Notes: generated by a model not told the origin, from the letters alone. Shown: positions 1 through 64,000, numbered from the stretch's first letter. The stretch is DNA of 64,000 bases from Candidatus Hecatella orcuttiae (GCA_002011035.2 MTLY02000001.1:127342-191341); one strand, 5' to 3'. Numbers and translations: made by a program.

Positions 1-578
1 ATGAGCATAGGGGTTTCAACTTGCCCGGGACAGATGCAATTAACCCGGATATTATACTTAGCATAGTCTATGGCCATGCATTGAGAGAGATCGATCACAC
101 CCGCCTTGGAGGCACAGTAGGCGGAGTATTGAGCCCCACCTCTTAAGCCTGCTATGGAGCCTATGTTGATTATCACTCCACCCCCATGTTTTACCATATC
201 TGGAAGTGCTTGTTTAGAGCATAGGAAGACTCCCTTCAAGTTTACGTCTAAGCATTTATCCCAAGCTTCTTCGGAAGTGTCCAGTACACTTCCAGCGATG
301 CCTACACCCGCATTGTTCACGAGAATGTCAACTCTTCCATACTTTTCTATGCAGGTATCTACAAGCTTCTTTACGTCAGAAGACTTGGATACGTCGGCTT
401 CGACGAAAGTTGCCTCCCCTTCCGCTTTTGAGATCAGCTGAACGGTTTCTTCTCCGCCTTTCCGGTTGATATCGGAAACCACAACCTTTGCTCCTTCCTG
501 AGCGAATGTGAGAGCTATGGCTCTGCCTATCCCGGAGCTTGCTCCAGTTACTATGGCTACTTTACCTTTCAATTTCAT
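1..578 (-). CDS. SDR family NAD(P)-dependent oxidoreductase (3' end beyond window)
   Basis: The C-terminus is cut by the left window edge; 192 residues are visible from an ATG at 578. Classical short-chain dehydrogenase signatures are present: nucleotide-binding TGASSGIG at residues 11-18, NNAG at 88-91, catalytic Ser141 and Y154-x3-K158, then CPGQVETPM at 183-191. The family reduces or oxidises alcohols and ketones with NAD(P); an acidic residue at the end of beta-2 (SDIN, about 35-38) favours NAD(H) by family precedent. It lies just downstream of, and on the same strand as, the molybdenum hydroxylase large subunit (10-bp gap), so it is probably co-transcribed. The substrate cannot be told from sequence. 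Confidence 0.9.
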   Translation of the reverse strand, partial: MKLKGKVAIVTGASSGIGRAIALTFAQEGAKVVVSDINRKGGEETVQLISKAEGEATFVEADVSKSSDVKKLVDTCIEKYGRVDILVNNAGVGIAGSVLDTSEEAWDKCLDVNLKGVFLCSKQALPDMVKHGGGVIINIGSIAGLRGGAQYSAYCASKAGVIDLSQCMAIDYAKYNIRVNCICPGQVETPML

Positions 579-588
579 GAAACTTTCC

Positions 589-2871
589 TCACCTTTTTCT
601 TAAAGCTTCCATTATTTTTTCCGGCGTTATGGGCAGTTCTTTTATTCTCACCTTTACAGCATTGTAGACGGCGTTGGCTATGGCTGGGGCGCTGGTGACC
701 ATGCCGCTTTCGCCGACACCCTTTTGCCCTAGAAGAGTCACCGGGTCGATGGTTTCCACTATCAGGGATTGGATGTCTGGGAGGTCCGCTGCGGTGGGAA
801 TCTTGTAATCTGTGAAGTTTGGGTTAAACGGGTGGCCTGATTCAGCATTATAAACAAGGCCTTCAAAGAGGCCGTAGCCTATTCCTTGGGCTGTTCCTCC
901 TTGAAGCTGCTGTTCAACGATTTCAGGATTCAAAGCCCGGCCCACATCGTCTGCGGTCACATATTTAACAAGTTTCACATGGCCGGTTTCAGGCGAAACC
1001 TCCACAAGCACAGCGTGGGCTGCGAAGCCGTAAGTGGCGCAGCAGTTCCCGCAGCCGTTCTCGTCAAAGGGCACAGAGGGGGGGTCGTAGACGCCTCTTC
1101 CTATGATAGGGCCTACTATTCCCCTTTTCTTGGAGAAGTAGGCGGTGGAGGCAACCTCCCCTACCGTCACGGCTCTATCTGGGTCGTCTTTGACGAAGAT
1201 TTTTCCTCCTCCCACCTCCAAGCTCTCGGAGGGTGTCTCCAGAATTTCAGCCGCCACCTCCAGCATCCTTTTTTTAGCGTCTGCCGCAGCGAGTTTGACG
1301 GCGCTGCCAGCCATAGTAGCAGACCTGCTTCCCCAAGCACCTAGGCATGGTGGAGTGGCGTCAGTGTCCGCGGCTACAACGGAGATATTTTCCATCGGTA
1401 TTCCTAACTCCTCAGCGACTATCTGTGCTAGAACGGTGTAGAGGCCTGTTCCAAGGTCACAGGAACCTGTGAACAGCATCGCCGTGCCGTCTTCGTTAAC
1501 CTGCACGATGGCTGAAGAGTAGTCGGCGTCGAATCCCGGAAGCCACTTTCCACCGGTCCAAGTCATGGCGCAGGATACACCTATTCCTTGGTTGGGCTTC
1601 AGTTTCTCCCTTCCCACAGCCTCCAAGGCTTTTGTCAGGCATTCCTCTATGCCGCAGCTGTTTATTATCAAGCCGTTGGCGGTGGTGTAAGGGAGGTCCT
1701 CGGGCTTTATCAGATTAATCCTTCTGAATTCCACAGGGTCCATTCCCATTTCGTGAGCGGCGATGTCCAGCAGAGACTCTCTGGCAAAGGTAACCTGCGG
1801 GTTGCCGAATCCCCGAAATGCCCCGGAGGGGGCCTTGTTGGTATACACTATGTAGCTGTCGATCCAGAGATTGGGTATCTTGTAAGGCCCCACGGTGAAA
1901 GCCTGTGCCATGTAGGCGACGCCAAGCCCAAAACTAGCGTAGGCACCCGTGTCCAAGATCGCTCTATTTCTCAGCGCTGTGATTTTCCCGTCTTTCCCCA
2001 CGCCTATTTCCATTTCCATGATCATGGGGTGACGTGTTCTGGTGAGCATCTCCTCCTCTCTGCTGAGCACCATCTTCACAGGTTTCCCCGTCTTCATGGA
2101 CAGTAAAGCAGCGCAGGCATCTAACGGGTAGTCGGACTTTATGCCGAAGCCTCCCCCCATCCCTTCAGGCTTGGTGACTCTGACCTTACTCTCCGGTAGG
2201 CCTAGGGTGCCGGCGAGGTCTAGTCGAAGGATGTGGGGAGTATGGGTGCTGGACCAATGGGTCAGTTTACCGCTGACAGGATCGTAGTGAGATAGGGCGC
2301 AGTGAGGTTCTATAGGTGTGGGAGACTGTTTTGAGGTGACAAATCTTTCCTTGAACACGCGGTCAGACTCTTTGAATCCCTTTTCCACATCTCCAGCTCG
2401 AAGCTTTGCGTGATGGGTGTTATTCTTCACTCCATCATGTATTTGCGGTGCACCGGGTTTCATGGCTTCCTCCGCATCGTAGACAGCCGGTAAGACCTCA
2501 TACTTTACATCTATCAGCTCTACAGCTTCTTCAGCTACATCCTCGCTTACAGCTGCCACAGCAACTATTTCGTCCCCCACATGGCGAGCTTTGTCCTTTA
2601 AAACGTATTCGTCCTTTATCGTCGTCGGCCCGCTGGGTTTGGTTTTGGCGATAACTTCTTGGGGGGTTAAAATCGCTTTAACTCCAGGGAGCCTTTCCGC
2701 TTTACTGGCATCTACGCTGAGCACCTTGGCGTGAGGGTAGGGGCTTCTGAGAATTTTACCCCACAACATGCCGGGAACAAAAAGGTCTTCCACATACTTG
2801 CAGGCGCCGGTAACCTTCGAAACAGCGTCTATTCGCTGCACTCGTTTACCTATAAACCTAAATTCTTTCAT
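589..2871 (-). CDS. Xanthine dehydrogenase/aldehyde oxidase-family molybdopterin-binding large subunit
   Basis: A 760-residue molybdenum hydroxylase catalytic subunit that hydroxylates a substrate carbon with water-derived oxygen. The a/b hammerhead domain is N-terminal (about 1-115) and MoCo-binding motifs follow: GGGFGIKSDY, GAFRGFGNPQ, GSCDLGTG, and a C-terminal GVGESG carrying the conserved catalytic glutamate. The AYRCSFR loop of form I CO dehydrogenase is absent, so a CO-oxidising role is not supported even though automatic annotation often says coxL. It is preceded by the 2Fe-2S subunit gene (6-bp gap); the FAD subunit is divergently transcribed at 3629. The substrate is unknown: an aldehyde, purine or aromatic acyl-CoA is possible. 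Confidence 0.92.
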   Translation of the reverse strand: MKEFRFIGKRVQRIDAVSKVTGACKYVEDLFVPGMLWGKILRSPYPHAKVLSVDASKAERLPGVKAILTPQEVIAKTKPSGPTTIKDEYVLKDKARHVGDEIVAVAAVSEDVAEEAVELIDVKYEVLPAVYDAEEAMKPGAPQIHDGVKNNTHHAKLRAGDVEKGFKESDRVFKERFVTSKQSPTPIEPHCALSHYDPVSGKLTHWSSTHTPHILRLDLAGTLGLPESKVRVTKPEGMGGGFGIKSDYPLDACAALLSMKTGKPVKMVLSREEEMLTRTRHPMIMEMEIGVGKDGKITALRNRAILDTGAYASFGLGVAYMAQAFTVGPYKIPNLWIDSYIVYTNKAPSGAFRGFGNPQVTFARESLLDIAAHEMGMDPVEFRRINLIKPEDLPYTTANGLIINSCGIEECLTKALEAVGREKLKPNQGIGVSCAMTWTGGKWLPGFDADYSSAIVQVNEDGTAMLFTGSCDLGTGLYTVLAQIVAEELGIPMENISVVAADTDATPPCLGAWGSRSATMAGSAVKLAAADAKKRMLEVAAEILETPSESLEVGGGKIFVKDDPDRAVTVGEVASTAYFSKKRGIVGPIIGRGVYDPPSVPFDENGCGNCCATYGFAAHAVLVEVSPETGHVKLVKYVTADDVGRALNPEIVEQQLQGGTAQGIGYGLFEGLVYNAESGHPFNPNFTDYKIPTAADLPDIQSLIVETIDPVTLLGQKGVGESGMVTSAPAIANAVYNAVKVRIKELPITPEKIMEALRKR

Positions 2872-2877
2872 GGAGAA

Positions 2878-3354
2878 TTAACCCTTCCTCATCCTCTCCG
2901 CTGCTGCGGAAATAGCGTCGATGATTTTCGTGTAGCCCGTGCATCTGCAGAGGTTTCCTTTAACGTACTCTCTTATCACTTCCCTTGTAGGGTTCGGGTT
3001 CTCTTCCAGTAAAGCCTTCGCCACGAGCACAAAGCCGGGTGTACAGTAGCCGCACTGGATTGCGCCTCGCCTTACGAACTCTTCCTGCAAGGGATGCAGT
3101 TTTCCGCCTTTACCTAGCCCTTCTATGGTTAAGATATTTCTACCATCTACCGCCACTGCCAGAGTCAAACAAGATAGCACAGGTTCCCCGTCAACCAGCA
3201 CGGTGCAAGCGCCGCACTCGCCGCTTCCACAGCCGTATTTCGCTCCTGTTAATCCTAGGTCATTCCTCAAAACTTCCAGCAAAGTTTTATGAGGATCTAC
3301 CGAGACTTCGCAAACCTCGCCGTTGACGTTCAGCTTTATAAGACTTTTCGCCAA
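2878..3354 (-). CDS. (2Fe-2S)-binding subunit of molybdenum hydroxylase
   Basis: A 158-residue electron-transfer subunit. The plant-type ferredoxin cluster uses C42, C47, C50 and C62 (CGSGECGAC then SC). The helical second cluster domain uses C101, C104, C136 and C138 (CGYCTPG and CRCTG). The length and both clusters are normal for the small subunit of XDH/aldehyde oxidoreductase/CoxS-like enzymes. It is the first gene of the leftward transcript and passes electrons from the molybdenum site to the FAD subunit encoded on the other strand. A TATA-like box lies about 40 bp upstream. Confidence 0.95.
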   Translation of the reverse strand: MAKSLIKLNVNGEVCEVSVDPHKTLLEVLRNDLGLTGAKYGCGSGECGACTVLVDGEPVLSCLTLAVAVDGRNILTIEGLGKGGKLHPLQEEFVRRGAIQCGYCTPGFVLVAKALLEENPNPTREVIREYVKGNLCRCTGYTKIIDAISAAAERMRKG

Positions 3355-3390
3355 TAGCTCTTTTACCCCAGAAGCTTCTACGGTTAGAAG

Positions 3391-3403
3391 CGAATTTAAG
3401 CTT
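3391..3403 (-). promoter_or_regulatory. TATA box, leftward molybdenum hydroxylase transcript
   Basis: On the minus strand the stretch reads as an A-rich BRE followed by cttaaattcg, 37-49 bp ahead of the ATG at 3354. This fits an archaeal promoter with a short leader. Position and composition only. Confidence 0.5.
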
Positions 3404-3580
3404 TTCGAGAAATTGATTTTACCTCCGGGTCCGTCGATTTAGAAATCCGTCTGACAAACTAAACAGCCCATTAGAAATTAGTGCGTCAATAAGACCCGCA
3501 GAAATGTTTCTCCGATTAAACACTGTTCCACTTTTCTGACCCTGCAGTGCAAGTGCTGGGCTTGAAGGGGGGGTCTTAAT

Positions 3581-3590
3581 CTTTAAATAC
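3581..3590 (+). promoter_or_regulatory. TATA box, rightward FAD-subunit transcript
   Basis: The sequence ctttaaatac lies 39-48 bp before the TTG start at 3629. Transcription would begin near 3612, leaving a short leader. Divergent from the 3391 box. Confidence 0.6.
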
Positions 3591-3628
3591 CAAGCTTCAC
3601 GAAACCTCTAATAATCGGTGCAATTCAC

Positions 3629-4510
3629 TTGACCACCAGAACTTTAAGCAGGTTTGAGTATTTGGAACCGAGGTCGGTGCAGGAGGCTGTTCGACTGCTT
3701 GCCGAGCATAATGGGGAAATTAAAGTTTTAGCCGGAGGCACTGATTTGCTGGTTTCTATGAAACTGAGGAGGCTGAAGCCCAGATACTTGGTTAGCATTA
3801 TGAAAATTCCAGGGCTTCAGGGGATGAGTTTCAACCCTGAATCAGGTTTACGCATCGGGGCGGCGACGACCATACGCAGTTTAGAGCGATCAGCTCTGAT
3901 AGCTCAGCATTATCCTCTGCTCAGCGACGCCGCCAAGTCTTTTGCCTCGGTTCAGGTTAGGAACATGGCTACCTTAGGAGGAAACATTTGCAGCGCTTCC
4001 CCCGGAGCCGACTTTGCCACTTCCCTCTTAGCTTTGAACACTCAGGTGAAAATCGTTGGACCTGATGGTGAACGCACCGCATCCCTAGAAGGGTTCTTCA
4101 CCGGACCGGACCGATGCGCTTTCAGGCCTGATGAGATTCTGACAGAGTTCCTCATTCCTTCACCTAAGCCTAAAACTGGAAGCGCTTTCATGAAGTTGGG
4201 CCGGGTGAGCATGGATCTTGCAAAAGTGAACGCGGCGGTCGTCCTCACGGTGGACGGAGATTTCTGCAAGGATGTGAGCATCGCCTTGGGAGCAGCGGCT
4301 CCGACTCCTATGAAAGCTAGGAAAGCTGAGGCGGTGTTAAGAGGCCGGAAGCTTACAAATGAGGCTATAGAGAAAGCTGCTCAAGCAGCCTCAGCTGAAG
4401 CCCAACCTCGAACCAGCTTCAGATCCACCGCCCAATACAAGCGAGAGGCGATAAAAGTCTTGGTGCGACATTGCTTGATGCTGGCTTTTGAGCGAAAACC
4501 GTCTAAGTAA
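3629..4510 (+). CDS. FAD-binding subunit of molybdenum hydroxylase (CoxM/XdhB-like)
   Basis: A 293-residue medium subunit that carries FAD and passes electrons to an acceptor. It shows the FAD pyrophosphate-binding AGGTDL at residues 35-40 and TLGGN at 115-119 within the PCMH-type fold, then a CO_deh_flav_C-like C-terminal domain. The length is typical. The start is TTG at 3629; no upstream ATG or GTG fits better and the TATA box spacing agrees. Its partners are on the opposite strand, an unusual split for this normally colinear operon. The next gene overlaps its stop codon by one base. Confidence 0.92.
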   Translation: MTTRTLSRFEYLEPRSVQEAVRLLAEHNGEIKVLAGGTDLLVSMKLRRLKPRYLVSIMKIPGLQGMSFNPESGLRIGAATTIRSLERSALIAQHYPLLSDAAKSFASVQVRNMATLGGNICSASPGADFATSLLALNTQVKIVGPDGERTASLEGFFTGPDRCAFRPDEILTEFLIPSPKPKTGSAFMKLGRVSMDLAKVNAAVVLTVDGDFCKDVSIALGAAAPTPMKARKAEAVLRGRKLTNEAIEKAAQAASAEAQPRTSFRSTAQYKREAIKVLVRHCLMLAFERKPSK

Positions 4511-4764
4511 TGCGAATTTACACTTCACAACTGTTCGGTGGGAACAAATTGAGGATTCGCCTTGTCGACTCGTCGACCAACACCAGTAGAATCGTAACCT
4601 CCCGAAAAGAGTTGGAGGAAACCATTGGGCGGAGGGTCTGCTGGCTGGCTTTAAAAGAGCCTAGCGGCTACCGGAAGGTTTACTTGCATGAAGTAACGAG
4701 ATTGGAAAACGAAGAAGAAGTCTACCTCATGTTTCCGGTGAGAGGGGGAACAACTGAGATTTAA
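4510..4764 (+). CDS. Hypothetical protein, 84 aa, co-transcribed with FAD subunit
   Basis: I do not recognise this family. The ATG shares its first base with the TAA of the FAD-subunit gene (TAATG), which indicates translational coupling and a real gene. The protein is basic at the N-terminus, then mixed, with a pattern suggesting a small beta-rich fold (alternating RIRLVDSS, VYLHEV, VYLMFPVRG). It has no cysteine cluster, signal peptide or membrane segment. Coupling to the FAD subunit suggests an accessory or maturation role in the molybdenum hydroxylase, which is inference only. Confidence 0.65.
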   Translation: MRIYTSQLFGGNKLRIRLVDSSTNTSRIVTSRKELEETIGRRVCWLALKEPSGYRKVYLHEVTRLENEEEVYLMFPVRGGTTEI

Positions 4765-4805
4765 CTAGCTCGGCATAGAAGTGTTAAAAGCACTCTATCA
4801 AAAGA

Positions 4806-4816
4806 CTTTTATATCC
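4806..4816 (+). promoter_or_regulatory. TATA box for the sugar-binding protein gene
   Basis: The sequence cttttatatcc lies 24-34 bp before the GTG at 4840. That distance predicts a transcript starting at or next to the GTG, so the mRNA is probably leaderless. Confidence 0.6.
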
Positions 4817-4839
4817 ATATTGTAGGAATATAAGACAAG

Positions 4840-6369
4840 GTGTCTGTTTTGTCTTCGGAAAAAAATGTGAGTCAATCGCGTAGATCTGCCATGAAATACG
4901 GTGCAGCCGCCGTGGTTGCGGCGGTGGTGGCTGGTGTGGGCGGTTACGCCGCCTGGCAGGCTACAAGGCCGGCTCCAGCCCCCACACCGACGCCTGCACC
5001 GACGCCTACGCCGACGCCCACACCCACGCCAACACCGGCGCCCACACCGACTCCCACCCCAACACCGACGCCTACACCCACTCCCGCGCCTGTCCGTAAG
5101 ATTGATTTCGACATCCCCCCCGACGCCATAGTGGAGCCTATCTATCTCAACACATGGCCGTTTAGGCCTGACATCGTCCGCGAAAACACGGAGCGGTTCA
5201 ACGAGCAATATGGAGAAAAGGCGGAGATGGTGGAGATCACCGGTGACTATCACGCCATAATGACATCTAAGCTTCAAGCAAAAGCACCACTGGACATATT
5301 CTACGGGTCCCTGTACCATCTCGCCCGGTATGCGTCTGCAGGATGGCTTGAATACATCGACGACCTTCCAACTCTGGAAGACTACAAACGGGACGTCTAC
5401 CCCAAGTACCGGGAAGCCCACTACGACCCGATGACAGGCCATTATTATGGCTTAGTCTACTACGATGGCTGGAGAACCCTCCTGACCAATCAGGCTATCT
5501 TGGAAGAGGCGGGGATGGCCGACGACTACCCGAGAAACTGGGACGAAGTCTACGAAAATGCTAGGGAATTAAAGCGGCGGGGATACACCGATACTCCTCT
5601 CGGGCTATGGTGGCAAGCTGATTGGTGGATTGGCGCCGAGCAGTTTGCGGCTGAACATCTGAACGAAGGCTTCACCCTCATCGACGAAAATTTTGAACCT
5701 GCCTTCGAGGGAACGGACTACATCTTGCAACGGTGGAAGGACGCTTACGATGAAGGCCTCGTCCCCAAGGAGCTGCCCGCCATGAGCTGGGGTGACTACT
5801 TCACCTTCCTGTTGAGCGGAAAAGCCGCCTACTTCTACACGGAATCCTACAACATAGCCGTCTTCAACGACCCGGCTAGGTCTCCCTATGCGGGAAAGTG
5901 CAGCCTAGTGCCCAGTACACCTAAGTACATCTTCGGCCACACCAAAGGAGGCGACGCTTACCTTGTGGCAAAGAGACCTCGCGACGATGTACAGCTCTCC
6001 CGGGTCTTCAGATTCCTGTCCTACCTAGGCTACAGGGATAAATTTGGGGAACTCTATGTTTCGAAAAGGTGGAACCTAGAGTCCTACTTGTCATCGGTGT
6101 TCCCTGAAGTAAACGAAGACCCTGAAGTTGTAGCAAAGTTTGTAAATAAAGCCACAACCTACAGAGGCGAAGTAGACTACGAACGCTACACTTACGGATT
6201 TGCAAACGCCCCTTACATCCACTGGTGGAAAGCTTTCTGGGCTATCGACTTCATCATCAAAATCGTGGAAAGAGTACCCCGAGCGATATTGGGCGAAGTA
6301 TCCATCCCTGAAACAGTGGAAGCGCTCAGAAACGACGTTATTAGCCTCAAAAAGATGTACGGCATGTAA
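4840..6369 (+). CDS. Carbohydrate ABC transporter substrate-binding protein
   Basis: A 509-residue family 1 (UgpB/MalE-like) extracellular solute-binding protein. The N-terminus has a twin-arginine-like SRRSAMKYG, a hydrophobic Ala/Val segment, and then a Pro/Thr linker of about 40 residues that would hold the binding domain away from the membrane. The binding domain runs from about residue 88 to the end and is rich in Trp and Tyr, as in sugar binders. No lipobox cysteine is visible, so the hydrophobic segment is the likely anchor. GTG start, probably leaderless. It is followed by two MalF/MalG-type permeases. The signal and linker coding sequence is duplicated at 60447-60563. The exact sugar is unknown. 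Confidence 0.9.
   Translation: MSVLSSEKNVSQSRRSAMKYGAAAVVAAVVAGVGGYAAWQATRPAPAPTPTPAPTPTPTPTPTPTPAPTPTPTPTPTPTPTPAPVRKIDFDIPPDAIVEPIYLNTWPFRPDIVRENTERFNEQYGEKAEMVEITGDYHAIMTSKLQAKAPLDIFYGSLYHLARYASAGWLEYIDDLPTLEDYKRDVYPKYREAHYDPMTGHYYGLVYYDGWRTLLTNQAILEEAGMADDYPRNWDEVYENARELKRRGYTDTPLGLWWQADWWIGAEQFAAEHLNEGFTLIDENFEPAFEGTDYILQRWKDAYDEGLVPKELPAMSWGDYFTFLLSGKAAYFYTESYNIAVFNDPARSPYAGKCSLVPSTPKYIFGHTKGGDAYLVAKRPRDDVQLSRVFRFLSYLGYRDKFGELYVSKRWNLESYLSSVFPEVNEDPEVVAKFVNKATTYRGEVDYERYTYGFANAPYIHWWKAFWAIDFIIKIVERVPRAILGEVSIPETVEALRNDVISLKKMYGM
4923..5039 (+). repeat. 117-bp perfect direct repeat, copy 1 (signal anchor and Pro/Thr linker)
   Basis: Base-for-base identical to 60447-60563. It encodes the second half of the hydrophobic segment, a GGYAAWQATRPAPAP stretch and the first part of the Pro/Thr linker. 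Beyond the ends the copies diverge, while the fused binding domains are unrelated. Confidence 0.9.
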
Positions 6370-6396
6370 CTGTCAAATGAGGAAGCTAGTACAGGG

Positions 6397-7311
6397 ATGA
6401 GGAAGCCGCAGCGATCGAAGCCCAGAGTTACAAGCGACCAAACCTTTGCGATATACCTACTCCTCCCCCTAATTTTTTTCACTATGGCACTGGTCATCTA
6501 TCCACTGTCTTACTCGTTATGGTTATCGTTTCAAGAGCAAATTTGGATTGGAGGCTTACGCTATGTCTTCGGCGGATTAACCCAGTATGCTAAGGCTTTG
6601 AAAGACCCCCTATTTATCAACTCGATCCCCATAACTTTTCGGTTTGTCGGCGAATCAGTCACATTAGCTGTGCTGATAGGGTTAGGCATAGCCTTAGCGT
6701 TAAATCAGCCTCTCCAAGGGAGAAAGGTAATAAGAGCTTTAATCCTCCTCCCTTGGGCCATCTCAGAATTTGCAACAGGAATAATATGGTCTTTCGTCTA
6801 CAAGAGGGATGTAGGTCTTCTAAACGCCATGCTGAAAGCTTTAGGGATCATCGAAAGCGACATCGTGTGGATAACCCCCAAGTTTGCCATCGAAACCGTC
6901 TCCATAGCCTTCGCGTGGCATATGGCCCCCTTGGCAGCGTTCTTTTTCCTAGCAGGACTGCAGTTCATTCCCACGGACCTCTACCGTCAGGCTCGAATCG
7001 ACGGAGCCGGTGTTGTCCGCCGCTTCTTAAGCGTAACACTTCCTCATTTGAAGTATTCTATGCTGGTGATAACTATTCTCATCACGGTGATGACAGCTAG
7101 AAGCTTGGACACTATTTTGACCTTGACGGGCGGCGGGCCTGGGTTCGCATCCAGCACCTTCACCAACATCGTGTATGTGAGAACCTTTAAGGAGTTGCAG
7201 TTTGCATACGGGGCTGCTTTATCGTGGTATGTCATTCTCATCGTCGTTATCTTGGTGATTGTGATGTTCATGTTAATGACCAAGGGATTTGCTCGTGGGG
7301 GGAGACGGTAA
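6397..7311 (+). CDS. Sugar ABC transporter permease (MalF/UgpA type)
   Basis: A 304-residue inner-membrane permease with about six hydrophobic segments. The cytoplasmic EAA loop that docks the ATPase is visible as RQARIDGAGVVRRFLSVTLP. It lies 27 bp after the binding-protein gene and abuts the second permease (stop at 7311, next start at 7312), so the three genes form an operon. It acts as one half of the heterodimeric sugar channel. Confidence 0.93.
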   Translation: MRKPQRSKPRVTSDQTFAIYLLLPLIFFTMALVIYPLSYSLWLSFQEQIWIGGLRYVFGGLTQYAKALKDPLFINSIPITFRFVGESVTLAVLIGLGIALALNQPLQGRKVIRALILLPWAISEFATGIIWSFVYKRDVGLLNAMLKALGIIESDIVWITPKFAIETVSIAFAWHMAPLAAFFFLAGLQFIPTDLYRQARIDGAGVVRRFLSVTLPHLKYSMLVITILITVMTARSLDTILTLTGGGPGFASSTFTNIVYVRTFKELQFAYGAALSWYVILIVVILVIVMFMLMTKGFARGGRR

Positions 7312-8190
7312 ATGGCAAAAGGGAACCGTGCGCTGCTTTACTTTGCCGTCATCATAATTGTACTCTGGAGTTTCATGCCCATCTACTGGATACTGAATTT
7401 GTCCCTTCAATTTGAAAGCACCATATATGCTACACCTACAAACCTAGCCCCCCTAAAGCCGACTGACTACTGGTACCGCCGCATACTCCAACTTCCTGTG
7501 GAAGAAATTGAGATGGCAGGAGCTAGCGTAGGGGCTATGACAGCGGAGCATATTGGGCGAGGTTTGAAGAACAGCATACTTGTGGCTCTCCCTGTTTCTG
7601 TCATCGCAACAGCGGTAGGTTCCCTCTCAGGGTACGCTTTTGGTAGATTGAAGTTTAAATTTAAGAACGGCTGGCTAGTCATGTTACTAGCGTCCCAAGT
7701 ACTACCTCCCGTCGCCGTGGTGCTACCGTTTTTCATCTTCTTCCTAACCCTAGGGCTTCTAGGAACTCTCCACGGTCTCATGATCATCTACCTCGGCATG
7801 TTGATACCTCTTGTAACTTGGGTTTTGCTAGGTTTTTTCGCAGGTCTTCCTCTAGAGATCGAAAGAGCCGCCAGAATCGACGGCTGTGGAAGACTGGAAG
7901 CCTTAAGAAAAATTGTTCTCCCCATGGCCGCGCCCGGCATAGTTGCAGGGTGGGTGCTAGCTTTCATCACAGCCTATAATGAATTTATGTACGCGTGGAT
8001 ACTGACCACCGGCAGCTTCGCTCAGACTCTTCCCCCAGCCATAACCGGGCTGTTTTTCCAAGATACAGGGGTGCCAGAGATGAGCGCCGCTGTCATGCTA
8101 TCACTGTTACCCGTGCTCGCTCTAGGCCTCGTCCTGCAAAAGTATATTATGCAGTTGAGAATAGTGGACCCCGTAACCGTCGTTGCCTAA
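7312..8190 (+). CDS. Sugar ABC transporter permease (MalG/UgpE type)
   Basis: A 292-residue permease with six predicted membrane segments and the EAA loop EIERAARIDGCGRLEALRKI. Its ATG directly follows the stop of the partner permease. Together they would form the membrane channel for the binding protein encoded at 4840. It faces a convergent gene for the likely ATPase subunit at 8394-9488. Confidence 0.93.
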   Translation: MAKGNRALLYFAVIIIVLWSFMPIYWILNLSLQFESTIYATPTNLAPLKPTDYWYRRILQLPVEEIEMAGASVGAMTAEHIGRGLKNSILVALPVSVIATAVGSLSGYAFGRLKFKFKNGWLVMLLASQVLPPVAVVLPFFIFFLTLGLLGTLHGLMIIYLGMLIPLVTWVLLGFFAGLPLEIERAARIDGCGRLEALRKIVLPMAAPGIVAGWVLAFITAYNEFMYAWILTTGSFAQTLPPAITGLFFQDTGVPEMSAAVMLSLLPVLALGLVLQKYIMQLRIVDPVTVVA

Positions 8191-8393
8191 AATACTGTTT
8201 TTTCCGCTTCAAAGCCAAGTCCCCTGTAATAAAAAATCTAAAAAGAAACATAGGCTATGCTCTAAAGTCTTAAGCTGAAACGCTCATCTCGAGAACACTA
8301 GTATCTCCAATACTCTCAAAAATTCAAAACTAATTGTAATCGTTAAATGGCTTAAAAAACTTTGACGGTAGATGAAAAATGTTTTCTACGATT

Positions 8394-9488
8394 TTAGACG
8401 ATAAGTTTCTCCGTCTTTCGGTCGTAGACGTGTATCTTGGCGATATCGATCTTAGCCCATACCTTTTCTCCAAGAGAGGCTTTAAAGGTCGGAGGACATA
8501 CACTTTTCACTATTTGTCCGCCAACCGTAAGGTCGACGATGGTTTCGGTTCCTAAGGGTTCCACAGCATAAACCTCCGTTTCAAAGGAATCATCGCCGAG
8601 CCGTTGCTTAGACACGGAAATGTTTTGCGGTCTCACGGCTAGGATGAGGTCAGAGGTATTCCCGTGTTCTTTCACAAGGGCCGCTACATCACTGGGTAGA
8701 CTTAGGGAAAACTCGGAGGTCTTCAACTTCGTCTTTTCTTTCTCTTCCATCAAGCTACAGTGGAAGAAGTTCATAGGCGGGCTGCCGATAAACCCCGCGA
8801 CAAAGGTATCCGCTGGCTTGTCGAAAATTCGAATAGGCTCATCCAGCTGCGCCACTTTTCCCTTGTTCATGATGGCTATTCTATCCGCCATGGTCATGGC
8901 CTCCACTTGGTCGTGAGTTACGTAGATAGTGGTAGTCTTCAAAGTCTTCTGTAACCTGATGAGCTCCGCCCTCATAGCAACCCTAAGCTTTGCATCGATG
9001 TTAGAAAGAGGCTCGTCTAGGAGGAAGGCCTTAGGATTTCTTACGATGGCCCTAGCCAATGCAACCCGTTGTCTTTCACCGCCGCTCAGCTCGTAGGGCT
9101 TTCTGTCGAGCAAGGATTCTATGCCGAGCATTTGCGCTGCTTCCATAACTTGCTTCCTGATTTTGTCGCTGGGAACCTTTCGCACCATAAGAGGGAAGGC
9201 AATGTTACGGTAGGCAGTCATGTGGGGGTAGAGGGCGTAGCTTTGGAAAACCATGGCTACATCTCTTTTCTCCGGAGGGACCTCATCGACTTTCTCATCG
9301 TCAAAATAGACGCTCCCTTGGTCTTGCCTTTCTAAACCTGCAATGATGTTGAGTGTTGTGCTTTTTCCACAGCCTGACGGCCCTAAAAGGACAAAGAATT
9401 CTTTATCCTTAATCTCTAAACTTATATTGTTAACAGCTATAACGTTTCCGAATCTTTTAACGACATTTTCTATTGTAATTTTGACCAT
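8394..9488 (-). CDS. Sugar ABC transporter ATP-binding protein (MalK/UgpC family)
   Basis: A 364-residue ATPase with Walker A GPSGCGKST, signature LSGGERQRVALARA, Walker B AFLLDEPLSNID and the switch His in TIYVTHDQ. The C-terminal third is the TOBE/MalK regulatory domain (about 240-364), which separates this class from two-component importers. It is convergent with the permease operon rather than part of it, so expression can be independent. It may serve more than one sugar importer in the cell. Confidence 0.94.
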   Translation of the reverse strand: MVKITIENVVKRFGNVIAVNNISLEIKDKEFFVLLGPSGCGKSTTLNIIAGLERQDQGSVYFDDEKVDEVPPEKRDVAMVFQSYALYPHMTAYRNIAFPLMVRKVPSDKIRKQVMEAAQMLGIESLLDRKPYELSGGERQRVALARAIVRNPKAFLLDEPLSNIDAKLRVAMRAELIRLQKTLKTTTIYVTHDQVEAMTMADRIAIMNKGKVAQLDEPIRIFDKPADTFVAGFIGSPPMNFFHCSLMEEKEKTKLKTSEFSLSLPSDVAALVKEHGNTSDLILAVRPQNISVSKQRLGDDSFETEVYAVEPLGTETIVDLTVGGQIVKSVCPPTFKASLGEKVWAKIDIAKIHVYDRKTEKLIV

Positions 9489-9576
9489 ATGAACTCACTC
9501 GGTTTTAGCGCTCCAAGGGCCTTCTAGCAATAAGTTCTATCGGTCTGAAATATTAGTCTTTCTTCTTCTATATAAC

Positions 9577-10056
9577 TTAAAATGCAGAGTAGGCCGAGGG
9601 ATTTCTTTCCATGTACCTTTTTATATTCATCAGCCATTCTTCCGTTTTCTTTTTTATTTTCTTATTCACCCACAACCAGTCTGCTACAGTACCTAAAATC
9701 CAGCCCGGCAGGTCATATTCCAAGGTTCTGGTAAGTCTAGTTCCAACAGATATGGGTTCCAACGTCCATTTGCTTACCTTAAAATTGAAGCCTGATGTAG
9801 ACTTGGTATGATAAAGTCGATTTTCCACGAGGCCTACAACTTCCGCTGTCCATAACACCCTCCTCAGTTTTCCCCTTCTAGCTGAGACGCGATATTTCGT
9901 CCCAACTCGTACCGGGCCATCGGTTAACTTTTCCACGTGGAACTCCCACTTCAACGGTAACGGAACAAGGCTTAACATTTTCTTCTCATCCTTAACCAGC
10001 GAAAACACATCCTCCGCCAAGGCGGCAATCTCAATCGACAGTTTGACGAAGCCCAT
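9577..10056 (-). CDS. SRPBCC (START-like) family protein
   Basis: A 159-residue protein resembling polyketide-cyclase/START-like ligand-binding proteins. It has the N-terminal pattern of a beta strand followed by DVFSLVKDEKKML, central antiparallel strands, and a long C-terminal helix (KIKKKTEEWLMNIKRYMER). The family holds a hydrophobic ligand in a deep cavity; the function here is unknown. It stands alone between the ABC ATPase and the pilus operon. Confidence 0.75.
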   Translation of the reverse strand: MGFVKLSIEIAALAEDVFSLVKDEKKMLSLVPLPLKWEFHVEKLTDGPVRVGTKYRVSARRGKLRRVLWTAEVVGLVENRLYHTKSTSGFNFKVSKWTLEPISVGTRLTRTLEYDLPGWILGTVADWLWVNKKIKKKTEEWLMNIKRYMERNPSAYSAF

Positions 10057-10196
10057 AGCTTCCTCTCTACCAAGAAGAGAGAGCCTACCATTGAAAAAAG
10101 TTCGCAGTGTACATCCCAGTGCCTTTATACAGGTGTTTGCATGCGGCTAACTCGAGACATCCATTAGCTGAGGGGCGAGTAGTTCCGCTATGTCTT

Positions 10197-11141
10197 TTAG
10201 AGGAAGCTGAAAACGGTGAAGCTTATAGTACAAAGTATGGTTGAATGGAGGAAGCCGTTCTTGATGGAGCCGGTGCTCATTTTTCCTCCAGCCAGCCCTG
10301 AGAAGACACCTTCCACCATCGTCATGTAAAAGAAGATGGGGGTTATGATTTCCTTTGAAGCTATGGGTGCGCCGAATCCGCCGAAGGACTCCATGCCAGC
10401 TAAGCCGGGGATTCCCAAGGAGACATTGAAGAATTGTGTTGAGAGGAAGTAGGCAGTTATGAGGAAAACGAAGAATGAGATGTATATTACCCCTATATAT
10501 GGCTTCATCTGCATCATCCTTTTCCTCTCTTGTTTTTGAATCTCCCTGATGTGGCGGGCGATGGTTTCGATGCTTTCTTGAATGTCTCCTCCAGTTCGGC
10601 TGGCAGCCTGTATCATGAAGGCGGTGCGTCTAGCTAGAGGTGTGTCGCATCGTTCAGCAAACATTTGAAGCGCCTTGTCGAAAGGAACCCTCCAAGAAAG
10701 TTGAGCCACCAATTTTTTCAGCTCTCTAGTCAAAGGACCGTAGTTATGTTCTGTGGAGACTTCTATGGCTCTTATGAGGGTCATGCCCACGGAGCCTGCT
10801 TCCGCTATCTCCTGCAACAGGGTGGGTAGGTTGTTATCTATGGCGTTTTTACGTTTGCTTTCGCGATGAAAGTAGATGGACGGAGGGATGAAAGCTGAGA
10901 TCACTCCAAGGGCGATGAAGCGGTCTAGGGTTAGGGAAGCCGTATGCCCAAAAAGGGTTAGCGAAGGAGGATTGTGAGCTGTGAGAATCCCCATCAGAAA
11001 GTTTAGTGTAAACCAGGAACTAGAGAGGCTTAACATCATCCATATTGCTCTGCGCTTCGGTTTTCTCCCAGAAAACTTAGCAGGCTTATCTGCTGATTTT
11101 CTCGCCTTCAGTTTCCAGAAAGGGTTTAGGTTTATTCTCAT
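10197..11141 (-). CDS. Type II secretion/pilus platform protein (TadC/GspF-like)
   Basis: A 314-residue polytopic membrane protein with the T2SSF domain. A cytoplasmic helical stretch (LLQEIAEAGSVGMTLIRAIE, about 106-125, through the RTGGDIQESI region) is followed by C-terminal membrane segments. It is the second of two tandem platform genes (8-bp gap), an arrangement common in archaeal type IV pilus operons where two TadC-like proteins form the base on which the ATPase acts. It is the last gene of the operon. Confidence 0.88.
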   Translation of the reverse strand: MRINLNPFWKLKARKSADKPAKFSGRKPKRRAIWMMLSLSSSWFTLNFLMGILTAHNPPSLTLFGHTASLTLDRFIALGVISAFIPPSIYFHRESKRKNAIDNNLPTLLQEIAEAGSVGMTLIRAIEVSTEHNYGPLTRELKKLVAQLSWRVPFDKALQMFAERCDTPLARRTAFMIQAASRTGGDIQESIETIARHIREIQKQERKRMMQMKPYIGVIYISFFVFLITAYFLSTQFFNVSLGIPGLAGMESFGGFGAPIASKEIITPIFFYMTMVEGVFSGLAGGKMSTGSIKNGFLHSTILCTISFTVFSFL

Positions 11142-11148
11142 TAGCAGT

Positions 11149-12063
11149 TCACCCCTTCGGCTGAATGATGTCTATGAGAAGAATGTAGAAAGCCGCCAGC
11201 ACGGGAATGATCAAAAAAGTTAGGAGGTACATAAGTTGGACGAGGTCGAATCCGGCCAGCGACCCTCCTATGGAAGCCATGATGGAGAGCATTATTATTG
11301 CAAGAAGAGGAAAAGCCGTAAACAGGAGCACATAGGTCTCGGCTAGCATCCCCAAAACATTGAGAAACTGCTGTATTCCCATGTTTCTCCAAGCCAGAAG
11401 CTGCTTGGTCACCGTCAGGAAAAACTTCTTGACGTCGCCCCCGGTTCGAATGGTGGAGGCAAGCCCCTTCAACAGATTCATATACAAGGGGGAGGGCGCC
11501 CTTTCCGCTTCATGCTCCAAAGCCGAAAGGATATTGTAGCCCAATAGATCCATCTTTCCGATGATGGACCTCATTTCCTCGGATAAAAGTATGTCAGGGT
11601 CAGCGTTCGCAGCGGAACGTATGATCTTCTCAGGAGGGACACCGGCGCAGGACAACACAGACATGTAGCTTGCAGTGATGGGGAGAAACTGTTCCACCCG
11701 TCTTTTACGCGCATTGGCATTGAGAGACGGCAACTCATACAGAAGTAGAAAGACGCAAACGCCGATGACGAAAGGCCCTAAGAAGACAACTGCAAAGGAG
11801 GCACCTTGAAAGGGGAGCAGAACCTGCAAGAGGGAAGGCGCTAGAAGGTTGAGGGTGAAGAAAACTCCGAAGCTTCCTACCACCGACAAGAAGGTGAGGA
11901 AGAATATCTGGCAGAGATATGCCTTAAAGCTTACTTTCATATCAGCTCGGGCTAGATCCAGTTTAAGTTTGTTGAACAAAGGGTAGATTGGGCTAAGTTT
12001 CTTTCCCAGAAGCTTGTAGCTGAAGTATGGAAGAGATCGGCTGATTCTTCCATGGGCTTTCAC
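11149..12063 (-). CDS. Type II secretion/pilus platform protein (TadB/TadC-like)
   Basis: A 304-residue membrane platform protein with the T2SSF cytoplasmic domain, including the RTGGDVKKFF motif shared with the downstream paralogue (RTGGDIQESI). Membrane segments lie near residues 50-110 and at the C-terminus. The ATG overlaps the stop codon of the ATPase gene by 4 bp, indicating translational coupling. With the downstream protein it would form the inner-membrane core of the pilus machine. Confidence 0.88.
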   Translation of the reverse strand: MKAHGRISRSLPYFSYKLLGKKLSPIYPLFNKLKLDLARADMKVSFKAYLCQIFFLTFLSVVGSFGVFFTLNLLAPSLLQVLLPFQGASFAVVFLGPFVIGVCVFLLLYELPSLNANARKRRVEQFLPITASYMSVLSCAGVPPEKIIRSAANADPDILLSEEMRSIIGKMDLLGYNILSALEHEAERAPSPLYMNLLKGLASTIRTGGDVKKFFLTVTKQLLAWRNMGIQQFLNVLGMLAETYVLLFTAFPLLAIIMLSIMASIGGSLAGFDLVQLMYLLTFLIIPVLAAFYILLIDIIQPKG

Positions 12064-13832
12064 TGAGCCTTCTCCCCCCTTTCTATCTTTTTCATCAGCA
12101 TAGAAGGATTCAAGTAGTAGGATCGGATGATCTCCACCACGTCCTTGTAGTTGTTAACGCGGTTTTTCACCATCCATTCGAGGACTTTCCGCCTGTTCTC
12201 TAACTCGCGTTCTATCTGCTCGTAGCTCATCCCCCTTTCATTCACAAGCCTGTCGAGAAAGTCGCTTCGCCCGGAGTAAACATGAGAGTCGGTTCTAGGA
12301 TTCCATGTGAAAATGTCGCGGGTTATGATCTCCTTGGACACAGGGTCTAAGCCTAGGATCTCTGTAACCTTGATTATTCTTCTGACGGATTTGCCCCCTA
12401 AGTTAACTCTTGCCTGAACGACGATGAACCCCAGCGTCGCTATCAGCGACCTCGGTATGTTCATTGGCTCACTCTCCAGCCGGTGCACCGCCGCCTCAAC
12501 AGAGTCCGCATGTAAGGTTGAAAGACCGCCGTGGCCTGTTGCCACCGCTTGGGCTAAAGTGTAAGCCTCCGAGCCTCTGACCTCCCCTACGATGAGGTAG
12601 TCGGGCCTCTGCCTCATGGCGTTTTTCAACAAGTCGAAGAGAGTTATCTCCGACTGTCTGCCGCTTACACCAAATCCTGTTCTCACAACGGAGGGAAGCC
12701 AGTTTTCATGGGGCAGCTGCAGTTCCGCTGTGTCCTCTATGGAGATGATTTTTAAGGTCGGCTTTATGAACATGGATAACATGTTGATGGTAGTAGTTTT
12801 ACCTGAGGCTGTTCCTCCAGCTACTAGGATCGACGCCCTGTTCTCTATGACGTACCAGAACCAAGCAGCAAGCTCAGCTGATAAGGTGTTGCTGAGGATG
12901 AGGTCTGTTACGGTCAGAGGATTTTCGCGGAATTTTCTTATGGTGAAGGAGGAGCCTCTACGGGTGACTTCCTTCTCGTAGGTTACCTGCAGTCTACTCC
13001 CATCTGGCAGGGTGGCATCCACCACGGGTTGAGCTATAGATACAGCTCTCTTGGTTATGTCCGTCAGCTTCACTACGAATCTGTCCAGCTCTTCCGGTGT
13101 TGAGAACACTACGTTTGTGGGTATGGACTCGTATTTTCTATGCCAGATGTAGACGGGTAATCCGTGGCCGTTGCAAGATATGTCCTCAATGTAAGGGTCT
13201 TGCATGAGAGGGTCGATCTTGTCGTATCGGATGAAATCTCGGAGAATGTAGTACTTTACTTTATCCAAGGTCTCCGGGCTGAGTTTCATGCGATACTTTT
13301 CAACTAGCTTCTCAACCTGATCTATCAAATACTGTTCAGCTTTCTCAACCGATCCTATCTTTCTTACGTCCACATCTAGTTCGTCGATCAAAAGTTCCTT
13401 TATCTCCTCAAGCTGCCACCTTTCCGTTTCCATGAGAGAAGGTTCGATTACCCTGTATTTTATCTGGCCTGAGCTCTCTTTGACTATCTGAACCCGCGCC
13501 AGCCCTCCCTTTAGTTCATACTGCTCTATCAGGGAAACGTTAGGCTCGTTTGGTTCTGGTAGCTCAAGGGGTTCCGTTTTCTTTTTCTGTCTTCTTACTA
13601 CCTCCTTGTATAGCTTTTCGATGGAGCTTTTCCATAAATGATCCGGCATGATGATAACGGCTTCAGATAACTCCTCGGAAGCCAGTACAGCTTTCAGATC
13701 CTTTTTCAGCATCGCCTTTCCATCTTTACCGAATCTCTTTTTGTAGATGGATTCAAGTTCACGGTATAGACTGTCAGCCTTCTTCCCACCCCTCAGAATA
13801 TTCCACTTTCCGAGACTCATCTTCATAACCAT
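12060..13832 (-). CDS. Type II/IV secretion system ATPase (archaeal pilus assembly, TadA/GspE family)
   Basis: A 590-residue hexameric secretion ATPase that drives pilus assembly. It has an N-terminal extension (about 1-200), Walker A GGTASGKTTT, an Asp box around ISIEDTAELQLP, Walker B YLIVGEVRG, and a His box GHGGLSTLHADS. The long N-terminal region and C-terminal helical tail match archaeal pilus ATPases better than bacterial PilB. It overlaps the first platform gene by 4 bp and follows two pilin-like genes. No prepilin peptidase gene is in the window. Confidence 0.92.
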   Translation of the reverse strand: MVMKMSLGKWNILRGGKKADSLYRELESIYKKRFGKDGKAMLKKDLKAVLASEELSEAVIIMPDHLWKSSIEKLYKEVVRRQKKKTEPLELPEPNEPNVSLIEQYELKGGLARVQIVKESSGQIKYRVIEPSLMETERWQLEEIKELLIDELDVDVRKIGSVEKAEQYLIDQVEKLVEKYRMKLSPETLDKVKYYILRDFIRYDKIDPLMQDPYIEDISCNGHGLPVYIWHRKYESIPTNVVFSTPEELDRFVVKLTDITKRAVSIAQPVVDATLPDGSRLQVTYEKEVTRRGSSFTIRKFRENPLTVTDLILSNTLSAELAAWFWYVIENRASILVAGGTASGKTTTINMLSMFIKPTLKIISIEDTAELQLPHENWLPSVVRTGFGVSGRQSEITLFDLLKNAMRQRPDYLIVGEVRGSEAYTLAQAVATGHGGLSTLHADSVEAAVHRLESEPMNIPRSLIATLGFIVVQARVNLGGKSVRRIIKVTEILGLDPVSKEIITRDIFTWNPRTDSHVYSGRSDFLDRLVNERGMSYEQIERELENRRKVLEWMVKNRVNNYKDVVEIIRSYYLNPSMLMKKIERGEKAQ

Positions 13833-13874
13833 CTGCCCTATTCCTCCTGCAGATGAAGATGGAGGGTGATGTTT

Positions 13875-14903
13875 TCAAGTGGTTCTAATGGCGACAAAAG
13901 GTATGGTCACCCCCATCTGCTCCCCGTTAACCTCGTAGTAGAGTCCTATGAAAACGATGTAACGGGTGCTGCTGGAGAGATCACGGGGAGTATCTCCTCC
14001 CATCTCCGTGGCGCTGAACTTAACTATCAGCGGCGGACCACCTGCTTGATAGTCTCCCTGCGCATTGGGCAGCAAAATGTAAGGGTCATTATCTTCATCG
14101 TAGGACACAACACCGGGAGTTCCCCCGGGATAGTCGGTAAGGGGGCTGACGATGAAGAAGGCTTCTGGAACAGGGTTACCGGACTCCTTAAACTCCATGG
14201 CATAGAACACGCTCTGTTTGAGAAGTTTCAACTCATACGGGCCTATGTTGGTGAGTTTCACATACCACACCAAAGGCGTGGCACCCGGGACTACCCACCC
14301 CGGAGCAGGGGTAGTCTGGCTTGGCGAAGTATAATTAACCGAGGTATAGGTTAGGTCGAGCCTGATGGGGCCCAGGTTAACTTGACTTGCCCAAACTGCA
14401 CTTGTCGATCGCTGGTATTCCGCTGTGAAAATTCTTCCTCTTTCGGTGACGAGTTTAACAGTGTAGAGGGCTCCGTCGTTGAGGTTTCGGTCGGTTTTCA
14501 CATGAATTCTTTTCTCCAATTCACCGCTGTCCAGAAAGTTGTTGGTGATGCCGGGGACGGTCGGGGATTCCTGTTCGTCGAGAACTGTCAAAAGGTCGCT
14601 GCTGTTGCTGTAGATGTAGATCCGCGCCACTTTAACTCCGACGCCTCCAACGTTACTGACTACCACATCGAATTCGTAGCCTGCCTCTGAACTGGTGAAG
14701 TTGACGAGGGCCGGGTTTCCAAACTCTAGGTTTTCACTGAACCTTTCAGTGTCCAAGCGGTTCATCTGCTCTGTCACTTCTCTTAATGTCTCTTGCTGAA
14801 CTAACATCCAGAAGATGGCGTTGAGAGATGAAACGGTAATTAACACCACAAAGATGCCGCCGATGACGGTGCTCAAACCTTGCCTGCTCTTGAAGAGCCT
14901 CAC
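13875..14903 (-). CDS. Archaeal pilin-like surface protein, 342 aa
   Basis: The N-terminus is a class III (prepilin-type) signal: short, basic (RLFKSRQG), then a hydrophobic LSTVIGGIFVVLITV helix. The remainder is a beta-rich, Thr/Pro/Gly-containing extracellular domain. At 342 residues it is larger than a major pilin, so it may be a minor pilin or tip protein. It sits 14 bp after the smaller pilin gene and just before the ATPase, in the same transcript. The family assignment rests on the N-terminal signal and context. Confidence 0.72.
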   Translation of the reverse strand: MRLFKSRQGLSTVIGGIFVVLITVSSLNAIFWMLVQQETLREVTEQMNRLDTERFSENLEFGNPALVNFTSSEAGYEFDVVVSNVGGVGVKVARIYIYSNSSDLLTVLDEQESPTVPGITNNFLDSGELEKRIHVKTDRNLNDGALYTVKLVTERGRIFTAEYQRSTSAVWASQVNLGPIRLDLTYTSVNYTSPSQTTPAPGWVVPGATPLVWYVKLTNIGPYELKLLKQSVFYAMEFKESGNPVPEAFFIVSPLTDYPGGTPGVVSYDEDNDPYILLPNAQGDYQAGGPPLIVKFSATEMGGDTPRDLSSSTRYIVFIGLYYEVNGEQMGVTIPFVAIRTT

Positions 14904-14917
14904 ATCGGCAGCCTCCT

Positions 14918-15391
14918 CTACCTCGCTTCCCAGTAGACGGTGTAGGTGTTTCCTCTACTTGAGAGAATCTCTATTTCCTTAAGGGCGCTTGGAGAGACTT
15001 TTTCCGTTAACGTGACCTCCAACTTTCCCACCTGGTTCATTCCTAGTTCCAGCGGTAGTTCAGGGGTCGTAACATCTTCCTTCACGCCGTCGACGTAGAC
15101 TTCCTCGATGATGAGGTGGATCGTTCCGATGTTGCGTATGTACAATTCCACTTGGTCGTAGAGGCCGTCATCGTCGCCGTCCACAAACCAGACATGTTCG
15201 ATGATGAAACGTTCTTTGGCTGAGCTACTTCTGTCTGACAGGTAAAAGCTCACTTGGCTTTGGTAGGCTCCGTAGCCTGTTACAGTCCATGCGAAGAGGG
15301 TTGTGCCTACGGCGGCGACCATGGCCATGATCAAAAGGTTTGCCACGATAGTTGAAACAGCTTTGCGGCTTCTGTGGAGCGGTGGATTCAT
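14918..15391 (-). CDS. Archaeal pilin-like protein, about 157 aa
   Basis: It has a prepilin-type N-terminus: a short basic leader (NPPLHRSRKA) followed by VSTIVANLLIMAMVAAVG, then a compact beta-rich domain. I prefer the ATG at 15391 over the in-frame ATG at 15433. GGGAGG sits 6-7 bases before 15391, an AT-rich promoter-like stretch (15443-15455) predicts transcription starting near 15425, and prepilin leaders are normally short. It is the first gene of the five-gene pilus operon and possibly the major subunit. Confidence 0.75.
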   Translation of the reverse strand: MNPPLHRSRKAVSTIVANLLIMAMVAAVGTTLFAWTVTGYGAYQSQVSFYLSDRSSSAKERFIIEHVWFVDGDDDGLYDQVELYIRNIGTIHLIIEEVYVDGVKEDVTTPELPLELGMNQVGKLEVTLTEKVSPSALKEIEILSSRGNTYTVYWEAR

Positions 15392-15489
15392 TTTTAGCCT
15401 CCCCGCACCCTCAACATGTATGTCTATGAGCATATTAATATGCTTTTTTATTTTTAGAAAAATATTCTCAAACAGTTAAAAAGCAAACC

Positions 15490-16023
15490 TTAGGCTTCGC
15501 CCTTAACCTCAAATATCAGAGGAGAAGTTAAGGTTCTCGCTTCAAGCTGACAGCCCAAGAGCTCCTCTAAAAACCCCAGCAAAAGGGTTGAATCAAAAAA
15601 AGGATTCTTCACCACAATAAACTTCTCCCGAAGGCTGAAATCGCCGAAGCCTAAGACACGGAGGCGTTTGAACAAGTTGGGCCAATTCTCCCTTTTTGTC
15701 GTGTCCATGCCTTGGTCGACTTGGGTGGTGTGGCGGAAGGAAGAACCTATCCTTCTTCCAGCTTCCCGCCATTTTTCCTTGGGAATGAACTCTGCGAGGA
15801 TGTTGACGGTGTCCCGGCTTACGAAGGCTACGCGGCTGCTTCCGTGATAATACTCTCCTGGGTATTTCCAGTCGTAGATGGCCATACTGCGGTAGATGTC
15901 AAACATCTTGGAGATGAACGGCTTTATTCCGGGCTCCTTTCCTTCCGCTATCAGTTTTTCTAGAAATTCCCGGTCGCCTTTTTCAAGAATGATAGTGGTT
16001 CTTTTGCTTCGCTCTTCTCTCAT
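15490..16023 (-). CDS. Putative ribbon-helix-helix-like regulator, 177 aa
   Basis: I do not recognise the whole protein. The first 45 residues (RTTIILEKGDREFLEKL then KPFISKMFDIY) have the spacing of a ribbon-helix-helix DNA-binding domain. The remaining 130 residues form an uncharacterised alpha/beta domain with the conserved-looking WKYPGEYYHGSSRVAF and GFGDFSLREKF. It lies directly upstream of the pilus operon on the same strand, so it may control it or act as an adaptor. The DNA-binding call is inference from a short motif. Confidence 0.55.
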   Translation of the reverse strand: MREERSKRTTIILEKGDREFLEKLIAEGKEPGIKPFISKMFDIYRSMAIYDWKYPGEYYHGSSRVAFVSRDTVNILAEFIPKEKWREAGRRIGSSFRHTTQVDQGMDTTKRENWPNLFKRLRVLGFGDFSLREKFIVVKNPFFDSTLLLGFLEELLGCQLEARTLTSPLIFEVKGEA

Positions 16024-16232
16024 GGTGGACCACTGGATAGCCGGAGGTCATAGGTAAGCATACATAGGCATAATATCAAATGCCTTCCACCTAAATATCC
16101 TTTTCTTCCTTCAGAAACTTCCCTGCCGACTAAGCTCTCAAGGTAGCTCTGTTCAGCTTAACAGAAAACATTAGAAAGAAGACTGATAATAATAAGAGCT
16201 AGAATTTTAAGCCATGTCCAAGGCGCCTCAAA

Positions 16233-17015
16233 ATGGCTGAAGAATGGAGACTGGTCGACGCGGAGTTTCCAGATCCTCGCAAGAATCTAGCCCTTGAAGA
16301 AACCCTTCTGCGAGCGCTCCAAGAAAACCCAGAAGCCTCTAATACCCTTAGGCTTTGGCGGAATCCGAAGGCAGTGGTTGTGGGGCGCTTCCAGAAAGTC
16401 CCATGGGAAGTGAACGTTAAACTGTGCAGGAGGCTCAGCGTCCCTATCCTCCGGAGGTGCAGCGGAGGCGGGGCTGTATACCATGACCCAAATAACCTTA
16501 ATTGGTCTCTTTTCATGAGGCTTAAAAAAGACCCTTTGGCAGCTGAGCCGGTGACAAGTTTCTTCAAACTTGCCGGCGAATGTGTTATCCGAGGGTTGAA
16601 GCGCCTTCACCTTGAGGCCTTCTTCAAGCCGCCCAACACCATCGCCGTGGCTGATGGGAAAATATCCGGCATGGCCATGTGCATCAGAAAAAATACGCTT
16701 CTTTGCCATGGAACTCTCCTAGTCGCCACAGACCTTCAAACCTTGCAAGACATATTACAGCCCAAGAAAAATGTTTCTGAGGGGGAAAAGCCGTTTACGA
16801 GAAGCAGAAGGGAAAAAGTGACTTCCCTCGAAAAAATTCTAGGGAAACCTCCCTCCATGGTAGAGGTTAGAGAAGCGTTGAGGAAAGGCGTTGAGGAAAC
16901 CTTAGGCGTCAGGGTGAAGAAAGGCGATCTGACCGCTTGGGAGAGAGAAGCTTTGGAGAAAATCTGGAGGGAAAAATATTCCACGGACTCTTGGAACCTT
17001 TCCACGCCGGGTTGA
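16233..17015 (+). CDS. lplA: Lipoate--protein ligase family protein (catalytic domain)
   Basis: A 260-residue BPL/LplA-fold enzyme that attaches lipoate, or transfers octanoate, to the lipoyl lysine of E2 or GcvH. The motif RRCSGGGAVYHD (lipoate-binding loop) and the catalytic-lysine segment DGKISGMAM are clear. It ends around SWNLSTPG without the C-terminal accessory domain of bacterial LplA, as in Thermoplasma, where a separate LplB is needed. No lplB-like gene is in the window. It is convergent with, and 10 bp from, the E2 gene carrying the probable target lysine. Confidence 0.88.
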   Translation: MAEEWRLVDAEFPDPRKNLALEETLLRALQENPEASNTLRLWRNPKAVVVGRFQKVPWEVNVKLCRRLSVPILRRCSGGGAVYHDPNNLNWSLFMRLKKDPLAAEPVTSFFKLAGECVIRGLKRLHLEAFFKPPNTIAVADGKISGMAMCIRKNTLLCHGTLLVATDLQTLQDILQPKKNVSEGEKPFTRSRREKVTSLEKILGKPPSMVEVREALRKGVEETLGVRVKKGDLTAWEREALEKIWREKYSTDSWNLSTPG

Positions 17016-17024
17016 CGGGGTCCT

Positions 17025-18230
17025 TTAAAGCATGAGCAAGTAGGGGTTCTCCAGCAGTTGTTTGACCTTCTGGAGAAACAGGGCTGCAGGCACCCCGTCG
17101 GTTATCCTGTGATCGAAGACCAGCGAGAGGACTGCCGTAGATTTGATGTGAAGAGAGCCGTTCTCTACCACGGGCTTTTTCACAGCCTTGCCCATCCCTA
17201 GGATGGCGCAGTGAGGAGGATTGATAACTGGAATGAAAACTTCCACACCATATCCGCCCAAGTTGGTGACGGTGAAAGTCCCCCCGGTTAGATCTTCCAA
17301 CGTCAGCCGGCTGCTTCTGGCCTTCTCCGCCAAATGGCTGATAGCCTGGGATATTTCCACCAGCGTTTTCCTGTCGGCGTTGGGGATCACCGGCGCGGTT
17401 AGGCCTTCAGACGTGTGGATGGCTACGGCGATGTTTATGTCCCTGAAAACCTTGACCTCGCCTCCCTCCAGAGACGAGTTGAGTATGGGATGGTCCTCCA
17501 AGGCCTTAGCGGCTGCCTTGACCAGTAGGGCGGTGACGGAGACTTCCTTGGAGGTTCCCACCAGCTTCAGCGCATGCTCCATGTCCACCTCCATCGTTAA
17601 CGTCGCGGGAACCGTTGTGCGGAAACTGTAGGAGAGCCGCTCCGCCACCGTCTTCCTCACCCCTGAGAAAGGTATGCTCTCAGCTACCTCCGGGGCTCTG
17701 ACTTCAAACCCCGTGGGCTCCAGCTGGGCTGCGGGCTTGACTTCAGGAGCCGCCTTCCCCATTTTCTTTTCCACAGCCCGAAGCACGTCTTCCCTGACTA
17801 TTCTCCCACCGGGGCCTGTGCCCCTGAGGGTAGTCAGGTCTATTCCATGCTTTTCCGCAAGCTTCCGGGCGAGCGGAGAAGCCTTAACCCGCCGCTCCTC
17901 CCTCTCCAAGGTCGCTGCCGGCTTCTCACCAATGGCCGGAGCCGCAGCCTCAACCGGTGGGGGTTCGGCTGCTCCCACTTCTGGAAGCGGTTCCCCCGGC
18001 TCTCCGAGAAGGGCCATGACAGCGGCCACAGGGACGTCGGAGCCATCGCCGTAGATTATCTTTCGGAGGACGCCCGACTGGGGAGCTGCCATTTCTAGGG
18101 TGGTTTTTTCGCCTTCCACCAACACTAAGGGTTCGCCTTTCCTGACGGGTTCTCCCTCCTTCTTGAGCCATCGGATGACCTTTCCGCTCTGCATGCCGGG
18201 GTCAAACCGGGGCATCATGATCTCGTGCAA
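17025..18230 (-). CDS. 2-oxoacid dehydrogenase complex E2, dihydrolipoamide acyltransferase
   Basis: A 401-residue E2 with three domains: lipoyl (1-80, lipoyl Lys42 in EGEKTTLEM), peripheral subunit-binding domain (about 115-150, ASPLARKLAEKHGIDL) and CATase catalytic domain (about 175-400, with the active-site FDHRITDG). Ala/Pro-rich linkers join them. It transfers the acyl group from E1 to CoA. It ends the E1alpha-E1beta-E2 operon (11 bp after E1beta). No E3 dihydrolipoamide dehydrogenase gene accompanies it. The substrate (branched-chain 2-oxoacid, acetoin or pyruvate) is not decided by sequence. Confidence 0.93.
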   Translation of the reverse strand: MHEIMMPRFDPGMQSGKVIRWLKKEGEPVRKGEPLVLVEGEKTTLEMAAPQSGVLRKIIYGDGSDVPVAAVMALLGEPGEPLPEVGAAEPPPVEAAAPAIGEKPAATLEREERRVKASPLARKLAEKHGIDLTTLRGTGPGGRIVREDVLRAVEKKMGKAAPEVKPAAQLEPTGFEVRAPEVAESIPFSGVRKTVAERLSYSFRTTVPATLTMEVDMEHALKLVGTSKEVSVTALLVKAAAKALEDHPILNSSLEGGEVKVFRDINIAVAIHTSEGLTAPVIPNADRKTLVEISQAISHLAEKARSSRLTLEDLTGGTFTVTNLGGYGVEVFIPVINPPHCAILGMGKAVKKPVVENGSLHIKSTAVLSLVFDHRITDGVPAALFLQKVKQLLENPYLLML

Positions 18231-18240
18231 GGATGATTCC

Positions 18241-19215
18241 TCATTTCAGCAGCTTGCGAGCGGCTTGAACTATCTTGTCACTGTTGGGCATGTATTCCCG
18301 CTCTAAGGAGGGGGAGAAGGGCACAGGCATGTCAGGGGAAGCCACCCGCAGGATGGGGGCGTCCAAGTAGTCGAAGGCTTCTTCCATCACCGAAGCGGCG
18401 ATCTCGGCTCCTATGCCCCCTGTCTTAACGTCGTCCTCAGCTATGATAAGCACACCTGTTCTCCTGACCGAGTCTAGGATGGCTGCGAGATCCAAAGGCC
18501 GGAGGGACCTAGGGTCGATGACTTCGGCTTCGATGCCTTCCTCCTCCAGTTTCTGCGCGGCTGCTAGGGCTTCATGGACGGCCCTGGAAAAGGCGACGAC
18601 GGTTAGGCTGTTTCCCCTCCTCTTGACCTCCGCCTTCCCCAAGGGGACAAAGTGTTCTCCTTCAGGGACAGGGCCTTTCATCCGGTAGAGAAGGCCTGTT
18701 TCCACGAACAGGACGGGGTCCTCATCTCTGATGGCCGCCTTCAGCAGGCCTTTGGCATCCGAGGGCGTGGATGGCAGGACAACTTTCAAACCTGGGACGT
18801 TAAGAAACCACACGGGGAAAAACTGGGAGTGCTGGGAGCCGTGAACCCTACCTAAGCTGTACTGGGTTCTCACCACCATGGGGACACTCAGCTTCCCCCC
18901 GCTCATGAAGCGCATCTTCGCCGCTTGGGTCACCAGCTGGTCGGAGCAAATGGTCATGAAATCCATATACATGATCTCAGCCACAGGCCTCAGCCCCATG
19001 AGGGCGGCGCCAATGGCTGAGCCGACGATGGCGCTTTCGGAAATGGGAGTATCCCTAACTCTCTCAGGGCCGAACTCCTCCAAAAGGCCCTGAGTTACCT
19101 TGTAGGCTCCTCCGTAGACTCCGATGTCCTCTCCCATGAGAATAACCCGGGAGTCGCGTAGCATTTCCTCCCTCAATGCTTCACGTAGAGCTTCGCTGTA
19201 GGTCAGCTCCCTCAT
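18241..19215 (-). CDS. 2-oxoacid dehydrogenase E1 component, beta subunit
   Basis: A 324-residue transketolase-like Pyr plus C-terminal domain protein of the PdhB/AcoB/BkdB family. Recognisable segments are EDIGVYGGAYKVTQGL, the DTPISESAIVGSAIGAA stretch near residues 56-72, and the C-terminal RVASPDMPVPFSP. It forms an alpha2beta2 E1 with the upstream gene; only 1 bp separates the two, so they are co-translated. The heterotetrameric type fits archaeal OADH complexes. Confidence 0.94.
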   Translation of the reverse strand: MRELTYSEALREALREEMLRDSRVILMGEDIGVYGGAYKVTQGLLEEFGPERVRDTPISESAIVGSAIGAALMGLRPVAEIMYMDFMTICSDQLVTQAAKMRFMSGGKLSVPMVVRTQYSLGRVHGSQHSQFFPVWFLNVPGLKVVLPSTPSDAKGLLKAAIRDEDPVLFVETGLLYRMKGPVPEGEHFVPLGKAEVKRRGNSLTVVAFSRAVHEALAAAQKLEEEGIEAEVIDPRSLRPLDLAAILDSVRRTGVLIIAEDDVKTGGIGAEIAASVMEEAFDYLDAPILRVASPDMPVPFSPSLEREYMPNSDKIVQAARKLLK

Positions 19216-19216
19216 T

Positions 19217-20245
19217 TTACTCCCCTACAAAGTAGACGTACTTCTCCAACTCGGAGAAGGAGAGAACGTTGCTGCTCTGGGCGAACTTCACAGAATCCTC
19301 CACTTCCCTCTTTACCTCATTCTCCAAACTATCCATCTCAGCAGCCGTCAAAAGGCCGGCTTCAAGGACTACTCGACGGAAGCGGGTGAGAGGGTCCTTT
19401 TTCAACCCTTCCTCCACCTCGCCCGGAGGCCTGTACTCAGCCTTGTCGTAGACTCCGTGGCCCTTCCGCCTGTAGGTTTTGCATTCGAGGAAAGTAGGCC
19501 CTTCTCCCCTCCGGGCTCTTTCCGCCGCCTGCGCTGTCGCCGCGTAGACGGCTGCCACATCGTTTCCGTTCACCGCCATGCAGTTCACGCCGTAGGCTAA
19601 ACCCCTAGCGGCTATGCTTTCCACAGCCATGGTTCGCTCCACCTTGGTGGACATGGCATACATGTTATTTTCGCAAATGAAGAGCACTGGCACCCTCCAG
19701 AGAGCGGCCAAGTTCATTCCTTCATGGAAAGCCCCCGTGTTGACGGCTCCGTCTCCAAAGAAAACAGCTGCCACACGGCCGGCTTTCTCCCGCTGCAAAG
19801 CCAAGCCAACTCCCACGGCAATGGGTATGCCGCTTCCCACGATGGCGGAGGAATAAAGCGCCCCTTTTTCAGGGTAGATGGCCACATGCATGGAGCCCCC
19901 GAGGCCTTTACAGGTTCCTGCAGCCTTCCCGAAGAGCTCCGCCATCACCAGCCTTGGGGGAATGTCCTTAGCTAAGGCGTGGCCGTGGCCTCGATGGTTA
20001 GAGATTATCGGGTCATCGCTGCGTAGGGCTGCAACGGCTCCGACGGCTATGGCCTCCTGCCCATAGCACAGGTGCGCCGGGCCGATGAGCAAACCTTTGA
20101 CGAGAAAGAGCTCCTCCACCTTCTCCTCGAACAGCCGTATCTCCACCATCTTCCTCCACATCCACAGCAACTTTTCTCTTGTGAGTCCATGTTTGGAGTA
20201 ATCTGCGGGAGGAACGTCTTCAACGACGGAAACCGAAGCCACCAT
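19217..20245 (-). CDS. 2-oxoacid dehydrogenase E1 component, alpha subunit (thiamine diphosphate)
   Basis: A 342-residue E1alpha with the ThDP-binding GDG-x(n)-NN motif (GDGAVNTGAFHEGMN to CENN), the HGHALAKD loop and the phosphorylatable-loop-like RRKGHGVYD. It decarboxylates the 2-oxoacid and reductively acylates E2-bound lipoate. It is the first gene of the leftward operon. Length and domains are complete. Acetoin, branched-chain and pyruvate enzymes share these features. Confidence 0.94.
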   Translation of the reverse strand: MVASVSVVEDVPPADYSKHGLTREKLLWMWRKMVEIRLFEEKVEELFLVKGLLIGPAHLCYGQEAIAVGAVAALRSDDPIISNHRGHGHALAKDIPPRLVMAELFGKAAGTCKGLGGSMHVAIYPEKGALYSSAIVGSGIPIAVGVGLALQREKAGRVAAVFFGDGAVNTGAFHEGMNLAALWRVPVLFICENNMYAMSTKVERTMAVESIAARGLAYGVNCMAVNGNDVAAVYAATAQAAERARRGEGPTFLECKTYRRKGHGVYDKAEYRPPGEVEEGLKKDPLTRFRRVVLEAGLLTAAEMDSLENEVKREVEDSVKFAQSSNVLSFSELEKYVYFVGE

Positions 20246-20398
20246 CCACCGCCTCTACTTAAGGTGAATCTGATAATTTTAAAAGTTTTTACACAGAACC
20301 CTATGCGCAGCATTTCCGCGGAAAAAATTTTCCGTTCTTGAGGGCTCTCTTAACTCTTGGAAAAGATTAAAAACATAGGGAGGCAACATAAATTTGCG

Positions 20399-20671
20399 GT
20401 GAAACCCATGGTCTTGCTTTGCTACACTTGCAAAAGCGGGCTCATCTACTTCTCCAGCGACTTCGCCTCCACCCGCTACTACTGCCCCACCTGTAAAAAA
20501 TTCTACACCATAGCCCGAACCTCGCCTCCGGAAAAGAAGACCGTTAAGAGGCCGCCTCCAAGGAAGGCGCTGCGGACTGTTAAAAAAGTCGGTGCCAAAA
20601 AGATTCTCAAGAAAACCAAGAAGAAAGGCGCGCCTAAAAGGGTGAAAAGGAAAAAGGCTGGGAAAAGCTAA
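20399..20671 (+). CDS. Zinc-ribbon protein with Lys-rich basic tail, 90 aa
   Basis: Two CxxC pairs (CYTC and CPTC, about 20 residues apart) make a single zinc ribbon. The second half is a Lys/Arg/Pro-rich tail (PPRKALRTVKKVGAKKIL and onwards), suggesting nucleic-acid binding. I place the start at GTG 20399: an A-rich TATA-like stretch at 20365-20376 predicts a leaderless message there. The open frame extends to TTG 20357 and an ATG lies at 20408. The family is unknown to me; a role in translation or chromatin is speculation. Confidence 0.6.
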   Translation: MKPMVLLCYTCKSGLIYFSSDFASTRYYCPTCKKFYTIARTSPPEKKTVKRPPPRKALRTVKKVGAKKILKKTKKKGAPKRVKRKKAGKS

Positions 20672-20899
20672 CTCTTCCCCCTTTAGGAAACTATCCTCCG
20701 CTACATGGTTTTGCGGCGCTAAGCTATACCTTCACTTCTAACGATGATAGGCACTTGAAGGGGGATAGCATTCGCAGTCAAACTCGTGGCAAATAGACCG
20801 GTAGGATACGCAGGATAGTTCCAACTTCGTTTTACGAGTTCTTTCTCTGTTGCGAAAAGTCTGAGGGGTAAGTAGGTTGGGAAATATTTTATTTCAGGA

Positions 20900-23290
20900 T
20901 TATCGTTGAATAGCTTGTTTTATTAATTCATTGTATTCTCCCCAGACCTCAGCTGCTGGTTTAGAGCGAAATCCAGGACCCGGGTCGCTTGGTAGGTGAA
21001 TGTAACTATAGTCTCTTCCGAGAACTAGTTCAATATAACCCCGCTCTGCAACCGATTGCATAAAAGCATTTGCAAGACGTTCATGCTCGCTGAGATCAAC
21101 AGTATAATCTTCCGATTTCTTTACAACAAGATATGGTTCGGTAACGCTTTTACCGCTTGCAGCTCCCTCTATTGTGTTGTAAGTAAACCACATAGCAATT
21201 GGAACATTATAGTGATCATAAATTTGTTTGACCTGGGTATCAAATAGGCTGTCAAAGGCTGCTTTCATCTCCTCAACACTTGCATTTGACGGAACACCCA
21301 AGTCTACTTGACTGAAACCTGGATCAAGCAGATCTAAATTAGAAAAGTACGTCATCCTTGTCCCCCAATGTACCGGTGAATACAATTTTCCAGAATAGAC
21401 TTTTCTAGTTTCCGTGATAAGTTGATTCATCCTCTCATCAATCAAATCAATGTACTGATCAGTTACACACGGAGGAGGGGACGGAATCTGTATCACCTCA
21501 ATACCTGCCTCTTCTGCAACCTTTGCAAACCCTATGAAGAAAAGCTCCATCTGGTCAAACCAAGCATTATACCACTCAGCACTAATTCCAGTGTTCACAT
21601 GCTCATCAAAGAACTGTTGGTATTCGTAACTGAAACCAATTACTTGGAAAACAATTACTTTAAGACCTTTACCATGCGCAATCTCTACAGCCTCTTTCAA
21701 GTCTTCCATCGGTGTAAACCAGAATTGGAACCTCGGTTCAGGTTCTACTCTGAGGTAGTCAGTTATCATGGATATGCCGACATAATCATGCCTCTCTCTA
21801 ACCAAATCATCTGTAAGCCCATCAAAATTTGTTAGAAAGTTAGGCGCCCACCAATCAAATGTGTTGTGCCCTACAGCAAACTCTGAACGTGGCGCAATGC
21901 TCACATTCGTGTTTATAGCTGTTGTTCTTTCACCATAATCACTGAAGGGCCATTTCTCAACAACGTCATTAACCACCTGATCAACTGTTCCCACGACAAT
22001 GCGGCGGCGCTCTTGCGGTGTCGGATCGATTATTTCGCAACCTTCTCCCGGGATTCCATGTGCATAATTGTATTCAATAACATAGCCTGGCTTAACAAAT
22101 ATTTCTAATTGATATTGATTTTCACCAACTTTATGCATCGGAATATTTTCAAAAAGAATATTCTCTTTCGGATGCGTTTCAGGCGGTGTTCGCAGATTAA
22201 ACGTTATCTTACTGTATTCCCTAAAACTATTAAGATGATCGTTAATTTGGGTTGTCGTAGGAGTTACAATAAATCTCCTAACCTGTATGCCGGAACCGTC
22301 GCTTGCCGGCTCTGCGCTAAGATGAACCCCGCCAAACGTATAAACATATTCGAGATACTGGCCGCCATAGAATTCAAGAGTTGTAGTAAACGTTTTATCA
22401 TCCCGTGTAGTTAGTATCGGCGCACGTTCCATATATGAAATTGGACCCTGCGACATGAAGGTTCCAAGCTTATACGTGTTCCCAACGATTCTTAGTTTGT
22501 CCGGAAGCTCCTCAGCTGTCTCTACAGTGAATACTACTGTTACCTTTTCTGCTTTTTCTAATTGCACATCCAAGTTTAACGATTGATCCGTTGACAGATC
22601 AGCTTGTTTCGACTGCGATTTGAAATCATGCAACTCTGTGAAGAATGTGACAAGGTGTTTTCCTGGGGGTAGATAGAGTGAGTAAGTTCCATCATACCCA
22701 GTATACGTTTTTACCCCGCCGGCGACAACTAGAACGTTAAAGATCGGGGTGCCATCGTTATCTGTCACTCTTCCTTGCAGCAAGTTAACTGGACCGTCGT
22801 AGAGTTTGAGTTGCTTCCATCCGGAAACAGTGTCTTCTATTTTGGTAAGGTCAGGGTGAACTTTTACTACACGAAACGGATCAAATGATTCCGGGCCTAT
22901 TGATTCCGATCTCACCCCTTCTTCACCACCGAGTACAAGTGTATAAGTATAGTAAAGAAAGGTATTAGTTGGCAATTGGACTGCCCCAGTCGCCCTGTCA
23001 CCGTCTCTTTCCAAGGTTACTTGCACCCACGGTTCATTAGTAAAAGATAGAGCTGCAAAGATTATGTCTGCATTGTCTGGTGTCGTTTTCGGAATCTTGA
23101 GAGAAATCTCTACTGTCTGTGTTAGAAACGGCTGTAACGTTAGATTTGTTTGCCTCGGAGGCTGCTGCAATGTGTCTGGACCACTAGGCGGCGTTTGAAC
23201 GTAGCCGCCAATAAAAATTACCCCAACTATCACCAATATTAAGACACTATAAATCATAAATCTTTTCAGGCTTCTTTTCATCAGCGACAT
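20900..23290 (-). CDS. Membrane-anchored multidomain surface protein with glycoside-hydrolase-like domain, 796 aa
   Basis: An N-terminal basic stretch and one transmembrane helix (MIYSVLILVIVGVIFIGGY) anchor the protein outside the cell. About 60-155 looks like an immunoglobulin-like/CBM fold. About 170-240 is a carboxypeptidase-regulatory-like domain (LQGRVTDNDGTPI, YTGYDGTYSLYLPPGKH). About 245-330 resembles a CBM20-like starch-binding fold. The C-terminal half looks like a TIM barrel (GLKVIVFQVIGFSYEYQQFF, VIQIPSPPP, YSPVHWGTRM) of a GH113/GHL-like hydrolase. The gene is visibly AT-richer than its neighbours. Substrate and catalytic acids are not established; polysaccharide degradation is inference. 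Confidence 0.7.
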   Translation of the reverse strand: MSLMKRSLKRFMIYSVLILVIVGVIFIGGYVQTPPSGPDTLQQPPRQTNLTLQPFLTQTVEISLKIPKTTPDNADIIFAALSFTNEPWVQVTLERDGDRATGAVQLPTNTFLYYTYTLVLGGEEGVRSESIGPESFDPFRVVKVHPDLTKIEDTVSGWKQLKLYDGPVNLLQGRVTDNDGTPIFNVLVVAGGVKTYTGYDGTYSLYLPPGKHLVTFFTELHDFKSQSKQADLSTDQSLNLDVQLEKAEKVTVVFTVETAEELPDKLRIVGNTYKLGTFMSQGPISYMERAPILTTRDDKTFTTTLEFYGGQYLEYVYTFGGVHLSAEPASDGSGIQVRRFIVTPTTTQINDHLNSFREYSKITFNLRTPPETHPKENILFENIPMHKVGENQYQLEIFVKPGYVIEYNYAHGIPGEGCEIIDPTPQERRRIVVGTVDQVVNDVVEKWPFSDYGERTTAINTNVSIAPRSEFAVGHNTFDWWAPNFLTNFDGLTDDLVRERHDYVGISMITDYLRVEPEPRFQFWFTPMEDLKEAVEIAHGKGLKVIVFQVIGFSYEYQQFFDEHVNTGISAEWYNAWFDQMELFFIGFAKVAEEAGIEVIQIPSPPPCVTDQYIDLIDERMNQLITETRKVYSGKLYSPVHWGTRMTYFSNLDLLDPGFSQVDLGVPSNASVEEMKAAFDSLFDTQVKQIYDHYNVPIAMWFTYNTIEGAASGKSVTEPYLVVKKSEDYTVDLSEHERLANAFMQSVAERGYIELVLGRDYSYIHLPSDPGPGFRSKPAAEVWGEYNELIKQAIQR

Positions 23291-23808
23291 CTCATCCGAA
23301 TTATGAAAGAGCCAAAAGGGTTATTATTGCCTTATACCTATAACCTTACTATACCAATGTCGATAAAAAGATTGTTCTATGGTCTCGACCCACAAAAACA
23401 CTAATTAACGAAATGGGTATTTACAAATAAATCCGACACCAAAACTATCTCACTATGCCTTTATACAACATGACTGTTTCCCTATTTTCCAGTCCATTAC
23501 ACCTTTCTTCTAATGCTGAGGGCCTCCCTTTATCTCATAAGAGAAAAAACGAGCAGAGTACGCTTCTCGAAAAACTTGGAAACGCTGTAATGAAAGGGAA
23601 ACCGCGAGACATTCACAGGACCTCCTCACTTTTTAGGTATCGCACAGCGACCGTTACAACAATAGAGTTCATCCGATAGTTTAAACGATGTCTAAGGCTA
23701 GGCCATAGCATCATTGAACTAGTCAGGCCAGTGTTTAAACTCTTGGCTTCACACCAAAGATAAGCAAACTGACAGTAAAAGAGATCATGGCTGAAACTCT
23801 GAAAATAG
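23291..23808. other. 518-bp intergenic region with no supported gene
   Basis: AT-rich spacer between the surface-protein gene and tRNA-Arg. An open frame at 23455-23679 (74 codons) shows no recognisable domain, promoter or ribosome site and is not called. I see no repeat, RNA gene or mobile element. Confidence 0.6.
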
Positions 23809-23884
23809 CGGGCCCGAGGGGATTTGAACCCCTGATCTTCGGCTCCGAAGGCCGATGCGTTGGTCCTGACTGCGCTACGGGCCC
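23809..23884 (-). tRNA. tRNA-Arg(UCG)
   Basis: A 76-nt cloverleaf without intron. Acceptor GGGCCCG/CGGGCCC, anticodon stem UCGGC/GCCGA with loop CUUCGGA giving anticodon UCG, T-arm AGGGG-UUCAAAU-CCCCU, discriminator G. CCA is not encoded. It reads CGA codons. Confidence 0.9.
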
Positions 23885-23997
23885 TCTTCTTCTCCGTGAG
23901 GAGGGTTCTTAAAGATTTATCTAGGGCTTCTTTCTATAAGTTTTTCTAGCTTGATGGGGTTCCTCCCCTCGTTTTCGGAAAGTAGGGTTGATGTGGG

Positions 23998-24732
23998 TTG
24001 AAGACTGAAACTCATACCCGAGACTTGGAGTTCAGGCTGATGACTATCAAGATGTTGAACACCATCAAAAAGAAGCATACTTATAGGGAGATTTCCCAGT
24101 GGACAGGGCTGCCGGTGACTGTGCTGAGCCGTTATGTGAAGGGACATGTCCTCCCTGCCTCCAAGAGGTCTAGGGAGATATGGAATTCTCTTCAAAAAGT
24201 CGCTGACTTGGAAAATACGCTCCTGTCAAGGATTAAATTTGATGACATGGGCTATTTTGACAACACTCAGATTGTGTGGGATACGTCCCTCCTCCGCCTT
24301 GCAACCCAGTATGTGGTCGCTAAGTTTGCTGGAAGGAGGATAACGAAAATTCTAACAGCCGCCGTGGACGGAATTCCCCCTGCTACCCTCGTAGCTAGCT
24401 CTCTGGATGTGGATTTGGTGGTGGCTAAAAAAACTAGGGAGGTAGGGGTTAAAGATTACGTAGAAGAAAGCTACGTGCCCCAAGACTCTGGGGTGGTGGT
24501 CACCTTCTACGTGCCCAAGGACTCCATCAAGAAGGGGGACAGCGTCCTCATAGTAGACGACATCGCTAGGACGGGGGAGACCCAGGAGGCCCTCATCCAC
24601 CTCATCCACAAGATGAGAGGAGAAGTAGCCGGGATATTCGTCTTGGTTGGAGTAGGCGAAGAATGGAAAACCAAGCTCAGCATACCCCCAAATTGCCCAG
24701 TAGAGGCATTGGCTGAAATACAGAAGAAATAA
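23998..24732 (+). CDS. HTH-phosphoribosyltransferase regulator (PyrE homologue, GfcR-like)
   Basis: A 244-residue fusion of an N-terminal helix-turn-helix (about 15-60, YREISQWTGLPVTVLSRYVKG) and a type I PRTase domain with the PRPP loop VLIVDDIARTGET. This architecture matches COG0856, the orotate PRTase homologues that include GfcR, the sugar-catabolism regulator of Haloferax. It is therefore more likely a transcription factor sensing a phosphorylated metabolite than a pyrimidine enzyme. Start TTG at 23998; an alternative is ATG at 24039, just before the HTH. Its target is unknown. It stands alone, convergent with mtnA. Confidence 0.82.
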   Translation: MKTETHTRDLEFRLMTIKMLNTIKKKHTYREISQWTGLPVTVLSRYVKGHVLPASKRSREIWNSLQKVADLENTLLSRIKFDDMGYFDNTQIVWDTSLLRLATQYVVAKFAGRRITKILTAAVDGIPPATLVASSLDVDLVVAKKTREVGVKDYVEESYVPQDSGVVVTFYVPKDSIKKGDSVLIVDDIARTGETQEALIHLIHKMRGEVAGIFVLVGVGEEWKTKLSIPPNCPVEALAEIQKK

Positions 24733-24769
24733 CCAGATAAGCCCTCGCAGCCTGTTTAAAAGGGACAGA

Positions 24770-25807
24770 CTATCTTCCGTCAGACGCGTCTAGCAGAGCT
24801 CTAATTTTTGGGGGTTTAACTTCTATTACCCCCTTTTCGGTGATCAGGGCGGAAACCAGATGAGGGGGGGTTATATCAAAGGCGGGGTTGAATGTTTTAA
24901 TTCCCTTGGGAGCTATTCTCAACCCGCCCAATTCCAATACCTCTTTTGGGTTTCTTTCTTCGATGACCACTTCCTCCACAGAGTTTTCGGAATCTATGGT
25001 GGTGGTAGGCGCTGCCACGTAGAAAGGGATACCGTGCTCCTTAGCTAGAACGGCGATGGTGTAGGTTCCAATTTTGTTGATAACATGACCTGACATCAGA
25101 ATGCGATCCGCTCCAACGAGCACCTTGTCTATGATCCCCTGAGCCATCAGATAGCCAACCATGTTGTCGGTAATGAGAGCGAAAGGAATTCTCTTTCGCT
25201 TCAGTTCATAAGCTGTAAGGCGGGCGCCTTGAAGGAGAGGCCTAGTCTCAGTTGCTATCACCCTTATGTTTTTACCTCTCCGATGAGCCGCGGCTATTAC
25301 TCCTAAAGCAGTACCATATTCTACGGTAGCCAGTTCACCGGCATTGCAATGGGTGAGGACAGTATCCCCAGTGTCGATCAATTCTGCCCCGTGGAGGCTT
25401 AAGGCACGGTTAACTTTTGCATCCTCAGCAATCAGTTCTAAACATTTTTTGATCAGATATCTCCGCAACTCTTTGAGACTACACGGATGTTCTTCTGCCA
25501 TTTTCAAAACAGCGTCGACAGAGTTAAACAGATTCACAGCCGTGGGGCGTGTGGTCTTTATCAACACCGCTGTTTTTTGAAGCTCCTTCAGAAGACTGGC
25601 TCTGCTTTTAGCTTTTGACTTGTAAACAGTTTGAGCCAAAGCTAAAGCAGCAGCGGCGCCCAGAAGGGGGGCTCCTCGAATTTTCATGTTTTTTATCGCC
25701 TTCGCTATTTGGTTTGGTGTTCTCAGCTTAAGGTGAACCAGCCTATGGGGAAGGAGAGTCTGGTCTACGGTAATGACCACGCCGTCTTTCCATCGAATAG
25801 TCTTCAA
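24770..25807 (-). CDS. mtnA: S-methyl-5-thioribose-1-phosphate isomerase (aIF2B-like)
   Basis: A 345-residue aldose-ketose isomerase of the eIF2B alpha/beta/delta superfamily. Signatures: RGAPLLGAAAA, the catalytic cysteine in THCNAGELAT, ETRPLLQGARLTAYEL, catalytic aspartate in VLVGADRI, and NKIGTYTIAVLAKEHGIPFY. The Cys plus Asp pair and the QGARLTA motif favour the MTR-1-P isomerase of methionine salvage over the translation factor; some archaeal relatives act on ribose-1,5-bisphosphate or 5-deoxyribose phosphates. It is a single-gene transcript. Confidence 0.9.
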   Translation of the reverse strand: MKTIRWKDGVVITVDQTLLPHRLVHLKLRTPNQIAKAIKNMKIRGAPLLGAAAALALAQTVYKSKAKSRASLLKELQKTAVLIKTTRPTAVNLFNSVDAVLKMAEEHPCSLKELRRYLIKKCLELIAEDAKVNRALSLHGAELIDTGDTVLTHCNAGELATVEYGTALGVIAAAHRRGKNIRVIATETRPLLQGARLTAYELKRKRIPFALITDNMVGYLMAQGIIDKVLVGADRILMSGHVINKIGTYTIAVLAKEHGIPFYVAAPTTTIDSENSVEEVVIEERNPKEVLELGGLRIAPKGIKTFNPAFDITPPHLVSALITEKGVIEVKPPKIRALLDASDGR

Positions 25808-25934
25808 ACCTTCAACTCCCAGACAAGTAATCTTATACTAACATTTCTGCCCGTAATAAAAAAGATACGCCAAGTCAGAGTAGCGGGCCCGGCATACCCT
25901 CGCTAACTTTATGGAAGGGAGATGAAGAGTTAAG

Positions 25935-25946
25935 GCTTAAATATTA
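25935..25946 (+). promoter_or_regulatory. TATA box for the 74-aa membrane protein gene
   Basis: The sequence gcttaaatatta lies about 42-53 bp ahead of the ATG at 25988. Good BRE/TATA shape. Confidence 0.5.
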
Positions 25947-25987
25947 GTATTACTTTTATTTATAAAAATAATATTGATGAAAAATGA

Positions 25988-26212
25988 ATGGTATGCTACA
26001 TCGTTCCTCTGGCTATGGCTGTACTGCTGTCCGCTCTCTGGGGCTTCTCGAAAAGAGGTATTCAAGGATTCTGGCTTAACTTGATGCTTTACGGAGCCGC
26101 CTTCTTCGTAGTCGACCATCTCTGGCACGGAGAACTCTTTCTCACCTCAGCAAACTGGGTTGCCGATCTAGCCTTGGGGGGAATCATTACTAGTGTAATA
26201 TTTGGGGCATAG
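25988..26212 (+). CDS. Small membrane protein, 74 aa
   Basis: It has two or three hydrophobic segments: residues 1-19 (VPLAMAVLLSALWGF), 28-43 (FWLNLMLYGAAFFVVD) and the C-terminal LADLALGG-type helix around 60-74. A conserved-looking HLWHGE lies between them. The family is not recognised. A TATA box supports expression. It has no obvious partner gene. Confidence 0.55.
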   Translation: MVCYIVPLAMAVLLSALWGFSKRGIQGFWLNLMLYGAAFFVVDHLWHGELFLTSANWVADLALGGIITSVIFGA

Positions 26213-26400
26213 GGTCTGACGCTGGGCGTTGTCAAAGTAAAACCTGCCCTCGCCTACCGCACTGGCATTCTAAAACACCGAGAACTACACTGAATTCTAA
26301 CCAAAACCAGCTAACTTTATATCAGAGTATCTGCCATTCTGCAAAGGAGAGATAATAGGCTAAACCAAAAAACGACACGTACTTTATTCGGGATAATTCC

Positions 26401-27261
26401 TTGTCATCCGAGAAGATGCCGCGGAAACTTGAAAAGCCATTAACTGTCAAGGCATCCGACCGCGTATTCTTAAGGCTTTATCCCGACTGTAAGCCTCACA
26501 AGTTAGAGATCGCGGATTTGCAGAAAGGTTTAGTGCTTATGCTGGGAGCCAGCGAGCTTGTGGGGGAAGGCATAGGCTTCGGCGCTCCGGTGATAAGATA
26601 TGCTGACAAAACTTTTTTCTCGAAATCAGCGGAGGTCTCTGTTCAAGGGCAGGATGAGGGAGGCGTAGTTGTATCAAAATCCTTTCTTATGGATGCTGTG
26701 TCAAGGAAGCGAATTTGTAGGGGGCCCTTTATCAGCGATAACCTTTACTCATTTTTTCACAGAGCCTTCATGAGAGGTTATGAAGGCTGCAAAGACTTTA
26801 GACCTTTCTTCGACAAGATTATGGAACTGCGAAAGATTTTAGGGATAAAATCCCAGTTTGTCGAAGTTAATCCTAGAGGCAGAGTCAACATTGTTTATAA
26901 GTGTTTTTCAGACACTGTTCAAATCGAGGTTGATCTCAGAGCCTTGGACAAATCTGGATGCGAAGAAATTTTGATCTTGAATGAGCAAGATTCCTCCTTC
27001 TTCAGGAGATACTTCGATACAAGCGGTCTCGAACTTTTTGGAAGGCAGATAGGAGCATGGGAAAAGGTTGAAGCTGATGAAGCCTCTTTTTCGGACATAA
27101 ATGGACACCTAACCTTCAGCTTGAAGAGGTTAGACCAGGCGACGTTGTTTCGAGGATGGGAGGAGGTTAAAGGGAGGTTCTCTTGGGCGGGCTTGGGGTA
27201 TTCCTTGAAACCGAACATATCCACCTTTACCTACCTAGTTAAGATCAGTATGCATGTTTAA
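26401..27261 (+). CDS. Hypothetical protein, 286 aa
   Basis: I do not recognise it. The frame is open from TTG at 26401 (an ATG lies at codon 6) with no membrane helix or signal peptide. The first 100 residues look beta-rich (VFLRLYPDCKPHKLEI, KGLVLMLGASELVGEG); the remainder is mixed, with FDKIMELRKILGI as a helix and a C-terminal beta-rich part ending TFTYLVKISMHV. Codon use resembles neighbouring genes. It is flanked by unrelated genes, so context gives no function. Confidence 0.6.
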   Translation: MSSEKMPRKLEKPLTVKASDRVFLRLYPDCKPHKLEIADLQKGLVLMLGASELVGEGIGFGAPVIRYADKTFFSKSAEVSVQGQDEGGVVVSKSFLMDAVSRKRICRGPFISDNLYSFFHRAFMRGYEGCKDFRPFFDKIMELRKILGIKSQFVEVNPRGRVNIVYKCFSDTVQIEVDLRALDKSGCEEILILNEQDSSFFRRYFDTSGLELFGRQIGAWEKVEADEASFSDINGHLTFSLKRLDQATLFRGWEEVKGRFSWAGLGYSLKPNISTFTYLVKISMHV

Positions 27262-27303
27262 CTTAAATTCGAATCCCTTAGGCTCTCGGGGATCATCAGA
27301 CTA

Positions 27304-27735
27304 CTAAATGTAGTAGAAAAGGTAGAATCCTATCCCCAGTAGCAATGCCAGAATCCACGTGGTGAAAACTATCCTCATCCATAGCCTTACATTTCCAAAT
27401 TTTTTGAAGACTAAGATGAGACCTAGAATCCATGCGAAACCGCCTATCACCGCGTGAATGATTGTTATTATTCGCCCCACAACCGGACCAACCATTAAGG
27501 CGCCGAAATTTGTAATCAGGGATACTCCCATAACTGCGAAGATGAGAGCTCCGTTAAGAGCCACGGCGAAAGTCATCAGATAGCCATGGCCTTTAAAATG
27601 TCCTTTCTTAACAGCGAAAACTCCTGCTAGGAGAATTATCAATATTACAAACTGAAGAAGAAGGTTTACATCGTAGATTAAGGCGGCTTTAGTTCCGAAA
27701 AGACCGACCATAATAATATTCAACCAGTCTTTCAA
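27304..27735 (-). CDS. Four-helix membrane protein, 143 aa (DUF420/cytochrome b561-like layout)
   Basis: Four hydrophobic segments span the protein. Histidines lie in GHFKGHGYLMTF before helix 2 and in IHAVIGGFAW at helix 3. The layout resembles DUF420 and some haem-binding four-helix proteins, but similarity is only general. It lies 27 bp downstream of the glycosyltransferase gene on the same strand, so co-transcription is likely. Confidence 0.6.
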   Translation of the reverse strand: MKDWLNIIMVGLFGTKAALIYDVNLLLQFVILIILLAGVFAVKKGHFKGHGYLMTFAVALNGALIFAVMGVSLITNFGALMVGPVVGRIITIIHAVIGGFAWILGLILVFKKFGNVRLWMRIVFTTWILALLLGIGFYLFYYI

Positions 27736-27762
27736 TAAAAGTGTTTCCGCAGAGGTTGAAAG

Positions 27763-29301
27763 CTAAGTAAAGAGAAGCTTCTCGATCCCTTTGAAAACAC
27801 TCTGCCGGATCGACAGAAGGCCCACTGTCATATAGGCTACGGCGTAGAGAGTGAGGATAGGCGTTATTCCTATGTTTGCATTGGACAGTGCATAGGCTAG
27901 GCTTGCAACGGCCAGCATCCCAGCTGCCAGCTCTAAGATGGCAGTCTTCTGAATGTGGATTTGATACTTTTTGTTTCTCCATAGATCATGCGGGCTTTCG
28001 ATTTTGTATTTCGGAGTTCTCTGGAAAACACCCGACCGAGCGCTGAAAAGCCCTTTGAATACTGCTATGGTATTGCTAATGCTGATCCCATAGCCTACGA
28101 AAGTTAAGGCTACGATGTTCTTTAAATAATCCACAAATTTCATTCTCACCTCTTTAGAGGCTATGTAGCACATGATCCAGACGGCGAAAGTGCTGAAAGC
28201 AATAGCCAGATAAAGGGCTACCAGAAACGCTGACCATAAGGGGGGAGAACTTCCAATTACCCCGACCTTCAACGGTAACTGGATTACATGAGCTCGGAAA
28301 AAAACAGATGCAAGAGCTAGAAGGTAGGATGTGAACATCAAAAAGTGAACAAAATAGTAGGTGAGATGAAGAAGAGCCTCAATTTTCTGTTTCAGCGTTA
28401 ACTGCGGCTTCTTAAAAAGAGAGAAAACAAGCCTCCTTGCAGTTCGAATGGAACCCTGCGCCCACCTAGACTGCTGTCTTTTGAAGGCTACGATGGTAGG
28501 CGGGATCTCCGCTGGGCAAGCTAGGTCTCGGAGATAAGCGTATTTCCAGCCTTTAATCTGCATTCGGTAGCTGAGGTCTAGGTCTTCGGAGAGAGTATCC
28601 GCGCACCATCCGCCTGCATCGATCACGGCCTCTTTTCTTAGCACGCCAGCTGAGCCGTTGAAGTTGATGAAGCAATCGGCTTTTTGCCTGCCGGTTTGTT
28701 CTACTAGAAAGAAGGCATCGATGGCCAGAGCTGCTGCCTTCGTTATCGCGTTGTACTTCGGATTCGCGTGGCCCCACCGGCATTGGAGGAAGCCTAGGGA
28801 AGGATCAGCCACCATATGGGGGATTGTTCTCTCTAAGAAGTCTTTTTGTGGAATGAAATCGGCGTCGAAGATGGCGATAAATTCGCCTTGGGTATAGTGT
28901 AAGGCGTTGGCTAAGGCTCCTCCCTTGAAGCCGTCCCTGTGATTTCGGTGGATGAGGTCTATGTTGTATCCTTGAAGATGAAACTCTTCTACCTCTTTGC
29001 CGAGAATCTGTGTGGTGTCGTCGGTTGAGTCGTCAAGAACTAGGATTTGAACCTTATCTTTCCCGTAATGCTCAGCCATCTTTACCACCGCTTTGAGAAG
29101 ACGGGGGGCGACGTAGCGCTCGTTATAAATGGGAAGCTGCACCGAGACTTTCGGCTTCGTGCAGTTGAAAGTTTTCGAGCTGAGATTTGACTCCTTTCTA
29201 GACTGCCAGGTCAGATAGTATATGTTGAAACCATAGACAAAAAAGCAAAGGAAAAGCAGCAACGATGCTACAAGTAGAACCGTTGAAACCAATAAGGCCA
29301 A
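27763..29301 (-). CDS. Membrane family 2 glycosyltransferase (cellulose synthase-like)
   Basis: A 512-residue processive-type GT2. An N-terminal membrane helix (1-30) is followed by the cytoplasmic GT-A domain with VSVQLPIYNE, the D-x-D in AIFDADFIP, the acceptor-site EDLDLSYR and the Q-x-x-RW motif as QQSRWAQGS. Several C-terminal membrane helices would form the translocation path. Such enzymes polymerise or transfer sugars from nucleotide-sugar donors to make polysaccharide or glycolipid. No PilZ domain is visible. It is divergent from another membrane glycosyltransferase at 29481. Confidence 0.9.
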   Translation of the reverse strand: MALLVSTVLLVASLLLFLCFFVYGFNIYYLTWQSRKESNLSSKTFNCTKPKVSVQLPIYNERYVAPRLLKAVVKMAEHYGKDKVQILVLDDSTDDTTQILGKEVEEFHLQGYNIDLIHRNHRDGFKGGALANALHYTQGEFIAIFDADFIPQKDFLERTIPHMVADPSLGFLQCRWGHANPKYNAITKAAALAIDAFFLVEQTGRQKADCFINFNGSAGVLRKEAVIDAGGWCADTLSEDLDLSYRMQIKGWKYAYLRDLACPAEIPPTIVAFKRQQSRWAQGSIRTARRLVFSLFKKPQLTLKQKIEALLHLTYYFVHFLMFTSYLLALASVFFRAHVIQLPLKVGVIGSSPPLWSAFLVALYLAIAFSTFAVWIMCYIASKEVRMKFVDYLKNIVALTFVGYGISISNTIAVFKGLFSARSGVFQRTPKYKIESPHDLWRNKKYQIHIQKTAILELAAGMLAVASLAYALSNANIGITPILTLYAVAYMTVGLLSIRQSVFKGIEKLLFT

Positions 29302-29437
29302 GCCGGTTTTCCTCAGGTGTGGTATACTGCTATAAAATCGTTGTGATGTTTAAATAGAATTCGCCGCAGATACAAATGCGTTTAAACGCTTATGCATAAA
29401 TCGGAGAAATTAGGGATGAATAGATGCATGACTCGGC

Positions 29438-29448
29438 ATTTTTATATT
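29438..29448 (+). promoter_or_regulatory. TATA box for the GT-C gene
   Basis: The sequence atttttatatt is 33-43 bp before the GTG at 29481, consistent with a very short leader. Confidence 0.5.
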
Positions 29449-29480
29449 AGCTGTTAGAAATCGGTGGATGAGGCGGAAGA

Positions 29481-30755
29481 GTGTTTAGCACTTCAACCAG
29501 CCGGTTGAGGAGGAATTCTTCCGGCAGCATGTATTTTGAGGCAGCCTTAAGCTTGACCTTTCAGTTGGCATTGGGCGCCTACCTCGGCCACTATTATGAT
29601 ATAAGGGTGTTCATGGTCTCAGGCTACGCTGTGGCTGAGGGTCTATCTCCCTATGAAACTCGGGAGCTGGAAAGTGTTTTTGACCATCCTCACTTTGATG
29701 GCGGAGTGCCGGGTATAGGGTATCCCCCTCCCTGGGGGTTGCTTCTCGGCTTGATTTATCAGGTCTCCTACAACATTTTCCCAAATATTTTCTTCTACAA
29801 CGTTGTGATAAAACTTCCAGTCATCCTAGGGAATCTTCTTTTAGCCGTGCTCGTCAGGAACCTCCTCCAAAAGGAAAATGTTGAAGCGAAGATGGTGAAG
29901 GCTGCGTGGAGGTTTTTTCTTTTTAACCCTTTCGTGGTCTACACAACGGCGGTGTGGGGTCAATTTGACCCTCTGGTCGCTTTTTTAACAGTTCTATCCG
30001 TCCTCCTTCTCTTCCAAGGGAAAAATAAGGCCTCCGCCATCCTTCTGGGTTTGGCGGCTGCCTTCAAACTTATCCCCGTAGCTTTCGTTTTCGCCAGTCT
30101 CCTATTCTTAAAGAAGAAGAATGAAAAAATAAGGGGGTTAGAATATATTCTGTTCTTTACAGGGGCGTTTGTAGCCGCAACTTATCTTCCTTTCCCTCTT
30201 CTCAACTGGGGTATTGCCCCTATCTTCAGCTCTTGGAATATTCATTTTTCAGTTTTGGGAGGCTTGTCTCTTTTCAACATCGCCGAGCTTTTCGGTCGAG
30301 ATAGTTTTCCGGCAGGCTTAGAATTGCTGGGTTATCTCTGGGCGCCGGCTTTGATTATCACCTTTTATATCTTATGGAGAAGGACGGTATCTCCCTCCTT
30401 CGAAGAGCTTGTGAAAAGTTGTCTTGTTTTCATCTTTGTTTTACTGCTTACGCGTAGCTGGGTTTCGGAGCAGAATTTGAATCTGCTTTTTCCTTTCCTA
30501 ATTTTAAACGCCTCCCTGGGAGGTATTAGCCAGCGTGCGGTGACCCTAGCGTGGGTTATACCTTTCATATTCACCTTTTTTAACGCATCTTTCCTTCAGC
30601 AACTTTTCCTAATTTATCCTGAAGCAATAGCGCTGAATGACACTGTTTTCTCCGCGGAGTCTTTCCTGCACTATCGCCTTATACTGAGATTTCTCGTCGT
30701 GATTCCGTGGCACATCATGGGATGGTGGATTGTAGTTCGAAACTTGCGCAGTTAG
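29481..30755 (+). CDS. Polytopic GT-C-type glycosyltransferase (mannosyltransferase-like)
   Basis: A 424-residue protein with about ten membrane helices. An early acidic loop after helix 1, the segment VWGQFDPLVAFL and the helix LLGLAAAFKLIPVAF are typical of PIG-M/DUF2029-like dolichyl-phosphate-sugar-dependent transferases. It probably glycosylates lipids or proteins on the outer face of the membrane. Start GTG at 29481; a TATA box sits at suitable distance. It is divergent from the GT2 gene, suggesting a shared cell-surface glycan role. Confidence 0.78.
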   Translation: MFSTSTSRLRRNSSGSMYFEAALSLTFQLALGAYLGHYYDIRVFMVSGYAVAEGLSPYETRELESVFDHPHFDGGVPGIGYPPPWGLLLGLIYQVSYNIFPNIFFYNVVIKLPVILGNLLLAVLVRNLLQKENVEAKMVKAAWRFFLFNPFVVYTTAVWGQFDPLVAFLTVLSVLLLFQGKNKASAILLGLAAAFKLIPVAFVFASLLFLKKKNEKIRGLEYILFFTGAFVAATYLPFPLLNWGIAPIFSSWNIHFSVLGGLSLFNIAELFGRDSFPAGLELLGYLWAPALIITFYILWRRTVSPSFEELVKSCLVFIFVLLLTRSWVSEQNLNLLFPFLILNASLGGISQRAVTLAWVIPFIFTFFNASFLQQLFLIYPEAIALNDTVFSAESFLHYRLILRFLVVIPWHIMGWWIVVRNLRS

Positions 30756-30893
30756 GGGCGATAAGCCCCCCCTGTGAAAAAAAGTTGACCGGGGATTAGA
30801 GCATCTGCAACAGCATTAGCCGCGGCGGAGAATTATTGTAGCTCCGGAAGGCGCCCTTTTTCTTTAGAAAGGCAACAAGTTTCACGCGGGCGC

Positions 30894-31121
30894 TTAGACG
30901 ATGTATCTTACTAGGGTCATCCGTTTAGCGTATTGAGAAGCGTCTTCCAAGATCTGCCTAGCCTCTGGGGATAGGAATTCCGGTGAATTTTCCATATTCC
31001 TCAACACTGCGAGAAGGGCGGCTAGTTTAAGCAGTAAAGTTAGGCTTCCTTTTCCTCCAGCGTCCATGTCTTCCAACTCTTCGCGCATAGGCCGCGAACC
31101 TTCTTGTAATTTTTCTCGCAT
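30894..31121 (-). CDS. Small helical protein, 75 aa (possible)
   Basis: Unrecognised. A charged N-terminus (REKLQEGSRPMREELEDMD) is followed by an amphipathic or hydrophobic helix (LTLLLKLAALLAVLRNM) and a second helix. Codon use is plausible and no other gene covers the region. Evidence is limited to the open frame. Confidence 0.4.
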   Translation of the reverse strand: MREKLQEGSRPMREELEDMDAGGKGSLTLLLKLAALLAVLRNMENSPEFLSPEARQILEDASQYAKRMTLVRYIV

Positions 31122-31207
31122 AGATAAAAAGTTTTCAGATAAACGGTGAAAGGCCGGCTGACTTGGTTTAAAGGGTCCTACCTCTTATATGTCTATTTTA
31201 ATATACG

Positions 31208-32737
31208 ATGGCCCTGAATACTCTATTTTGGAGGTTGCTTCGTTTGAAGTTTATTGGGAGGATAGCCGACGGCTCTACGGAGGCCTCCGCCCGGGTTATT
31301 CTGCTGAAGAATTTGGAAGGGAAAGTGGCCGCGGAAGAGCTTGTCCTTGTCCACAATGGAGGTCGAGAAGATTATCCCAACCAACTATTGGGAGTGCTTC
31401 GCGGAGGGCTGGGTAAAAACGAGTTTCTCACCCATACATCCTATCGTCCGGATGTGGCGTATATGAAGTATGGAGGTGAGCCCTCGGGAGCTAGGGAAGT
31501 TTACTCTTTTTCCATCAAACCCATAGGCGTGGTTGCGGAGGGAGGAATAGAGCCGAATTTAGCCATCATTCAGCCTAGGTCTCCCGTATATTTGCTGGAG
31601 GAAGAGGATAACCCTCTCCACCTGATAGTAAGAGGGAAGACCCTGTGGATGGACGCCTACATGGAGGGGCACGAGTCTTGGAGAATTCCGGTGAAGCATG
31701 AATTCATACCCTACCATGTGGGGGTATACGGGAGCACAGGCAGCGGTAAGTCTTGGTTTACCCGCTACGTTCTCATACCTTTATATCTTAAAGCCGGCTA
31801 CCGGGTTTTCATTCTCGACTGGAGTGGAACAGATTACGCTCCCTATTATCGAGGCTTAAAAAACGCTCAGGTGATGAAGGTAGCTGACATAGCCTTGGAT
31901 GAGGAGTCGGTGTTAAGCTACTTAGAGGCTAAGACCTTCGGCTTTGGGAGAAACGACAACATCCGCGACGCCTTCGACACCTACGTGGAAGGCTGGGTGA
32001 AGAAGGTGGAGCACACCTTAAACGCAGCCGCTGAGGAGGGAAAAGATCCCGCGGAATTTCTCTACGGGCAGCTTAGAGACCATGTGGAAGCGGTTGTAAA
32101 CAACATAGACAAAAGGTGGAAGGGTTTCTCGGAAAGGGCAGCTCGGAGGGTTTTCAGGAGGTTGAAGCCCGAGGACTTGAAGCCGGTGATGGGAACCCTG
32201 CCCGTCGAGAGCCTATTCGAGAAACTTGAGGGCAGAAACCTGCTGGTGGTCGACATGGGCGGAGCCTTAACCCATGCGAAGCTGGGGTTCTTTCTCGCTT
32301 TAGCCAGACATCTCTACGGTTTGATGGAGGCGGGAGAGAATCTGAAGGCATCCCTAGTCGTCGACGAAGCTCCGCAGTATGCTCCTTGGGAGCCGAGGGG
32401 AATTCAAGCTGAGACAACCGAAACCATAAAGAATCTAACGGCCTTGGGAAGAAAGCGGATGCTCAACCTGACCCTCATAGCTCAGGGAATAAAAGGAGAG
32501 ATAGGGATCAACGCCTCCGTGAGGAGAAACCTGAACACTCATTTCTTCGGCAGAATACATCCTTTGGACGCGGGAGGCGAAGGAGGCGCATCGGAGTGGC
32601 TTTCCCCCTACGGGATAACCTCAGACCAGATGCTGCAGTTGAAGCCGGGAAGATTCTACTTCTCAGGGGTGATGAATCCTTCCCCGGTGCCTTTGCTCAT
32701 CACCTACCAGCCTCCGGAGGGAGCCCAAGCTGTTTGA
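31208..32737 (+). CDS. HerA-like ATPase/translocase
   Basis: A 509-residue FtsK/HerA superfamily ATPase. An N-terminal HAS-barrel-like domain (about 1-150) precedes Walker A GSTGSGKS at about residues 175-182. Walker B is LKASLVVDEAPQYAP, and a downstream sensor/arginine-finger region follows (NLTLIAQGI, NASVRRNLNTHFFGRI). HerA hexamers pump DNA and activate NurA for end resection. The NurA-type nuclease gene starts 5 bp downstream. The Walker B ends DEAPQ rather than the usual DEAH/DEAHN and no mre11 or rad50 is nearby. A TATA box (cttatat, near 31187) predicts a leaderless message. Confidence 0.85.
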   Translation: MALNTLFWRLLRLKFIGRIADGSTEASARVILLKNLEGKVAAEELVLVHNGGREDYPNQLLGVLRGGLGKNEFLTHTSYRPDVAYMKYGGEPSGAREVYSFSIKPIGVVAEGGIEPNLAIIQPRSPVYLLEEEDNPLHLIVRGKTLWMDAYMEGHESWRIPVKHEFIPYHVGVYGSTGSGKSWFTRYVLIPLYLKAGYRVFILDWSGTDYAPYYRGLKNAQVMKVADIALDEESVLSYLEAKTFGFGRNDNIRDAFDTYVEGWVKKVEHTLNAAAEEGKDPAEFLYGQLRDHVEAVVNNIDKRWKGFSERAARRVFRRLKPEDLKPVMGTLPVESLFEKLEGRNLLVVDMGGALTHAKLGFFLALARHLYGLMEAGENLKASLVVDEAPQYAPWEPRGIQAETTETIKNLTALGRKRMLNLTLIAQGIKGEIGINASVRRNLNTHFFGRIHPLDAGGEGGASEWLSPYGITSDQMLQLKPGRFYFSGVMNPSPVPLLITYQPPEGAQAV

Positions 32738-32741
32738 AGAA

Positions 32742-33899
32742 ATGCTAGAGTGGGTTAAGCTTCCCCAAGACCTTCAGCATCATTTTTTTAAGTTAGCTGA
32801 AGAGGAAGCTGAAAAGCTGTCAGAAAGCGTCCGCCGGTTAAGCCGCCAGCTGGGAGAGCTGAAAGCAAGGCTTCAACCTTACATTCACAGCCTACCCGGC
32901 AACGACATGGCGTTGACCGTGGCCGCTGTGGACAGTTCTAGGTCTCCGAGGCTCAGTGAAAGGCTGGGGGTGAGATACGGTGTTTTCGCAACAGGCGCCG
33001 TGTACCTTAAAGGTGTGGAGAGTAGGGAGGAAACCTTCAGGGCGGGAGTTTTTAAGAGGAAACAGGCGCTGTCTCAGGATAAAAGTAAGTACCTTTTCGA
33101 CCTCCTCACAACCTATACGGAAAGGAAGCTGGCTTTGGAGGCCTTGGACAGGTGCGACCTGTTGATTCTGGACGGAAGCTTCTACGGTTTCATCTACGGA
33201 GCCAGTTTGATGAAGAAAACAGAGCTCTATGGGGATCAGGAGGAGGAAATCGTTAAAAAAATCTTCGAAATGACTGAGGAGCTGAGAAGAAGCGGAAAAA
33301 CCGTCGGCGTGATCAAGCGAAGCCACACCAGAAGCATCGGAGGTTACCTTGCCTTCAAACATGGGGACAGCGCCTTCACATCCATCATCGACAAGCTGAT
33401 TCTCTCCATGCTGATGCCGGAAAACTCCTACTTCCGCTACCAGGAGCTGATAGGAGAGGAGCCTGTGCAGATATACTCCGGCTACGCCCGCTTGGTTTCC
33501 ATAGGGTGGTCAGAGGGCGACCTGATGGAGGAGGCGGAGAAAAGAGCTTACAGGCCTCTTGAAAACCTGAAGCTGGACAAGGAGGGGCTTAAAAAAATGA
33601 GGAGGATGCAGGTTCGATTCCACAGGGATACAGCTCCCTGCGAAATAGAGTTCCCAGCGTCCATTGGAAAAAAGAAGCTCCTAGAATGGTTCGGCCAGAA
33701 AAACTTCTTCAACGAAGCGACAAACCTGCCCATGGCTTTGGACCTCGTCGACAACATGGTAGGCCTATCGGCTAAATTCACCGAAGAATTCGTCTCAGAG
33801 GTGGAGGGGAGAATGCTGGAGACTGTGGCTGAAAACCTACGCGACCAAGAAGCCGTGAAAACATTCTTCACCCTCCTAAACCCGCAAAAACCATACTGA
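32742..33899 (+). CDS. NurA domain nuclease
   Basis: A 385-residue protein with the NurA signature: first catalytic aspartate in AAVDSSRSPRL (about residue 62), second in LLILDGSFYG (about 140), basic KRSHTRSIGG, and the C-terminal region around NMVGL. A coiled-coil-like segment (about 10-45, EEEAEKLSESVRRLSRQLGE) precedes the nuclease core. NurA is a 5'-3' exonuclease and ssDNA endonuclease that works with HerA. It is coupled to the HerA-like gene and is somewhat longer than typical NurA. Confidence 0.85.
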   Translation: MLEWVKLPQDLQHHFFKLAEEEAEKLSESVRRLSRQLGELKARLQPYIHSLPGNDMALTVAAVDSSRSPRLSERLGVRYGVFATGAVYLKGVESREETFRAGVFKRKQALSQDKSKYLFDLLTTYTERKLALEALDRCDLLILDGSFYGFIYGASLMKKTELYGDQEEEIVKKIFEMTEELRRSGKTVGVIKRSHTRSIGGYLAFKHGDSAFTSIIDKLILSMLMPENSYFRYQELIGEEPVQIYSGYARLVSIGWSEGDLMEEAEKRAYRPLENLKLDKEGLKKMRRMQVRFHRDTAPCEIEFPASIGKKKLLEWFGQKNFFNEATNLPMALDLVDNMVGLSAKFTEEFVSEVEGRMLETVAENLRDQEAVKTFFTLLNPQKPY

Positions 33900-33908
33900 A
33901 ATTCCCCC

Positions 33909-35399
33909 TTATCTGTCGAAGTAGAGGTAGAATTCGTAGGGGTGGGGTCTCAGGCTGACTTCCATGTCCTCCAACGTCTCCAGCTCGATTATTTTCTCTA
34001 TCACATCCGGTGGGAAGATGGGCTTCAAATACTCGCTGTCGCTTTTCAGGCATTCCACCGCCTCTTTAAGGGTGGCGGGTAGAACCTGGATGCCCAGTTG
34101 CCGCCGTCTTTCAGGGCTCAGCTTGTAGATGTCCTCCTCCACAGGGTCCCCGATGTCTATTTTCTTCTTAATTCCGTCCAAGCCAGCGGCTACCAGGGCT
34201 GCGAAGCAAAGGTAGGGGTTGCAAGCCGGGTCGGGGGGCCTGAACTCAATCCGCTTAGCATCAGCCATCTTCGGCCCCTTATGGTAGACGGGTACCCTCA
34301 CGGCGGCAGACCTGTTACTCCGACTCCAAGCCAAGTAGACGGGCGCCTCATAGCCGGGGACAAGACGTCGATAAGAATTAGTGGTCGGAGCCACGATGGC
34401 CGCCAGAGACCGGCCATGGTCGAGGAGGCCTCCCCCAAAATACCGGCCCAGTTGGCTCAGCTCGGTTCGAGGGTCTTCAGGGTCATAGAAAAGGTTTCGC
34501 CCTTCCTTCCAGAGGCTTACGTGGACATGCATGCCTGAGGCGTTGTCCATGAAGACAGGTTTAGGCATCATGGTCGCTGTTAGGCCTTTCTGTTTGGCGA
34601 TATTCTTCACCACAAACTTGTAGGTCATGACGCTGTCTCCCATGCTGGTCAAGGTATCCCGGTACATGTCGATCTCTCCCTGCCCGGCAGTGGCCACCTC
34701 ATGGTGGTGAGCATCGCAGGGAATTCCGAAGAATTCCTCCAAGACCTTAGCGCACTCGCTCCGAAACTCCGTGAAAGTGTCCTGAGGAGAAGCGGGAAAA
34801 TAGCCTTCCTTAAACCTTATGGGATACCCTGACTCGCAGCCGCTGTTCCAAGCTGCCTCCCGGGACTCCACCCGGTAGCTTTGGCCCCGGTAGGCGGAGA
34901 GGACATCCCATTCCACCTTGTCGAAGACGAAAAATTCCACCTCAGGCCCCCAGAGGGAAAAGTCGTAGCCCGTCTTCGTGACCGCTTGTTCAGCCTTCTG
35001 CGCTATGCTTCGAGGGTCCCGGGAAAGCCTCCCCAAACCAAACCCCCAGTAAACATCGCATATCATCCTAGCCATCTTGATATCTTCAGGGACCCATGGA
35101 ATAACCCCGTAGGTGGAGGGGTCGGGCTTGAGAACCAAGTCTGACTCATGGATCTCGGTGAAGCCCTTGATGGAGGAGCCGTCCAGCTTCGGCACTCCTT
35201 CCTCGAAAGTCTGTAGTTCAAGAGAATCGGCCCTGATGGTGGTGTGCTGAAGCCTCCCCAGCAGATCCGTGAAGTGGAGGTCGATGAATTTTATTCCATC
35301 CTCTTTCAAAAGCTTCAACACTTCTTCAGACGTCCTTTTCAAGGGCATGAGTTTTCCTTCAGGGGTCTTTGAGTAGGGCACTTTTCCAATCCCCGCCAT
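33909..35399 (-). CDS. glnA: Glutamine synthetase, type I
   Basis: A 496-residue GSI forming glutamine from glutamate, ammonia and ATP. Landmarks: DGSSIKGFTEIHESD, HHHEVATAGQGEID (metal and ammonium site), MDNASGMHVHVSLW, SYRRLVPGYEAPVYLAWS and RIEFRPPDPACNPYLC. Several insertions make it longer than the 440-residue GSI-alpha class. DIYKLSPER occupies the place of the adenylylation loop, but adenylylation is not expected in archaea. It is divergent from an Lrp-type regulator. A TATA box is at 35430-35442. Confidence 0.96.
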   Translation of the reverse strand: MAGIGKVPYSKTPEGKLMPLKRTSEEVLKLLKEDGIKFIDLHFTDLLGRLQHTTIRADSLELQTFEEGVPKLDGSSIKGFTEIHESDLVLKPDPSTYGVIPWVPEDIKMARMICDVYWGFGLGRLSRDPRSIAQKAEQAVTKTGYDFSLWGPEVEFFVFDKVEWDVLSAYRGQSYRVESREAAWNSGCESGYPIRFKEGYFPASPQDTFTEFRSECAKVLEEFFGIPCDAHHHEVATAGQGEIDMYRDTLTSMGDSVMTYKFVVKNIAKQKGLTATMMPKPVFMDNASGMHVHVSLWKEGRNLFYDPEDPRTELSQLGRYFGGGLLDHGRSLAAIVAPTTNSYRRLVPGYEAPVYLAWSRSNRSAAVRVPVYHKGPKMADAKRIEFRPPDPACNPYLCFAALVAAGLDGIKKKIDIGDPVEEDIYKLSPERRRQLGIQVLPATLKEAVECLKSDSEYLKPIFPPDVIEKIIELETLEDMEVSLRPHPYEFYLYFDR

Positions 35400-35429
35400 A
35401 TGCTAACTTTATAGACATTATGGAAAATG

Positions 35430-35442
35430 AATATATACTTTT
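35430..35442 (-). promoter_or_regulatory. TATA box for glnA
   Basis: On the minus strand an A-rich run is followed by gtatatat, about 31-43 bp ahead of the glnA ATG. It shares the 112-bp divergent region with the Lrp promoter. Confidence 0.55.
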
Positions 35443-35468
35443 TCCTCTAAAAAATGGACAATCGTCAA

Positions 35469-35478
35469 GTTTATAAGC
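35469..35478 (+). promoter_or_regulatory. TATA box for the Lrp/AsnC gene
   Basis: The sequence gtttataagc is 34-43 bp before the GTG at 35512. Confidence 0.6.
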
Positions 35479-35511
35479 CAATATAACACAAATGTTCGGA
35501 AGGGGTAAGCC

Positions 35512-35961
35512 GTGAACCTCGACGAGCTAGACTACAGAATACTCAAGGAGTGCCTGAAAGACTCCCGAGCCTCCAGCCGGGAAGTAGCCAGAAAGGTAGG
35601 CGTATCGGTAGGCACAGCCTTAGCCAGAATCAAGAAAATGGAAAAGGAAGGCCTTATAAAAGGCTACACGGTGGTTCTCGACTACGAAAAACTCGGCTAC
35701 CAGTTAACGGCGATAACGGAAGTAATAGTCTCCAAGGGTAAACTGCTGGAGGTGGAAAAAGAAATCGCTAAGATGCCCATGGTCTGCGCCGTCTACGACG
35801 TCACAGGAGAAATCGACGCCATTCTCATCGCTAAATTTAGAAGCCGAGAAGAACTCAGCAACTACACCAAAAAACTTCTAACCGTCCCCTACGTGGAAAG
35901 AACCAACACTCACGTAGTCCTTACCACCGTAAAGGAGGACTTCCGGCTGCTAAGCCAGTGA
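35512..35961 (+). CDS. Lrp/AsnC family transcriptional regulator
   Basis: A 149-residue feast/famine regulator. The N-terminal winged HTH (LDELDYRILKECLKDSRASS through VGTALARIKKMEKEG) is followed by a RAM effector domain (AITEVIVSKG, VYDVTGEIDAILIAKFRS). It binds amino acids and acts as a multimer. Divergent placement next to glnA suggests that it controls glutamine synthetase and itself, which is inference from position. GTG start, supported by the TATA spacing. Confidence 0.93.
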   Translation: MNLDELDYRILKECLKDSRASSREVARKVGVSVGTALARIKKMEKEGLIKGYTVVLDYEKLGYQLTAITEVIVSKGKLLEVEKEIAKMPMVCAVYDVTGEIDAILIAKFRSREELSNYTKKLLTVPYVERTNTHVVLTTVKEDFRLLSQ

Positions 35962-36050
35962 AGCCGCCACCCTCAGCTCAAAGCTTCGCATCTTCTGAGC
36001 GTTAGCGTTAATATTTCTCATCCACCTACAGAGGTATAGGTGCGAGTAAT

Positions 36051-36722
36051 TTGACAAGAATCAAAATCCTCGGAATAAGCGGAAGCCCTAAAAAGGGAGG
36101 AAACTGCGAGCAATGCCTCTCCGAATCTTTGAAAGCAAGCCAAACCGTCGGCGACGTGGAAACAGAGCTGATAAGCCTAGCTGGGCTTCAGGTCAACCCT
36201 TGCAACGGATGCCTCCGATGCCATTTTAAAGCCTCCCGGGAGAGGCCTTGCCCGGAATTCGACGACGGGATGACGACTCTATACCCTAAGCTGATCAACT
36301 CTGACGGCTTTATTTTCGCAAGCCCTGTGTATTTCGGCTCAGTTTCCGCCCTGATGAAGGCTTTCATGGACAGACTTCTCCCTTTCACAACAGCATACTA
36401 CTACCCGGAAAGCGAGTTTAAGGAAACTTTGCGCTTTAAGCCAGCGGGAGCGATTGCCGTGGGAGGTGCCCGCAGCGACGGAGTTGAGGGAACCCTTTAT
36501 TCCTTCCACCGCTTTTTCCTCTACCATGACATGATCACCGTCGGAGCCCAGACCGTCGGCAACATCTACGGGGTCTCAGCGTTGGGAGGAGCCGTGGTCA
36601 CCGAAGATAAGCCAAACGCGGTGGACAGAGACCGCTCCGGCATGGCCACTGTTAAGGTGATAGGGGAGAAAGTTGCGATGCTGGCGAAGGCGTTTAAACC
36701 TGTCAGGCCTACGCTTGAATAA
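36051..36722 (+). CDS. Flavodoxin-like NADPH-dependent FMN reductase / iron-sulfur flavoprotein
   Basis: A 223-residue flavodoxin-fold protein. The phosphate loop GISGSPKKGGNCEQ binds FMN and the ASPVYFGSVSALMKAFMDR segment packs on the flavin. The cysteine group NPCNGCLRC (about 46-54) resembles that of archaeal iron-sulfur flavoproteins, though a further Cys further on (RPCPEF) would have to complete a 4Fe-4S site. It probably serves electron transfer or quinone reduction. Start TTG at 36051; alternatives are not obvious. Confidence 0.82.
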   Translation: MTRIKILGISGSPKKGGNCEQCLSESLKASQTVGDVETELISLAGLQVNPCNGCLRCHFKASRERPCPEFDDGMTTLYPKLINSDGFIFASPVYFGSVSALMKAFMDRLLPFTTAYYYPESEFKETLRFKPAGAIAVGGARSDGVEGTLYSFHRFFLYHDMITVGAQTVGNIYGVSALGGAVVTEDKPNAVDRDRSGMATVKVIGEKVAMLAKAFKPVRPTLE

Positions 36723-36905
36723 AAGACAGCTCAGCCTTTAAACGGGTCAGCGTTTCCGAGTGAATAGATACCTTTATATGGGTTTCATTGCGATGTATAA
36801 GCGGAGTTAATCTTCAGGAAGAGACGGAGTAATTACGTAGCTCGTTTTTACTCGCGTTTTTCTTGCAAGAATAGCTCCAAAAAATCTAGAGAGTGGTGAG
36901 AGATA

Positions 36906-37049
36906 TTGAGTTTTGGTGAACGCAGAGAGAGGAAGATGTATCCGGTTACCTGCTCGGACTGCGGAGTAGAGACGGAAGTTCCCTTCAAACCCACCGAAGG
37001 CAGACCGGTATACTGCAGAGAATGCTACCAGAAGCATAGGAGATACTAA
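36906..37049 (+). CDS. 47-aa zinc-ribbon protein
   Basis: A very short gene. The protein has two CxxC pairs, CSDC (16-19) and CREC (37-40), around VETEVPFKPTEGRPVY, a pattern shared by small archaeal and CPR zinc-ribbon proteins. Start TTG at 36906 is preceded by GGTGAG at 7-base spacing; an in-frame ATG at codon 11 is less likely. It is followed after 23 bp by the OB-fold gene, and the pair is probably co-transcribed. The role is unknown; nucleic-acid binding is likely. Confidence 0.7.
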   Translation: MSFGERRERKMYPVTCSDCGVETEVPFKPTEGRPVYCRECYQKHRRY

Positions 37050-37072
37050 GTTTCCTGGAAAACGGAAAGTGG

Positions 37073-37555
37073 ATGCGAATGTCAATAGGGGAAGAAGCAG
37101 ACTCAGCAGCTGTGGAGAAAAAAGTAAGCGAACTAGGTCCTCACGTGAAAGGAGTTGACATAACCGTCAAGGTTATGTCGAAAACAGCTGCCCGTGAAGT
37201 ACCTTCAAGGATCGACGGGTCTGTGCATAGGCTTGCAGAAGCATTGGTAGGCGACCCTACAGGGTGTATCATATTGACCCTGTGGGACGACGCCATCGAC
37301 AAGGTGAACGAAAACGAGACCATCTCCATAAAAAACGGCTACGTTTCAATGTTCAAAGGCTTTATGAGGTTGAACACGGGGAAAAGCGGCACCATAGAAC
37401 CTGCGGAAAAACCAGTCACCGAAGTAAACGAAGCAAACAACCTGTCAGACCGCCGATTCGAACAAGAGCAACGCTACCCAAAGTTCCGCCCTTTGTACGG
37501 AGATATGGACCGTTCTAGACGAGGCAACCGAGGTAAATTTAGAAGAAGACGATAA
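37073..37555 (+). CDS. OB-fold single-stranded DNA-binding protein (RPA/SOSS-B-like)
   Basis: A 160-residue protein with one OB fold (about 20-115; VKGVDITVKVMSK, GCIILTLWDDAIDKV, ISIKNGYVSMFKGFMRLNTG) and a flexible C-terminal tail ending in a basic RSRRGNRGKFRRRR. This matches crenarchaeal-type SSB and SOSS-B proteins, which bind ssDNA through aromatic residues in the OB fold. The basic tail differs from the acidic tail of bacterial SSB. ATG at 37073 or 37079. It follows the zinc-ribbon gene. Confidence 0.85.
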   Translation: MRMSIGEEADSAAVEKKVSELGPHVKGVDITVKVMSKTAAREVPSRIDGSVHRLAEALVGDPTGCIILTLWDDAIDKVNENETISIKNGYVSMFKGFMRLNTGKSGTIEPAEKPVTEVNEANNLSDRRFEQEQRYPKFRPLYGDMDRSRRGNRGKFRRRR

Positions 37556-37724
37556 GCCTACTCAGTCAACAAGAACAGAAAAACCTCAAAAGGGGGGGCG
37601 TTGGAAACAGCCTCCTTCCGTATATGGGTCGACAAAATATTTTCTTTTTCATTTTTTAAATTTTGCTTTCAACTTTCCAAGATTTTATTTATAAATTTTA
37701 GGAAGAAAATTCCCGTGTCATAAG

Positions 37725-38276
37725 GTGTATTCGGTGGACTGGAGAAGATTCGCATGGTTTGGCTTGGTGGGACCTTTGGTAGGTTTTGCTTTTGTCGGGG
37801 CTTCTATAATGTTGGCACCGTGGTTCAGCTGGCAGAGCAACGCTCTAAGCGACCTCGGACACTCCGTTAAGAGCAGTGTAGCACCCCTTTTCAACTTCGG
37901 ATTATTTTTAACCGGATTCCTCCTCATTGTATACTCAATTAAGGCTTTGCAGAAGCACTCAAAGTACGCAGGCTATTGTCTGCTTACCTCGGCTCTTGCA
38001 CTTCAGCTGGTAGCCGTGTTCGATGAAGTTTACGGGCTTCTGCATTTTGCAGTATCGGTGTTGTTCTTCGCTTCCCTGGGGGTTTCCTCTATAGTGTATG
38101 CTGTGGAGAGAAAATCGATCCTTGCTTTCGCTGCCTTCATCATAGGTTTAGGAGCGTGGGTTTTATTTTGGATTGGAGGATATAGCGGAGGCGTTGCCAT
38201 CCCTGAAACTGTATCCTCTGGAGTGATGGCTTTGTGGATAATGTCGTCCGCCTTTTACGTTTATTCCGCAAAGTGA
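37725..38276 (+). CDS. DUF998 family membrane protein
   Basis: A 183-residue protein with six hydrophobic segments and the DUF998 pattern of GLVGPLVGFAFVGASIMLAP followed by QSNALSDLGHS and a conserved FN-x-GL in helix 2. The function is unknown across the family. GTG start at 37725 is preceded by an AT-rich stretch (tttataaatttt, near 37688). It is convergent with, and 7 bp from, the RHH-fusion gene. Confidence 0.82.
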   Translation: MYSVDWRRFAWFGLVGPLVGFAFVGASIMLAPWFSWQSNALSDLGHSVKSSVAPLFNFGLFLTGFLLIVYSIKALQKHSKYAGYCLLTSALALQLVAVFDEVYGLLHFAVSVLFFASLGVSSIVYAVERKSILAFAAFIIGLGAWVLFWIGGYSGGVAIPETVSSGVMALWIMSSAFYVYSAK

Positions 38277-38283
38277 GGTGTTA

Positions 38284-39219
38284 TTATTTTACAATCCCTA
38301 TTATTGTTTGAGGCTTGCTGAAAAGATTCTCCACTTCTTGAAAACTGCTCTTTGGCAAAGTATAGAGTAAAACGGTAGCAGGACCTGCTGATTTATTCAA
38401 ATCAAGTTCCAAGGGTATTCTACGGGAAAATTTTACCTCTCGACCGACCCAAGAAACAAGCGCTGTAGCCTCGGCGACGATTCCCCGAGACCCTACGGGG
38501 ACAATTTCATGAACGAATTTTTTCTGCAAGAGGAACATCACATCTAACAGGTCTGCAGTTTCTCCTCTCGCTTCATGGGTTAGTACTTCGTTTCCAGCAC
38601 ACGGCCGACCGAGCGCTACCACCAGATCTCCTTTACAGCTTTTCCCTATTCTCAGTTCTTTTTCGCGGGCGATGCCGATAACCGTCACGCCGAGGCCTGT
38701 TTGCGAAGTTTTGATGCTTTCCTCCGTGTCAAGGAGGACCATTTCATCGACATCCAAACCTAGGAGTTTAGTTTCGCTTTCCACCCCCTTTAGAATCTCT
38801 TCACCTGCAGGGCTCCTTTCAGCGCTTAAAGCTACAGAAACAAGGGTTGGATGGGCGCCGGTTGACAGAACTTTTATCAGTCCAACCCTAGCCATGAATT
38901 TACCTAAAACTTCATTCTTCACTTGAATGACGTCGTCTGGTTTACAGCCAATGCCTCCAGAGGAAGATACACTCATGATCAATGCGAAATTGGGTGGAAA
39001 CCTAGCAATGATCACATCTCTTACCTTTGTGAAGCTGATCTTCGCTGGCACTAGGCTGAAGGCAGCTGGGTAGATGAGTTCGCCGATGTTTTCAGCTGCA
39101 TTCAAGTAGAAGAGTAGCGCCTGCCGTGCAATTTCAGATCTGCTCAGCGAGTATTTTTTAGAGAGTTTATCAATCTCGTGGAAAAGTCTTGCAGGGAGTC
39201 TGAGATTTAATATTTTCAA
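38284..39219 (-). CDS. Ribbon-helix-helix domain fused to PurM/AIRS-like domain (putative regulator)
   Basis: Residues 1-40 form an RHH DNA-binding domain (ILNLRLPARLFHEIDKLSKK, SLSRSEIARQALLFYL). The rest is an AIR-synthase-related domain like that of the 40-kb-region neighbour at 39811: GGIGCKPDD, QTGLGVTVIG, KGDLVVALGRP, FVHEIVPVGSRGI, KSAGPATVLL. In the neighbour GGVG is preceded by SCDSC; here by SVSSS, so the conserved Asp is Ser (residue 85). Loss of this Asp next to an added DNA-binding domain suggests a ligand sensor. I prefer TTG 39219 over ATG 39240, because the TATA box at 39248-39260 predicts transcription from about 39228. It is divergent from the ECF/PurM genes. Confidence 0.8.
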   Translation of the reverse strand: MKILNLRLPARLFHEIDKLSKKYSLSRSEIARQALLFYLNAAENIGELIYPAAFSLVPAKISFTKVRDVIIARFPPNFALIMSVSSSGGIGCKPDDVIQVKNEVLGKFMARVGLIKVLSTGAHPTLVSVALSAERSPAGEEILKGVESETKLLGLDVDEMVLLDTEESIKTSQTGLGVTVIGIAREKELRIGKSCKGDLVVALGRPCAGNEVLTHEARGETADLLDVMFLLQKKFVHEIVPVGSRGIVAEATALVSWVGREVKFSRRIPLELDLNKSAGPATVLLYTLPKSSFQEVENLFSKPQTIIGIVK

Positions 39220-39246
39220 TGTATGACAAATGTAATACATAATGTA
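39218..39246. promoter_or_regulatory. Putative RHH operator: three AATGTA repeats
   Basis: AATGTA occurs at 39218-39223, 39229-39234 and 39241-39246, spaced 11 and 12 bp, about one helical turn. They lie on the leftward core promoter between TATA and start codon. RHH proteins typically bind such tandem 5-7-bp sites. The presumed ligand is the adjacent RHH fusion protein, an inference. Confidence 0.55.
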
Positions 39247-39247
39247 A

Positions 39248-39260
39248 CTATTAAATATTA
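39248..39260. promoter_or_regulatory. Quasi-palindromic TATA element shared by divergent genes
   Basis: The core ttaaatatta reads taatatttaa on the other strand, so one element could serve both directions. Distances are about 35-45 bp to the ATGs at 39294/39300 and about 30-40 bp to the TTG at 39219. Confidence 0.5.
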
Positions 39261-39293
39261 TTTTCCCACTCTAGGGATAGCAGGCTAAAAATT

Positions 39294-39821
39294 ATGATTA
39301 TGGAGAGAGCTCTCATGAGTAAGCGTTACTCCAAGTCCAAAACTTTGCATGTAGCCCGGTGGGGTATTTTTTCAGCTTTGAGTGTGGTGGGTTCCCTTAT
39401 ACCGTTTCCAAGCCCTGTGGGAACCATAGCCTTTGACTCTTTTCCCGGCTATTTTGCAGCCCTCTATTTTGGGGTTATGGACGGGGCGGTGATATTTGCC
39501 ATCGGACACTTAGCCACGTCCATTGTCCATGGTTTCCCCCTTGGTTTTTGGCATTTCTTGATAGCTTTAGGCATGGCAGTTGTAGGGGTTGTTGTAGGAA
39601 TCGTGCATAAGGTCATTTCCAGAGTTTGGGGGTTCATTCCGGCAACGATTGCGGGGATAACCGCGAATACTGCCATGTTCCCCTTGGCAGTGCCTGTGAT
39701 GGGTTGGGCTGGTTCGCTGCTGCTGGTGCCCTTTCTGGCAGTTGCTTCAACTTTAAACGGCATTCTAGCCATGTTCATATTCATAGCGATAAGGAGGAGA
39801 AAAATCCTCGTTGAGGGCTAG
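39294..39821 (+). CDS. ECF transporter S component (CblT-like)
   Basis: A 175-residue integral membrane substrate-binding subunit of an energy-coupling-factor importer, with about five or six helices. The N-terminal ARWGIFSALSVVGSLI contains the A-x-x-x-A helix that docks the EcfT subunit, followed by FPSPVGTIAFDSFPGYFAAL and GHLATSIVHGFPLG. The layout resembles CblT, the alpha-ribazole permease of Listeria and Geobacillus. The neighbouring PurM-like gene supports that link, because CblS, the alpha-ribazole kinase, is a PurM relative. No EcfA/EcfT genes are in the window. The start may be ATG 39294, 39300 or 39315. Confidence 0.8.
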   Translation: MIMERALMSKRYSKSKTLHVARWGIFSALSVVGSLIPFPSPVGTIAFDSFPGYFAALYFGVMDGAVIFAIGHLATSIVHGFPLGFWHFLIALGMAVVGVVVGIVHKVISRVWGFIPATIAGITANTAMFPLAVPVMGWAGSLLLVPFLAVASTLNGILAMFIFIAIRRRKILVEG

Positions 39822-40578
39822 AAGACAGCCCAGAGAAGTGTTTGTAGAAACTCTGAGGGATTTAATTGTTCTCAGAATCAATAAAACATATCTGACCGTT
39901 AGCTGCGACTCCTGCGGAGGAGTAGGTTTTAACCCTCTAGACACTTTGAAGGTTAAAGGTGTGGTTCTGGGGAGATTTCTGGCACGAGTGGCTCTTATGG
40001 AAACGCTCTCAGTTAACGCTCAACCTTTAGCGTGTTCGCTTACATTGTCAATAAATCCGAGTCCTGCATGGAAGGGGTTTTTAGCCGGCGTCCACGGGGA
40101 GTTCAAAGCTGCTGGTTTAAAAGCCTACGATGTGAAGTTTATTCTCAGCTCTGAAAAAAATTTCCCCGTCAGACAGACAGGAGTCGGCATCACCATCTTG
40201 GGGGCTACGAGAAGCCTTAAGATTGGAAGAGTGGAAAGGGGAGATTTACTTGTAGCCGTGGGTAAACCGCATGTGGGACGCGAAGTCTTGAAAGCTGAAA
40301 CAGGCCGTGAAATCGCAGACCTCAGAGATTTAAACAAACTGTTAAAGACAAGTTTCGTTCATGAAATTATCCCCGTTGGCTCCCAAGGTATTCTTCATGA
40401 GGCCAAAGTTTTAGCCAAAAGTTCAGGGCTGAATTTTAAACCCTTCAAGTCAACAATAAACCTCAAGAAGCCAGCCGGCCCTTCAACGGTCATCTTGGCG
40501 GCTGTGGAGGAAAATAAAATGAGAGACCTCGCCGAACACGCCAATAAGCCCCTAACTCGGATTGGCTTTTTCACGTAG
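39811..40578 (+). CDS. AIR synthase-related (PurM-like) protein, candidate alpha-ribazole kinase (CblS-like)
   Basis: A 255-residue PurM-superfamily ATP-binding protein. Visible motifs: SCDSCGGVG with Asp33, LARVALMETLSV, QTGVGITILG, RGDLLVAVGKP, FVHEIIPVGSQGILHEA and KKPAGPSTVIL. TTG start at 39811 overlaps the ECF gene by 11 bp, so both are translationally coupled. The combination of an ECF S component and a PurM-like kinase matches the CblT/CblS alpha-ribazole salvage pair, giving alpha-ribazole phosphate for the lower ligand of cobamides. HypE, ThiL and SelD relatives are alternatives. It is a paralogue of the RHH fusion at 38284. Confidence 0.75.
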   Translation: MRARRQPREVFVETLRDLIVLRINKTYLTVSCDSCGGVGFNPLDTLKVKGVVLGRFLARVALMETLSVNAQPLACSLTLSINPSPAWKGFLAGVHGEFKAAGLKAYDVKFILSSEKNFPVRQTGVGITILGATRSLKIGRVERGDLLVAVGKPHVGREVLKAETGREIADLRDLNKLLKTSFVHEIIPVGSQGILHEAKVLAKSSGLNFKPFKSTINLKKPAGPSTVILAAVEENKMRDLAEHANKPLTRIGFFT

Positions 40579-40723
40579 AGCCAAGATTGGTTTCTGGGGT
40601 TAAACGTTTTCAGTTGCTCTCAAACCGTTTATAGTTGCATTCCAGCTCAGTGACAGATAAGTTTTAAGAGAAAGAAATTATCGAACTCAGAGAGGCAGCA
40701 GGAAATTTTAAAAAATGGGAGTT

Positions 40724-40900
40724 TTATTTCTTCCTAACTATTTTTACGGAGTCCGACCCTTCTATCGGGATGCTGTCTCTTGTTTGGCCTGTCAGTGTAG
40801 CGTCCGTGTCACCATCTGCTATTCCTGTATCCTTTGTTTTGAAGTGATATACGGCATCTAGGGTCTCCCATTTTTGGTATTTGTTGACCGTCTCTCTTAA
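40724..40900 (-). pseudogene. Start-less 58-codon coding-like fragment
   Basis: The open frame ends in KIVRKK and stop and contains KYQKWETLDAVYHFKTKD and DGDTDATLTGQT, which look like the C-terminal beta-domain of a secreted or surface protein. There is no ATG, GTG or TTG in frame and a stop lies directly upstream. It could be a gene remnant or coincidence. A TATA-like box at 40909-40920 would place transcription across it. Confidence 0.3.
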
Positions 40901-40908
40901 CTATCTGA

Positions 40909-40920
40909 ATTTATTTAAAA
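40909..40920 (-). promoter_or_regulatory. Orphan TATA-like box
   Basis: On the minus strand it reads ttttaaataaat, a strong archaeal TATA shape, but no complete gene follows it. It may drive a small RNA over 40724-40890 or be a chance AT-rich match. Confidence 0.3.
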
Positions 40921-41008
40921 ATTATAAAATAATATTTATTGGGGTTTGATCTTCCTCGGAAAGTGCTGGCGTTGTCTTCTATATTCTTTGGATGTACAAA
41001 GAAAGGCT

Positions 41009-41086
41009 TGGTGCTCCGGCCGGGATTTGAACCCGGGTCGAAGGCTCGAGAGGCCTTCATCCTTAACCGGACTAGACTACCGGAGC
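41009..41086 (-). tRNA. tRNA-Glu(CUC), CCA encoded
   Basis: Acceptor GCUCCGG/CCGGAGC, D-stem GUCU/GGAU with U-G pairs, anticodon stem AAGGC/GCCUU with loop CUCUCGA giving anticodon CUC, T-arm CCGGG-UUCAAAU-CCCGG, discriminator A followed by encoded CCA (41009-41011). No intron. Confidence 0.9.
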
Positions 41087-41095
41087 GTCCCTGAA

Positions 41096-41380
41096 CTAGA
41101 CTTCTTGGGACAGATTGAAGGGGCGGCCTTGTTTCAGGATTTTTTCAGGCACCTTCTCCTTCCATTTTCGGAGGAAGGCTAAGTCTTCCCTTTCCTCCCT
41201 CAGCTCCGGGGGGAGGCAGTGGGGTATCTCCTCGATGATGGGATACCACATGCGGCATTCAGGGTTAGGGCAGGCTAGGATGCCTTCCACAATTTCCTCC
41301 TTTTCGTCGAACACGTGGAGCTCTAGGGGATGAGCCTTACACATGGCGCAGGCTAAGAATTCCATGAGCCGCCTTTTCAA
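41096..41380 (-). CDS. Trm112 family methyltransferase activator
   Basis: A 94-residue zinc-ribbon protein. It has an N-terminal LMEFLACAMCKAHPLEL, a central four-residue spacer pair CPNPEC, and WYPIIEEIPHCLPPELRE, the usual Trm112p pattern. Trm112 stabilises and activates class I methyltransferases that modify tRNA, rRNA and release factors. It lies 10 bp from tRNA-Glu in a neighbourhood rich in tRNA-modification genes. Confidence 0.88.
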   Translation of the reverse strand: MKRRLMEFLACAMCKAHPLELHVFDEKEEIVEGILACPNPECRMWYPIIEEIPHCLPPELREEREDLAFLRKWKEKVPEKILKQGRPFNLSQEV

Positions 41381-41494
41381 TCCTTTTCACCTACACTTTA
41401 AAGCCCATCAGTCAGATAATAGTTTTTCCAGAGGGAGGCGTAAAACCATTTTTACCAAGGCCAACCAACCTTAGAAGAGGGGAAGGGTAGAGGT

Positions 41495-42082
41495 TTGGGA
41501 AGACCGGAAACTTTAGGGGAACTCGGCCGTCACGTTTCTCAGAGGCTTTTGATAAAAGGCTTTAGAAAAGTGAAACTGAGCGCCTTGGAGAGCTTCCTCC
41601 CCCGGTTAAGGGAGACCGTGGGGGGTGCGAAGGTTCAGCTGTTTGACGCCGACAGGATTGGGGGGCGGAGGCATTTAGAGGCGGCTGTTTTGAACGCTGT
41701 GAGGGCTTTTCAAGACGGCTACAACATTTCCCGAAGCTTTCCTGTTGAGGTCATGGTGTATGCGTCAGCCCAGAGGCAGATTGGAAAAGCCTTCCAACTG
41801 GTGGGGTTGAGGCCTGAAACCGAAAACGTGGCCGTCCTCATCTTCGAGGCGAAAAAATCGGAGGCTGAAAACCTTCTCAAAAGGCTTCATGAATTGATGG
41901 GCGGCAAAATGGATGACAGAGTGGTGAGCACTCCCAAGGGAAAACATCTCAAGGTTTTCAAAAGAATCTTCAACATATCTGATCGAGAGATCGAAGCGGT
42001 GAAGACGAGGGGAGAGAGCGAAGGGGAGGCTGCGGTGAAGATTGCCTTGGAGAAAGTGTCCCTCCTATCCGCTGGGAGGTAG
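41495..42082 (+). CDS. cgi121: KEOPS complex subunit Cgi121
   Basis: A 195-residue protein with the Cgi121/TPRKB pattern: VQLFDADRIGGRRHLEAAVL, NAVRAF, and SRSFPVEVMVYASAQRQIGKAFQLVGL. Cgi121 binds the Bud32 kinase and recruits tRNA to KEOPS, which completes t6A37. Its partner in the pathway, Sua5/TsaC, is encoded on the opposite strand less than 1 kb away. TTG start at 41495, preceded by a purine-rich GGTAGAGG. The last 50 residues extend beyond the core, with a helix rich in Glu. Confidence 0.88.
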   Translation: MGRPETLGELGRHVSQRLLIKGFRKVKLSALESFLPRLRETVGGAKVQLFDADRIGGRRHLEAAVLNAVRAFQDGYNISRSFPVEVMVYASAQRQIGKAFQLVGLRPETENVAVLIFEAKKSEAENLLKRLHELMGGKMDDRVVSTPKGKHLKVFKRIFNISDREIEAVKTRGESEGEAAVKIALEKVSLLSAGR

Positions 42083-42093
42083 AGGGCGCTGGG

Positions 42094-42621
42094 TTAGATT
42101 TTCTCCTTTGCCACCGACAGGATGTCTGAGGGCTTGAGGAGGGAAACGCCTGCCTTACTGCCCAGAACTTCGATGAGAAGAACCTTGTCTGGATGTTTCA
42201 AGTCCACTTTCCTGTTCACCTCCCTCGCAACGGCCTCGATGATTTCTGCACGGTGAAGGCTGGTGTATCTTTTTTCAACTTCAACCTTAAATTTTTCTTC
42301 TGCACCAATTTTGGAGGCCAGCTTCCGAGATGCGGCTGCGATTTCCTCCAAGTTTGCAGGAACAACTTCATGGATGGGGATCACCTTCAAAACATATCGG
42401 AACTCTTCAGGTCTTTCAGCCAAGAGAGCCTTCAACTTTTCCACTGTTTCCACAGCGTCCAGCCTCGTCCTAGCCACCACCAAACCTCGGATGGAAGTCC
42501 GGTCTACCTGAGCTTCGGGGTCTCCCACCTCTTTGAGGAGATACCAAGTTTCTGAGCATGCTAAGCTTTCTTTCCCCCTCCAAGTGGAAATGAGAAGGTT
42601 GAAGTTTTCCAAACCTTTCAC
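42094..42621 (-). CDS. THUMP domain protein (Tan1-like)
   Basis: About 175 residues with an N-terminal ferredoxin-like part (FNLLISTWRGKESLACSETW) and a THUMP domain (about 80-175). Motifs include VIPIHEVVPANLEEI, KVEVEKRYTSLHRAEII and VLIEVLGSKAGVSLLKP. Tan1 assists N4-acetylation of C12 in tRNA-Leu and tRNA-Ser. I prefer GTG 42621, which lies 8 bp after the TsaC stop; the open frame runs up to ATG 42666 but would overlap TsaC by 38 bp. Co-transcribed with TsaC. Confidence 0.82.
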   Translation of the reverse strand: MKGLENFNLLISTWRGKESLACSETWYLLKEVGDPEAQVDRTSIRGLVVARTRLDAVETVEKLKALLAERPEEFRYVLKVIPIHEVVPANLEEIAAASRKLASKIGAEEKFKVEVEKRYTSLHRAEIIEAVAREVNRKVDLKHPDKVLLIEVLGSKAGVSLLKPSDILSVAKEKI

Positions 42622-42628
42622 CCGCCTA

Positions 42629-43249
42629 TCAAAGCTTCCCCAACACTTGGGAAAGCTCCTCCACATCCACCGCTCCCCTCCTCAGAACTTTAGGCTTCTC
42701 AGCTGAAAAATCCACTACGGTGGAGCCTACCCCGAGGGGGGTTCTTCCTCCGTTCAGGATCATGTCCACCCTCCCTCCCAACTGGGCTGCGGCTTCTTCC
42801 GCCGTTTTAGGCGGGGTCTCCCCCGTCAGGTTGGCGCTGGTTCCCACTAAAGCTCCTCCGCAGAGTTCGATCAAGCTTAAAGCTATGGGGTGGCGGGGCA
42901 CCCTCAAACCTATGAGGGAGGGGTCTCCGCCCAAACAGCTGGGCGCCTCCGGCTTCCGCCTCAACACCAAGGTCAGGGCGCCGGGCCAGAACTTTTTCGC
43001 CGCCTTCAACGCGGCTGGGGGAAAGTAGCCTAATCGACGGGCTTTTTCCAAGCTGGATACCAGCAGAGGAAAGGGTTTCCCGGTTCTGCCTTTGACTCTG
43101 AAAGCTTTTAACACCGCCTCTTGGTTGTAGGGGTCGCAGCCTAACCCGTAGAGGGTGTCGGTTGGATAGACTACAAGGCCTCCTTTTTTCACGATTTCCG
43201 CCGCGGCCTTGAGGTTCTTTTTTGAAGTTGAACGCAAAAGTATTTTCAA
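42629..43249 (-). CDS. Threonylcarbamoyl-AMP synthase (Sua5/YrdC/TsaC)
   Basis: About 206 residues of a YrdC-fold enzyme that makes threonylcarbamoyl-AMP from Thr, bicarbonate and ATP, the first step of t6A. Signatures: KKGGLVVYPTDTLYGLGCD, KPFPLLV, FWPGALTLVL, LRVPRHPIA, GTSANLTGE and GVGSTVVDF. The Sua5 C-terminal extra domain is absent (TsaC type). I prefer TTG 43249, with GAGG six bases upstream; the frame is open to ATG 43327. It pairs functionally with Cgi121 at 41495. Confidence 0.9.
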   Translation of the reverse strand: MKILLRSTSKKNLKAAAEIVKKGGLVVYPTDTLYGLGCDPYNQEAVLKAFRVKGRTGKPFPLLVSSLEKARRLGYFPPAALKAAKKFWPGALTLVLRRKPEAPSCLGGDPSLIGLRVPRHPIALSLIELCGGALVGTSANLTGETPPKTAEEAAAQLGGRVDMILNGGRTPLGVGSTVVDFSAEKPKVLRRGAVDVEELSQVLGKL

Positions 43250-43345
43250 AGGTATTCCTCGACGGGGTCCTGTTAAATTTAACCTATCGCTACCTGTTAA
43301 GGTTTCAGTCTTCTCTTGATTCTTCAAGGATATTAGCTAGTTGTT

Positions 43346-43492
43346 TGGTGCCGGGGGCGAGCTTCGAACTCGCGACCTTTCTCCGGCGGCTGCCTCTGGA
43401 TTATGAGTTTCGCTCCCCTGCGCTGAACGTTGGGGTCCAGCGCTTTAGTCCAGCCCATTTTAAGGGGCTCTAACCAGCTGAGCCACCCCGGC
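43346..43492 (-). tRNA. tRNA-Met(CAU), elongator type, apparently with three introns; CCA encoded
   Basis: Acceptor GCCGGGG/CCCCGGC, D-arm GCUC/GAGC, T-arm GCGAG-UUCGAAG-CUCGC, discriminator A, encoded CCA at 43346-43348. A mature anticodon arm CUGGA-CUCAUAA-UCCAG forms only if three segments are removed. They are 12 of the 13 nt at 43454-43466 (near position 26), 41 nt at 43406-43446 (near position 33/34, with a 6-bp GCGCTG/CAGCGC hairpin), and 17 of the 22 nt at 43374-43395 (variable loop). What remains is a normal 74-nt tRNA. tRNA-Ile2(CAU) is less likely from the acceptor and D-arm. Confidence 0.75.
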
Positions 43493-43599
43493 ACTTCCTT
43501 TCAAGACAGGTGGGACAGGTGTTATAGAGTGAAACTAACGGTTATAAAAGTTTGGAAGAATAATTATTTCATCAAACTTGGGGAGAGGGAGCTGTCGAG

Positions 43600-44820
43600 A
43601 TGGAGTATTTGACTCTCAACGATGTGGACACGGAGGATAAAACGGTTTTTTTGAGGCTTGACATAAACGTGCCCATCAACCCGGAAACAGGCCAGATTTT
43701 GAACGACGCGAGGATCAGGGCGGCTGTGCCTACGCTGAAAAACCTGAAAAACGCCCGCGTGGTTGTCGGCTCACATCAAAGCAGGCCGGGAAAAGACGAT
43801 TTCATCTCTCTCCAAGCCCACGCTTTAGCCTTGAGGAAATATTTCGGGTGGAGAGTTAAATTCATCGACGATGTCATCGGACCTAAGGCTAGGGAGGAGA
43901 TCAGAAAAGTGGAGAAAGGGGAGGTTCTCGTCCTAGACAACCTCAGATTATGCTCTGAGGAAAACATTGAGGCTCCACCCGAGAAGCTGGTGAAAACAAT
44001 CTTCATCCGAAGGCTGGCGCCCCTGTTTGACTTGTTCGTCAACGACGCCTTCGCCGCAGCCCACCGGAGCCAAGCTTCCATCGTCGGCTTCGCCGAGCTC
44101 ATGCCTGCTGTGGCAGGTAAAACCATGGAAAGAGAGCTGAAGGCCTTGGAGGCCACCTTGGAAAAGCCCAAGAGGCCTTGTGTCTACGTCTTAGGCGGAA
44201 TCAAGGTGGCGGACAGAATACCTGTCTTAGAAAACGTTCTTGGAAGCGGGGAGGCTGACAAGATTCTCCTCGGAGGCTTGCTGGCTGAGTTCTTCCTCTA
44301 CGCTGCCGGCCATAGGCTCGGCCAGAAAAACGAGGAGAAGCTGAAGGGGTTTCTCCCCCTCCTAGATAGGGCGAAAAAGCTTCTCGAAGCCTACAAAGAC
44401 AGACTCATCTTACCCTCCGACCTAGCTGTTCTGGAGAACGGGGAGAGAGTTGAGAAACGTGTGAAAGAGTTTCCCCTGAACTCCGTGGCCCAAGACATAG
44501 GGGTGGATACGCTGGTTTCCTACAGGGGAATCATCAAAAAGGCGGGAACCGTCATCGCCGACGGCCCTGTGGGCGTCTTTGAAAAGGAACCCTTCAGCTT
44601 GGGCACTAGAGAGATCCTAGAGGCCATGGCGGAGAGCAACGCTTTCACCGTGGTGGGAGGCGGACATGTGGGCGGAGCCGCTGAGCTCATGGGGTTGAAG
44701 GAGAAAATCGGCCACATCAGCACAGGTGGGGGGGCCATGCTGGCCTACCTGTCCGGCCAAAAGCTCCCAGCTTTGGAGGCCCTAAAAAAGGCAGCCAGAA
44801 GGTTTAAAGGAAAAACATAA
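43600..44820 (+). CDS. pgk: Phosphoglycerate kinase
   Basis: A 406-residue archaeal-type PGK that interconverts 1,3-bisphosphoglycerate and 3-phosphoglycerate with ADP/ATP. It has the N-terminal substrate-domain motif FLRLDINVPINPETG, basic-patch SHQSRPGK, NDAFAAAHRSQAS, the hinge region VLGGIKVADRIPV, and C-terminal nucleotide-site GPVGVFEKEPFSLGT and GGGHVGGAAE. ATG at 43600 with a GGGAGAGGGAG purine run upstream. It is followed by tRNA-Thr. Confidence 0.96.
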   Translation: MEYLTLNDVDTEDKTVFLRLDINVPINPETGQILNDARIRAAVPTLKNLKNARVVVGSHQSRPGKDDFISLQAHALALRKYFGWRVKFIDDVIGPKAREEIRKVEKGEVLVLDNLRLCSEENIEAPPEKLVKTIFIRRLAPLFDLFVNDAFAAAHRSQASIVGFAELMPAVAGKTMERELKALEATLEKPKRPCVYVLGGIKVADRIPVLENVLGSGEADKILLGGLLAEFFLYAAGHRLGQKNEEKLKGFLPLLDRAKKLLEAYKDRLILPSDLAVLENGERVEKRVKEFPLNSVAQDIGVDTLVSYRGIIKKAGTVIADGPVGVFEKEPFSLGTREILEAMAESNAFTVVGGGHVGGAAELMGLKEKIGHISTGGGAMLAYLSGQKLPALEALKKAARRFKGKT

Positions 44821-44848
44821 AACCTTGAAAGCCCTCCACAGTGGAAGA

Positions 44849-44948
44849 GCCCCGGTAGCTAAGCCAGGTTATAGCGATGGCCTTGTATCCTCACCGTGCA
44901 TTTTGAAAAGAAAGCCATCGGTCGAGGGTTCGAATCCCTCCCGGGGCT
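44849..44948 (+). tRNA. tRNA-Thr(UGU) with 25-nt intron
   Basis: Acceptor GCCCCGG/CCGGGGC, D-stem GCUA/UAGC, anticodon stem AUGGC/GCCAU, T-arm GAGGG-UUCGAAU-CCCUC, discriminator U. Removing 44888-44912 (after A37, the canonical 37/38 site) gives loop CUUGUAA, anticodon UGU, and a 75-nt mature tRNA. CCA is not encoded. Confidence 0.88.
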
Positions 44949-45043
44949 CATTTCCCTACAAGGGTGAGAGTGCGCTCGTCTCCCGTGGTTGAAAAGGTTT
45001 TTTAAGGTTACCTTCCAGTTTATAGCTTAGGAAGAAAAAGGGA

Positions 45044-45286
45044 ATGCCAAGAATACAGATCAACTTGGAATTGTGCGACGGATGCGGAACCTGCGTTTAC
45101 GTCTGCCCTGCATCCGTTTTAGAACCCCACGGCAGAAAAGTGAAGGTTGCAAACCCTGAAGCCTGCTTGGGAATACGGGCGAAAAATATCTGCGCTGAGT
45201 GCATGGAGAAAGAAGAGTCATGCTTAGGGTGTCTTGCCTGCGTTAAAACATGCCCTACAGCCGCCATTGAAATATTCGAAGCCTAA
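45044..45286 (+). CDS. 2[4Fe-4S] ferredoxin
   Basis: An 80-residue ferredoxin. Cluster I ligands are C11, C14, C17 and C70; cluster II ligands C60, C63, C66 and C21. Between them an insertion brings extra cysteines C41, C50 and C53, possibly a zinc or structural site. Low-potential electron carrier for archaeal oxidoreductases. It stands alone. Confidence 0.9.
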   Translation: MPRIQINLELCDGCGTCVYVCPASVLEPHGRKVKVANPEACLGIRAKNICAECMEKEESCLGCLACVKTCPTAAIEIFEA

Positions 45287-45467
45287 ACAGGCATCCTCAG
45301 TTCCACCTTAATTAATCTCCTTATCCGCCAGCTTCTTGAAAAGCGGCCATATATGGCATGATTTTTATCGGATGGGAAATCACGAGGTCTGCCGCGTGGT
45401 TAGCATATAGCTTCTGTTTCCTCTGTTCCTTAGAGGGCTTTGACCTAGAATAACGCCTATAAGGCGG

Positions 45468-46532
45468 TTAAGAGGACAGTAGGCAGGCTGGTTTTTTGCC
45501 CAGAAGCTCGGCGGCTGTGGTGACTTTTTTCCCCTCCTTTTTCGCCGTCTCCCAGATGGGGCGGGTTCTTTCCATAAACTTCGACTCCCGGGGTAAGTGG
45601 TGGTCGTAGATGAGGAGACGGCAGGAGGGGGTTTCTCTCACGATCTTTAACGCGTTCTGGAGGGTTCGGTTGAAGTTGATGAGGTTGAGGGTGTAGCCGA
45701 GCATGTAGGTCATGGGGCCGTCTAGAAAAAGCACATGAGGGTCTTCCTCCGCTATCCACTGGGCATAGTCTTCGATGACGGGGCCGTTGAGGTCTGAAGA
45801 GTGAATGAGCTTTTCGCCGCCATGCTCCACCACGATGGAGAAAATCCAGCCTACCCTCGAATATTCGATGCCGTGAAAGAGAGGCCCCTTAAACCTCAGC
45901 CTCGTCCCTCCGAATCTGAATTCTCTGCCCTCCGGGAAGACCACCTGGGTTTTTCCGAATTTAAGCTCTGGGATGACCCTGTATTTTCTCCACTTGTTCA
46001 CCCTTGCTTTGAACCATTTTTCTCCCGCCTTCAACAAGGCCTTCCGCCTTTCACCGTAGTCCCCGAAATCTTTCTCTCTGGAGAGAACTAGGCTGTCCCG
46101 CGGGTCGACGTATTCTTGGGGCTGCGGTTCTTCCAGGGTTTCCTCCAATCTGACTCCTCCCAGCTCTGCGCAGAAATGTTGAAAAAACTGCTCAGCCCTG
46201 CTTCTCTGGGAGTCGTTGATGTAGCAGTTGGGGTTTTTGGCGAAGAGAAGCTTGTTTCTGTAAAGGCCTCCCTCAAAGTCGATGAAATGGTCGTAGTGAT
46301 AATGGGAAAGGGTCACCAGGTCTGCTTTTCTCGCGGCGGAGCGGATGGCCTTCCCAGCTGCTTCATACCAGCGGAGTTTCTGCTCTTCTGAGGCTGGGAA
46401 GCCGGGGTGCATAACCGCCACTCCGGGGTCGATGATGAGCTTTACATCCGGTGTTTTAACCAAGACGCAGGAGGACTTGGCTCCCAGAGAATCAAACCAT
46501 ACAATCTCGAAGCGAATATATTTCATATCCAC
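45468..46532 (-). CDS. Metallo-beta-lactamase fold hydrolase (UPF0282/COG2248-like)
   Basis: A 354-residue MBL-fold protein with the metal-binding SHYHYDHF (H-x-H-x-D-H) and later ligands in LIHSSDLNGP and LLIYDHHLPRE. It resembles the archaeal UPF0282 family of predicted metal-dependent hydrolases. An insert after the first metal motif contains a GEKWFKARVNKWRKYRVIPE stretch. The substrate is unknown; nucleic acid or phosphodiester is possible. Confidence 0.85.
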   Translation of the reverse strand: MDMKYIRFEIVWFDSLGAKSSCVLVKTPDVKLIIDPGVAVMHPGFPASEEQKLRWYEAAGKAIRSAARKADLVTLSHYHYDHFIDFEGGLYRNKLLFAKNPNCYINDSQRSRAEQFFQHFCAELGGVRLEETLEEPQPQEYVDPRDSLVLSREKDFGDYGERRKALLKAGEKWFKARVNKWRKYRVIPELKFGKTQVVFPEGREFRFGGTRLRFKGPLFHGIEYSRVGWIFSIVVEHGGEKLIHSSDLNGPVIEDYAQWIAEEDPHVLFLDGPMTYMLGYTLNLINFNRTLQNALKIVRETPSCRLLIYDHHLPRESKFMERTRPIWETAKKEGKKVTTAAELLGKKPACLLSS

Positions 46533-46643
46533 ATAGAGGAGGAGGCAGCTGATAAGTTAAGGCCTTTTCGCCAATTTTAATTCAGAAACCTGAAAGCCGA
46601 ATCCGCGCCCTCTACACGAAGCTGACCGGTTTCTGGACCGGGT

Positions 46644-47486
46644 TTAGGGGAAGCCTAGGGAGTAGGGCTGGTTTATAGCGATACCGCCCACACCCACCTG
46701 TAAGTCGACATCCAGCCGGGTAGGAGCTTCTTCGTAGCCGGGGGTTCTTATCTCGCTTTCCAAGGCTGTGCTCTTGACCACCTGGAAGCCTCGGCTGTTT
46801 AGGGCTATCCCCCCTGTGTCTACGAGAGCGGTAAGCCGTCCTCCAGCGGGAGGAGTGAGGGTGAAACTTTCCAGCTGGATACCGCCTACTTCAACCCTAG
46901 CGGAGACCAGGGCGTTTTCTTGAAGATTCGGCCTTTCAACTTTCAGCCTTATTCCCCCCGTGTTCGCCCTCAGCTCTAGGCGGTTGAAGGATGCACCTTC
47001 TAAAGCTTCCAAGGATGTGCCTCCAAGATAGGCGACGTGAAGCTTAAGGCTGTCCACGGTGGAATCCTCCGTTAGCCTGACGGAAACACCGCCCACACCT
47101 ACCTCCACAGCGAGGCTGTAGACTTGTCCGCTGCCGAGGATCACCTCGAACTCACCCTCCTCGGCGAAAACCTTCACTGCCAGCACGCCATCCATCTGGG
47201 TATAGGAGATGCTAGGTTCAGGAATGTTGTTGCCTTTAACTATGATTTTGTAGAGGAGACCCGCGTCTTCGACGAAGGACATGTTAACTCCACCCCTCTT
47301 CACCGTCATGTCAAACTGAACATGAACCACCTCCCCAACCAGCCGAGGCTTGGTGAGGGCGTATTCCCTGAAAGCTTCAGGTTTCCTCTCAACTCCCATG
47401 GCAGTGTAGACTGAAGCTGCAGTATAAGCTAGGGAAAGGAGGAGAAGCCCTATGATCACGGACCCTAGGATGGGGGAGCCTTTCAC
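46644..47486 (-). CDS. Membrane-anchored toastrack/DUF4097-like beta-solenoid protein, 280 aa
   Basis: An N-terminal helix (ILGSVIIGLLLLSLAYTAAS) anchors an extracytoplasmic domain with recurring GG-I/V motifs (VGVGGVSVRL, ANTGGIRL, VEVGGIQL, VDTGGIAL, VGVGGIAIN). This is typical of the toastrack-type repeats of DUF4097/LiaF-like proteins. GTG start at 47486 overlaps the stop of the Yip1-like gene (GTGA, 4 bp). The frame is open further upstream but that extension lies inside the neighbour gene and is rejected. It may sense the cell envelope with its membrane partner. Confidence 0.72.
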   Translation of the reverse strand: MKGSPILGSVIIGLLLLSLAYTAASVYTAMGVERKPEAFREYALTKPRLVGEVVHVQFDMTVKRGGVNMSFVEDAGLLYKIIVKGNNIPEPSISYTQMDGVLAVKVFAEEGEFEVILGSGQVYSLAVEVGVGGVSVRLTEDSTVDSLKLHVAYLGGTSLEALEGASFNRLELRANTGGIRLKVERPNLQENALVSARVEVGGIQLESFTLTPPAGGRLTALVDTGGIALNSRGFQVVKSTALESEIRTPGYEEAPTRLDVDLQVGVGGIAINQPYSLGFP

Positions 47487-48181
47487 CCCCAGAAACCTCC
47501 CCACATCAGAGGAGCCGCCCAAGTTAACCCAGTGAAGAGGACGAGGTAAACCAAGAGAGGCGCCACGAAGGCGGAGACAAAGGCTCTTCCAAAGCTGATG
47601 CGGTGGCTTCTCTCTACGGCTATCACCAAAAGAAGCACCGTCCAGAAGACGGCTGTCAGCCCTAAGAATGCAGCGTAGGGCAAGAGGAAAAGATTCAACC
47701 ACCCCAGCGCCAAGCCTACTGCGACGAGGAAAAACGGTGTAGCCGCGTAGCCTTGGAGAGTGAAAACCTGAGCAAAGGAGCCTTCCCCGCCGAAGACCAC
47801 CCGGGCGCAGAAATGGGAAATGGCCGAGGATATCAGCCAGAATAGGAGAACACAGACGAAGCTGAGCACACCCAAGGCGATGGGGAAAATGAAGAAAAGC
47901 TGAACTGCCGCCTGCGGGAAGACGGCGCCTCCCAACCATGGACCCGTGGAGGCGAAAAAGGCCGCTGCCAGTTTGGCTATGCCCATGCCCGCCATTCCCC
48001 CTAGGATGCCGAAGATGAGGGCAACCGCTGCCAGCGCCCCCAAGAAGCTTGCACCTTCGTCAAGCATTCGGTCGAAGGTGTGAATGGGTTCGATGAGGGT
48101 TCCGCCTAACTTTGACAGAAAACCCATCCGCAGATCAGCCGAAAGTGGCTGTTGAGGGTTTCCCGAAGACATTTCAACCAT
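47483..48181 (-). CDS. YIP1 family polytopic membrane protein
   Basis: About 232 residues with five hydrophobic segments: an early LGALAAVALIFGILGGMAGM followed by the Yip1-like central helices and WAAPLMWGG at the end. I place the start at ATG 48181 (or 48172). A minus-strand TATA-like ttttttatact near 48200 predicts a leaderless or near-leaderless message, and further upstream extension would run into the divergent PRTase gene. It is coupled by a 4-bp overlap to the toastrack-like gene. Confidence 0.75.
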   Translation of the reverse strand: MVEMSSGNPQQPLSADLRMGFLSKLGGTLIEPIHTFDRMLDEGASFLGALAAVALIFGILGGMAGMGIAKLAAAFFASTGPWLGGAVFPQAAVQLFFIFPIALGVLSFVCVLLFWLISSAISHFCARVVFGGEGSFAQVFTLQGYAATPFFLVAVGLALGWLNLFLLPYAAFLGLTAVFWTVLLLVIAVERSHRISFGRAFVSAFVAPLLVYLVLFTGLTWAAPLMWGGFWG

Positions 48182-48340
48182 ACTTGTTAAGGGGCTGTAA
48201 AGTATAAAAAATTCTTCCCCCTCCATTCCCGCTAAACAGAACGGGAGTCTTGGGGAGAAGCTAAGCCTCCAACCTACTCCTAAGCCGGTTCGAAGGGGGA
48301 GAGACGCTGGTTTTAAAAATTCTCCGCCCAAACAAATCAT

Positions 48341-49114
48341 ATGGTGACCGGATTGAGCCCTCCCCAAGGTTTCGAAGCTAACTTTATCGAAAAAGCTTTG
48401 GAGGGTATTAAAGACAGACTGCTGAGAGATAAGGCCCTTACAGGGAGAACCTTCGTGTTCAGGGACAGAATCCACGCTGGCATGCTTTTAGCTGAAAAGC
48501 TTAAAGAAAGCGGCATTGAGGACTCTTTTATATTAGCGGTGCCCAGCGGCGGAGTTCCCGTAGGCCGCATGGTAGCGGAAAAATTGAGAGCCCCTCTCGA
48601 CTTGGCTATCTGCCGAAAACTTCCAGTTCCCTCCAATCCTGAAGCAGGCTTCGGAGCCGTGGCTCCTGACGGAACCTTGGCGTTGAATCAGCCTTTGGTC
48701 AGGGGACTCGGCTTAACCGAAGAAGAAATCAGTAGAACGGTTTCCCGAGTCTTGGAGGAGATTAGGAGGAGGGATCAGGTCTTTAGGCAGGGGAAGCCCT
48801 TCCCTGACATGGCCGGTAAGTCTGTGGTCTTGGTCGACGATGGGCTGGCTTCTGGCTATACCATGCTGGTGGCTGCCATGTTCTTGAGGAAAAGGAACGC
48901 TGGCAGAATAACCGTGGCCGTCCCCACGGGCTCGGTGGATGCTTTAATGCTGGTCGCCCCGCAGGCAGATTTGATATGCTGCCTCAACATACGAAGCAGC
49001 CTCTTCGGCTTCGCCGTAGCTGACGCCTACGAGCACTGGTACGACCTAGATGACGGAGAAGTCCTGAGACATCTTCAAGAAGCTCGAAAAATTCATCAGC
49101 TTAACCCTACTTGA
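48341..49114 (+). CDS. Phosphoribosyltransferase family protein (COG1926-like)
   Basis: A 257-residue type I PRTase-fold protein with the PRPP loop VVLVDDGLASGYTM and an N-terminal AVPSGGVPVGRMVAEKL. The pattern fits predicted PRTases of the COG1926 group, whose acceptor base is unknown. A short AT-rich ggttttaaaaat near 48310 may act as TATA. It does not adjoin nucleotide-metabolism genes. Confidence 0.85.
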   Translation: MVTGLSPPQGFEANFIEKALEGIKDRLLRDKALTGRTFVFRDRIHAGMLLAEKLKESGIEDSFILAVPSGGVPVGRMVAEKLRAPLDLAICRKLPVPSNPEAGFGAVAPDGTLALNQPLVRGLGLTEEEISRTVSRVLEEIRRRDQVFRQGKPFPDMAGKSVVLVDDGLASGYTMLVAAMFLRKRNAGRITVAVPTGSVDALMLVAPQADLICCLNIRSSLFGFAVADAYEHWYDLDDGEVLRHLQEARKIHQLNPT

Positions 49115-49124
49115 AGTAAACTTT

Positions 49125-49385
49125 CTACTTTTCTCCTTTTCTAGCTTGGATGGCTAGGAGGAGTTCTTCCGGCTGGGGTATACGTCCTGATAGGAGGAGC
49201 TTCCCGTCGACCACGAAGGCTGGGCTTACCTTAACTCCGTAGCGAGATGCTTCTTGGGCTAGGCCTCGGTGGACTTCGATTTCAACTTCCGAACCGTACT
49301 TCCTCTTCACTTCTTCGATGAGGGTGAGAATTTTACCCCAATAGCAGAGAGGTTGGCAGGTGAAGACTTCAAACTTGGTGACCAT
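49125..49385 (-). CDS. Thioredoxin/glutaredoxin-fold protein with CxxxC
   Basis: About 86 residues in the thioredoxin-like fold: beta strand KFEVFTCQPLCYW, helix LTLIEEVKRKYG, then EIEVHRGLAQEASRYGVKVSPAFVVDG with the cis-Pro before the last strands. The redox pair is C-x3-C (CQPLC), one residue longer than usual. I choose ATG 49385; the open frame reaches 49433 with an Arg-rich extension unlikely to be translated. Confidence 0.72.
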   Translation of the reverse strand: MVTKFEVFTCQPLCYWGKILTLIEEVKRKYGSEVEIEVHRGLAQEASRYGVKVSPAFVVDGKLLLSGRIPQPEELLLAIQARKGEK

Positions 49386-49546
49386 TGAAAACTTCAGACC
49401 CCTTTCTCTTCCCCGGCGGCCTGTTTGTTTCATAAACTAGGGGCTCTGTTCTGGTGTCACTCTTCACAGGTCCGCAATACCAGCTTTCATCATTGCCTAA
49501 GCTCTATGGGCGCGGGGTTCCCCAAATAGTTTTCGCGCATTCCAGC

Positions 49547-49879
49547 CTAGCCTATGGAGATGATTCTGTCGGATTCTTCCACCAGTTTCAGCAAGTCGGC
49601 CATGGTGGACACAGGGCAAAGCTCCACGGTGTCTTTCCCTCTCAACTTCAGACAGGTTCCGCAGGCTAGAATTTCCCCCTTTTCCTTGAGAAACTGGGTG
49701 AGCTTGTTTTTTACGTCGAATTTTTCGTCGCCGATTTCCTCCAGTTCAACCCCTTTTCCCAGCAGGAAAATCCTTGTTTCATGCCCCTTCGCCAAGGAGG
49801 TGATGCCGAGCCTGAGGGCGTTCCACACCTTCTCAGCGTCGTTGGTTTCGATGATGATGCCTATCTTCATGGTCATCAA
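49547..49879 (-). CDS. DsrE/DsrF-like sulfur-transfer family protein
   Basis: A 110-residue DsrE-fold protein (KIGIIIETNDAEKVWNALRLG, EILACGTCLKLRG with a CGTC pair, STMADLLKLVEESD). Relatives bind persulfide on a conserved cysteine in sulfur relays. The CGTC pair is a good candidate site. Several Met codons close together make the exact start uncertain. A TATA-like stretch is just upstream (near 49890). Confidence 0.82.
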   Translation of the reverse strand: MMTMKIGIIIETNDAEKVWNALRLGITSLAKGHETRIFLLGKGVELEEIGDEKFDVKNKLTQFLKEKGEILACGTCLKLRGKDTVELCPVSTMADLLKLVEESDRIISIG

Positions 49880-50060
49880 TCTTTTATAGATTGTATATTT
49901 ATTATTTTTATTTACATATAAATTGACCGCGCATTAACTGAAAAACCCATTAAAATCCTTTCAGATGTCATTTAGCAATAAACCTAAATTTCTTTTCGCC
50001 CCTGATAGTTAGAATTTGATGGGCTTAAGCCTCTAACCGTTAAAAAGGCAGGGGAAAAAC

Positions 50061-50786
50061 ATGCAAAGAAAAGGGTTAAAGATTTCTGCCAGCTGCAGAG
50101 TGGAAGCAGGGAGTAAACTGTATGGAAAGATCCGCCTTGGAGAACGGGTCAAGGTGGATTTTAACGTTCAAATCTACGGTCCAGCCCGCATAGGCGACGG
50201 CTCCTACTTGGGGGCTCACAGCATCGTAGGCTATCCTCCCCGAAAGGACTTGAAATCTATCCTGGTAGACGAAGGATGGAAGGAGGAGACTGAAAACAGA
50301 AGACCTGTGAAGCTGGGTAAAAACGTCATCGTAAGGCCCAGCTGCACTATCTACTCTGACGTGGAGCTGGGAGATGGAGTGGAGCTGGGCCACAGCGTCC
50401 TTTTAAGAGAGGGCGTAGTGGTGGGAGAAGACACCCTCATTGGCAGCGGGGTGGTGGTCGACGGCCACTGCCATATCGGCGCCCATGTGTCCATTCAGAC
50501 AGGCGCCTACCTGTCCGCCTACAGCAGAATAGAGTCCCGCGCCTTCCTAGGGCCCCGCTGCGTCCTCCTCAACGACAAATACATGAAGTGGAAGACTACC
50601 CCTCTGCGAGGGCCCGTGGTGGGGGAGGCTGCGAGCATTGGGGGAAACGCCGTGCTCATGCCTGCGGTAAGGGTGGGAAAGAAGGCAGTGGTGGCCGCGG
50701 GGGCTGTGGTCACGGAGAACGTGGCGGCTAAAACCATCGTAGCCGGGGTTCCTGCCAGAAAAATAGGCACCACCTCCGACAAATAG
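50061..50786 (+). CDS. Left-handed beta-helix acyltransferase (hexapeptide repeat)
   Basis: A 241-residue protein with many hexapeptide repeats ([LIV]-G-x4), for example LGERVKVDFNVQIYGPARIG, LGDGVELGHSVLLREG, and the C-terminal SIGGNAVLMPAVRVGKKAVV. LbH acyltransferases move acetyl or other acyl groups from CoA to sugars or amino-sugars. A catalytic His is probably in ELGHSVLL. ATG at 50061 has AGGCAGGGG upstream. It may serve cell-surface glycan synthesis. Confidence 0.85.
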   Translation: MQRKGLKISASCRVEAGSKLYGKIRLGERVKVDFNVQIYGPARIGDGSYLGAHSIVGYPPRKDLKSILVDEGWKEETENRRPVKLGKNVIVRPSCTIYSDVELGDGVELGHSVLLREGVVVGEDTLIGSGVVVDGHCHIGAHVSIQTGAYLSAYSRIESRAFLGPRCVLLNDKYMKWKTTPLRGPVVGEAASIGGNAVLMPAVRVGKKAVVAAGAVVTENVAAKTIVAGVPARKIGTTSDK

Positions 50787-50807
50787 TCTGGATTGAAGCT
50801 CACCAGT

Positions 50808-52040
50808 TTAGCCTGAACCGGTCGGAGGCCTGTGTTTCCTAGGTGGGCGTGTCAAAGCGATGGATAGGAGGGCTGAGAAGGTTATCAGACCCCCGGCTAG
50901 GAAAGCCTCCCGATAGCCTCCGGTTACGTCGATCAAGTATCCGCCAAGCACCGGGCCTATTCCTATGCCGATCCCGTAGGCTAACCCCTCAAAAACCCCG
51001 TAGACGACTCCGATGGATTTTGAGCCGAAAAAGTCCCCGATGATCGCTGGCATTTGAGGTATGAAGCCTCCGAAGGCGTAGCCGAAGACGGCGGCTGAAA
51101 GATAGAGCGCAAAAGCGTTCTTCACCCCCACCAGCGAAATGATGCTTCCGGTGAGCAGAGCGAGGCAGATCACCAACGCTCGAACCCTCCCAATCCTGTC
51201 AGAAAGAGGCCCTATAGTGAGTCTCCCAAAAATGCTTGAAACACCGAAAACACTCAAGGCCCCCGCTGCCGTGAGAGGCTGAATACCAGAGGCGATGGCG
51301 AAGGGAACCACGTGAACCAGAGGGATGAAAGTGCTGGTGAAGAAGAGGAGGTAGGTGGAAAGGATAAGCCAGAAGGCCTTGGTCCTAAGCGCTGCACCTA
51401 GGCTTAGGCTTTCTGGGGGAGAAGCCTCACGGATGTTCCCAGCCTCTTCGGAGAGTTCACCGTGGGCTTCCAAGGCTTCCCGGCTGGGATTTTTAATCAG
51501 CACTATGCCCACCAGCATAAGACTCCACACCAGCACACCGCAGACCACGAAGGCTTCCCGCCAGCCGTAAAGGGCTATCAGCCGCTCGACGGCGGGAGGG
51601 ATCAGAATAGCACCCAACCCAGCACCCACAGTGACCACGCTGAGGGCTGCGCCTCTTCTTTTGACAAACCATCTGACGACGGTGGAGTGGGTTGGAATGA
51701 ACACTGCTCCGACCCCAAGCGAAGTCACCAAACCGTAGAAAAAGTAAAACTGTAGCAGATTCGCCGTTAGACTGGACAGCACTAGGCCTAGCCCCATTAG
51801 GAGGCCTCCAACTCCCAAGGGCAGCTTTGGACCGTAGGCATCCGTCAGCTTCCCCATCAACATGGCGGAGGCTACATAGGCTCCGGCGTGAACGGAGAAG
51901 GCTGCGGAGGTCTCCGCGTTGCTCCAGCCGAATTCGCTGCGCAGAGGAGTGAAGAAGACGCCGAAGGCGAAGAAGACACCGTACACCAAGGTTACGGCTA
52001 GCGAGCCCCCGACCACCAGCCAACCGTAGTAAAAACGCAT
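50808..52040 (-). CDS. MFS transporter (oxalate/formate antiporter-like OFA family)
   Basis: A 410-residue twelve-helix major-facilitator protein. The loop 2-3 motif is GKLTDAYGPKLPLGVG and the equivalent later loop is GPLSDRIGRVRALVI. The GVFFTPLRSEFGWSNAETSA start is typical of monocarboxylate/OFA transporters. Likely substrate is an organic acid, though this is not shown. It stands alone. Confidence 0.9.
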   Translation of the reverse strand: MRFYYGWLVVGGSLAVTLVYGVFFAFGVFFTPLRSEFGWSNAETSAAFSVHAGAYVASAMLMGKLTDAYGPKLPLGVGGLLMGLGLVLSSLTANLLQFYFFYGLVTSLGVGAVFIPTHSTVVRWFVKRRGAALSVVTVGAGLGAILIPPAVERLIALYGWREAFVVCGVLVWSLMLVGIVLIKNPSREALEAHGELSEEAGNIREASPPESLSLGAALRTKAFWLILSTYLLFFTSTFIPLVHVVPFAIASGIQPLTAAGALSVFGVSSIFGRLTIGPLSDRIGRVRALVICLALLTGSIISLVGVKNAFALYLSAAVFGYAFGGFIPQMPAIIGDFFGSKSIGVVYGVFEGLAYGIGIGIGPVLGGYLIDVTGGYREAFLAGGLITFSALLSIALTRPPRKHRPPTGSG

Positions 52041-52300
52041 AAGCCTCAGTTCCCTGCCTTTGATTTCAGCCGGTTAATAAGGTGTAAGCATCAATCTTAT
52101 CAATGTTAACCTTTAACCCTGAAAATTTGCAGACACCCTTTCATCCGAGGTTCGAGATAAAAATCCCGGCTGAAAGCCTGCTCAGCGTTTCTCGGAAGAT
52201 AGGCAGGATGTATCCTACGTGTCTCATCTAATTTTTTCAAGAGAATTTTTCTCCCTTCAGCTTAAACCGGCATCTCCTAGCCGGGGGCAAGCTGGCTGAC

Positions 52301-52993
52301 CTATTTCACGCCCACATGAAGAGCAACTACGCCGAAAGCTAGGAGTTTAAAAGAAGCCTCCTGGAATCCAGCGTTCAAAAGCATCTCTGCAACTTGCTCC
52401 GCCGGGGGAAAGTTGACTGCAGAGGCTCCAAGGTAACGGTAAGCAGCTTTACGTCCAGATACTAGGCCGCCGAGCCATGGTACAATTTTTCTTAGGTATA
52501 GGTGGTAGAGAATTTTTAAAGGGCGTTGCTTCGGCTGGCTGGTTTCAACGCAGACAAACCTTCCTCCGCAGCGCAGCGTTCTCAGCACTTCTTTGAGGTA
52601 TTCTTCAGCCTTAGGATTTCTGTAGGTGAGATTGCGGAAGGAGAAGGAGATGGCTATTCGGTCAACGCACCCCTCTTTAAAAGGCATGTGCGCCGCGTCC
52701 GCGAGGACTAGATCTATTTTGCTTCTCCTTCCAAGTTTTTTGCCCGCCGCCTTCAACATCGCCTTGCTGAAATCAAGCCCGACTATGCAGGCCTCGGGAG
52801 CAGCCTGCTTCAGGATGTGTAACGCCAAGTCACCGGTTCCGCAGCAGAGGTCGACCACAACTCCGCTTGAATTGCACTCGCGGGCGCAAAGCTTCCGCCA
52901 AACCCCGTCCAGCCCCCAAGTCAACAGGCGGTTGAGCAGATCGTATGTTCCCACCACGCCGTCAAACATCGGTTTAAGCGACATTCCACCCAC
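52301..52993 (-). CDS. UbiE/MenG-family SAM-dependent methyltransferase
   Basis: A 230-residue class I methyltransferase. It has the UbiE leader FDGVVGTYDLLNRLLTWGLD, SAM site VVDLCCGTGDLALHI, FSFRNLTYRN, and the C-terminal YRYLGASAVNFPPAEQVAEM. These are the UbiE signature boxes, so methylation of a demethyl-quinone precursor is the family expectation. Archaeal respiratory quinone context is not visible here, and other small-molecule substrates remain possible. Confidence 0.88.
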   Translation of the reverse strand: MGGMSLKPMFDGVVGTYDLLNRLLTWGLDGVWRKLCARECNSSGVVVDLCCGTGDLALHILKQAAPEACIVGLDFSKAMLKAAGKKLGRRSKIDLVLADAAHMPFKEGCVDRIAISFSFRNLTYRNPKAEEYLKEVLRTLRCGGRFVCVETSQPKQRPLKILYHLYLRKIVPWLGGLVSGRKAAYRYLGASAVNFPPAEQVAEMLLNAGFQEASFKLLAFGVVALHVGVK

Positions 52994-53067
52994 GAGATGG
53001 AGATTAGTTGACGGGGACCGTTAGAATTTTAATCCCGCCGGTTGCCACGGAAGCCGGGGGCTTCGGG

Positions 53068-53637
53068 CTACAGAAGCTTTTTCAGCCGGGATAGGGCATC
53101 TTCCATAGACCCTACTTCAGGGGTTTCCGGTATGCCGATGAGGGGTATGTTCAAGTTTTTCTTTTTCATCTCATCCTCTAGAACCTCCATGTAGACGCCT
53201 TTTTCCGCCACTTGCTTCTGGCTTGGCAGCTTCTCCGGTATGAGTCCGCTCCAAGTTGGGTTTCTAGGCGTTTTGTTGACGCCGCAGCTGGGGCTTCCGT
53301 CTGCGCCTAGGATTGCCACTATCTTGTAGCCGCTTTTCTGATAGTCTTCTATCTGGTTTAAGATGAAATCAGCTAGCTTCTTGCAGTGTTCTCTGAAAGC
53401 CGGAGTGTCATATTGCTCCTTGACATACTGCCATCGACGTATTCCTAGGTAGGTGGTTTCAGGGCATGGCATTTGAAGGATACCCAGCCCGCTTTTGACC
53501 AAGAAGTCCACGACAGGCGTTATGACTCCGGGAAACTTAGCTATGCCTTGTATCTTCGCGTTCTGATTCAGAATGCAGTGCGTTGCAACAACGATTTTTT
53601 TGCTTCTCTTATCCTCCACCACGGTCACCCTATCCAA
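53068..53637 (-). CDS. TudS-related putative desulfidase (DUF523-like)
   Basis: A 189-residue protein with conserved cysteines C21 (ATHCILNQ), C58 (QMPCPE) and C118 (GSPSCGV), the spacing of the TudS/DUF523 family, in which three cysteines hold a 4Fe-4S cluster that removes sulfur from thiolated bases. A CD3072-type branch is often found beside corrinoid methyltransferase genes. Here it lies downstream of the mttB-like gene on the same strand, after a 116-bp gap. A role in that pathway is inference. Confidence 0.8.
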   Translation of the reverse strand: MDRVTVVEDKRSKKIVVATHCILNQNAKIQGIAKFPGVITPVVDFLVKSGLGILQMPCPETTYLGIRRWQYVKEQYDTPAFREHCKKLADFILNQIEDYQKSGYKIVAILGADGSPSCGVNKTPRNPTWSGLIPEKLPSQKQVAEKGVYMEVLEDEMKKKNLNIPLIGIPETPEVGSMEDALSRLKKLL

Positions 53638-53753
53638 ATTGACATGTGTTTCGCATTCGACCGTATTTTAGTATTTACACAGTGAAAAATCTCAGGCTGC
53701 GAAGGGCAGCTCCGGTGAAAGTGAGTTGCAAAAAGCTTGTTGGCGATTCTTTT

Positions 53754-55160
53754 TTATTCTAGCGGGATCCCGTGGTCTACGAGTTCCTTCTTCACCTTTC
53801 GATATATAGCAAGCCATTCGGGAATAGGCTTCAAGGTCTTCAAGTCGACGCACTCCTCGAACTTTTTCCCGGCGGGAGGTTCCTTTAATTTATCTTCATA
53901 TCTGGCAACTAAGGTTTTCACGATCTCGTTTGCGTCTGAGCGTTTAACCCCAGCCGAGGCTTTACCTACTTCCCCTGCAAAGCCCGCTTCAAGGCCGCTG
54001 AAATAGTGCGGATACCTCCCCATGCGAGGGCGGATGCCCATTATGCACGCAGTGCCGGAGGACGCATGCCCGATGCACTGGGCTGCCGCTTCGTAGAGAA
54101 GCATGTCGGTGCACGGCCCTGCCACCGGGTTGATGTTGAAGAGAGTGATGTTATGAGTGTTCCTACTCTGGGATTGGCATGTGAGGCTGTTGGCCCAGAT
54201 GGACTCCCGGCTGCTGCCTCCGAAAAGATGCCGAAGGTCGAAGACGGCTGCGGAAGGTATCGTCGCCTGATGCACCACGAGGATCAGAACGGCCGCAGCG
54301 TTGGCTGTTACCACGCATCCCTCCGGTGAACCGGAGTAGCCGCCGATCATAGAGTAATGGGCCGCCCCGACCGGACCGTTAAAATTGAGAGCCTGAGCTG
54401 TCTTGTTCAGCAGGGGATAGTTCGTCTTCAGGCATGAGGGGGGAAGACTCCACATGAGGTTCACCTGCGGGTCGGCAGCGTCCACAGTTCCATACGCGCC
54501 GATGGCGCCCCATCCGCTCACATCGGAGACGAGGAAAGGATAGGACATGCCGGGTCTTCCAGCCCTTCTCACCCCTTCCTTGGTCAACACGGCTTCCAGC
54601 TTCCCATAGACGGTCTCATAAGGGGTGGAGCCCTTAAGCGGCCTTCCATAGGCGGTGACGAGAGTAGGCTGGTGGATGATGTCCACCGACCTATATTGGG
54701 CTGCAGCTTGAACGGCTAAAACGAAGAGCTCCTCGGAGCACTCGGTGTCGAAGGGACCTAGAAACGTCGTCGGAGCCTGTCCGTCTTCCGGCTTCCTCGC
54801 TTTGCATACAACCTTGTCTAAGCCGGTTCCAAGTGCTACTTGGCTTCGCGCTTCTCTCAAAGCGCTTTTGAGTTCTTCCTCGGTGAATCTAATGTTCCTT
54901 TCAGTGTCAGTGCAGAGCATGCCTACTTCGACGGCGAACTCGAAGCCGGCTTCCCAGAACTTATCTGCCAGACTGTCGTCGGCGGGCACAGGGTTCTTGG
55001 GGTCGCAGACGCCCTCCAGCCCGTGTTCTTTAAGCTTCTCCGTCACTTTCGTCGGAATAACTTTGGTGTCCCAGTCCTTGACCTTGCAGACGGGGCCTGT
55101 GTGAATTCTATCCAAGACTTCTAAAAAAGAAACACTCATCAACCAACTCTCCTTGCTCAT
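53754..55160 (-). CDS. Trimethylamine methyltransferase (MttB) family protein, non-pyrrolysine
   Basis: A 468-residue TIM-barrel methyltransferase of the MttB superfamily (COG5598). It has the N-terminal VSFLEVLDRIHTGPVC, GGYSGSPEGCVVTANAAAVL, and the C-terminal GFAGEVGKASAGVKRSDANEI. The frame is open throughout with no internal TAG, so no pyrrolysine is used; such members demethylate quaternary amines such as glycine betaine. It is translationally coupled to the corrinoid protein (ATGA overlap of 4 bp). The substrate is unknown. It is a diverged paralogue of the gene at 58920. Confidence 0.92.
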   Translation of the reverse strand: MSKESWLMSVSFLEVLDRIHTGPVCKVKDWDTKVIPTKVTEKLKEHGLEGVCDPKNPVPADDSLADKFWEAGFEFAVEVGMLCTDTERNIRFTEEELKSALREARSQVALGTGLDKVVCKARKPEDGQAPTTFLGPFDTECSEELFVLAVQAAAQYRSVDIIHQPTLVTAYGRPLKGSTPYETVYGKLEAVLTKEGVRRAGRPGMSYPFLVSDVSGWGAIGAYGTVDAADPQVNLMWSLPPSCLKTNYPLLNKTAQALNFNGPVGAAHYSMIGGYSGSPEGCVVTANAAAVLILVVHQATIPSAAVFDLRHLFGGSSRESIWANSLTCQSQSRNTHNITLFNINPVAGPCTDMLLYEAAAQCIGHASSGTACIMGIRPRMGRYPHYFSGLEAGFAGEVGKASAGVKRSDANEIVKTLVARYEDKLKEPPAGKKFEECVDLKTLKPIPEWLAIYRKVKKELVDHGIPLE

Positions 55161-55846
55161 TCTTTTATCATCGGCTCAGGGAGAGGCGGCTTCACCCTTT
55201 TTCCCAGAAGCTGTTTGCACACCTCCACCCCATCGTCGGCCAGTCTTCCGTATCCGTCGGCGCCGATCTCCCTCGCCCATGCGGGGGTTATGGCGCCTCC
55301 TCCAATTATAATGTAATATCTATTCCGGAGACCCATGTCTTTCAGGTAGTCTGCGACCTCCTGCTGGTAAAGCCGGGTGGTGGTCATTAGGGAGGACATG
55401 GCTATGATGTCTGCTTTGACTTTTTCAGCTTCCTCCACGAACTTCATAGACGGCACATCTGAGCCGAGGTCGTGGACTTCGAATCCGGCTGCCGAAAGCA
55501 TCACAGCCACGATGTTTTTGCCGATATCGTGAATGTCCCCCTTCACCGTTCCTATGACAACTTTTCCCGCTATGGCTTCACTTCTCCTTTCAGCCGTCAA
55601 CTTGAAAAGAAGCACTTCCACACCAGCCTTGGTGGCGTCTGCCGCCAGCATCACTTGAGGCAGAAATATTTCACAGTCATGAAACTTCTGGCCGACCACA
55701 GCCATACCTTTTCCAAGCCCTTCTTTGATGGCTTTCAGAGGGTCTATACCCGTCTTCACAGCTTCTTCAGCCGTGCTCTTCGCTGCCTCCTCATCCATTT
55801 CAATAACGGACCTAGCCAGCCTCTCCAAAATGTCAACTTCAGACAA
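55157..55846 (-). CDS. Methyltransferase cognate corrinoid protein
   Basis: A 229-residue B12-binding protein. The N-terminal helical cap (1-85) contains DPLKAIKEGLGKGMAVVGQKF; the Rossmann-like domain has the Co-ligand motif GDIHDIGKN with His106, then the MSSLMTTTR loop and GGGAITPAWAREIGADGYG. It carries the methyl group from MttB to a downstream methyltransferase that is not in the window. It is the first gene of the mttB1 transcript; TATA box at 55890-55904. Confidence 0.93.
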   Translation of the reverse strand: MSEVDILERLARSVIEMDEEAAKSTAEEAVKTGIDPLKAIKEGLGKGMAVVGQKFHDCEIFLPQVMLAADATKAGVEVLLFKLTAERRSEAIAGKVVIGTVKGDIHDIGKNIVAVMLSAAGFEVHDLGSDVPSMKFVEEAEKVKADIIAMSSLMTTTRLYQQEVADYLKDMGLRNRYYIIIGGGAITPAWAREIGADGYGRLADDGVEVCKQLLGKRVKPPLPEPMIKE

Positions 55847-55889
55847 TTCAGACGTAACCTCTGTCTACGACTAGAGTCATCCGAAGACC

Positions 55890-55904
55890 AGCGAATTTAA
55901 GCGT
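55890..55904 (-). promoter_or_regulatory. TATA box for the corrinoid protein/mttB transcript
   Basis: On the minus strand it reads aaacgcttaaattcg, about 44-58 bp ahead of the ATG at 55846. It has nearly the same core as the 3391 box. Confidence 0.5.
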
Positions 55905-55988
55905 TTCGGTTACTCGCGTTGGAAAAGCCTGAAGAGATGAGAAGGTTCTGCTGTGGCGAACGCAGAGCAGTTCATCGGATGACAGTCT

Positions 55989-56765
55989 CTAGCCGAGCCC
56001 TAATAATTTGTGAATGTCTAAGATATATTCGGAAAATTTTTTCTCTTCCCTATGCTCCAATCTTCTCGGCCGGGGTAGATCAATGACTATCTCTTTAGCT
56101 ATTTTGCCTGGGCGGGGAGTCATAACCAGCACCCTGTCCGCCAGAAATACAGCTTCTTCAACATTATGGGTTATGAACAGTATTGTCTTTTTTGTTTCAT
56201 GCCATATCCTCAAAAGTTCAAAGTTCATCTCATACCTTGTCAGCGCGTCCAGCGCACCAAAAGGCTCATCCATGAGCAACAGTAAGGGGTCATGTATCAG
56301 CGCCATACAGATGGAAACTCTCTGCTGCATTCCACCGGATAGTTCATGAGGGTATTTGTTCTCAAACCCTGATAGGCCGACCAGTTTGACCAGTTCAGGG
56401 ATCTTTTCGTAATACTTCTTCCCCAGCTTGAGTACTTCGAGCGGTAGCATTATATTTTTGATAACAGTTCTCCAAGGGAAGAGGACGGGAAACTGGAAAA
56501 CGATGCCTATGTTCGGCTGAGGTCCTTTCAGCAGTTTACCGGCTATACGGATTTCCCCGCTGGTTTCCGGTATTAAACCTGAGATAACATTGAGAAGCGT
56601 GGATTTTCCACATCCGCTCCTCCCGACGATGCAGATGAATTCTCCCTTCTTAACACTGAATGAAACGTCTTCTAAGGCCAGAACGTCCCCTCTTGGAGAT
56701 TGGTAGACTTTTGTTAGATTTTTTACTTCAATCAGTTCTTCGGCTGAATTACCGGTTTTCATCAC
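55989..56765 (-). CDS. ABC transporter ATP-binding protein (TauB/SsuB/NrtD type)
   Basis: A 258-residue ATPase with Walker A GRSGCGKST, the Q-loop FQFPVLFPWRT, signature LSGGMQQRV, Walker B LLLMDEPFGALD and a switch His in ILFITHNVEEA. It lacks the TOBE domain, as usual for taurine/nitrate-type importers. It is the third gene of the operon and overlaps the permease by 4 bp. Confidence 0.94.
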   Translation of the reverse strand: MMKTGNSAEELIEVKNLTKVYQSPRGDVLALEDVSFSVKKGEFICIVGRSGCGKSTLLNVISGLIPETSGEIRIAGKLLKGPQPNIGIVFQFPVLFPWRTVIKNIMLPLEVLKLGKKYYEKIPELVKLVGLSGFENKYPHELSGGMQQRVSICMALIHDPLLLLMDEPFGALDALTRYEMNFELLRIWHETKKTILFITHNVEEAVFLADRVLVMTPRPGKIAKEIVIDLPRPRRLEHREEKKFSEYILDIHKLLGLG

Positions 56766-57535
56766 TCACGAATTCTCCATGGAATCAGCAATTTTTCCAG
56801 CAACACTATAGACCCGTAGAGTGTAAGCGCCAAAATGCATAACACCAATAAAGACGCAAAGGCGAAGGGGACGTTTAATGAGAAGTTGGAAACAAGCACG
56901 AGATAGCCAACTCCGGAGCTGGACGCTATGAATTCTCCTACCACAACTCCTACAACTGATAAAGTGATAGATACTTTAAATCCGTCAAACAGGTAAGGGA
57001 GGGCGTTCTTGAATCTTAATTTTCTGAGTATCTGCCATTCGGAAGCACGGAAAGAGCGCATCAGCTTCAACATGTTGGGGTCGATCTTTGTTAAGCCACT
57101 TATGGAGGCGATGACTATAGGGAAAAAGGCGAGGAAGAAGGAAACTAGCAATATGGACGGACTCCCATACCCAACCCAGATGACAAAAAAGGGAGCGATA
57201 GCCACCACAGGCAGCGACCGTATGGCGACCATCAACGGATACAGGGTAACCCTCAGAATCCATGAATAGGCAATTCCCACCCCAAGGACAAAGCCGAAGA
57301 CTACAGCTAAAAGGAAGCCTTCCACAATTAAAAGAAACGTAAAGTACGTATTTCTCAAGAGCGTATCAAGATTATTCACAAGCTCGCTTGCTATGGCTGA
57401 AGGGGGTGGAAGAAAAAAACTAGGTATATTGAATATTTCTACCGCCATCTGCCACACTATAACCAGCATAAACATGAAAACTGTGAAGATTACTGGCTCT
57501 CTTATTCTCATCTTCGCACCCGATCCTGCCGGCAT
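56762..57535 (-). CDS. ABC transporter permease (SsuC/TauC type)
   Basis: A 257-residue permease with six hydrophobic segments and the ATPase-docking loop ASEWQILRKLRFKNALPYLF. It is the middle gene of the SBP-permease-ATPase operon. It would import the compound bound by the protein encoded at 57621, possibly the methylated substrate of the adjacent methyltransferases. Confidence 0.93.
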   Translation of the reverse strand: MPAGSGAKMRIREPVIFTVFMFMLVIVWQMAVEIFNIPSFFLPPPSAIASELVNNLDTLLRNTYFTFLLIVEGFLLAVVFGFVLGVGIAYSWILRVTLYPLMVAIRSLPVVAIAPFFVIWVGYGSPSILLVSFFLAFFPIVIASISGLTKIDPNMLKLMRSFRASEWQILRKLRFKNALPYLFDGFKVSITLSVVGVVVGEFIASSSGVGYLVLVSNFSLNVPFAFASLLVLCILALTLYGSIVLLEKLLIPWRIRE

Positions 57536-57620
57536 ATCATATGTTTTTCGCTTCTTATCTAGCTCCCGCTACCCCGTAGGCTGTCAAACGGCTCATATTT
57601 GATGAGAGTGTAGCCGGCTG

Positions 57621-58712
57621 TTACATTACCTCCGCTATTATCGCATTGATGTTTTCTTCGGCATTTTCCGGTGGGAGTATTTTCGTCAAGTATTCGTTCG
57701 TGTAAATCCTTTCTAGGGGAACTTCTTCGAAGCCAAAAGCCTCCGACGCTATTTTTTGCGTAAAAGCCATTTTCTCTTCGGTTACCCAGCCCAGCCCCAA
57801 TTTCGCAGTCTCTTCCGGGTTTCCTAAATACCCTTGCAGCCCAAACGCCAACTGAATTCTGATGTCTTCCCGTTTAAGCTCCGGGCGGTATTTGTGCATA
57901 GCGTCAACTGCTTCTTCAGGGTTGGCCATGGCGTCTCTGATGCCCATGAATGTGGCCTTTAAAAATCTCCGGATCAGCTCCGGGTTTTCCGCCATAAGAT
58001 CCAAGTGTGCTACGATGGCATTATTGTACACGTCTAAACCCCAATCCGCGAAGTTGATGTGGTTGACTTTTTCCCATAGAGCTGCACTAGGAGACTCGCT
58101 GTAGAAGCCGCATATGTCGGTTTCTCCTGCAAGCAACGCTGAGACCGCTACCCCTGGATCAAGGTTTCGCATCTCTACGGTCGCGGGGTCAACACCGTTG
58201 ATCTCTAAGAAGTAGGGCAGAAGTAGCGAGGTTTCGCTTGCAAAAGTCTGCCCATATATCTTCCCCACCATGTCCTGCGGCCCTTTTATTCCGCTGTCCT
58301 TTCTGACGATGACACCGTTTACGCTTCTGAGGTGCAGCATCGCCACTATCTTCAGCTGCGCACCTTCGGCTATGGCTTTTATGGTTCCGCTGGTGCCCGG
58401 CATGCCGAAATCAAATTTCTTGGCTTCCATGTTTTTTAAAACGTCGGAGGTTCCATATCCCCTAAATATCCTCAGGGACAGCCCTTCTTCTTCATAGTAT
58501 CCCTTTTCCATGGCTAAGAAGAAGGGGGCATCCCTTCCGACGAAGGCCCATCCCGTTTGAAAAGTGACAATGGCGATTTCGGGTGCTGGTGTAGGTGGTG
58601 GAGCTCTTGCAGTTCCGGCGAGATATCCCCCAACCATGCCTACCGCAAAGCCTACTACGGTGCCTACGGCGGTTTTAAGCCATCCTCTTCGAGTAACTTT
58701 CTCATCTACCAA
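57621..58712 (-). CDS. ABC transporter substrate-binding protein (NMT1/SsuA-like)
   Basis: A 363-residue periplasmic-binding-protein type II fold related to NMT1/THI5 and SsuA. The N-terminus has a twin-arginine-like RRGWLKTAVGT, a Gly-rich hydrophobic segment and a short Pro linker (ARAPPPTPAPE). The core begins with ETGWAFVGRDAPFF-like sequence (TGWAFVGRDAPFFLAMEKGY) and contains FDFGMPGTSGTIKA. Relatives bind sulfonates, nitrate, thiamine precursors or amines. It is the first gene of the leftward importer operon, placed between two mttB-like genes. Confidence 0.92.
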   Translation of the reverse strand: MVDEKVTRRGWLKTAVGTVVGFAVGMVGGYLAGTARAPPPTPAPEIAIVTFQTGWAFVGRDAPFFLAMEKGYYEEEGLSLRIFRGYGTSDVLKNMEAKKFDFGMPGTSGTIKAIAEGAQLKIVAMLHLRSVNGVIVRKDSGIKGPQDMVGKIYGQTFASETSLLLPYFLEINGVDPATVEMRNLDPGVAVSALLAGETDICGFYSESPSAALWEKVNHINFADWGLDVYNNAIVAHLDLMAENPELIRRFLKATFMGIRDAMANPEEAVDAMHKYRPELKREDIRIQLAFGLQGYLGNPEETAKLGLGWVTEEKMAFTQKIASEAFGFEEVPLERIYTNEYLTKILPPENAEENINAIIAEVM

Positions 58713-58746
58713 AATTCTTACCTCTCTCCTACCTTAGCATCTAAGC

Positions 58747-58758
58747 CCTATTTAAACC
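58747..58758 (-). promoter_or_regulatory. TATA box for the NMT1-like importer operon
   Basis: On the minus strand it reads ggtttaaatagg, 35-46 bp ahead of the ATG at 58712. Confidence 0.55.
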
Positions 58759-58919
58759 TACTGAGCTTGTTGAAAATCCCTTCTTCGCCCCGCTTACAAG
58801 CTTGAGCAAGTTTCGCAACTAAAGCCCAACGGATCCTTGGCTTCTTGTGTCTTAAGACTGCGAAAGATTTATCTGTAGATCGACAAGAGTAAACGTCTAA
58901 CAATTGTCGGTGGTTTCGT

Positions 58920-60293
58920 GTGGTAAGTTTTCTTGAAGTCTTAGACAGAGCTCACAGCGGCCCCGTGTGCGAAGTAGGTGAATGGGATAAGAGAGTGATA
59001 CCAGGGAAGATCATGGAGAAGCTTAAGGAACACGGGCTATCGCGAACATGCAGCCCTGAAAACCCTGTCAACACGGATGATGGTTTGGCAGATAAGTTCT
59101 GGGAAGCCGGCTTCGAGTTCGCCGTGGAGACGGGAATGCTCTGCATCAACACAGAGAGAGTCATAAAGTTCAGTGAAGAAGAAGTCAAAGAAGCCCTGCG
59201 GCTGGCTCCCAAAGAAATCACGGTAGGGGAGAGCAGCGACAAGGTGGTGATAAGAGCCCGAAGGCCAGAGGACCCTAGGCCGCCGGTTTTCAGGTCGGGG
59301 TTTGGAATAGTCTCCGAGGAGCTTTTCATGCCCATAATGCAGGGCATCGCTGAAAACAGGGTTATAGACATGTTGTCCGCGCTTTCCACATCCACAACCC
59401 ACGGTCGACCTGTCATAGCAGGCTCACCCTACGAGTCCCTCGCAGGCCTCAACGAGGGAGCTGCTGTGAAGGAAGTGGCGAGGCGGGTAGGCCGGCCGGG
59501 CATCCCTTTCATAGGCCCAGCCCTCAGCCCCACAGAATACGGTCTGCTGGGCGGATATGGAGCACCTCACAGCTACACGCGGAACGACATGGGGCTGGTC
59601 CTCGCCATCACGGAGTTGAAAACCTCCTACGGCTTACTGCATAAGGTTGTCAAGGTTCAAAGCTATGGAGGCTATGTTTACGGAAACCACTGGTCCATGA
59701 TAGGCGGCTACGTAGGCCCGCCTGAGGGAGCGGCTGTGGCGGCTGTGGCCGCTACGCTGCTTCAAGTCCTAGTGCACAGGTGCGCTGTTCCCTGCGGGGT
59801 GATTTACGATTTCAGGTATGACGGCAACGTAGGCCGGGAAGCCGTGTGGGCTGCCAGCGTGGTGGAGCAGGGGGAAAGCCGAAACACCCAGCTCTTGATA
59901 GGGGGAATAACCAGCCAGGTTTCAGGCCCGTGCACGGAGGAAATCCTCTACGAAATGGCCGTGGGAGCCATCGAACAGGCTGTGTCCGGGTGCGCAGCCA
60001 ACATAGGAAACCGCTCCGCGGGAGGAAAACACAAAGACCACGTAAGCCCGCTGGAGCAGAAGTTCGGCGCAGAGGTTGTCAAGGCATGTGCGGGGATGAA
60101 ACGCTCAGACGCCAATGAGGCTGTGAAGGCCCTTCTGCCGAAATATGAAAGCAAGCTGAGAAATCCTCCGCTGGGTAAAACCTTCCCGGAATGCTACGAT
60201 GTGAAAACCCTCAAACCCAAGGACGATTGGCTCAGCATCTACAAAAAAGTGAAAAGAGAACTGGTGGACCTAGGCGTACCTTTAGACGTTTAA
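58920..60293 (+). CDS. Trimethylamine methyltransferase (MttB) family protein, non-pyrrolysine
   Basis: A 457-residue MttB-superfamily enzyme. The N-terminal VSFLEVLDRAHSGPVCEV matches the paralogue at 53754, as do GGYVGPPEGAAVAAVAATLL and the C-terminal KACAGMKRSDANEAVKALLP. There is no internal TAG, so pyrrolysine is not used. Compared with the paralogue, the middle of the barrel is clearly different, which suggests another substrate. GTG start at 58920. It is not coupled to a corrinoid gene; the corrinoid proteins nearby are at 55157 and, truncated, at 63819. Confidence 0.92.
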   Translation: MVSFLEVLDRAHSGPVCEVGEWDKRVIPGKIMEKLKEHGLSRTCSPENPVNTDDGLADKFWEAGFEFAVETGMLCINTERVIKFSEEEVKEALRLAPKEITVGESSDKVVIRARRPEDPRPPVFRSGFGIVSEELFMPIMQGIAENRVIDMLSALSTSTTHGRPVIAGSPYESLAGLNEGAAVKEVARRVGRPGIPFIGPALSPTEYGLLGGYGAPHSYTRNDMGLVLAITELKTSYGLLHKVVKVQSYGGYVYGNHWSMIGGYVGPPEGAAVAAVAATLLQVLVHRCAVPCGVIYDFRYDGNVGREAVWAASVVEQGESRNTQLLIGGITSQVSGPCTEEILYEMAVGAIEQAVSGCAANIGNRSAGGKHKDHVSPLEQKFGAEVVKACAGMKRSDANEAVKALLPKYESKLRNPPLGKTFPECYDVKTLKPKDDWLSIYKKVKRELVDLGVPLDV

Positions 60294-60328
60294 ACATCCT
60301 GAAACCGGATCTCCGACAAATCCGGTGA

Positions 60329-60340
60329 AAATTTAAATAC
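60329..60340 (+). promoter_or_regulatory. TATA box for the BMP-family binding protein gene
   Basis: The sequence aaatttaaatac lies 45-56 bp before the ATG at 60385, just after the mttB-like gene. Transcription would begin near 60360. Confidence 0.55.
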
Positions 60341-60384
60341 CAGAATCCCTAAACAGAATGCGTTTAAAGGAGGATTTTGATCTC

Positions 60385-61503
60385 ATGGCAACCCAAACAT
60401 CCAGAAGAAGTGCTCTTAAATACGGTGTTGCTGCGGTTGTGGCTGTGGTGGTGGCTGGTGTGGGCGGTTACGCCGCCTGGCAGGCTACAAGGCCGGCTCC
60501 AGCCCCCACACCGACGCCTGCACCGACGCCTACGCCGACGCCCACACCCACGCCAACACCGGCACCTACCCCCACACCAACACCGACACCGACACCCACA
60601 CCCGCGCCTACTCCAATAAAAGTTGCAATGTCCTTGGATGCGGGAGCCGATATACCGGGATGGAGCCATTCAGGATATCTCGCTTTGAAACATGTGGAAG
60701 AGAAGTTTGGAGCGGAGATTTCGTATTCTGAATTCATACCTTTCGCTGACGCTGAACGGGATTTGAAACAGTTTGCCGCCGCGGGATTCGACCTAGTTTG
60801 GGGCCACGGAGGCCAGTATGACGACGCGGCGGCTAGGGCGGCTGAGGAGTTTCCGGACACCTATTTTATGACCACTGGCTGCCGGACGTCTGCCCCTAAT
60901 CTCCGAGCCTATGATCCAAAGTGGCATGAAATGACATACTTAGGCGGATTGTTGGCGGGTTTGATGACGAAAACCGGCAAGATAGGTGTGGTCAACGGAG
61001 GGGAGTTCCCGGTTATAAAAATGCTCACCAACGGCTTCATCTTGGGAGTGGAGGCGGCTAACCCTCAAGCGGAAGTGATAGTCTCCTACGTGGGGTCTTT
61101 CATCGAGCCGGTTAAGGGAAAAGACTTCGCTACCTCTCAGATAAACGCTGGAAGCGACATCATCGCCTCCTGGGCCGGTTTCTCCTCCACTGGAATCTTC
61201 GAAGCCGCGCGCGAACGGGAAGGAATTTACGTGGTATCAGAGCATCAAGACTACTTTGAAATGGGTAAAGACGTGTCCATCGCCACCTACGTCTTCAACT
61301 TCATTCCGCTGCTCGAGGAAACTGTTCAAAGCATCCTAGAAAACAACTTTCAAGGAGGCACGTTTACGCCTGGAATAAAAGAGGGAGTTCTTGACCTTCG
61401 CATAAACACAGAGCTGGTTCCCTCGGACATAGCAGAGACCGTGATGAAGGCGAGGCAGGATATCATCGACGGTGTGCTCGTGGTACCGGAAATATGGGAT
61501 TAA
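60385..61503 (+). CDS. BMP family ABC transporter substrate-binding protein
   Basis: A 372-residue binding protein of the BMP/PnrA (basic membrane protein) family: SLDAGADIPGWSHSGYLALK, GHGGQYDDAAARAAEEFPDT, LGGLLAGLMTKTGKIGVVNG. The N-terminus has a twin-arginine-like SRRSALKYG, a hydrophobic segment and a Pro/Thr linker almost the same as in the sugar-binding protein at 4840. I choose ATG 60385, with GGAGG 11 bases upstream; the frame is open to ATG 60358. The family usually binds nucleosides, but some members serve other small molecules. Two BMP-type permeases are encoded convergently. Confidence 0.9.
   Translation: MATQTSRRSALKYGVAAVVAVVVAGVGGYAAWQATRPAPAPTPTPAPTPTPTPTPTPTPAPTPTPTPTPTPTPAPTPIKVAMSLDAGADIPGWSHSGYLALKHVEEKFGAEISYSEFIPFADAERDLKQFAAAGFDLVWGHGGQYDDAAARAAEEFPDTYFMTTGCRTSAPNLRAYDPKWHEMTYLGGLLAGLMTKTGKIGVVNGGEFPVIKMLTNGFILGVEAANPQAEVIVSYVGSFIEPVKGKDFATSQINAGSDIIASWAGFSSTGIFEAAREREGIYVVSEHQDYFEMGKDVSIATYVFNFIPLLEETVQSILENNFQGGTFTPGIKEGVLDLRINTELVPSDIAETVMKARQDIIDGVLVVPEIWD
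60447..60563 (+). repeat. 117-bp perfect direct repeat, copy 2 (signal anchor and Pro/Thr linker)
   Basis: Identical to 4923-5039 over all 117 bases; the flanks then diverge by substitutions. See copy 1. Confidence 0.9.
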
Positions 61504-61589
61504 CGTCGGAAGGAACTAAACACCTAGAAAACGGAAGCAGAGGCCGTAGGTGCTAACCTACCTACCTTTTTTTATAAAGGGCTCTTGGA

Positions 61590-62513
61590 TTATCTTGCTC
61601 TCTTGTATGGAACGGTTAGAGCTTTTGGGAATTCGGCTTTTCTGCCTATGGCGACCATCATCGATATTGTCAGAAGATACGGCAGCATGGACAAGAATTG
61701 ATACGGCACCATCACTCCCAATGCTTGAATGTGTATTTGAAGGGCTTCAGCCCCCCCGAAGATGAGCGCCCCTAAAATTGCGCGGGCAGGATTCCACTTG
61801 CTGAAGACCACGATTGCTATGGCTATGAACCCTCGACCTGCCACCATGTTGTGGGTGAACAGCCCCACATGGGCGATGCTCAGGTAGCAGCCTCCTAAGC
61901 CGGCCATGGCTGCGCTTACAAGGATGGTGATAGACCTAACCCAGTTTACGTTAATAGCTGCATTTTCCGCAGCCAACGGGTTTTCTCCCACCGCTCGGAT
62001 GTTTAAGCCGAATGTTGTTTTGAACAAAATTAACCAGAAAAGGGCGACAGCTAATATTGAAGCGTACACCAGAAAGTTCTGCTGAAACAGGACAGGGCCT
62101 ATGAAAGGCAGCTTACTGAGGTATGGCACTGGAATTGCCTCCAACGTCTTTATGGTGGGGAATTGAGGTAAACCTGCAACATACCATTTCAGCAGGAAAG
62201 TGGAGGCTCCCAGTCCCAGAAGCCAAATTCCAACCCCGTTGATCACCTGGTCAACGTGTAGCAGGATGACGATGACGAGGGTTGCTAAGCCGAAAAGTAG
62301 CCCGCCTGCAAGGGCTGCTCCTAAGCCGATGTAGGGGCTGCCTGTGATGTGTGTTGCTATGAGGCCTAGGGAGGCGCCCATCAGCATTATTCCCTCTATC
62401 CCCAAATTGAGCACACCGGATCGTTGGGACAAAGTCTCTCCAAGGGCGGGCAGTAGAATGGGAACCATCATGTGAACGGCGGTGGCGAGGACGAACACTA
62501 TAAACTCTGACAT
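61590..62513 (-). CDS. ABC transporter permease (BMP-type, second permease)
   Basis: A 307-residue permease of the branched-chain/ribose type with about eight or nine helices. SQRSGVLNLGIEGIMLMGA is the typical N-terminal segment, followed by VGENPLAAENAAINV at the cytoplasmic ATPase-docking loop. It lies 16 bp after the first permease and in the same transcript, forming the channel for a BMP importer. It is convergent with the BMP binding-protein gene. Confidence 0.93.
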   Translation of the reverse strand: MSEFIVFVLATAVHMMVPILLPALGETLSQRSGVLNLGIEGIMLMGASLGLIATHITGSPYIGLGAALAGGLLFGLATLVIVILLHVDQVINGVGIWLLGLGASTFLLKWYVAGLPQFPTIKTLEAIPVPYLSKLPFIGPVLFQQNFLVYASILAVALFWLILFKTTFGLNIRAVGENPLAAENAAINVNWVRSITILVSAAMAGLGGCYLSIAHVGLFTHNMVAGRGFIAIAIVVFSKWNPARAILGALIFGGAEALQIHIQALGVMVPYQFLSMLPYLLTISMMVAIGRKAEFPKALTVPYKRAR

Positions 62514-62529
62514 TCTCGCATACCTCCCT

Positions 62530-63543
62530 TTAGAACAATTTCATCTTCTCCATCATCGAGTCGATGCCCAGCATGAAAATCAGAATGAAAGCTTGGAGGA
62601 CGTACATGAAAGCGCCAGGTATGACGGTCATGGAGGTCATGGCGGAGCTGCCGACTATCAGTCCTCCGAAGAAAATGCCTGTGAGAACCACTGCGATGGG
62701 ATGCAGCCTGCCGAGCAGGGCGACGATGATGGCGAAATATCCGTAGCCGGGGGAGATGTTGTTAACCAGCCGGTAATGGACACCGGACACTTCTCCCATT
62801 CCCGCCATCCCTGCCAAGCCTCCGCTGAGGATCACAGCATATATGGTGTATCTGGTGACGTTTATCCCGCCGTATCTGGCAGCTAGAGGATTGGAGCCGG
62901 TAGACCTTATTCTGTACCCGAAGATCGTTTTCTGCAGAACCAAGTACACGAGTATGGAGAGGGCAACCGCCACGATGAAGCCTGCATGCAACCTTGTTCC
63001 CGGGATCAATTTCGGTAACTGTGCAGCTGGTAGGATGGGAGGTGTACGGGGGAAAAGGGCGCCCTCCTCTTTTAACAAGTCTTCCACCAGAAAGCTCACA
63101 AACAGAAGTGCTATGAAGTTCATCATCAAGGTGGTGATTATCTCATTCACCTGCAGTTTAGCCTTCAAGTATCCGGGGATCACTCCCCACATTGCACCCG
63201 CCATGAAGCTGGCAGAAAATAGCAGGGGAAGCATAAGGCTGAAAGGTGCTTTAACACTCATTCCAAGCCAAGCGGCGATGGCGGCTCCTAGGAGCAGTTG
63301 ACCCTCCGCCCCAATGTTCCAAAATTTACATCTGAAGGCTACAATTATCCCTAAGGCTGCTAAGATGAGAGGTGTAGCCACGGTTAAGGTTTCAGCCACC
63401 CCGTAAAGAGAACCGAAGGCGTTGGAAAAAAAGACCCCATATGCCATCATGGGGTCTACTCCCATGGCTGCGATGAGAAAAGCGGAGGCTGCGAACGCTA
63501 AACCTATTTCCGCCACGATGGCGAGGATCTTTCTTCCTTTCAT
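62530..63543 (-). CDS. ABC transporter permease (BMP-type, first permease)
   Basis: A 337-residue membrane protein with about eight to ten helices, NIGAEGQLLLGAAIAAWLG, and the cytoplasmic loop RSTGSNPLAARYGGINVTRY. It pairs with the downstream permease. The usual ATPase gene of such operons is not present between the binding protein and the permeases, nor elsewhere nearby in the window. The next gene to the right is a corrinoid protein, on the other strand. Confidence 0.93.
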   Translation of the reverse strand: MKGRKILAIVAEIGLAFAASAFLIAAMGVDPMMAYGVFFSNAFGSLYGVAETLTVATPLILAALGIIVAFRCKFWNIGAEGQLLLGAAIAAWLGMSVKAPFSLMLPLLFSASFMAGAMWGVIPGYLKAKLQVNEIITTLMMNFIALLFVSFLVEDLLKEEGALFPRTPPILPAAQLPKLIPGTRLHAGFIVAVALSILVYLVLQKTIFGYRIRSTGSNPLAARYGGINVTRYTIYAVILSGGLAGMAGMGEVSGVHYRLVNNISPGYGYFAIIVALLGRLHPIAVVLTGIFFGGLIVGSSAMTSMTVIPGAFMYVLQAFILIFMLGIDSMMEKMKLF

Positions 63544-63690
63544 CTAACTCATCATCAACGGTTTTACCTTTTCTAACTTTATTATAGGGAATTTAAGGTT
63601 TTCCAAAAAAAATCGGCAGACATATTCAGCCGTCTTCAACTCCCATGGAGAAACTATAAAAAACCAGCTCTACCTGTCTGGGTTTCGGAA

Positions 63691-63700
63691 AGGCTTAAAT
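63691..63700 (+). promoter_or_regulatory. TATA box for the truncated corrinoid protein gene
   Basis: The sequence aggcttaaat predicts transcription from about 63722, about 95 bp before the GTG, so a longer leader than for neighbouring genes. Confidence 0.45.
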
Positions 63701-63818
63701 CACTCTAACAGCAAGAGGCTTTCAACACCATGTCTACAATCGGTTGCCTTCAACAATTTGAAGGAGCAAAGCCGAAGGCGAACACCATCCATTAACCAGC
63801 GGGATAGGGGGAGTTACC

Positions 63819-64000
63819 GTGAAGTCAAAAAGGCATCAAAAATCAGGTGAAGTACTGGGGAAGGTCAACAGCTGCATAGTCAACTTCGACGTGGAAGGCC
63901 TCCGGCAGGCCTGCCGGGAAGCCTTAGACGAAGGCATCCCTCCTGCTGAAATTTTTAGGGAAATGGCGAGGGGCATGGAGGTCATCGGCCGGAATTACGA
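63819..64000 (+). CDS. Corrinoid protein, N-terminal cap domain only (truncated by window end)
   Basis: The visible 60 residues match the helical cap of methyltransferase corrinoid proteins: FDVEGLRQACREALDEGIPP then EIFREMARGMEVIGRNY, in register with DPLKAIKEGLGKGMAVVGQKF of the protein at 55157. GTG start at 63819 has a strong GGGGGAG five bases upstream. The B12-binding domain would lie beyond the window. It would be a second methyl carrier in the region. Confidence 0.82.
   Translation, partial: MKSKRHQKSGEVLGKVNSCIVNFDVEGLRQACREALDEGIPPAEIFREMARGMEVIGRNY

Follow-up and report, generated by a model that had tools for sequence, protein, structure and literature searches.

A probable archaeal alpha-ribazole salvage pair and its predicted RHH-PurM regulator in a divergent locus of Candidatus Hecatella orcuttiae

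Three adjacent genes in a 64,000-nucleotide stretch of DNA from Candidatus Hecatella orcuttiae, here called the window, are taken as a whole best explained as an archaeal alpha-ribazole salvage pair accompanied by a dedicated regulator, a dead kinase fused to a ribbon-helix-helix (RHH) domain (RHH-PurM), and we consider this explanation likely. Three open reading frames were called, at 38284-39240 on the minus strand and at 39294-39821 and 39811-40578 on the plus strand. Their strands and coordinates agree with the original prediction, in which an RHH-bearing PurM-like gene diverges from an ECF S component gene that overlaps a second PurM-like gene by 11 bp. The four motifs noticed at that time (GG-V/I-G, QTG-x-G, PVGS-x-GI and AGP-x-TV) were all found in both PurM-like proteins, of 318 and 255 aa, which are 40% identical over 255 aa (E 1e-54). 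The same divergent three-gene arrangement was also found in other genera of the class, and it is therefore more than a chance juxtaposition. The features of the locus are the following.

38284..39240, minus strand: predicted RHH-PurM fusion regulator; the open reading frame encodes 318 aa and is kept in 36/257 genomes of the class
38293..39048, minus strand: CblS-like PurM-fold domain, residues 65-316, predicted to bind the effector, from identity to CblS and matches of the structural model
38965..38967, minus strand: codon for Ser92, which stands where the superfamily has Asp, from the alignment with CblS and the AIRS superfamily
39103..39210, minus strand: predicted RHH DNA-binding segment, residues 11-46, from Pfam RHH_1
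39220..39239, no strand: predicted operator, the palindrome TGTATGACAAATGTAATACA, lying between cblTS and the regulator gene and conserved before RHH-PurM genes
39250..39256, plus strand: ATTAAAT, a TATA-like box in the promoter of cblTS, 11 bases past the operator (offset 11-13 in 32/32 promoters)
39294..39821, plus strand: CblT-like ECF S component, predicted alpha-ribazole importer, 175 aa, from PF12822 and identity to a named CblT
39811..40578, plus strand: predicted CblS-family alpha-ribazole kinase, 255 aa, TTG start, from identity, tree and the kept Asp

Relatives of the 318-aa protein begin at the equivalent of its residue 8, a TTG at 39219, which is probably the true start and would give a protein of 311 aa; if this is right, the operator at 39220-39239 is not coding.

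The 175-aa protein matched the ECF_trnsprt family (PF12822) with 41.9 bits (E 1.3e-10, cut-off 30.7). A plasmid protein search matched Lactiplantibacillus plantarum MF1298 plasmid pMF1298-5, which carries an operon of CblT, CblS, CobS and CobC homologues (PMC6722938); the 175-aa protein was 30% identical to the CblT of this plasmid (E 8e-13 for the single comparison) and the 255-aa protein 31% identical to its CblS. A CblS homologue in Listeria lies ahead of cobU-cobS-cobC. In a tree of 88 proteins, a branch with SH-aLRT 98 separated bacterial CblS, archaeal CblS and RHH-PurM from the PurM, HypE, ThiL and SelD of this genome and two other AIRS proteins, while a single RHH-PurM clade was compatible with the tree and weakly supported. 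Both PurM-like proteins of the locus fall with CblS, and not in the ThiL or HypE clades whose recovery would have counted against the original prediction. As to gene linkage, which it had named as another possible objection, cblTS in Methanomethylicia lies tail to tail with CobY-like, CobS, CbiS, CbiB-like and CobD-like genes (the CbiB-like and CobD-like genes assigned by sequence inspection), and archaeal CobT, CobD, CbiB and CbiS adjoin these genes in several genomes of Bathyarchaeia relatives; no thiamine or hydrogenase gene was found beside the annotated loci. Membership of the 255-aa protein in ThiL was considered and rejected, its best NCBIfam match reaching 11.2 bits of a cut-off of 204 and the tree placing it apart from the ThiL of the same genome, as was membership in HypE, SelD or PurM, all three of which are encoded elsewhere in the genome and branch apart. 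Identity to the named proteins and the CblS group of the tree support the assignment of 39294-40578 to an archaeal CblT/CblS-like salvage pair, as first claimed, with predicted alpha-ribazole transport and kinase activity.

The genome offers a pathway into which the pair would fit. CobS, CbiS, CbiB, CbiP and CobD genes form one cluster, beside genes for a BtuC-like permease and a BtuF-like binding protein, and EcfT (PF02361) is present. Archaeal CobT is absent from this genome, so CblS would be the likely source of alpha-ribazole-phosphate, and CblTS would fill the missing step. The 1.75-Mb genome gave 22 matches to the B12-binding domain, many of them in proteins of about 215-245 aa, the size of corrinoid proteins. 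The window itself also encodes a corrinoid protein and two monomethylamine methyltransferases of the MtmB family (53754-55160 and 55157-55846 on the minus strand, 58920-60293 on the plus strand). In classical MtmB genes an in-frame stop encodes pyrrolysine; both MtmB reading frames here are open at full length under table 11, and are therefore without it. A study of B12 synthesis in Bathyarchaeia reported BtuFCD, CbiZ and BzaCDE homologues, and CblS goes unmentioned in the portion of that study available to us (PMC11697101).

The RHH_1 family of Pfam (cut-off 20.5) gave 20.4 bits for the 318-aa window protein, and 28.7 and 30.8 bits (the latter for L038) for relatives, while AIRS matched the window's 255-aa protein weakly (0.011) and reached 25.4 bits, with a cut-off of 24, in the RHH protein of one relative. 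A PDB sequence search with both PurM-like proteins returned no meaningful match. An AlphaFold2 model of the 318-aa fusion (mean pLDDT 74, pTM 0.71) matched ThiL, PurM (AIR synthetase) and SelD in a structure search, the best match being 8yku (E 1.7e-14).

What sets the fusion protein apart from CblS is an aspartate common to the superfamily, which we take to be a Mg-ATP-binding residue. It is D in 55/55 CblS proteins having a residue there, as in the PurM, ThiL, HypE and SelD of this genome and two further AIRS proteins, and T or S in all 26 RHH-PurM proteins aligned (Ser92 in the window protein); it belongs to the CDSSGG motif, which reads CDSCGG in the window CblS, where the residue is Asp33 (codon 39907-39909). 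A first alignment, in which one mis-sorted short protein was moved and an RHH-less fragment (L041) and a truncated copy were set aside, had the Asp lost in 34/34 RHH-PurM and kept in 17/17 full-length short proteins. RHH-PurM is also changed at the Cys before this Asp and at a later Glu, and retains most other CblS motif positions. With T or S in 26/26 aligned sequences we do not class RHH-PurM as a kinase: its PurM-like domain has probably lost that activity and is probably not catalytic, and the retention of the motifs without the Asp would be as expected of a ligand-binding pseudo-enzyme. The earlier idea of a paralogue of the kinase turned into a sensor is favoured by the lost Asp and the conserved operator, but the duplication is old and did not take place locally.

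Among the 257 genomes of the class (Bathyarchaeia) surveyed, many of them MAGs, 42 hold a relative, with RHH-PurM in 36, the short protein (CblS) in 19 and both in 13; these genomes are related, and such counts are inflated and not independent. Of the 36 RHH-PurM genomes, 23 are without CblS. CobT was found in 33/36 genomes with RHH-PurM and in 0/6 with CblS but without RHH-PurM, which suggests that a need to balance lower-ligand routes may be what preserves the regulator, the window's genome being an exception. The closest named relative of the fusion protein belongs to a Candidatus Hecatellales archaeon (68% identity). Outside the class, one full-length RHH-PurM was found among 398 genomes sampled across the phylum (G355; L258, 1813-3286), divergent from a CblT homologue with 38% identity to the window CblT and with a palindrome between the two; CblS went undetected in this genome at the threshold used, and the contig measures 3.8 kb, so an assembly error is possible. 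Methanomethylicia have the short protein without the RHH fusion.

A 20-bp palindrome, YRYAYTACRNNYGTARTRYR, was recognised by a weight matrix in 29/34 promoters upstream of RHH-PurM genes, within about 20 nt of the start codon in relatives (26-bp matrix window); the other five have no recognisable matrix site, and one of them (L075) appears to hold a shifted palindrome. The window operator has one mismatch to the exact pattern, abuts the TTG of the regulator and is the only site within one mismatch in its whole genome, where a wider regulon was looked for with a 2-mismatch scan and dismissed as noise (two more sites, four in the control). Across 0.64 Mb of neighbourhood sequence the weight matrix gave 26 sites scoring at least 18, where simulated sequence leads one to expect 0.1. 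Its training set was these same RHH-PurM promoters, and the genome-wide scan with the exact pattern is a more independent test: it gave matches in 29/257 genomes, namely 25 of the 36 holding RHH-PurM and four of the 221 others (Fisher p 3e-22), while a reversed control pattern matched in 2/257. Covariation between half-sites was weak in separate sites, those not shared with an RHH-PurM promoter (32/5000 permutations as high), and in the cis sites of RHH-PurM promoters there was none beyond column composition (2849/5000); with this negative result it was dropped as evidence for the palindrome. In G247, a genome without RHH-PurM, a small RHH gene of another kind has a very similar palindrome at its start (L203, 6134-6153), with further copies about 1 kb on.

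Separate sites occur before cblTS in three genomes (L068, L069, L070), before CobT and an ECF S gene in G156 and, in genus g57, before the same second ECF S family in 12 RHH-PurM genomes and an ADH-like/TrpD-like operon in four; some single-mismatch sites elsewhere resemble noise. Control of the salvage pair by RHH-PurM, as first proposed, is favoured by the site before cblTS, yet the predicted regulon is broader than these two genes and the regulator often occurs without CblS. Pfam gives no family for the second ECF S protein, whose model had ECF S subunits as top matches (probability 0.99 but E 0.15) and whose gene comes after CobT in several genomes; the assignment is based on these matches and on that position. 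An operator also precedes a second ECF S gene in G118 (L201, 4983-5002), an 82% complete genome in which RHH-PurM was undetected. At four g57 loci (L189, L193, L197, L220) the ADH-like gene with its operator is followed, where the locus was fully read, by a TrpD-like phosphoribosyltransferase gene, and at L189, L197 and L220 a RibD-like reductase gene is divergent beside the ADH-like gene. The TrpD-like phosphoribosyltransferase is a candidate lower-ligand enzyme. A link with CoA biosynthesis was considered for the pantoate-kinase-like and CoaD-like adenylyltransferase genes (identified by sequence inspection) that lie beside RHH-PurM in many g57 genomes, and rejected: they are convergent and without operator, hence mere neighbours.

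When the 32 predicted target promoters were aligned on the operator alone, without gaps, all had A at base 8 past the operator and TT at bases 12-13. The TATA-like box starts at an offset of 12 in 26 of them, 11 in five and 13 in one, and the operator sits directly upstream of BRE/TATA in every one.

The mechanism we propose would run as follows. CblT may take in alpha-ribazole, or a related lower-ligand nucleoside, via an ECF module; CblS would phosphorylate alpha-ribazole to alpha-ribazole-phosphate, whose joining to AdoCbi-GDP would fall to CobS, and this route would stand in for CobT, absent here. RHH-PurM, a CblS paralogue that has acquired an RHH domain at its N terminus and is probably no longer active as a kinase, would bind the 20-bp palindrome between the two transcription units, activating cblTS and, in relatives, also cobT, the second ECF S gene and the ADH/TrpD-like operon, and repressing its own gene, whose transcription start the operator probably covers. 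The effector would be alpha-ribazole or alpha-ribazole-phosphate. We infer DNA binding by RHH-PurM, the effector, the sign of control and the CblTS substrate alike; the identity of the effector is suggested by descent alone, the better candidate being alpha-ribazole-phosphate, since this compound is also a product of CobT and CblS is missing from 23 of the genomes that have the regulator. In archaeal promoters, activation is associated with sites upstream of BRE/TATA, and repression with sites over the transcription start (PMC4158304; CopR, PMC7830388). Since the operator lies upstream of BRE/TATA in the targets and probably over the start of the regulator's own transcript, activation of the targets with autorepression is the reading we favour, with some assurance, over plain repression. 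A wider proposal is that RHH-PurM represents a new family of transcription factors in archaea, with a dead alpha-ribazole kinase as sensor of alpha-ribazole or alpha-ribazole-phosphate, which would activate the available lower-ligand routes (CblTS, CobT with its own ECF S component, perhaps the TrpD-like phosphoribosyltransferase) and repress itself. Such a regulator would be a protein equivalent, acting on the lower ligand, of the cobalamin riboswitches often found ahead of cblTS in bacteria. We find this proposal neither probable nor improbable.

RHH regulators are mostly repressors, and RHH-PurM might repress the same genes by excluding TFB from its place beside BRE until released by ligand, as the few bases between the end of the operator and BRE would allow on steric grounds. 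We hold this to be possible but rather doubtful: the spacing of 11-13 bases, fixed in 32/32 targets, is more than exclusion requires, neither TATA nor the start site is covered by any of the target sites, and the upstream position accompanies activation in the archaeal promoters studied. An equally tentative alternative concerns the ligand, as the pair could handle, and the regulator sense, another lower-ligand nucleoside, such as the alpha-riboside of adenine or of another benzimidazole. Substrate range is not readable from sequence, and a cblTS-bearing Lactobacillus makes pseudo-B12, but the characterised CblS prefers alpha-ribazole, both according to the part of one report available to us (PMC6167548).

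The remaining readings are much weaker. Retention of most CblS motif residues, and the precedent of RbkR (PMC8305020), would agree with a RHH-PurM working as kinase and regulator at once; the replacement of the Asp in 26/26 sequences and the altered Cys and Glu make this improbable. It is very improbable that the RHH protein is an antitoxin-like or otherwise unrelated regulator lying beside cblTS by accident, with the palindrome a generic RHH site: the site before an unrelated RHH gene in G247 speaks for it, but most separate sites precede members of a few gene families, in genomes holding RHH-PurM, and a divergent CblT with the palindrome recurs in another class. Hardly credible at all is a role of the PurM-like proteins in ThiL or HypE metabolism, with the cobamide link due to chance; the closest solved folds are those of ThiL, as is the best NCBIfam match of the 255-aa protein, far below its cut-off, but the tree sets both proteins apart from the ThiL and HypE of this genome, and cobamide genes are adjacent in several genera and in bacteria.

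If the preferred reading of a salvage pair with a dead-kinase regulator is true, RHH-PurM would regulate specifically the supply of lower ligands for cobamides, in a class with members rich in cobamide-dependent proteins. Like RbkR and ThiR, it would also be an archaeal instance of an enzyme domain from vitamin metabolism turned transcriptional sensor. A predicted regulon can be read directly from the operator and its constant distance to TATA, and its targets mark the second ECF transporter and the TrpD-like phosphoribosyltransferase as candidate lower-ligand genes. In a literature search, with most subscription journals outside its reach, neither an RHH-AIRS fusion nor an archaeal CblS was found described.

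Compared with known systems, the pair shares with CblT/CblS of Firmicutes the two families, their order and adjacency and the slot in the pathway, CobT being absent in this genome. Of eight bacterial cblS loci scanned, five had a cobalamin riboswitch, placed 0.1-1 kb upstream of cblS in four, whereas the archaeal locus has a predicted protein regulator with its own operator beside the genes. Regulators derived from enzyme domains are a known kind, and ThiR carries an enzyme-like ThiN domain. RHH-PurM resembles ThiR as an archaeal vitamin regulator with a predicted regulon, and differs from it in DNA-binding domain, ligand domain and vitamin (PMC10746257). In Pyrococcus, the same source lists ThiR together with a predicted cobalamin regulon whose regulator is given as unknown (PMC10746257); archaeal control of cobalamin is what that regulon and the one predicted here have in common. 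RbkR, the archaeal riboflavin kinase-regulator, likewise fuses a DNA-binding domain to a kinase of vitamin metabolism (PMC8305020), while RHH-PurM has RHH in place of HTH, a PurM fold, and a kinase domain from which the shared Asp is lost. The arrangement proposed here, with a palindrome just upstream of BRE for activation or over the start site for repression, is also that of TrmBL1/Tgr and CopR, which are unrelated proteins responding to unrelated ligands.
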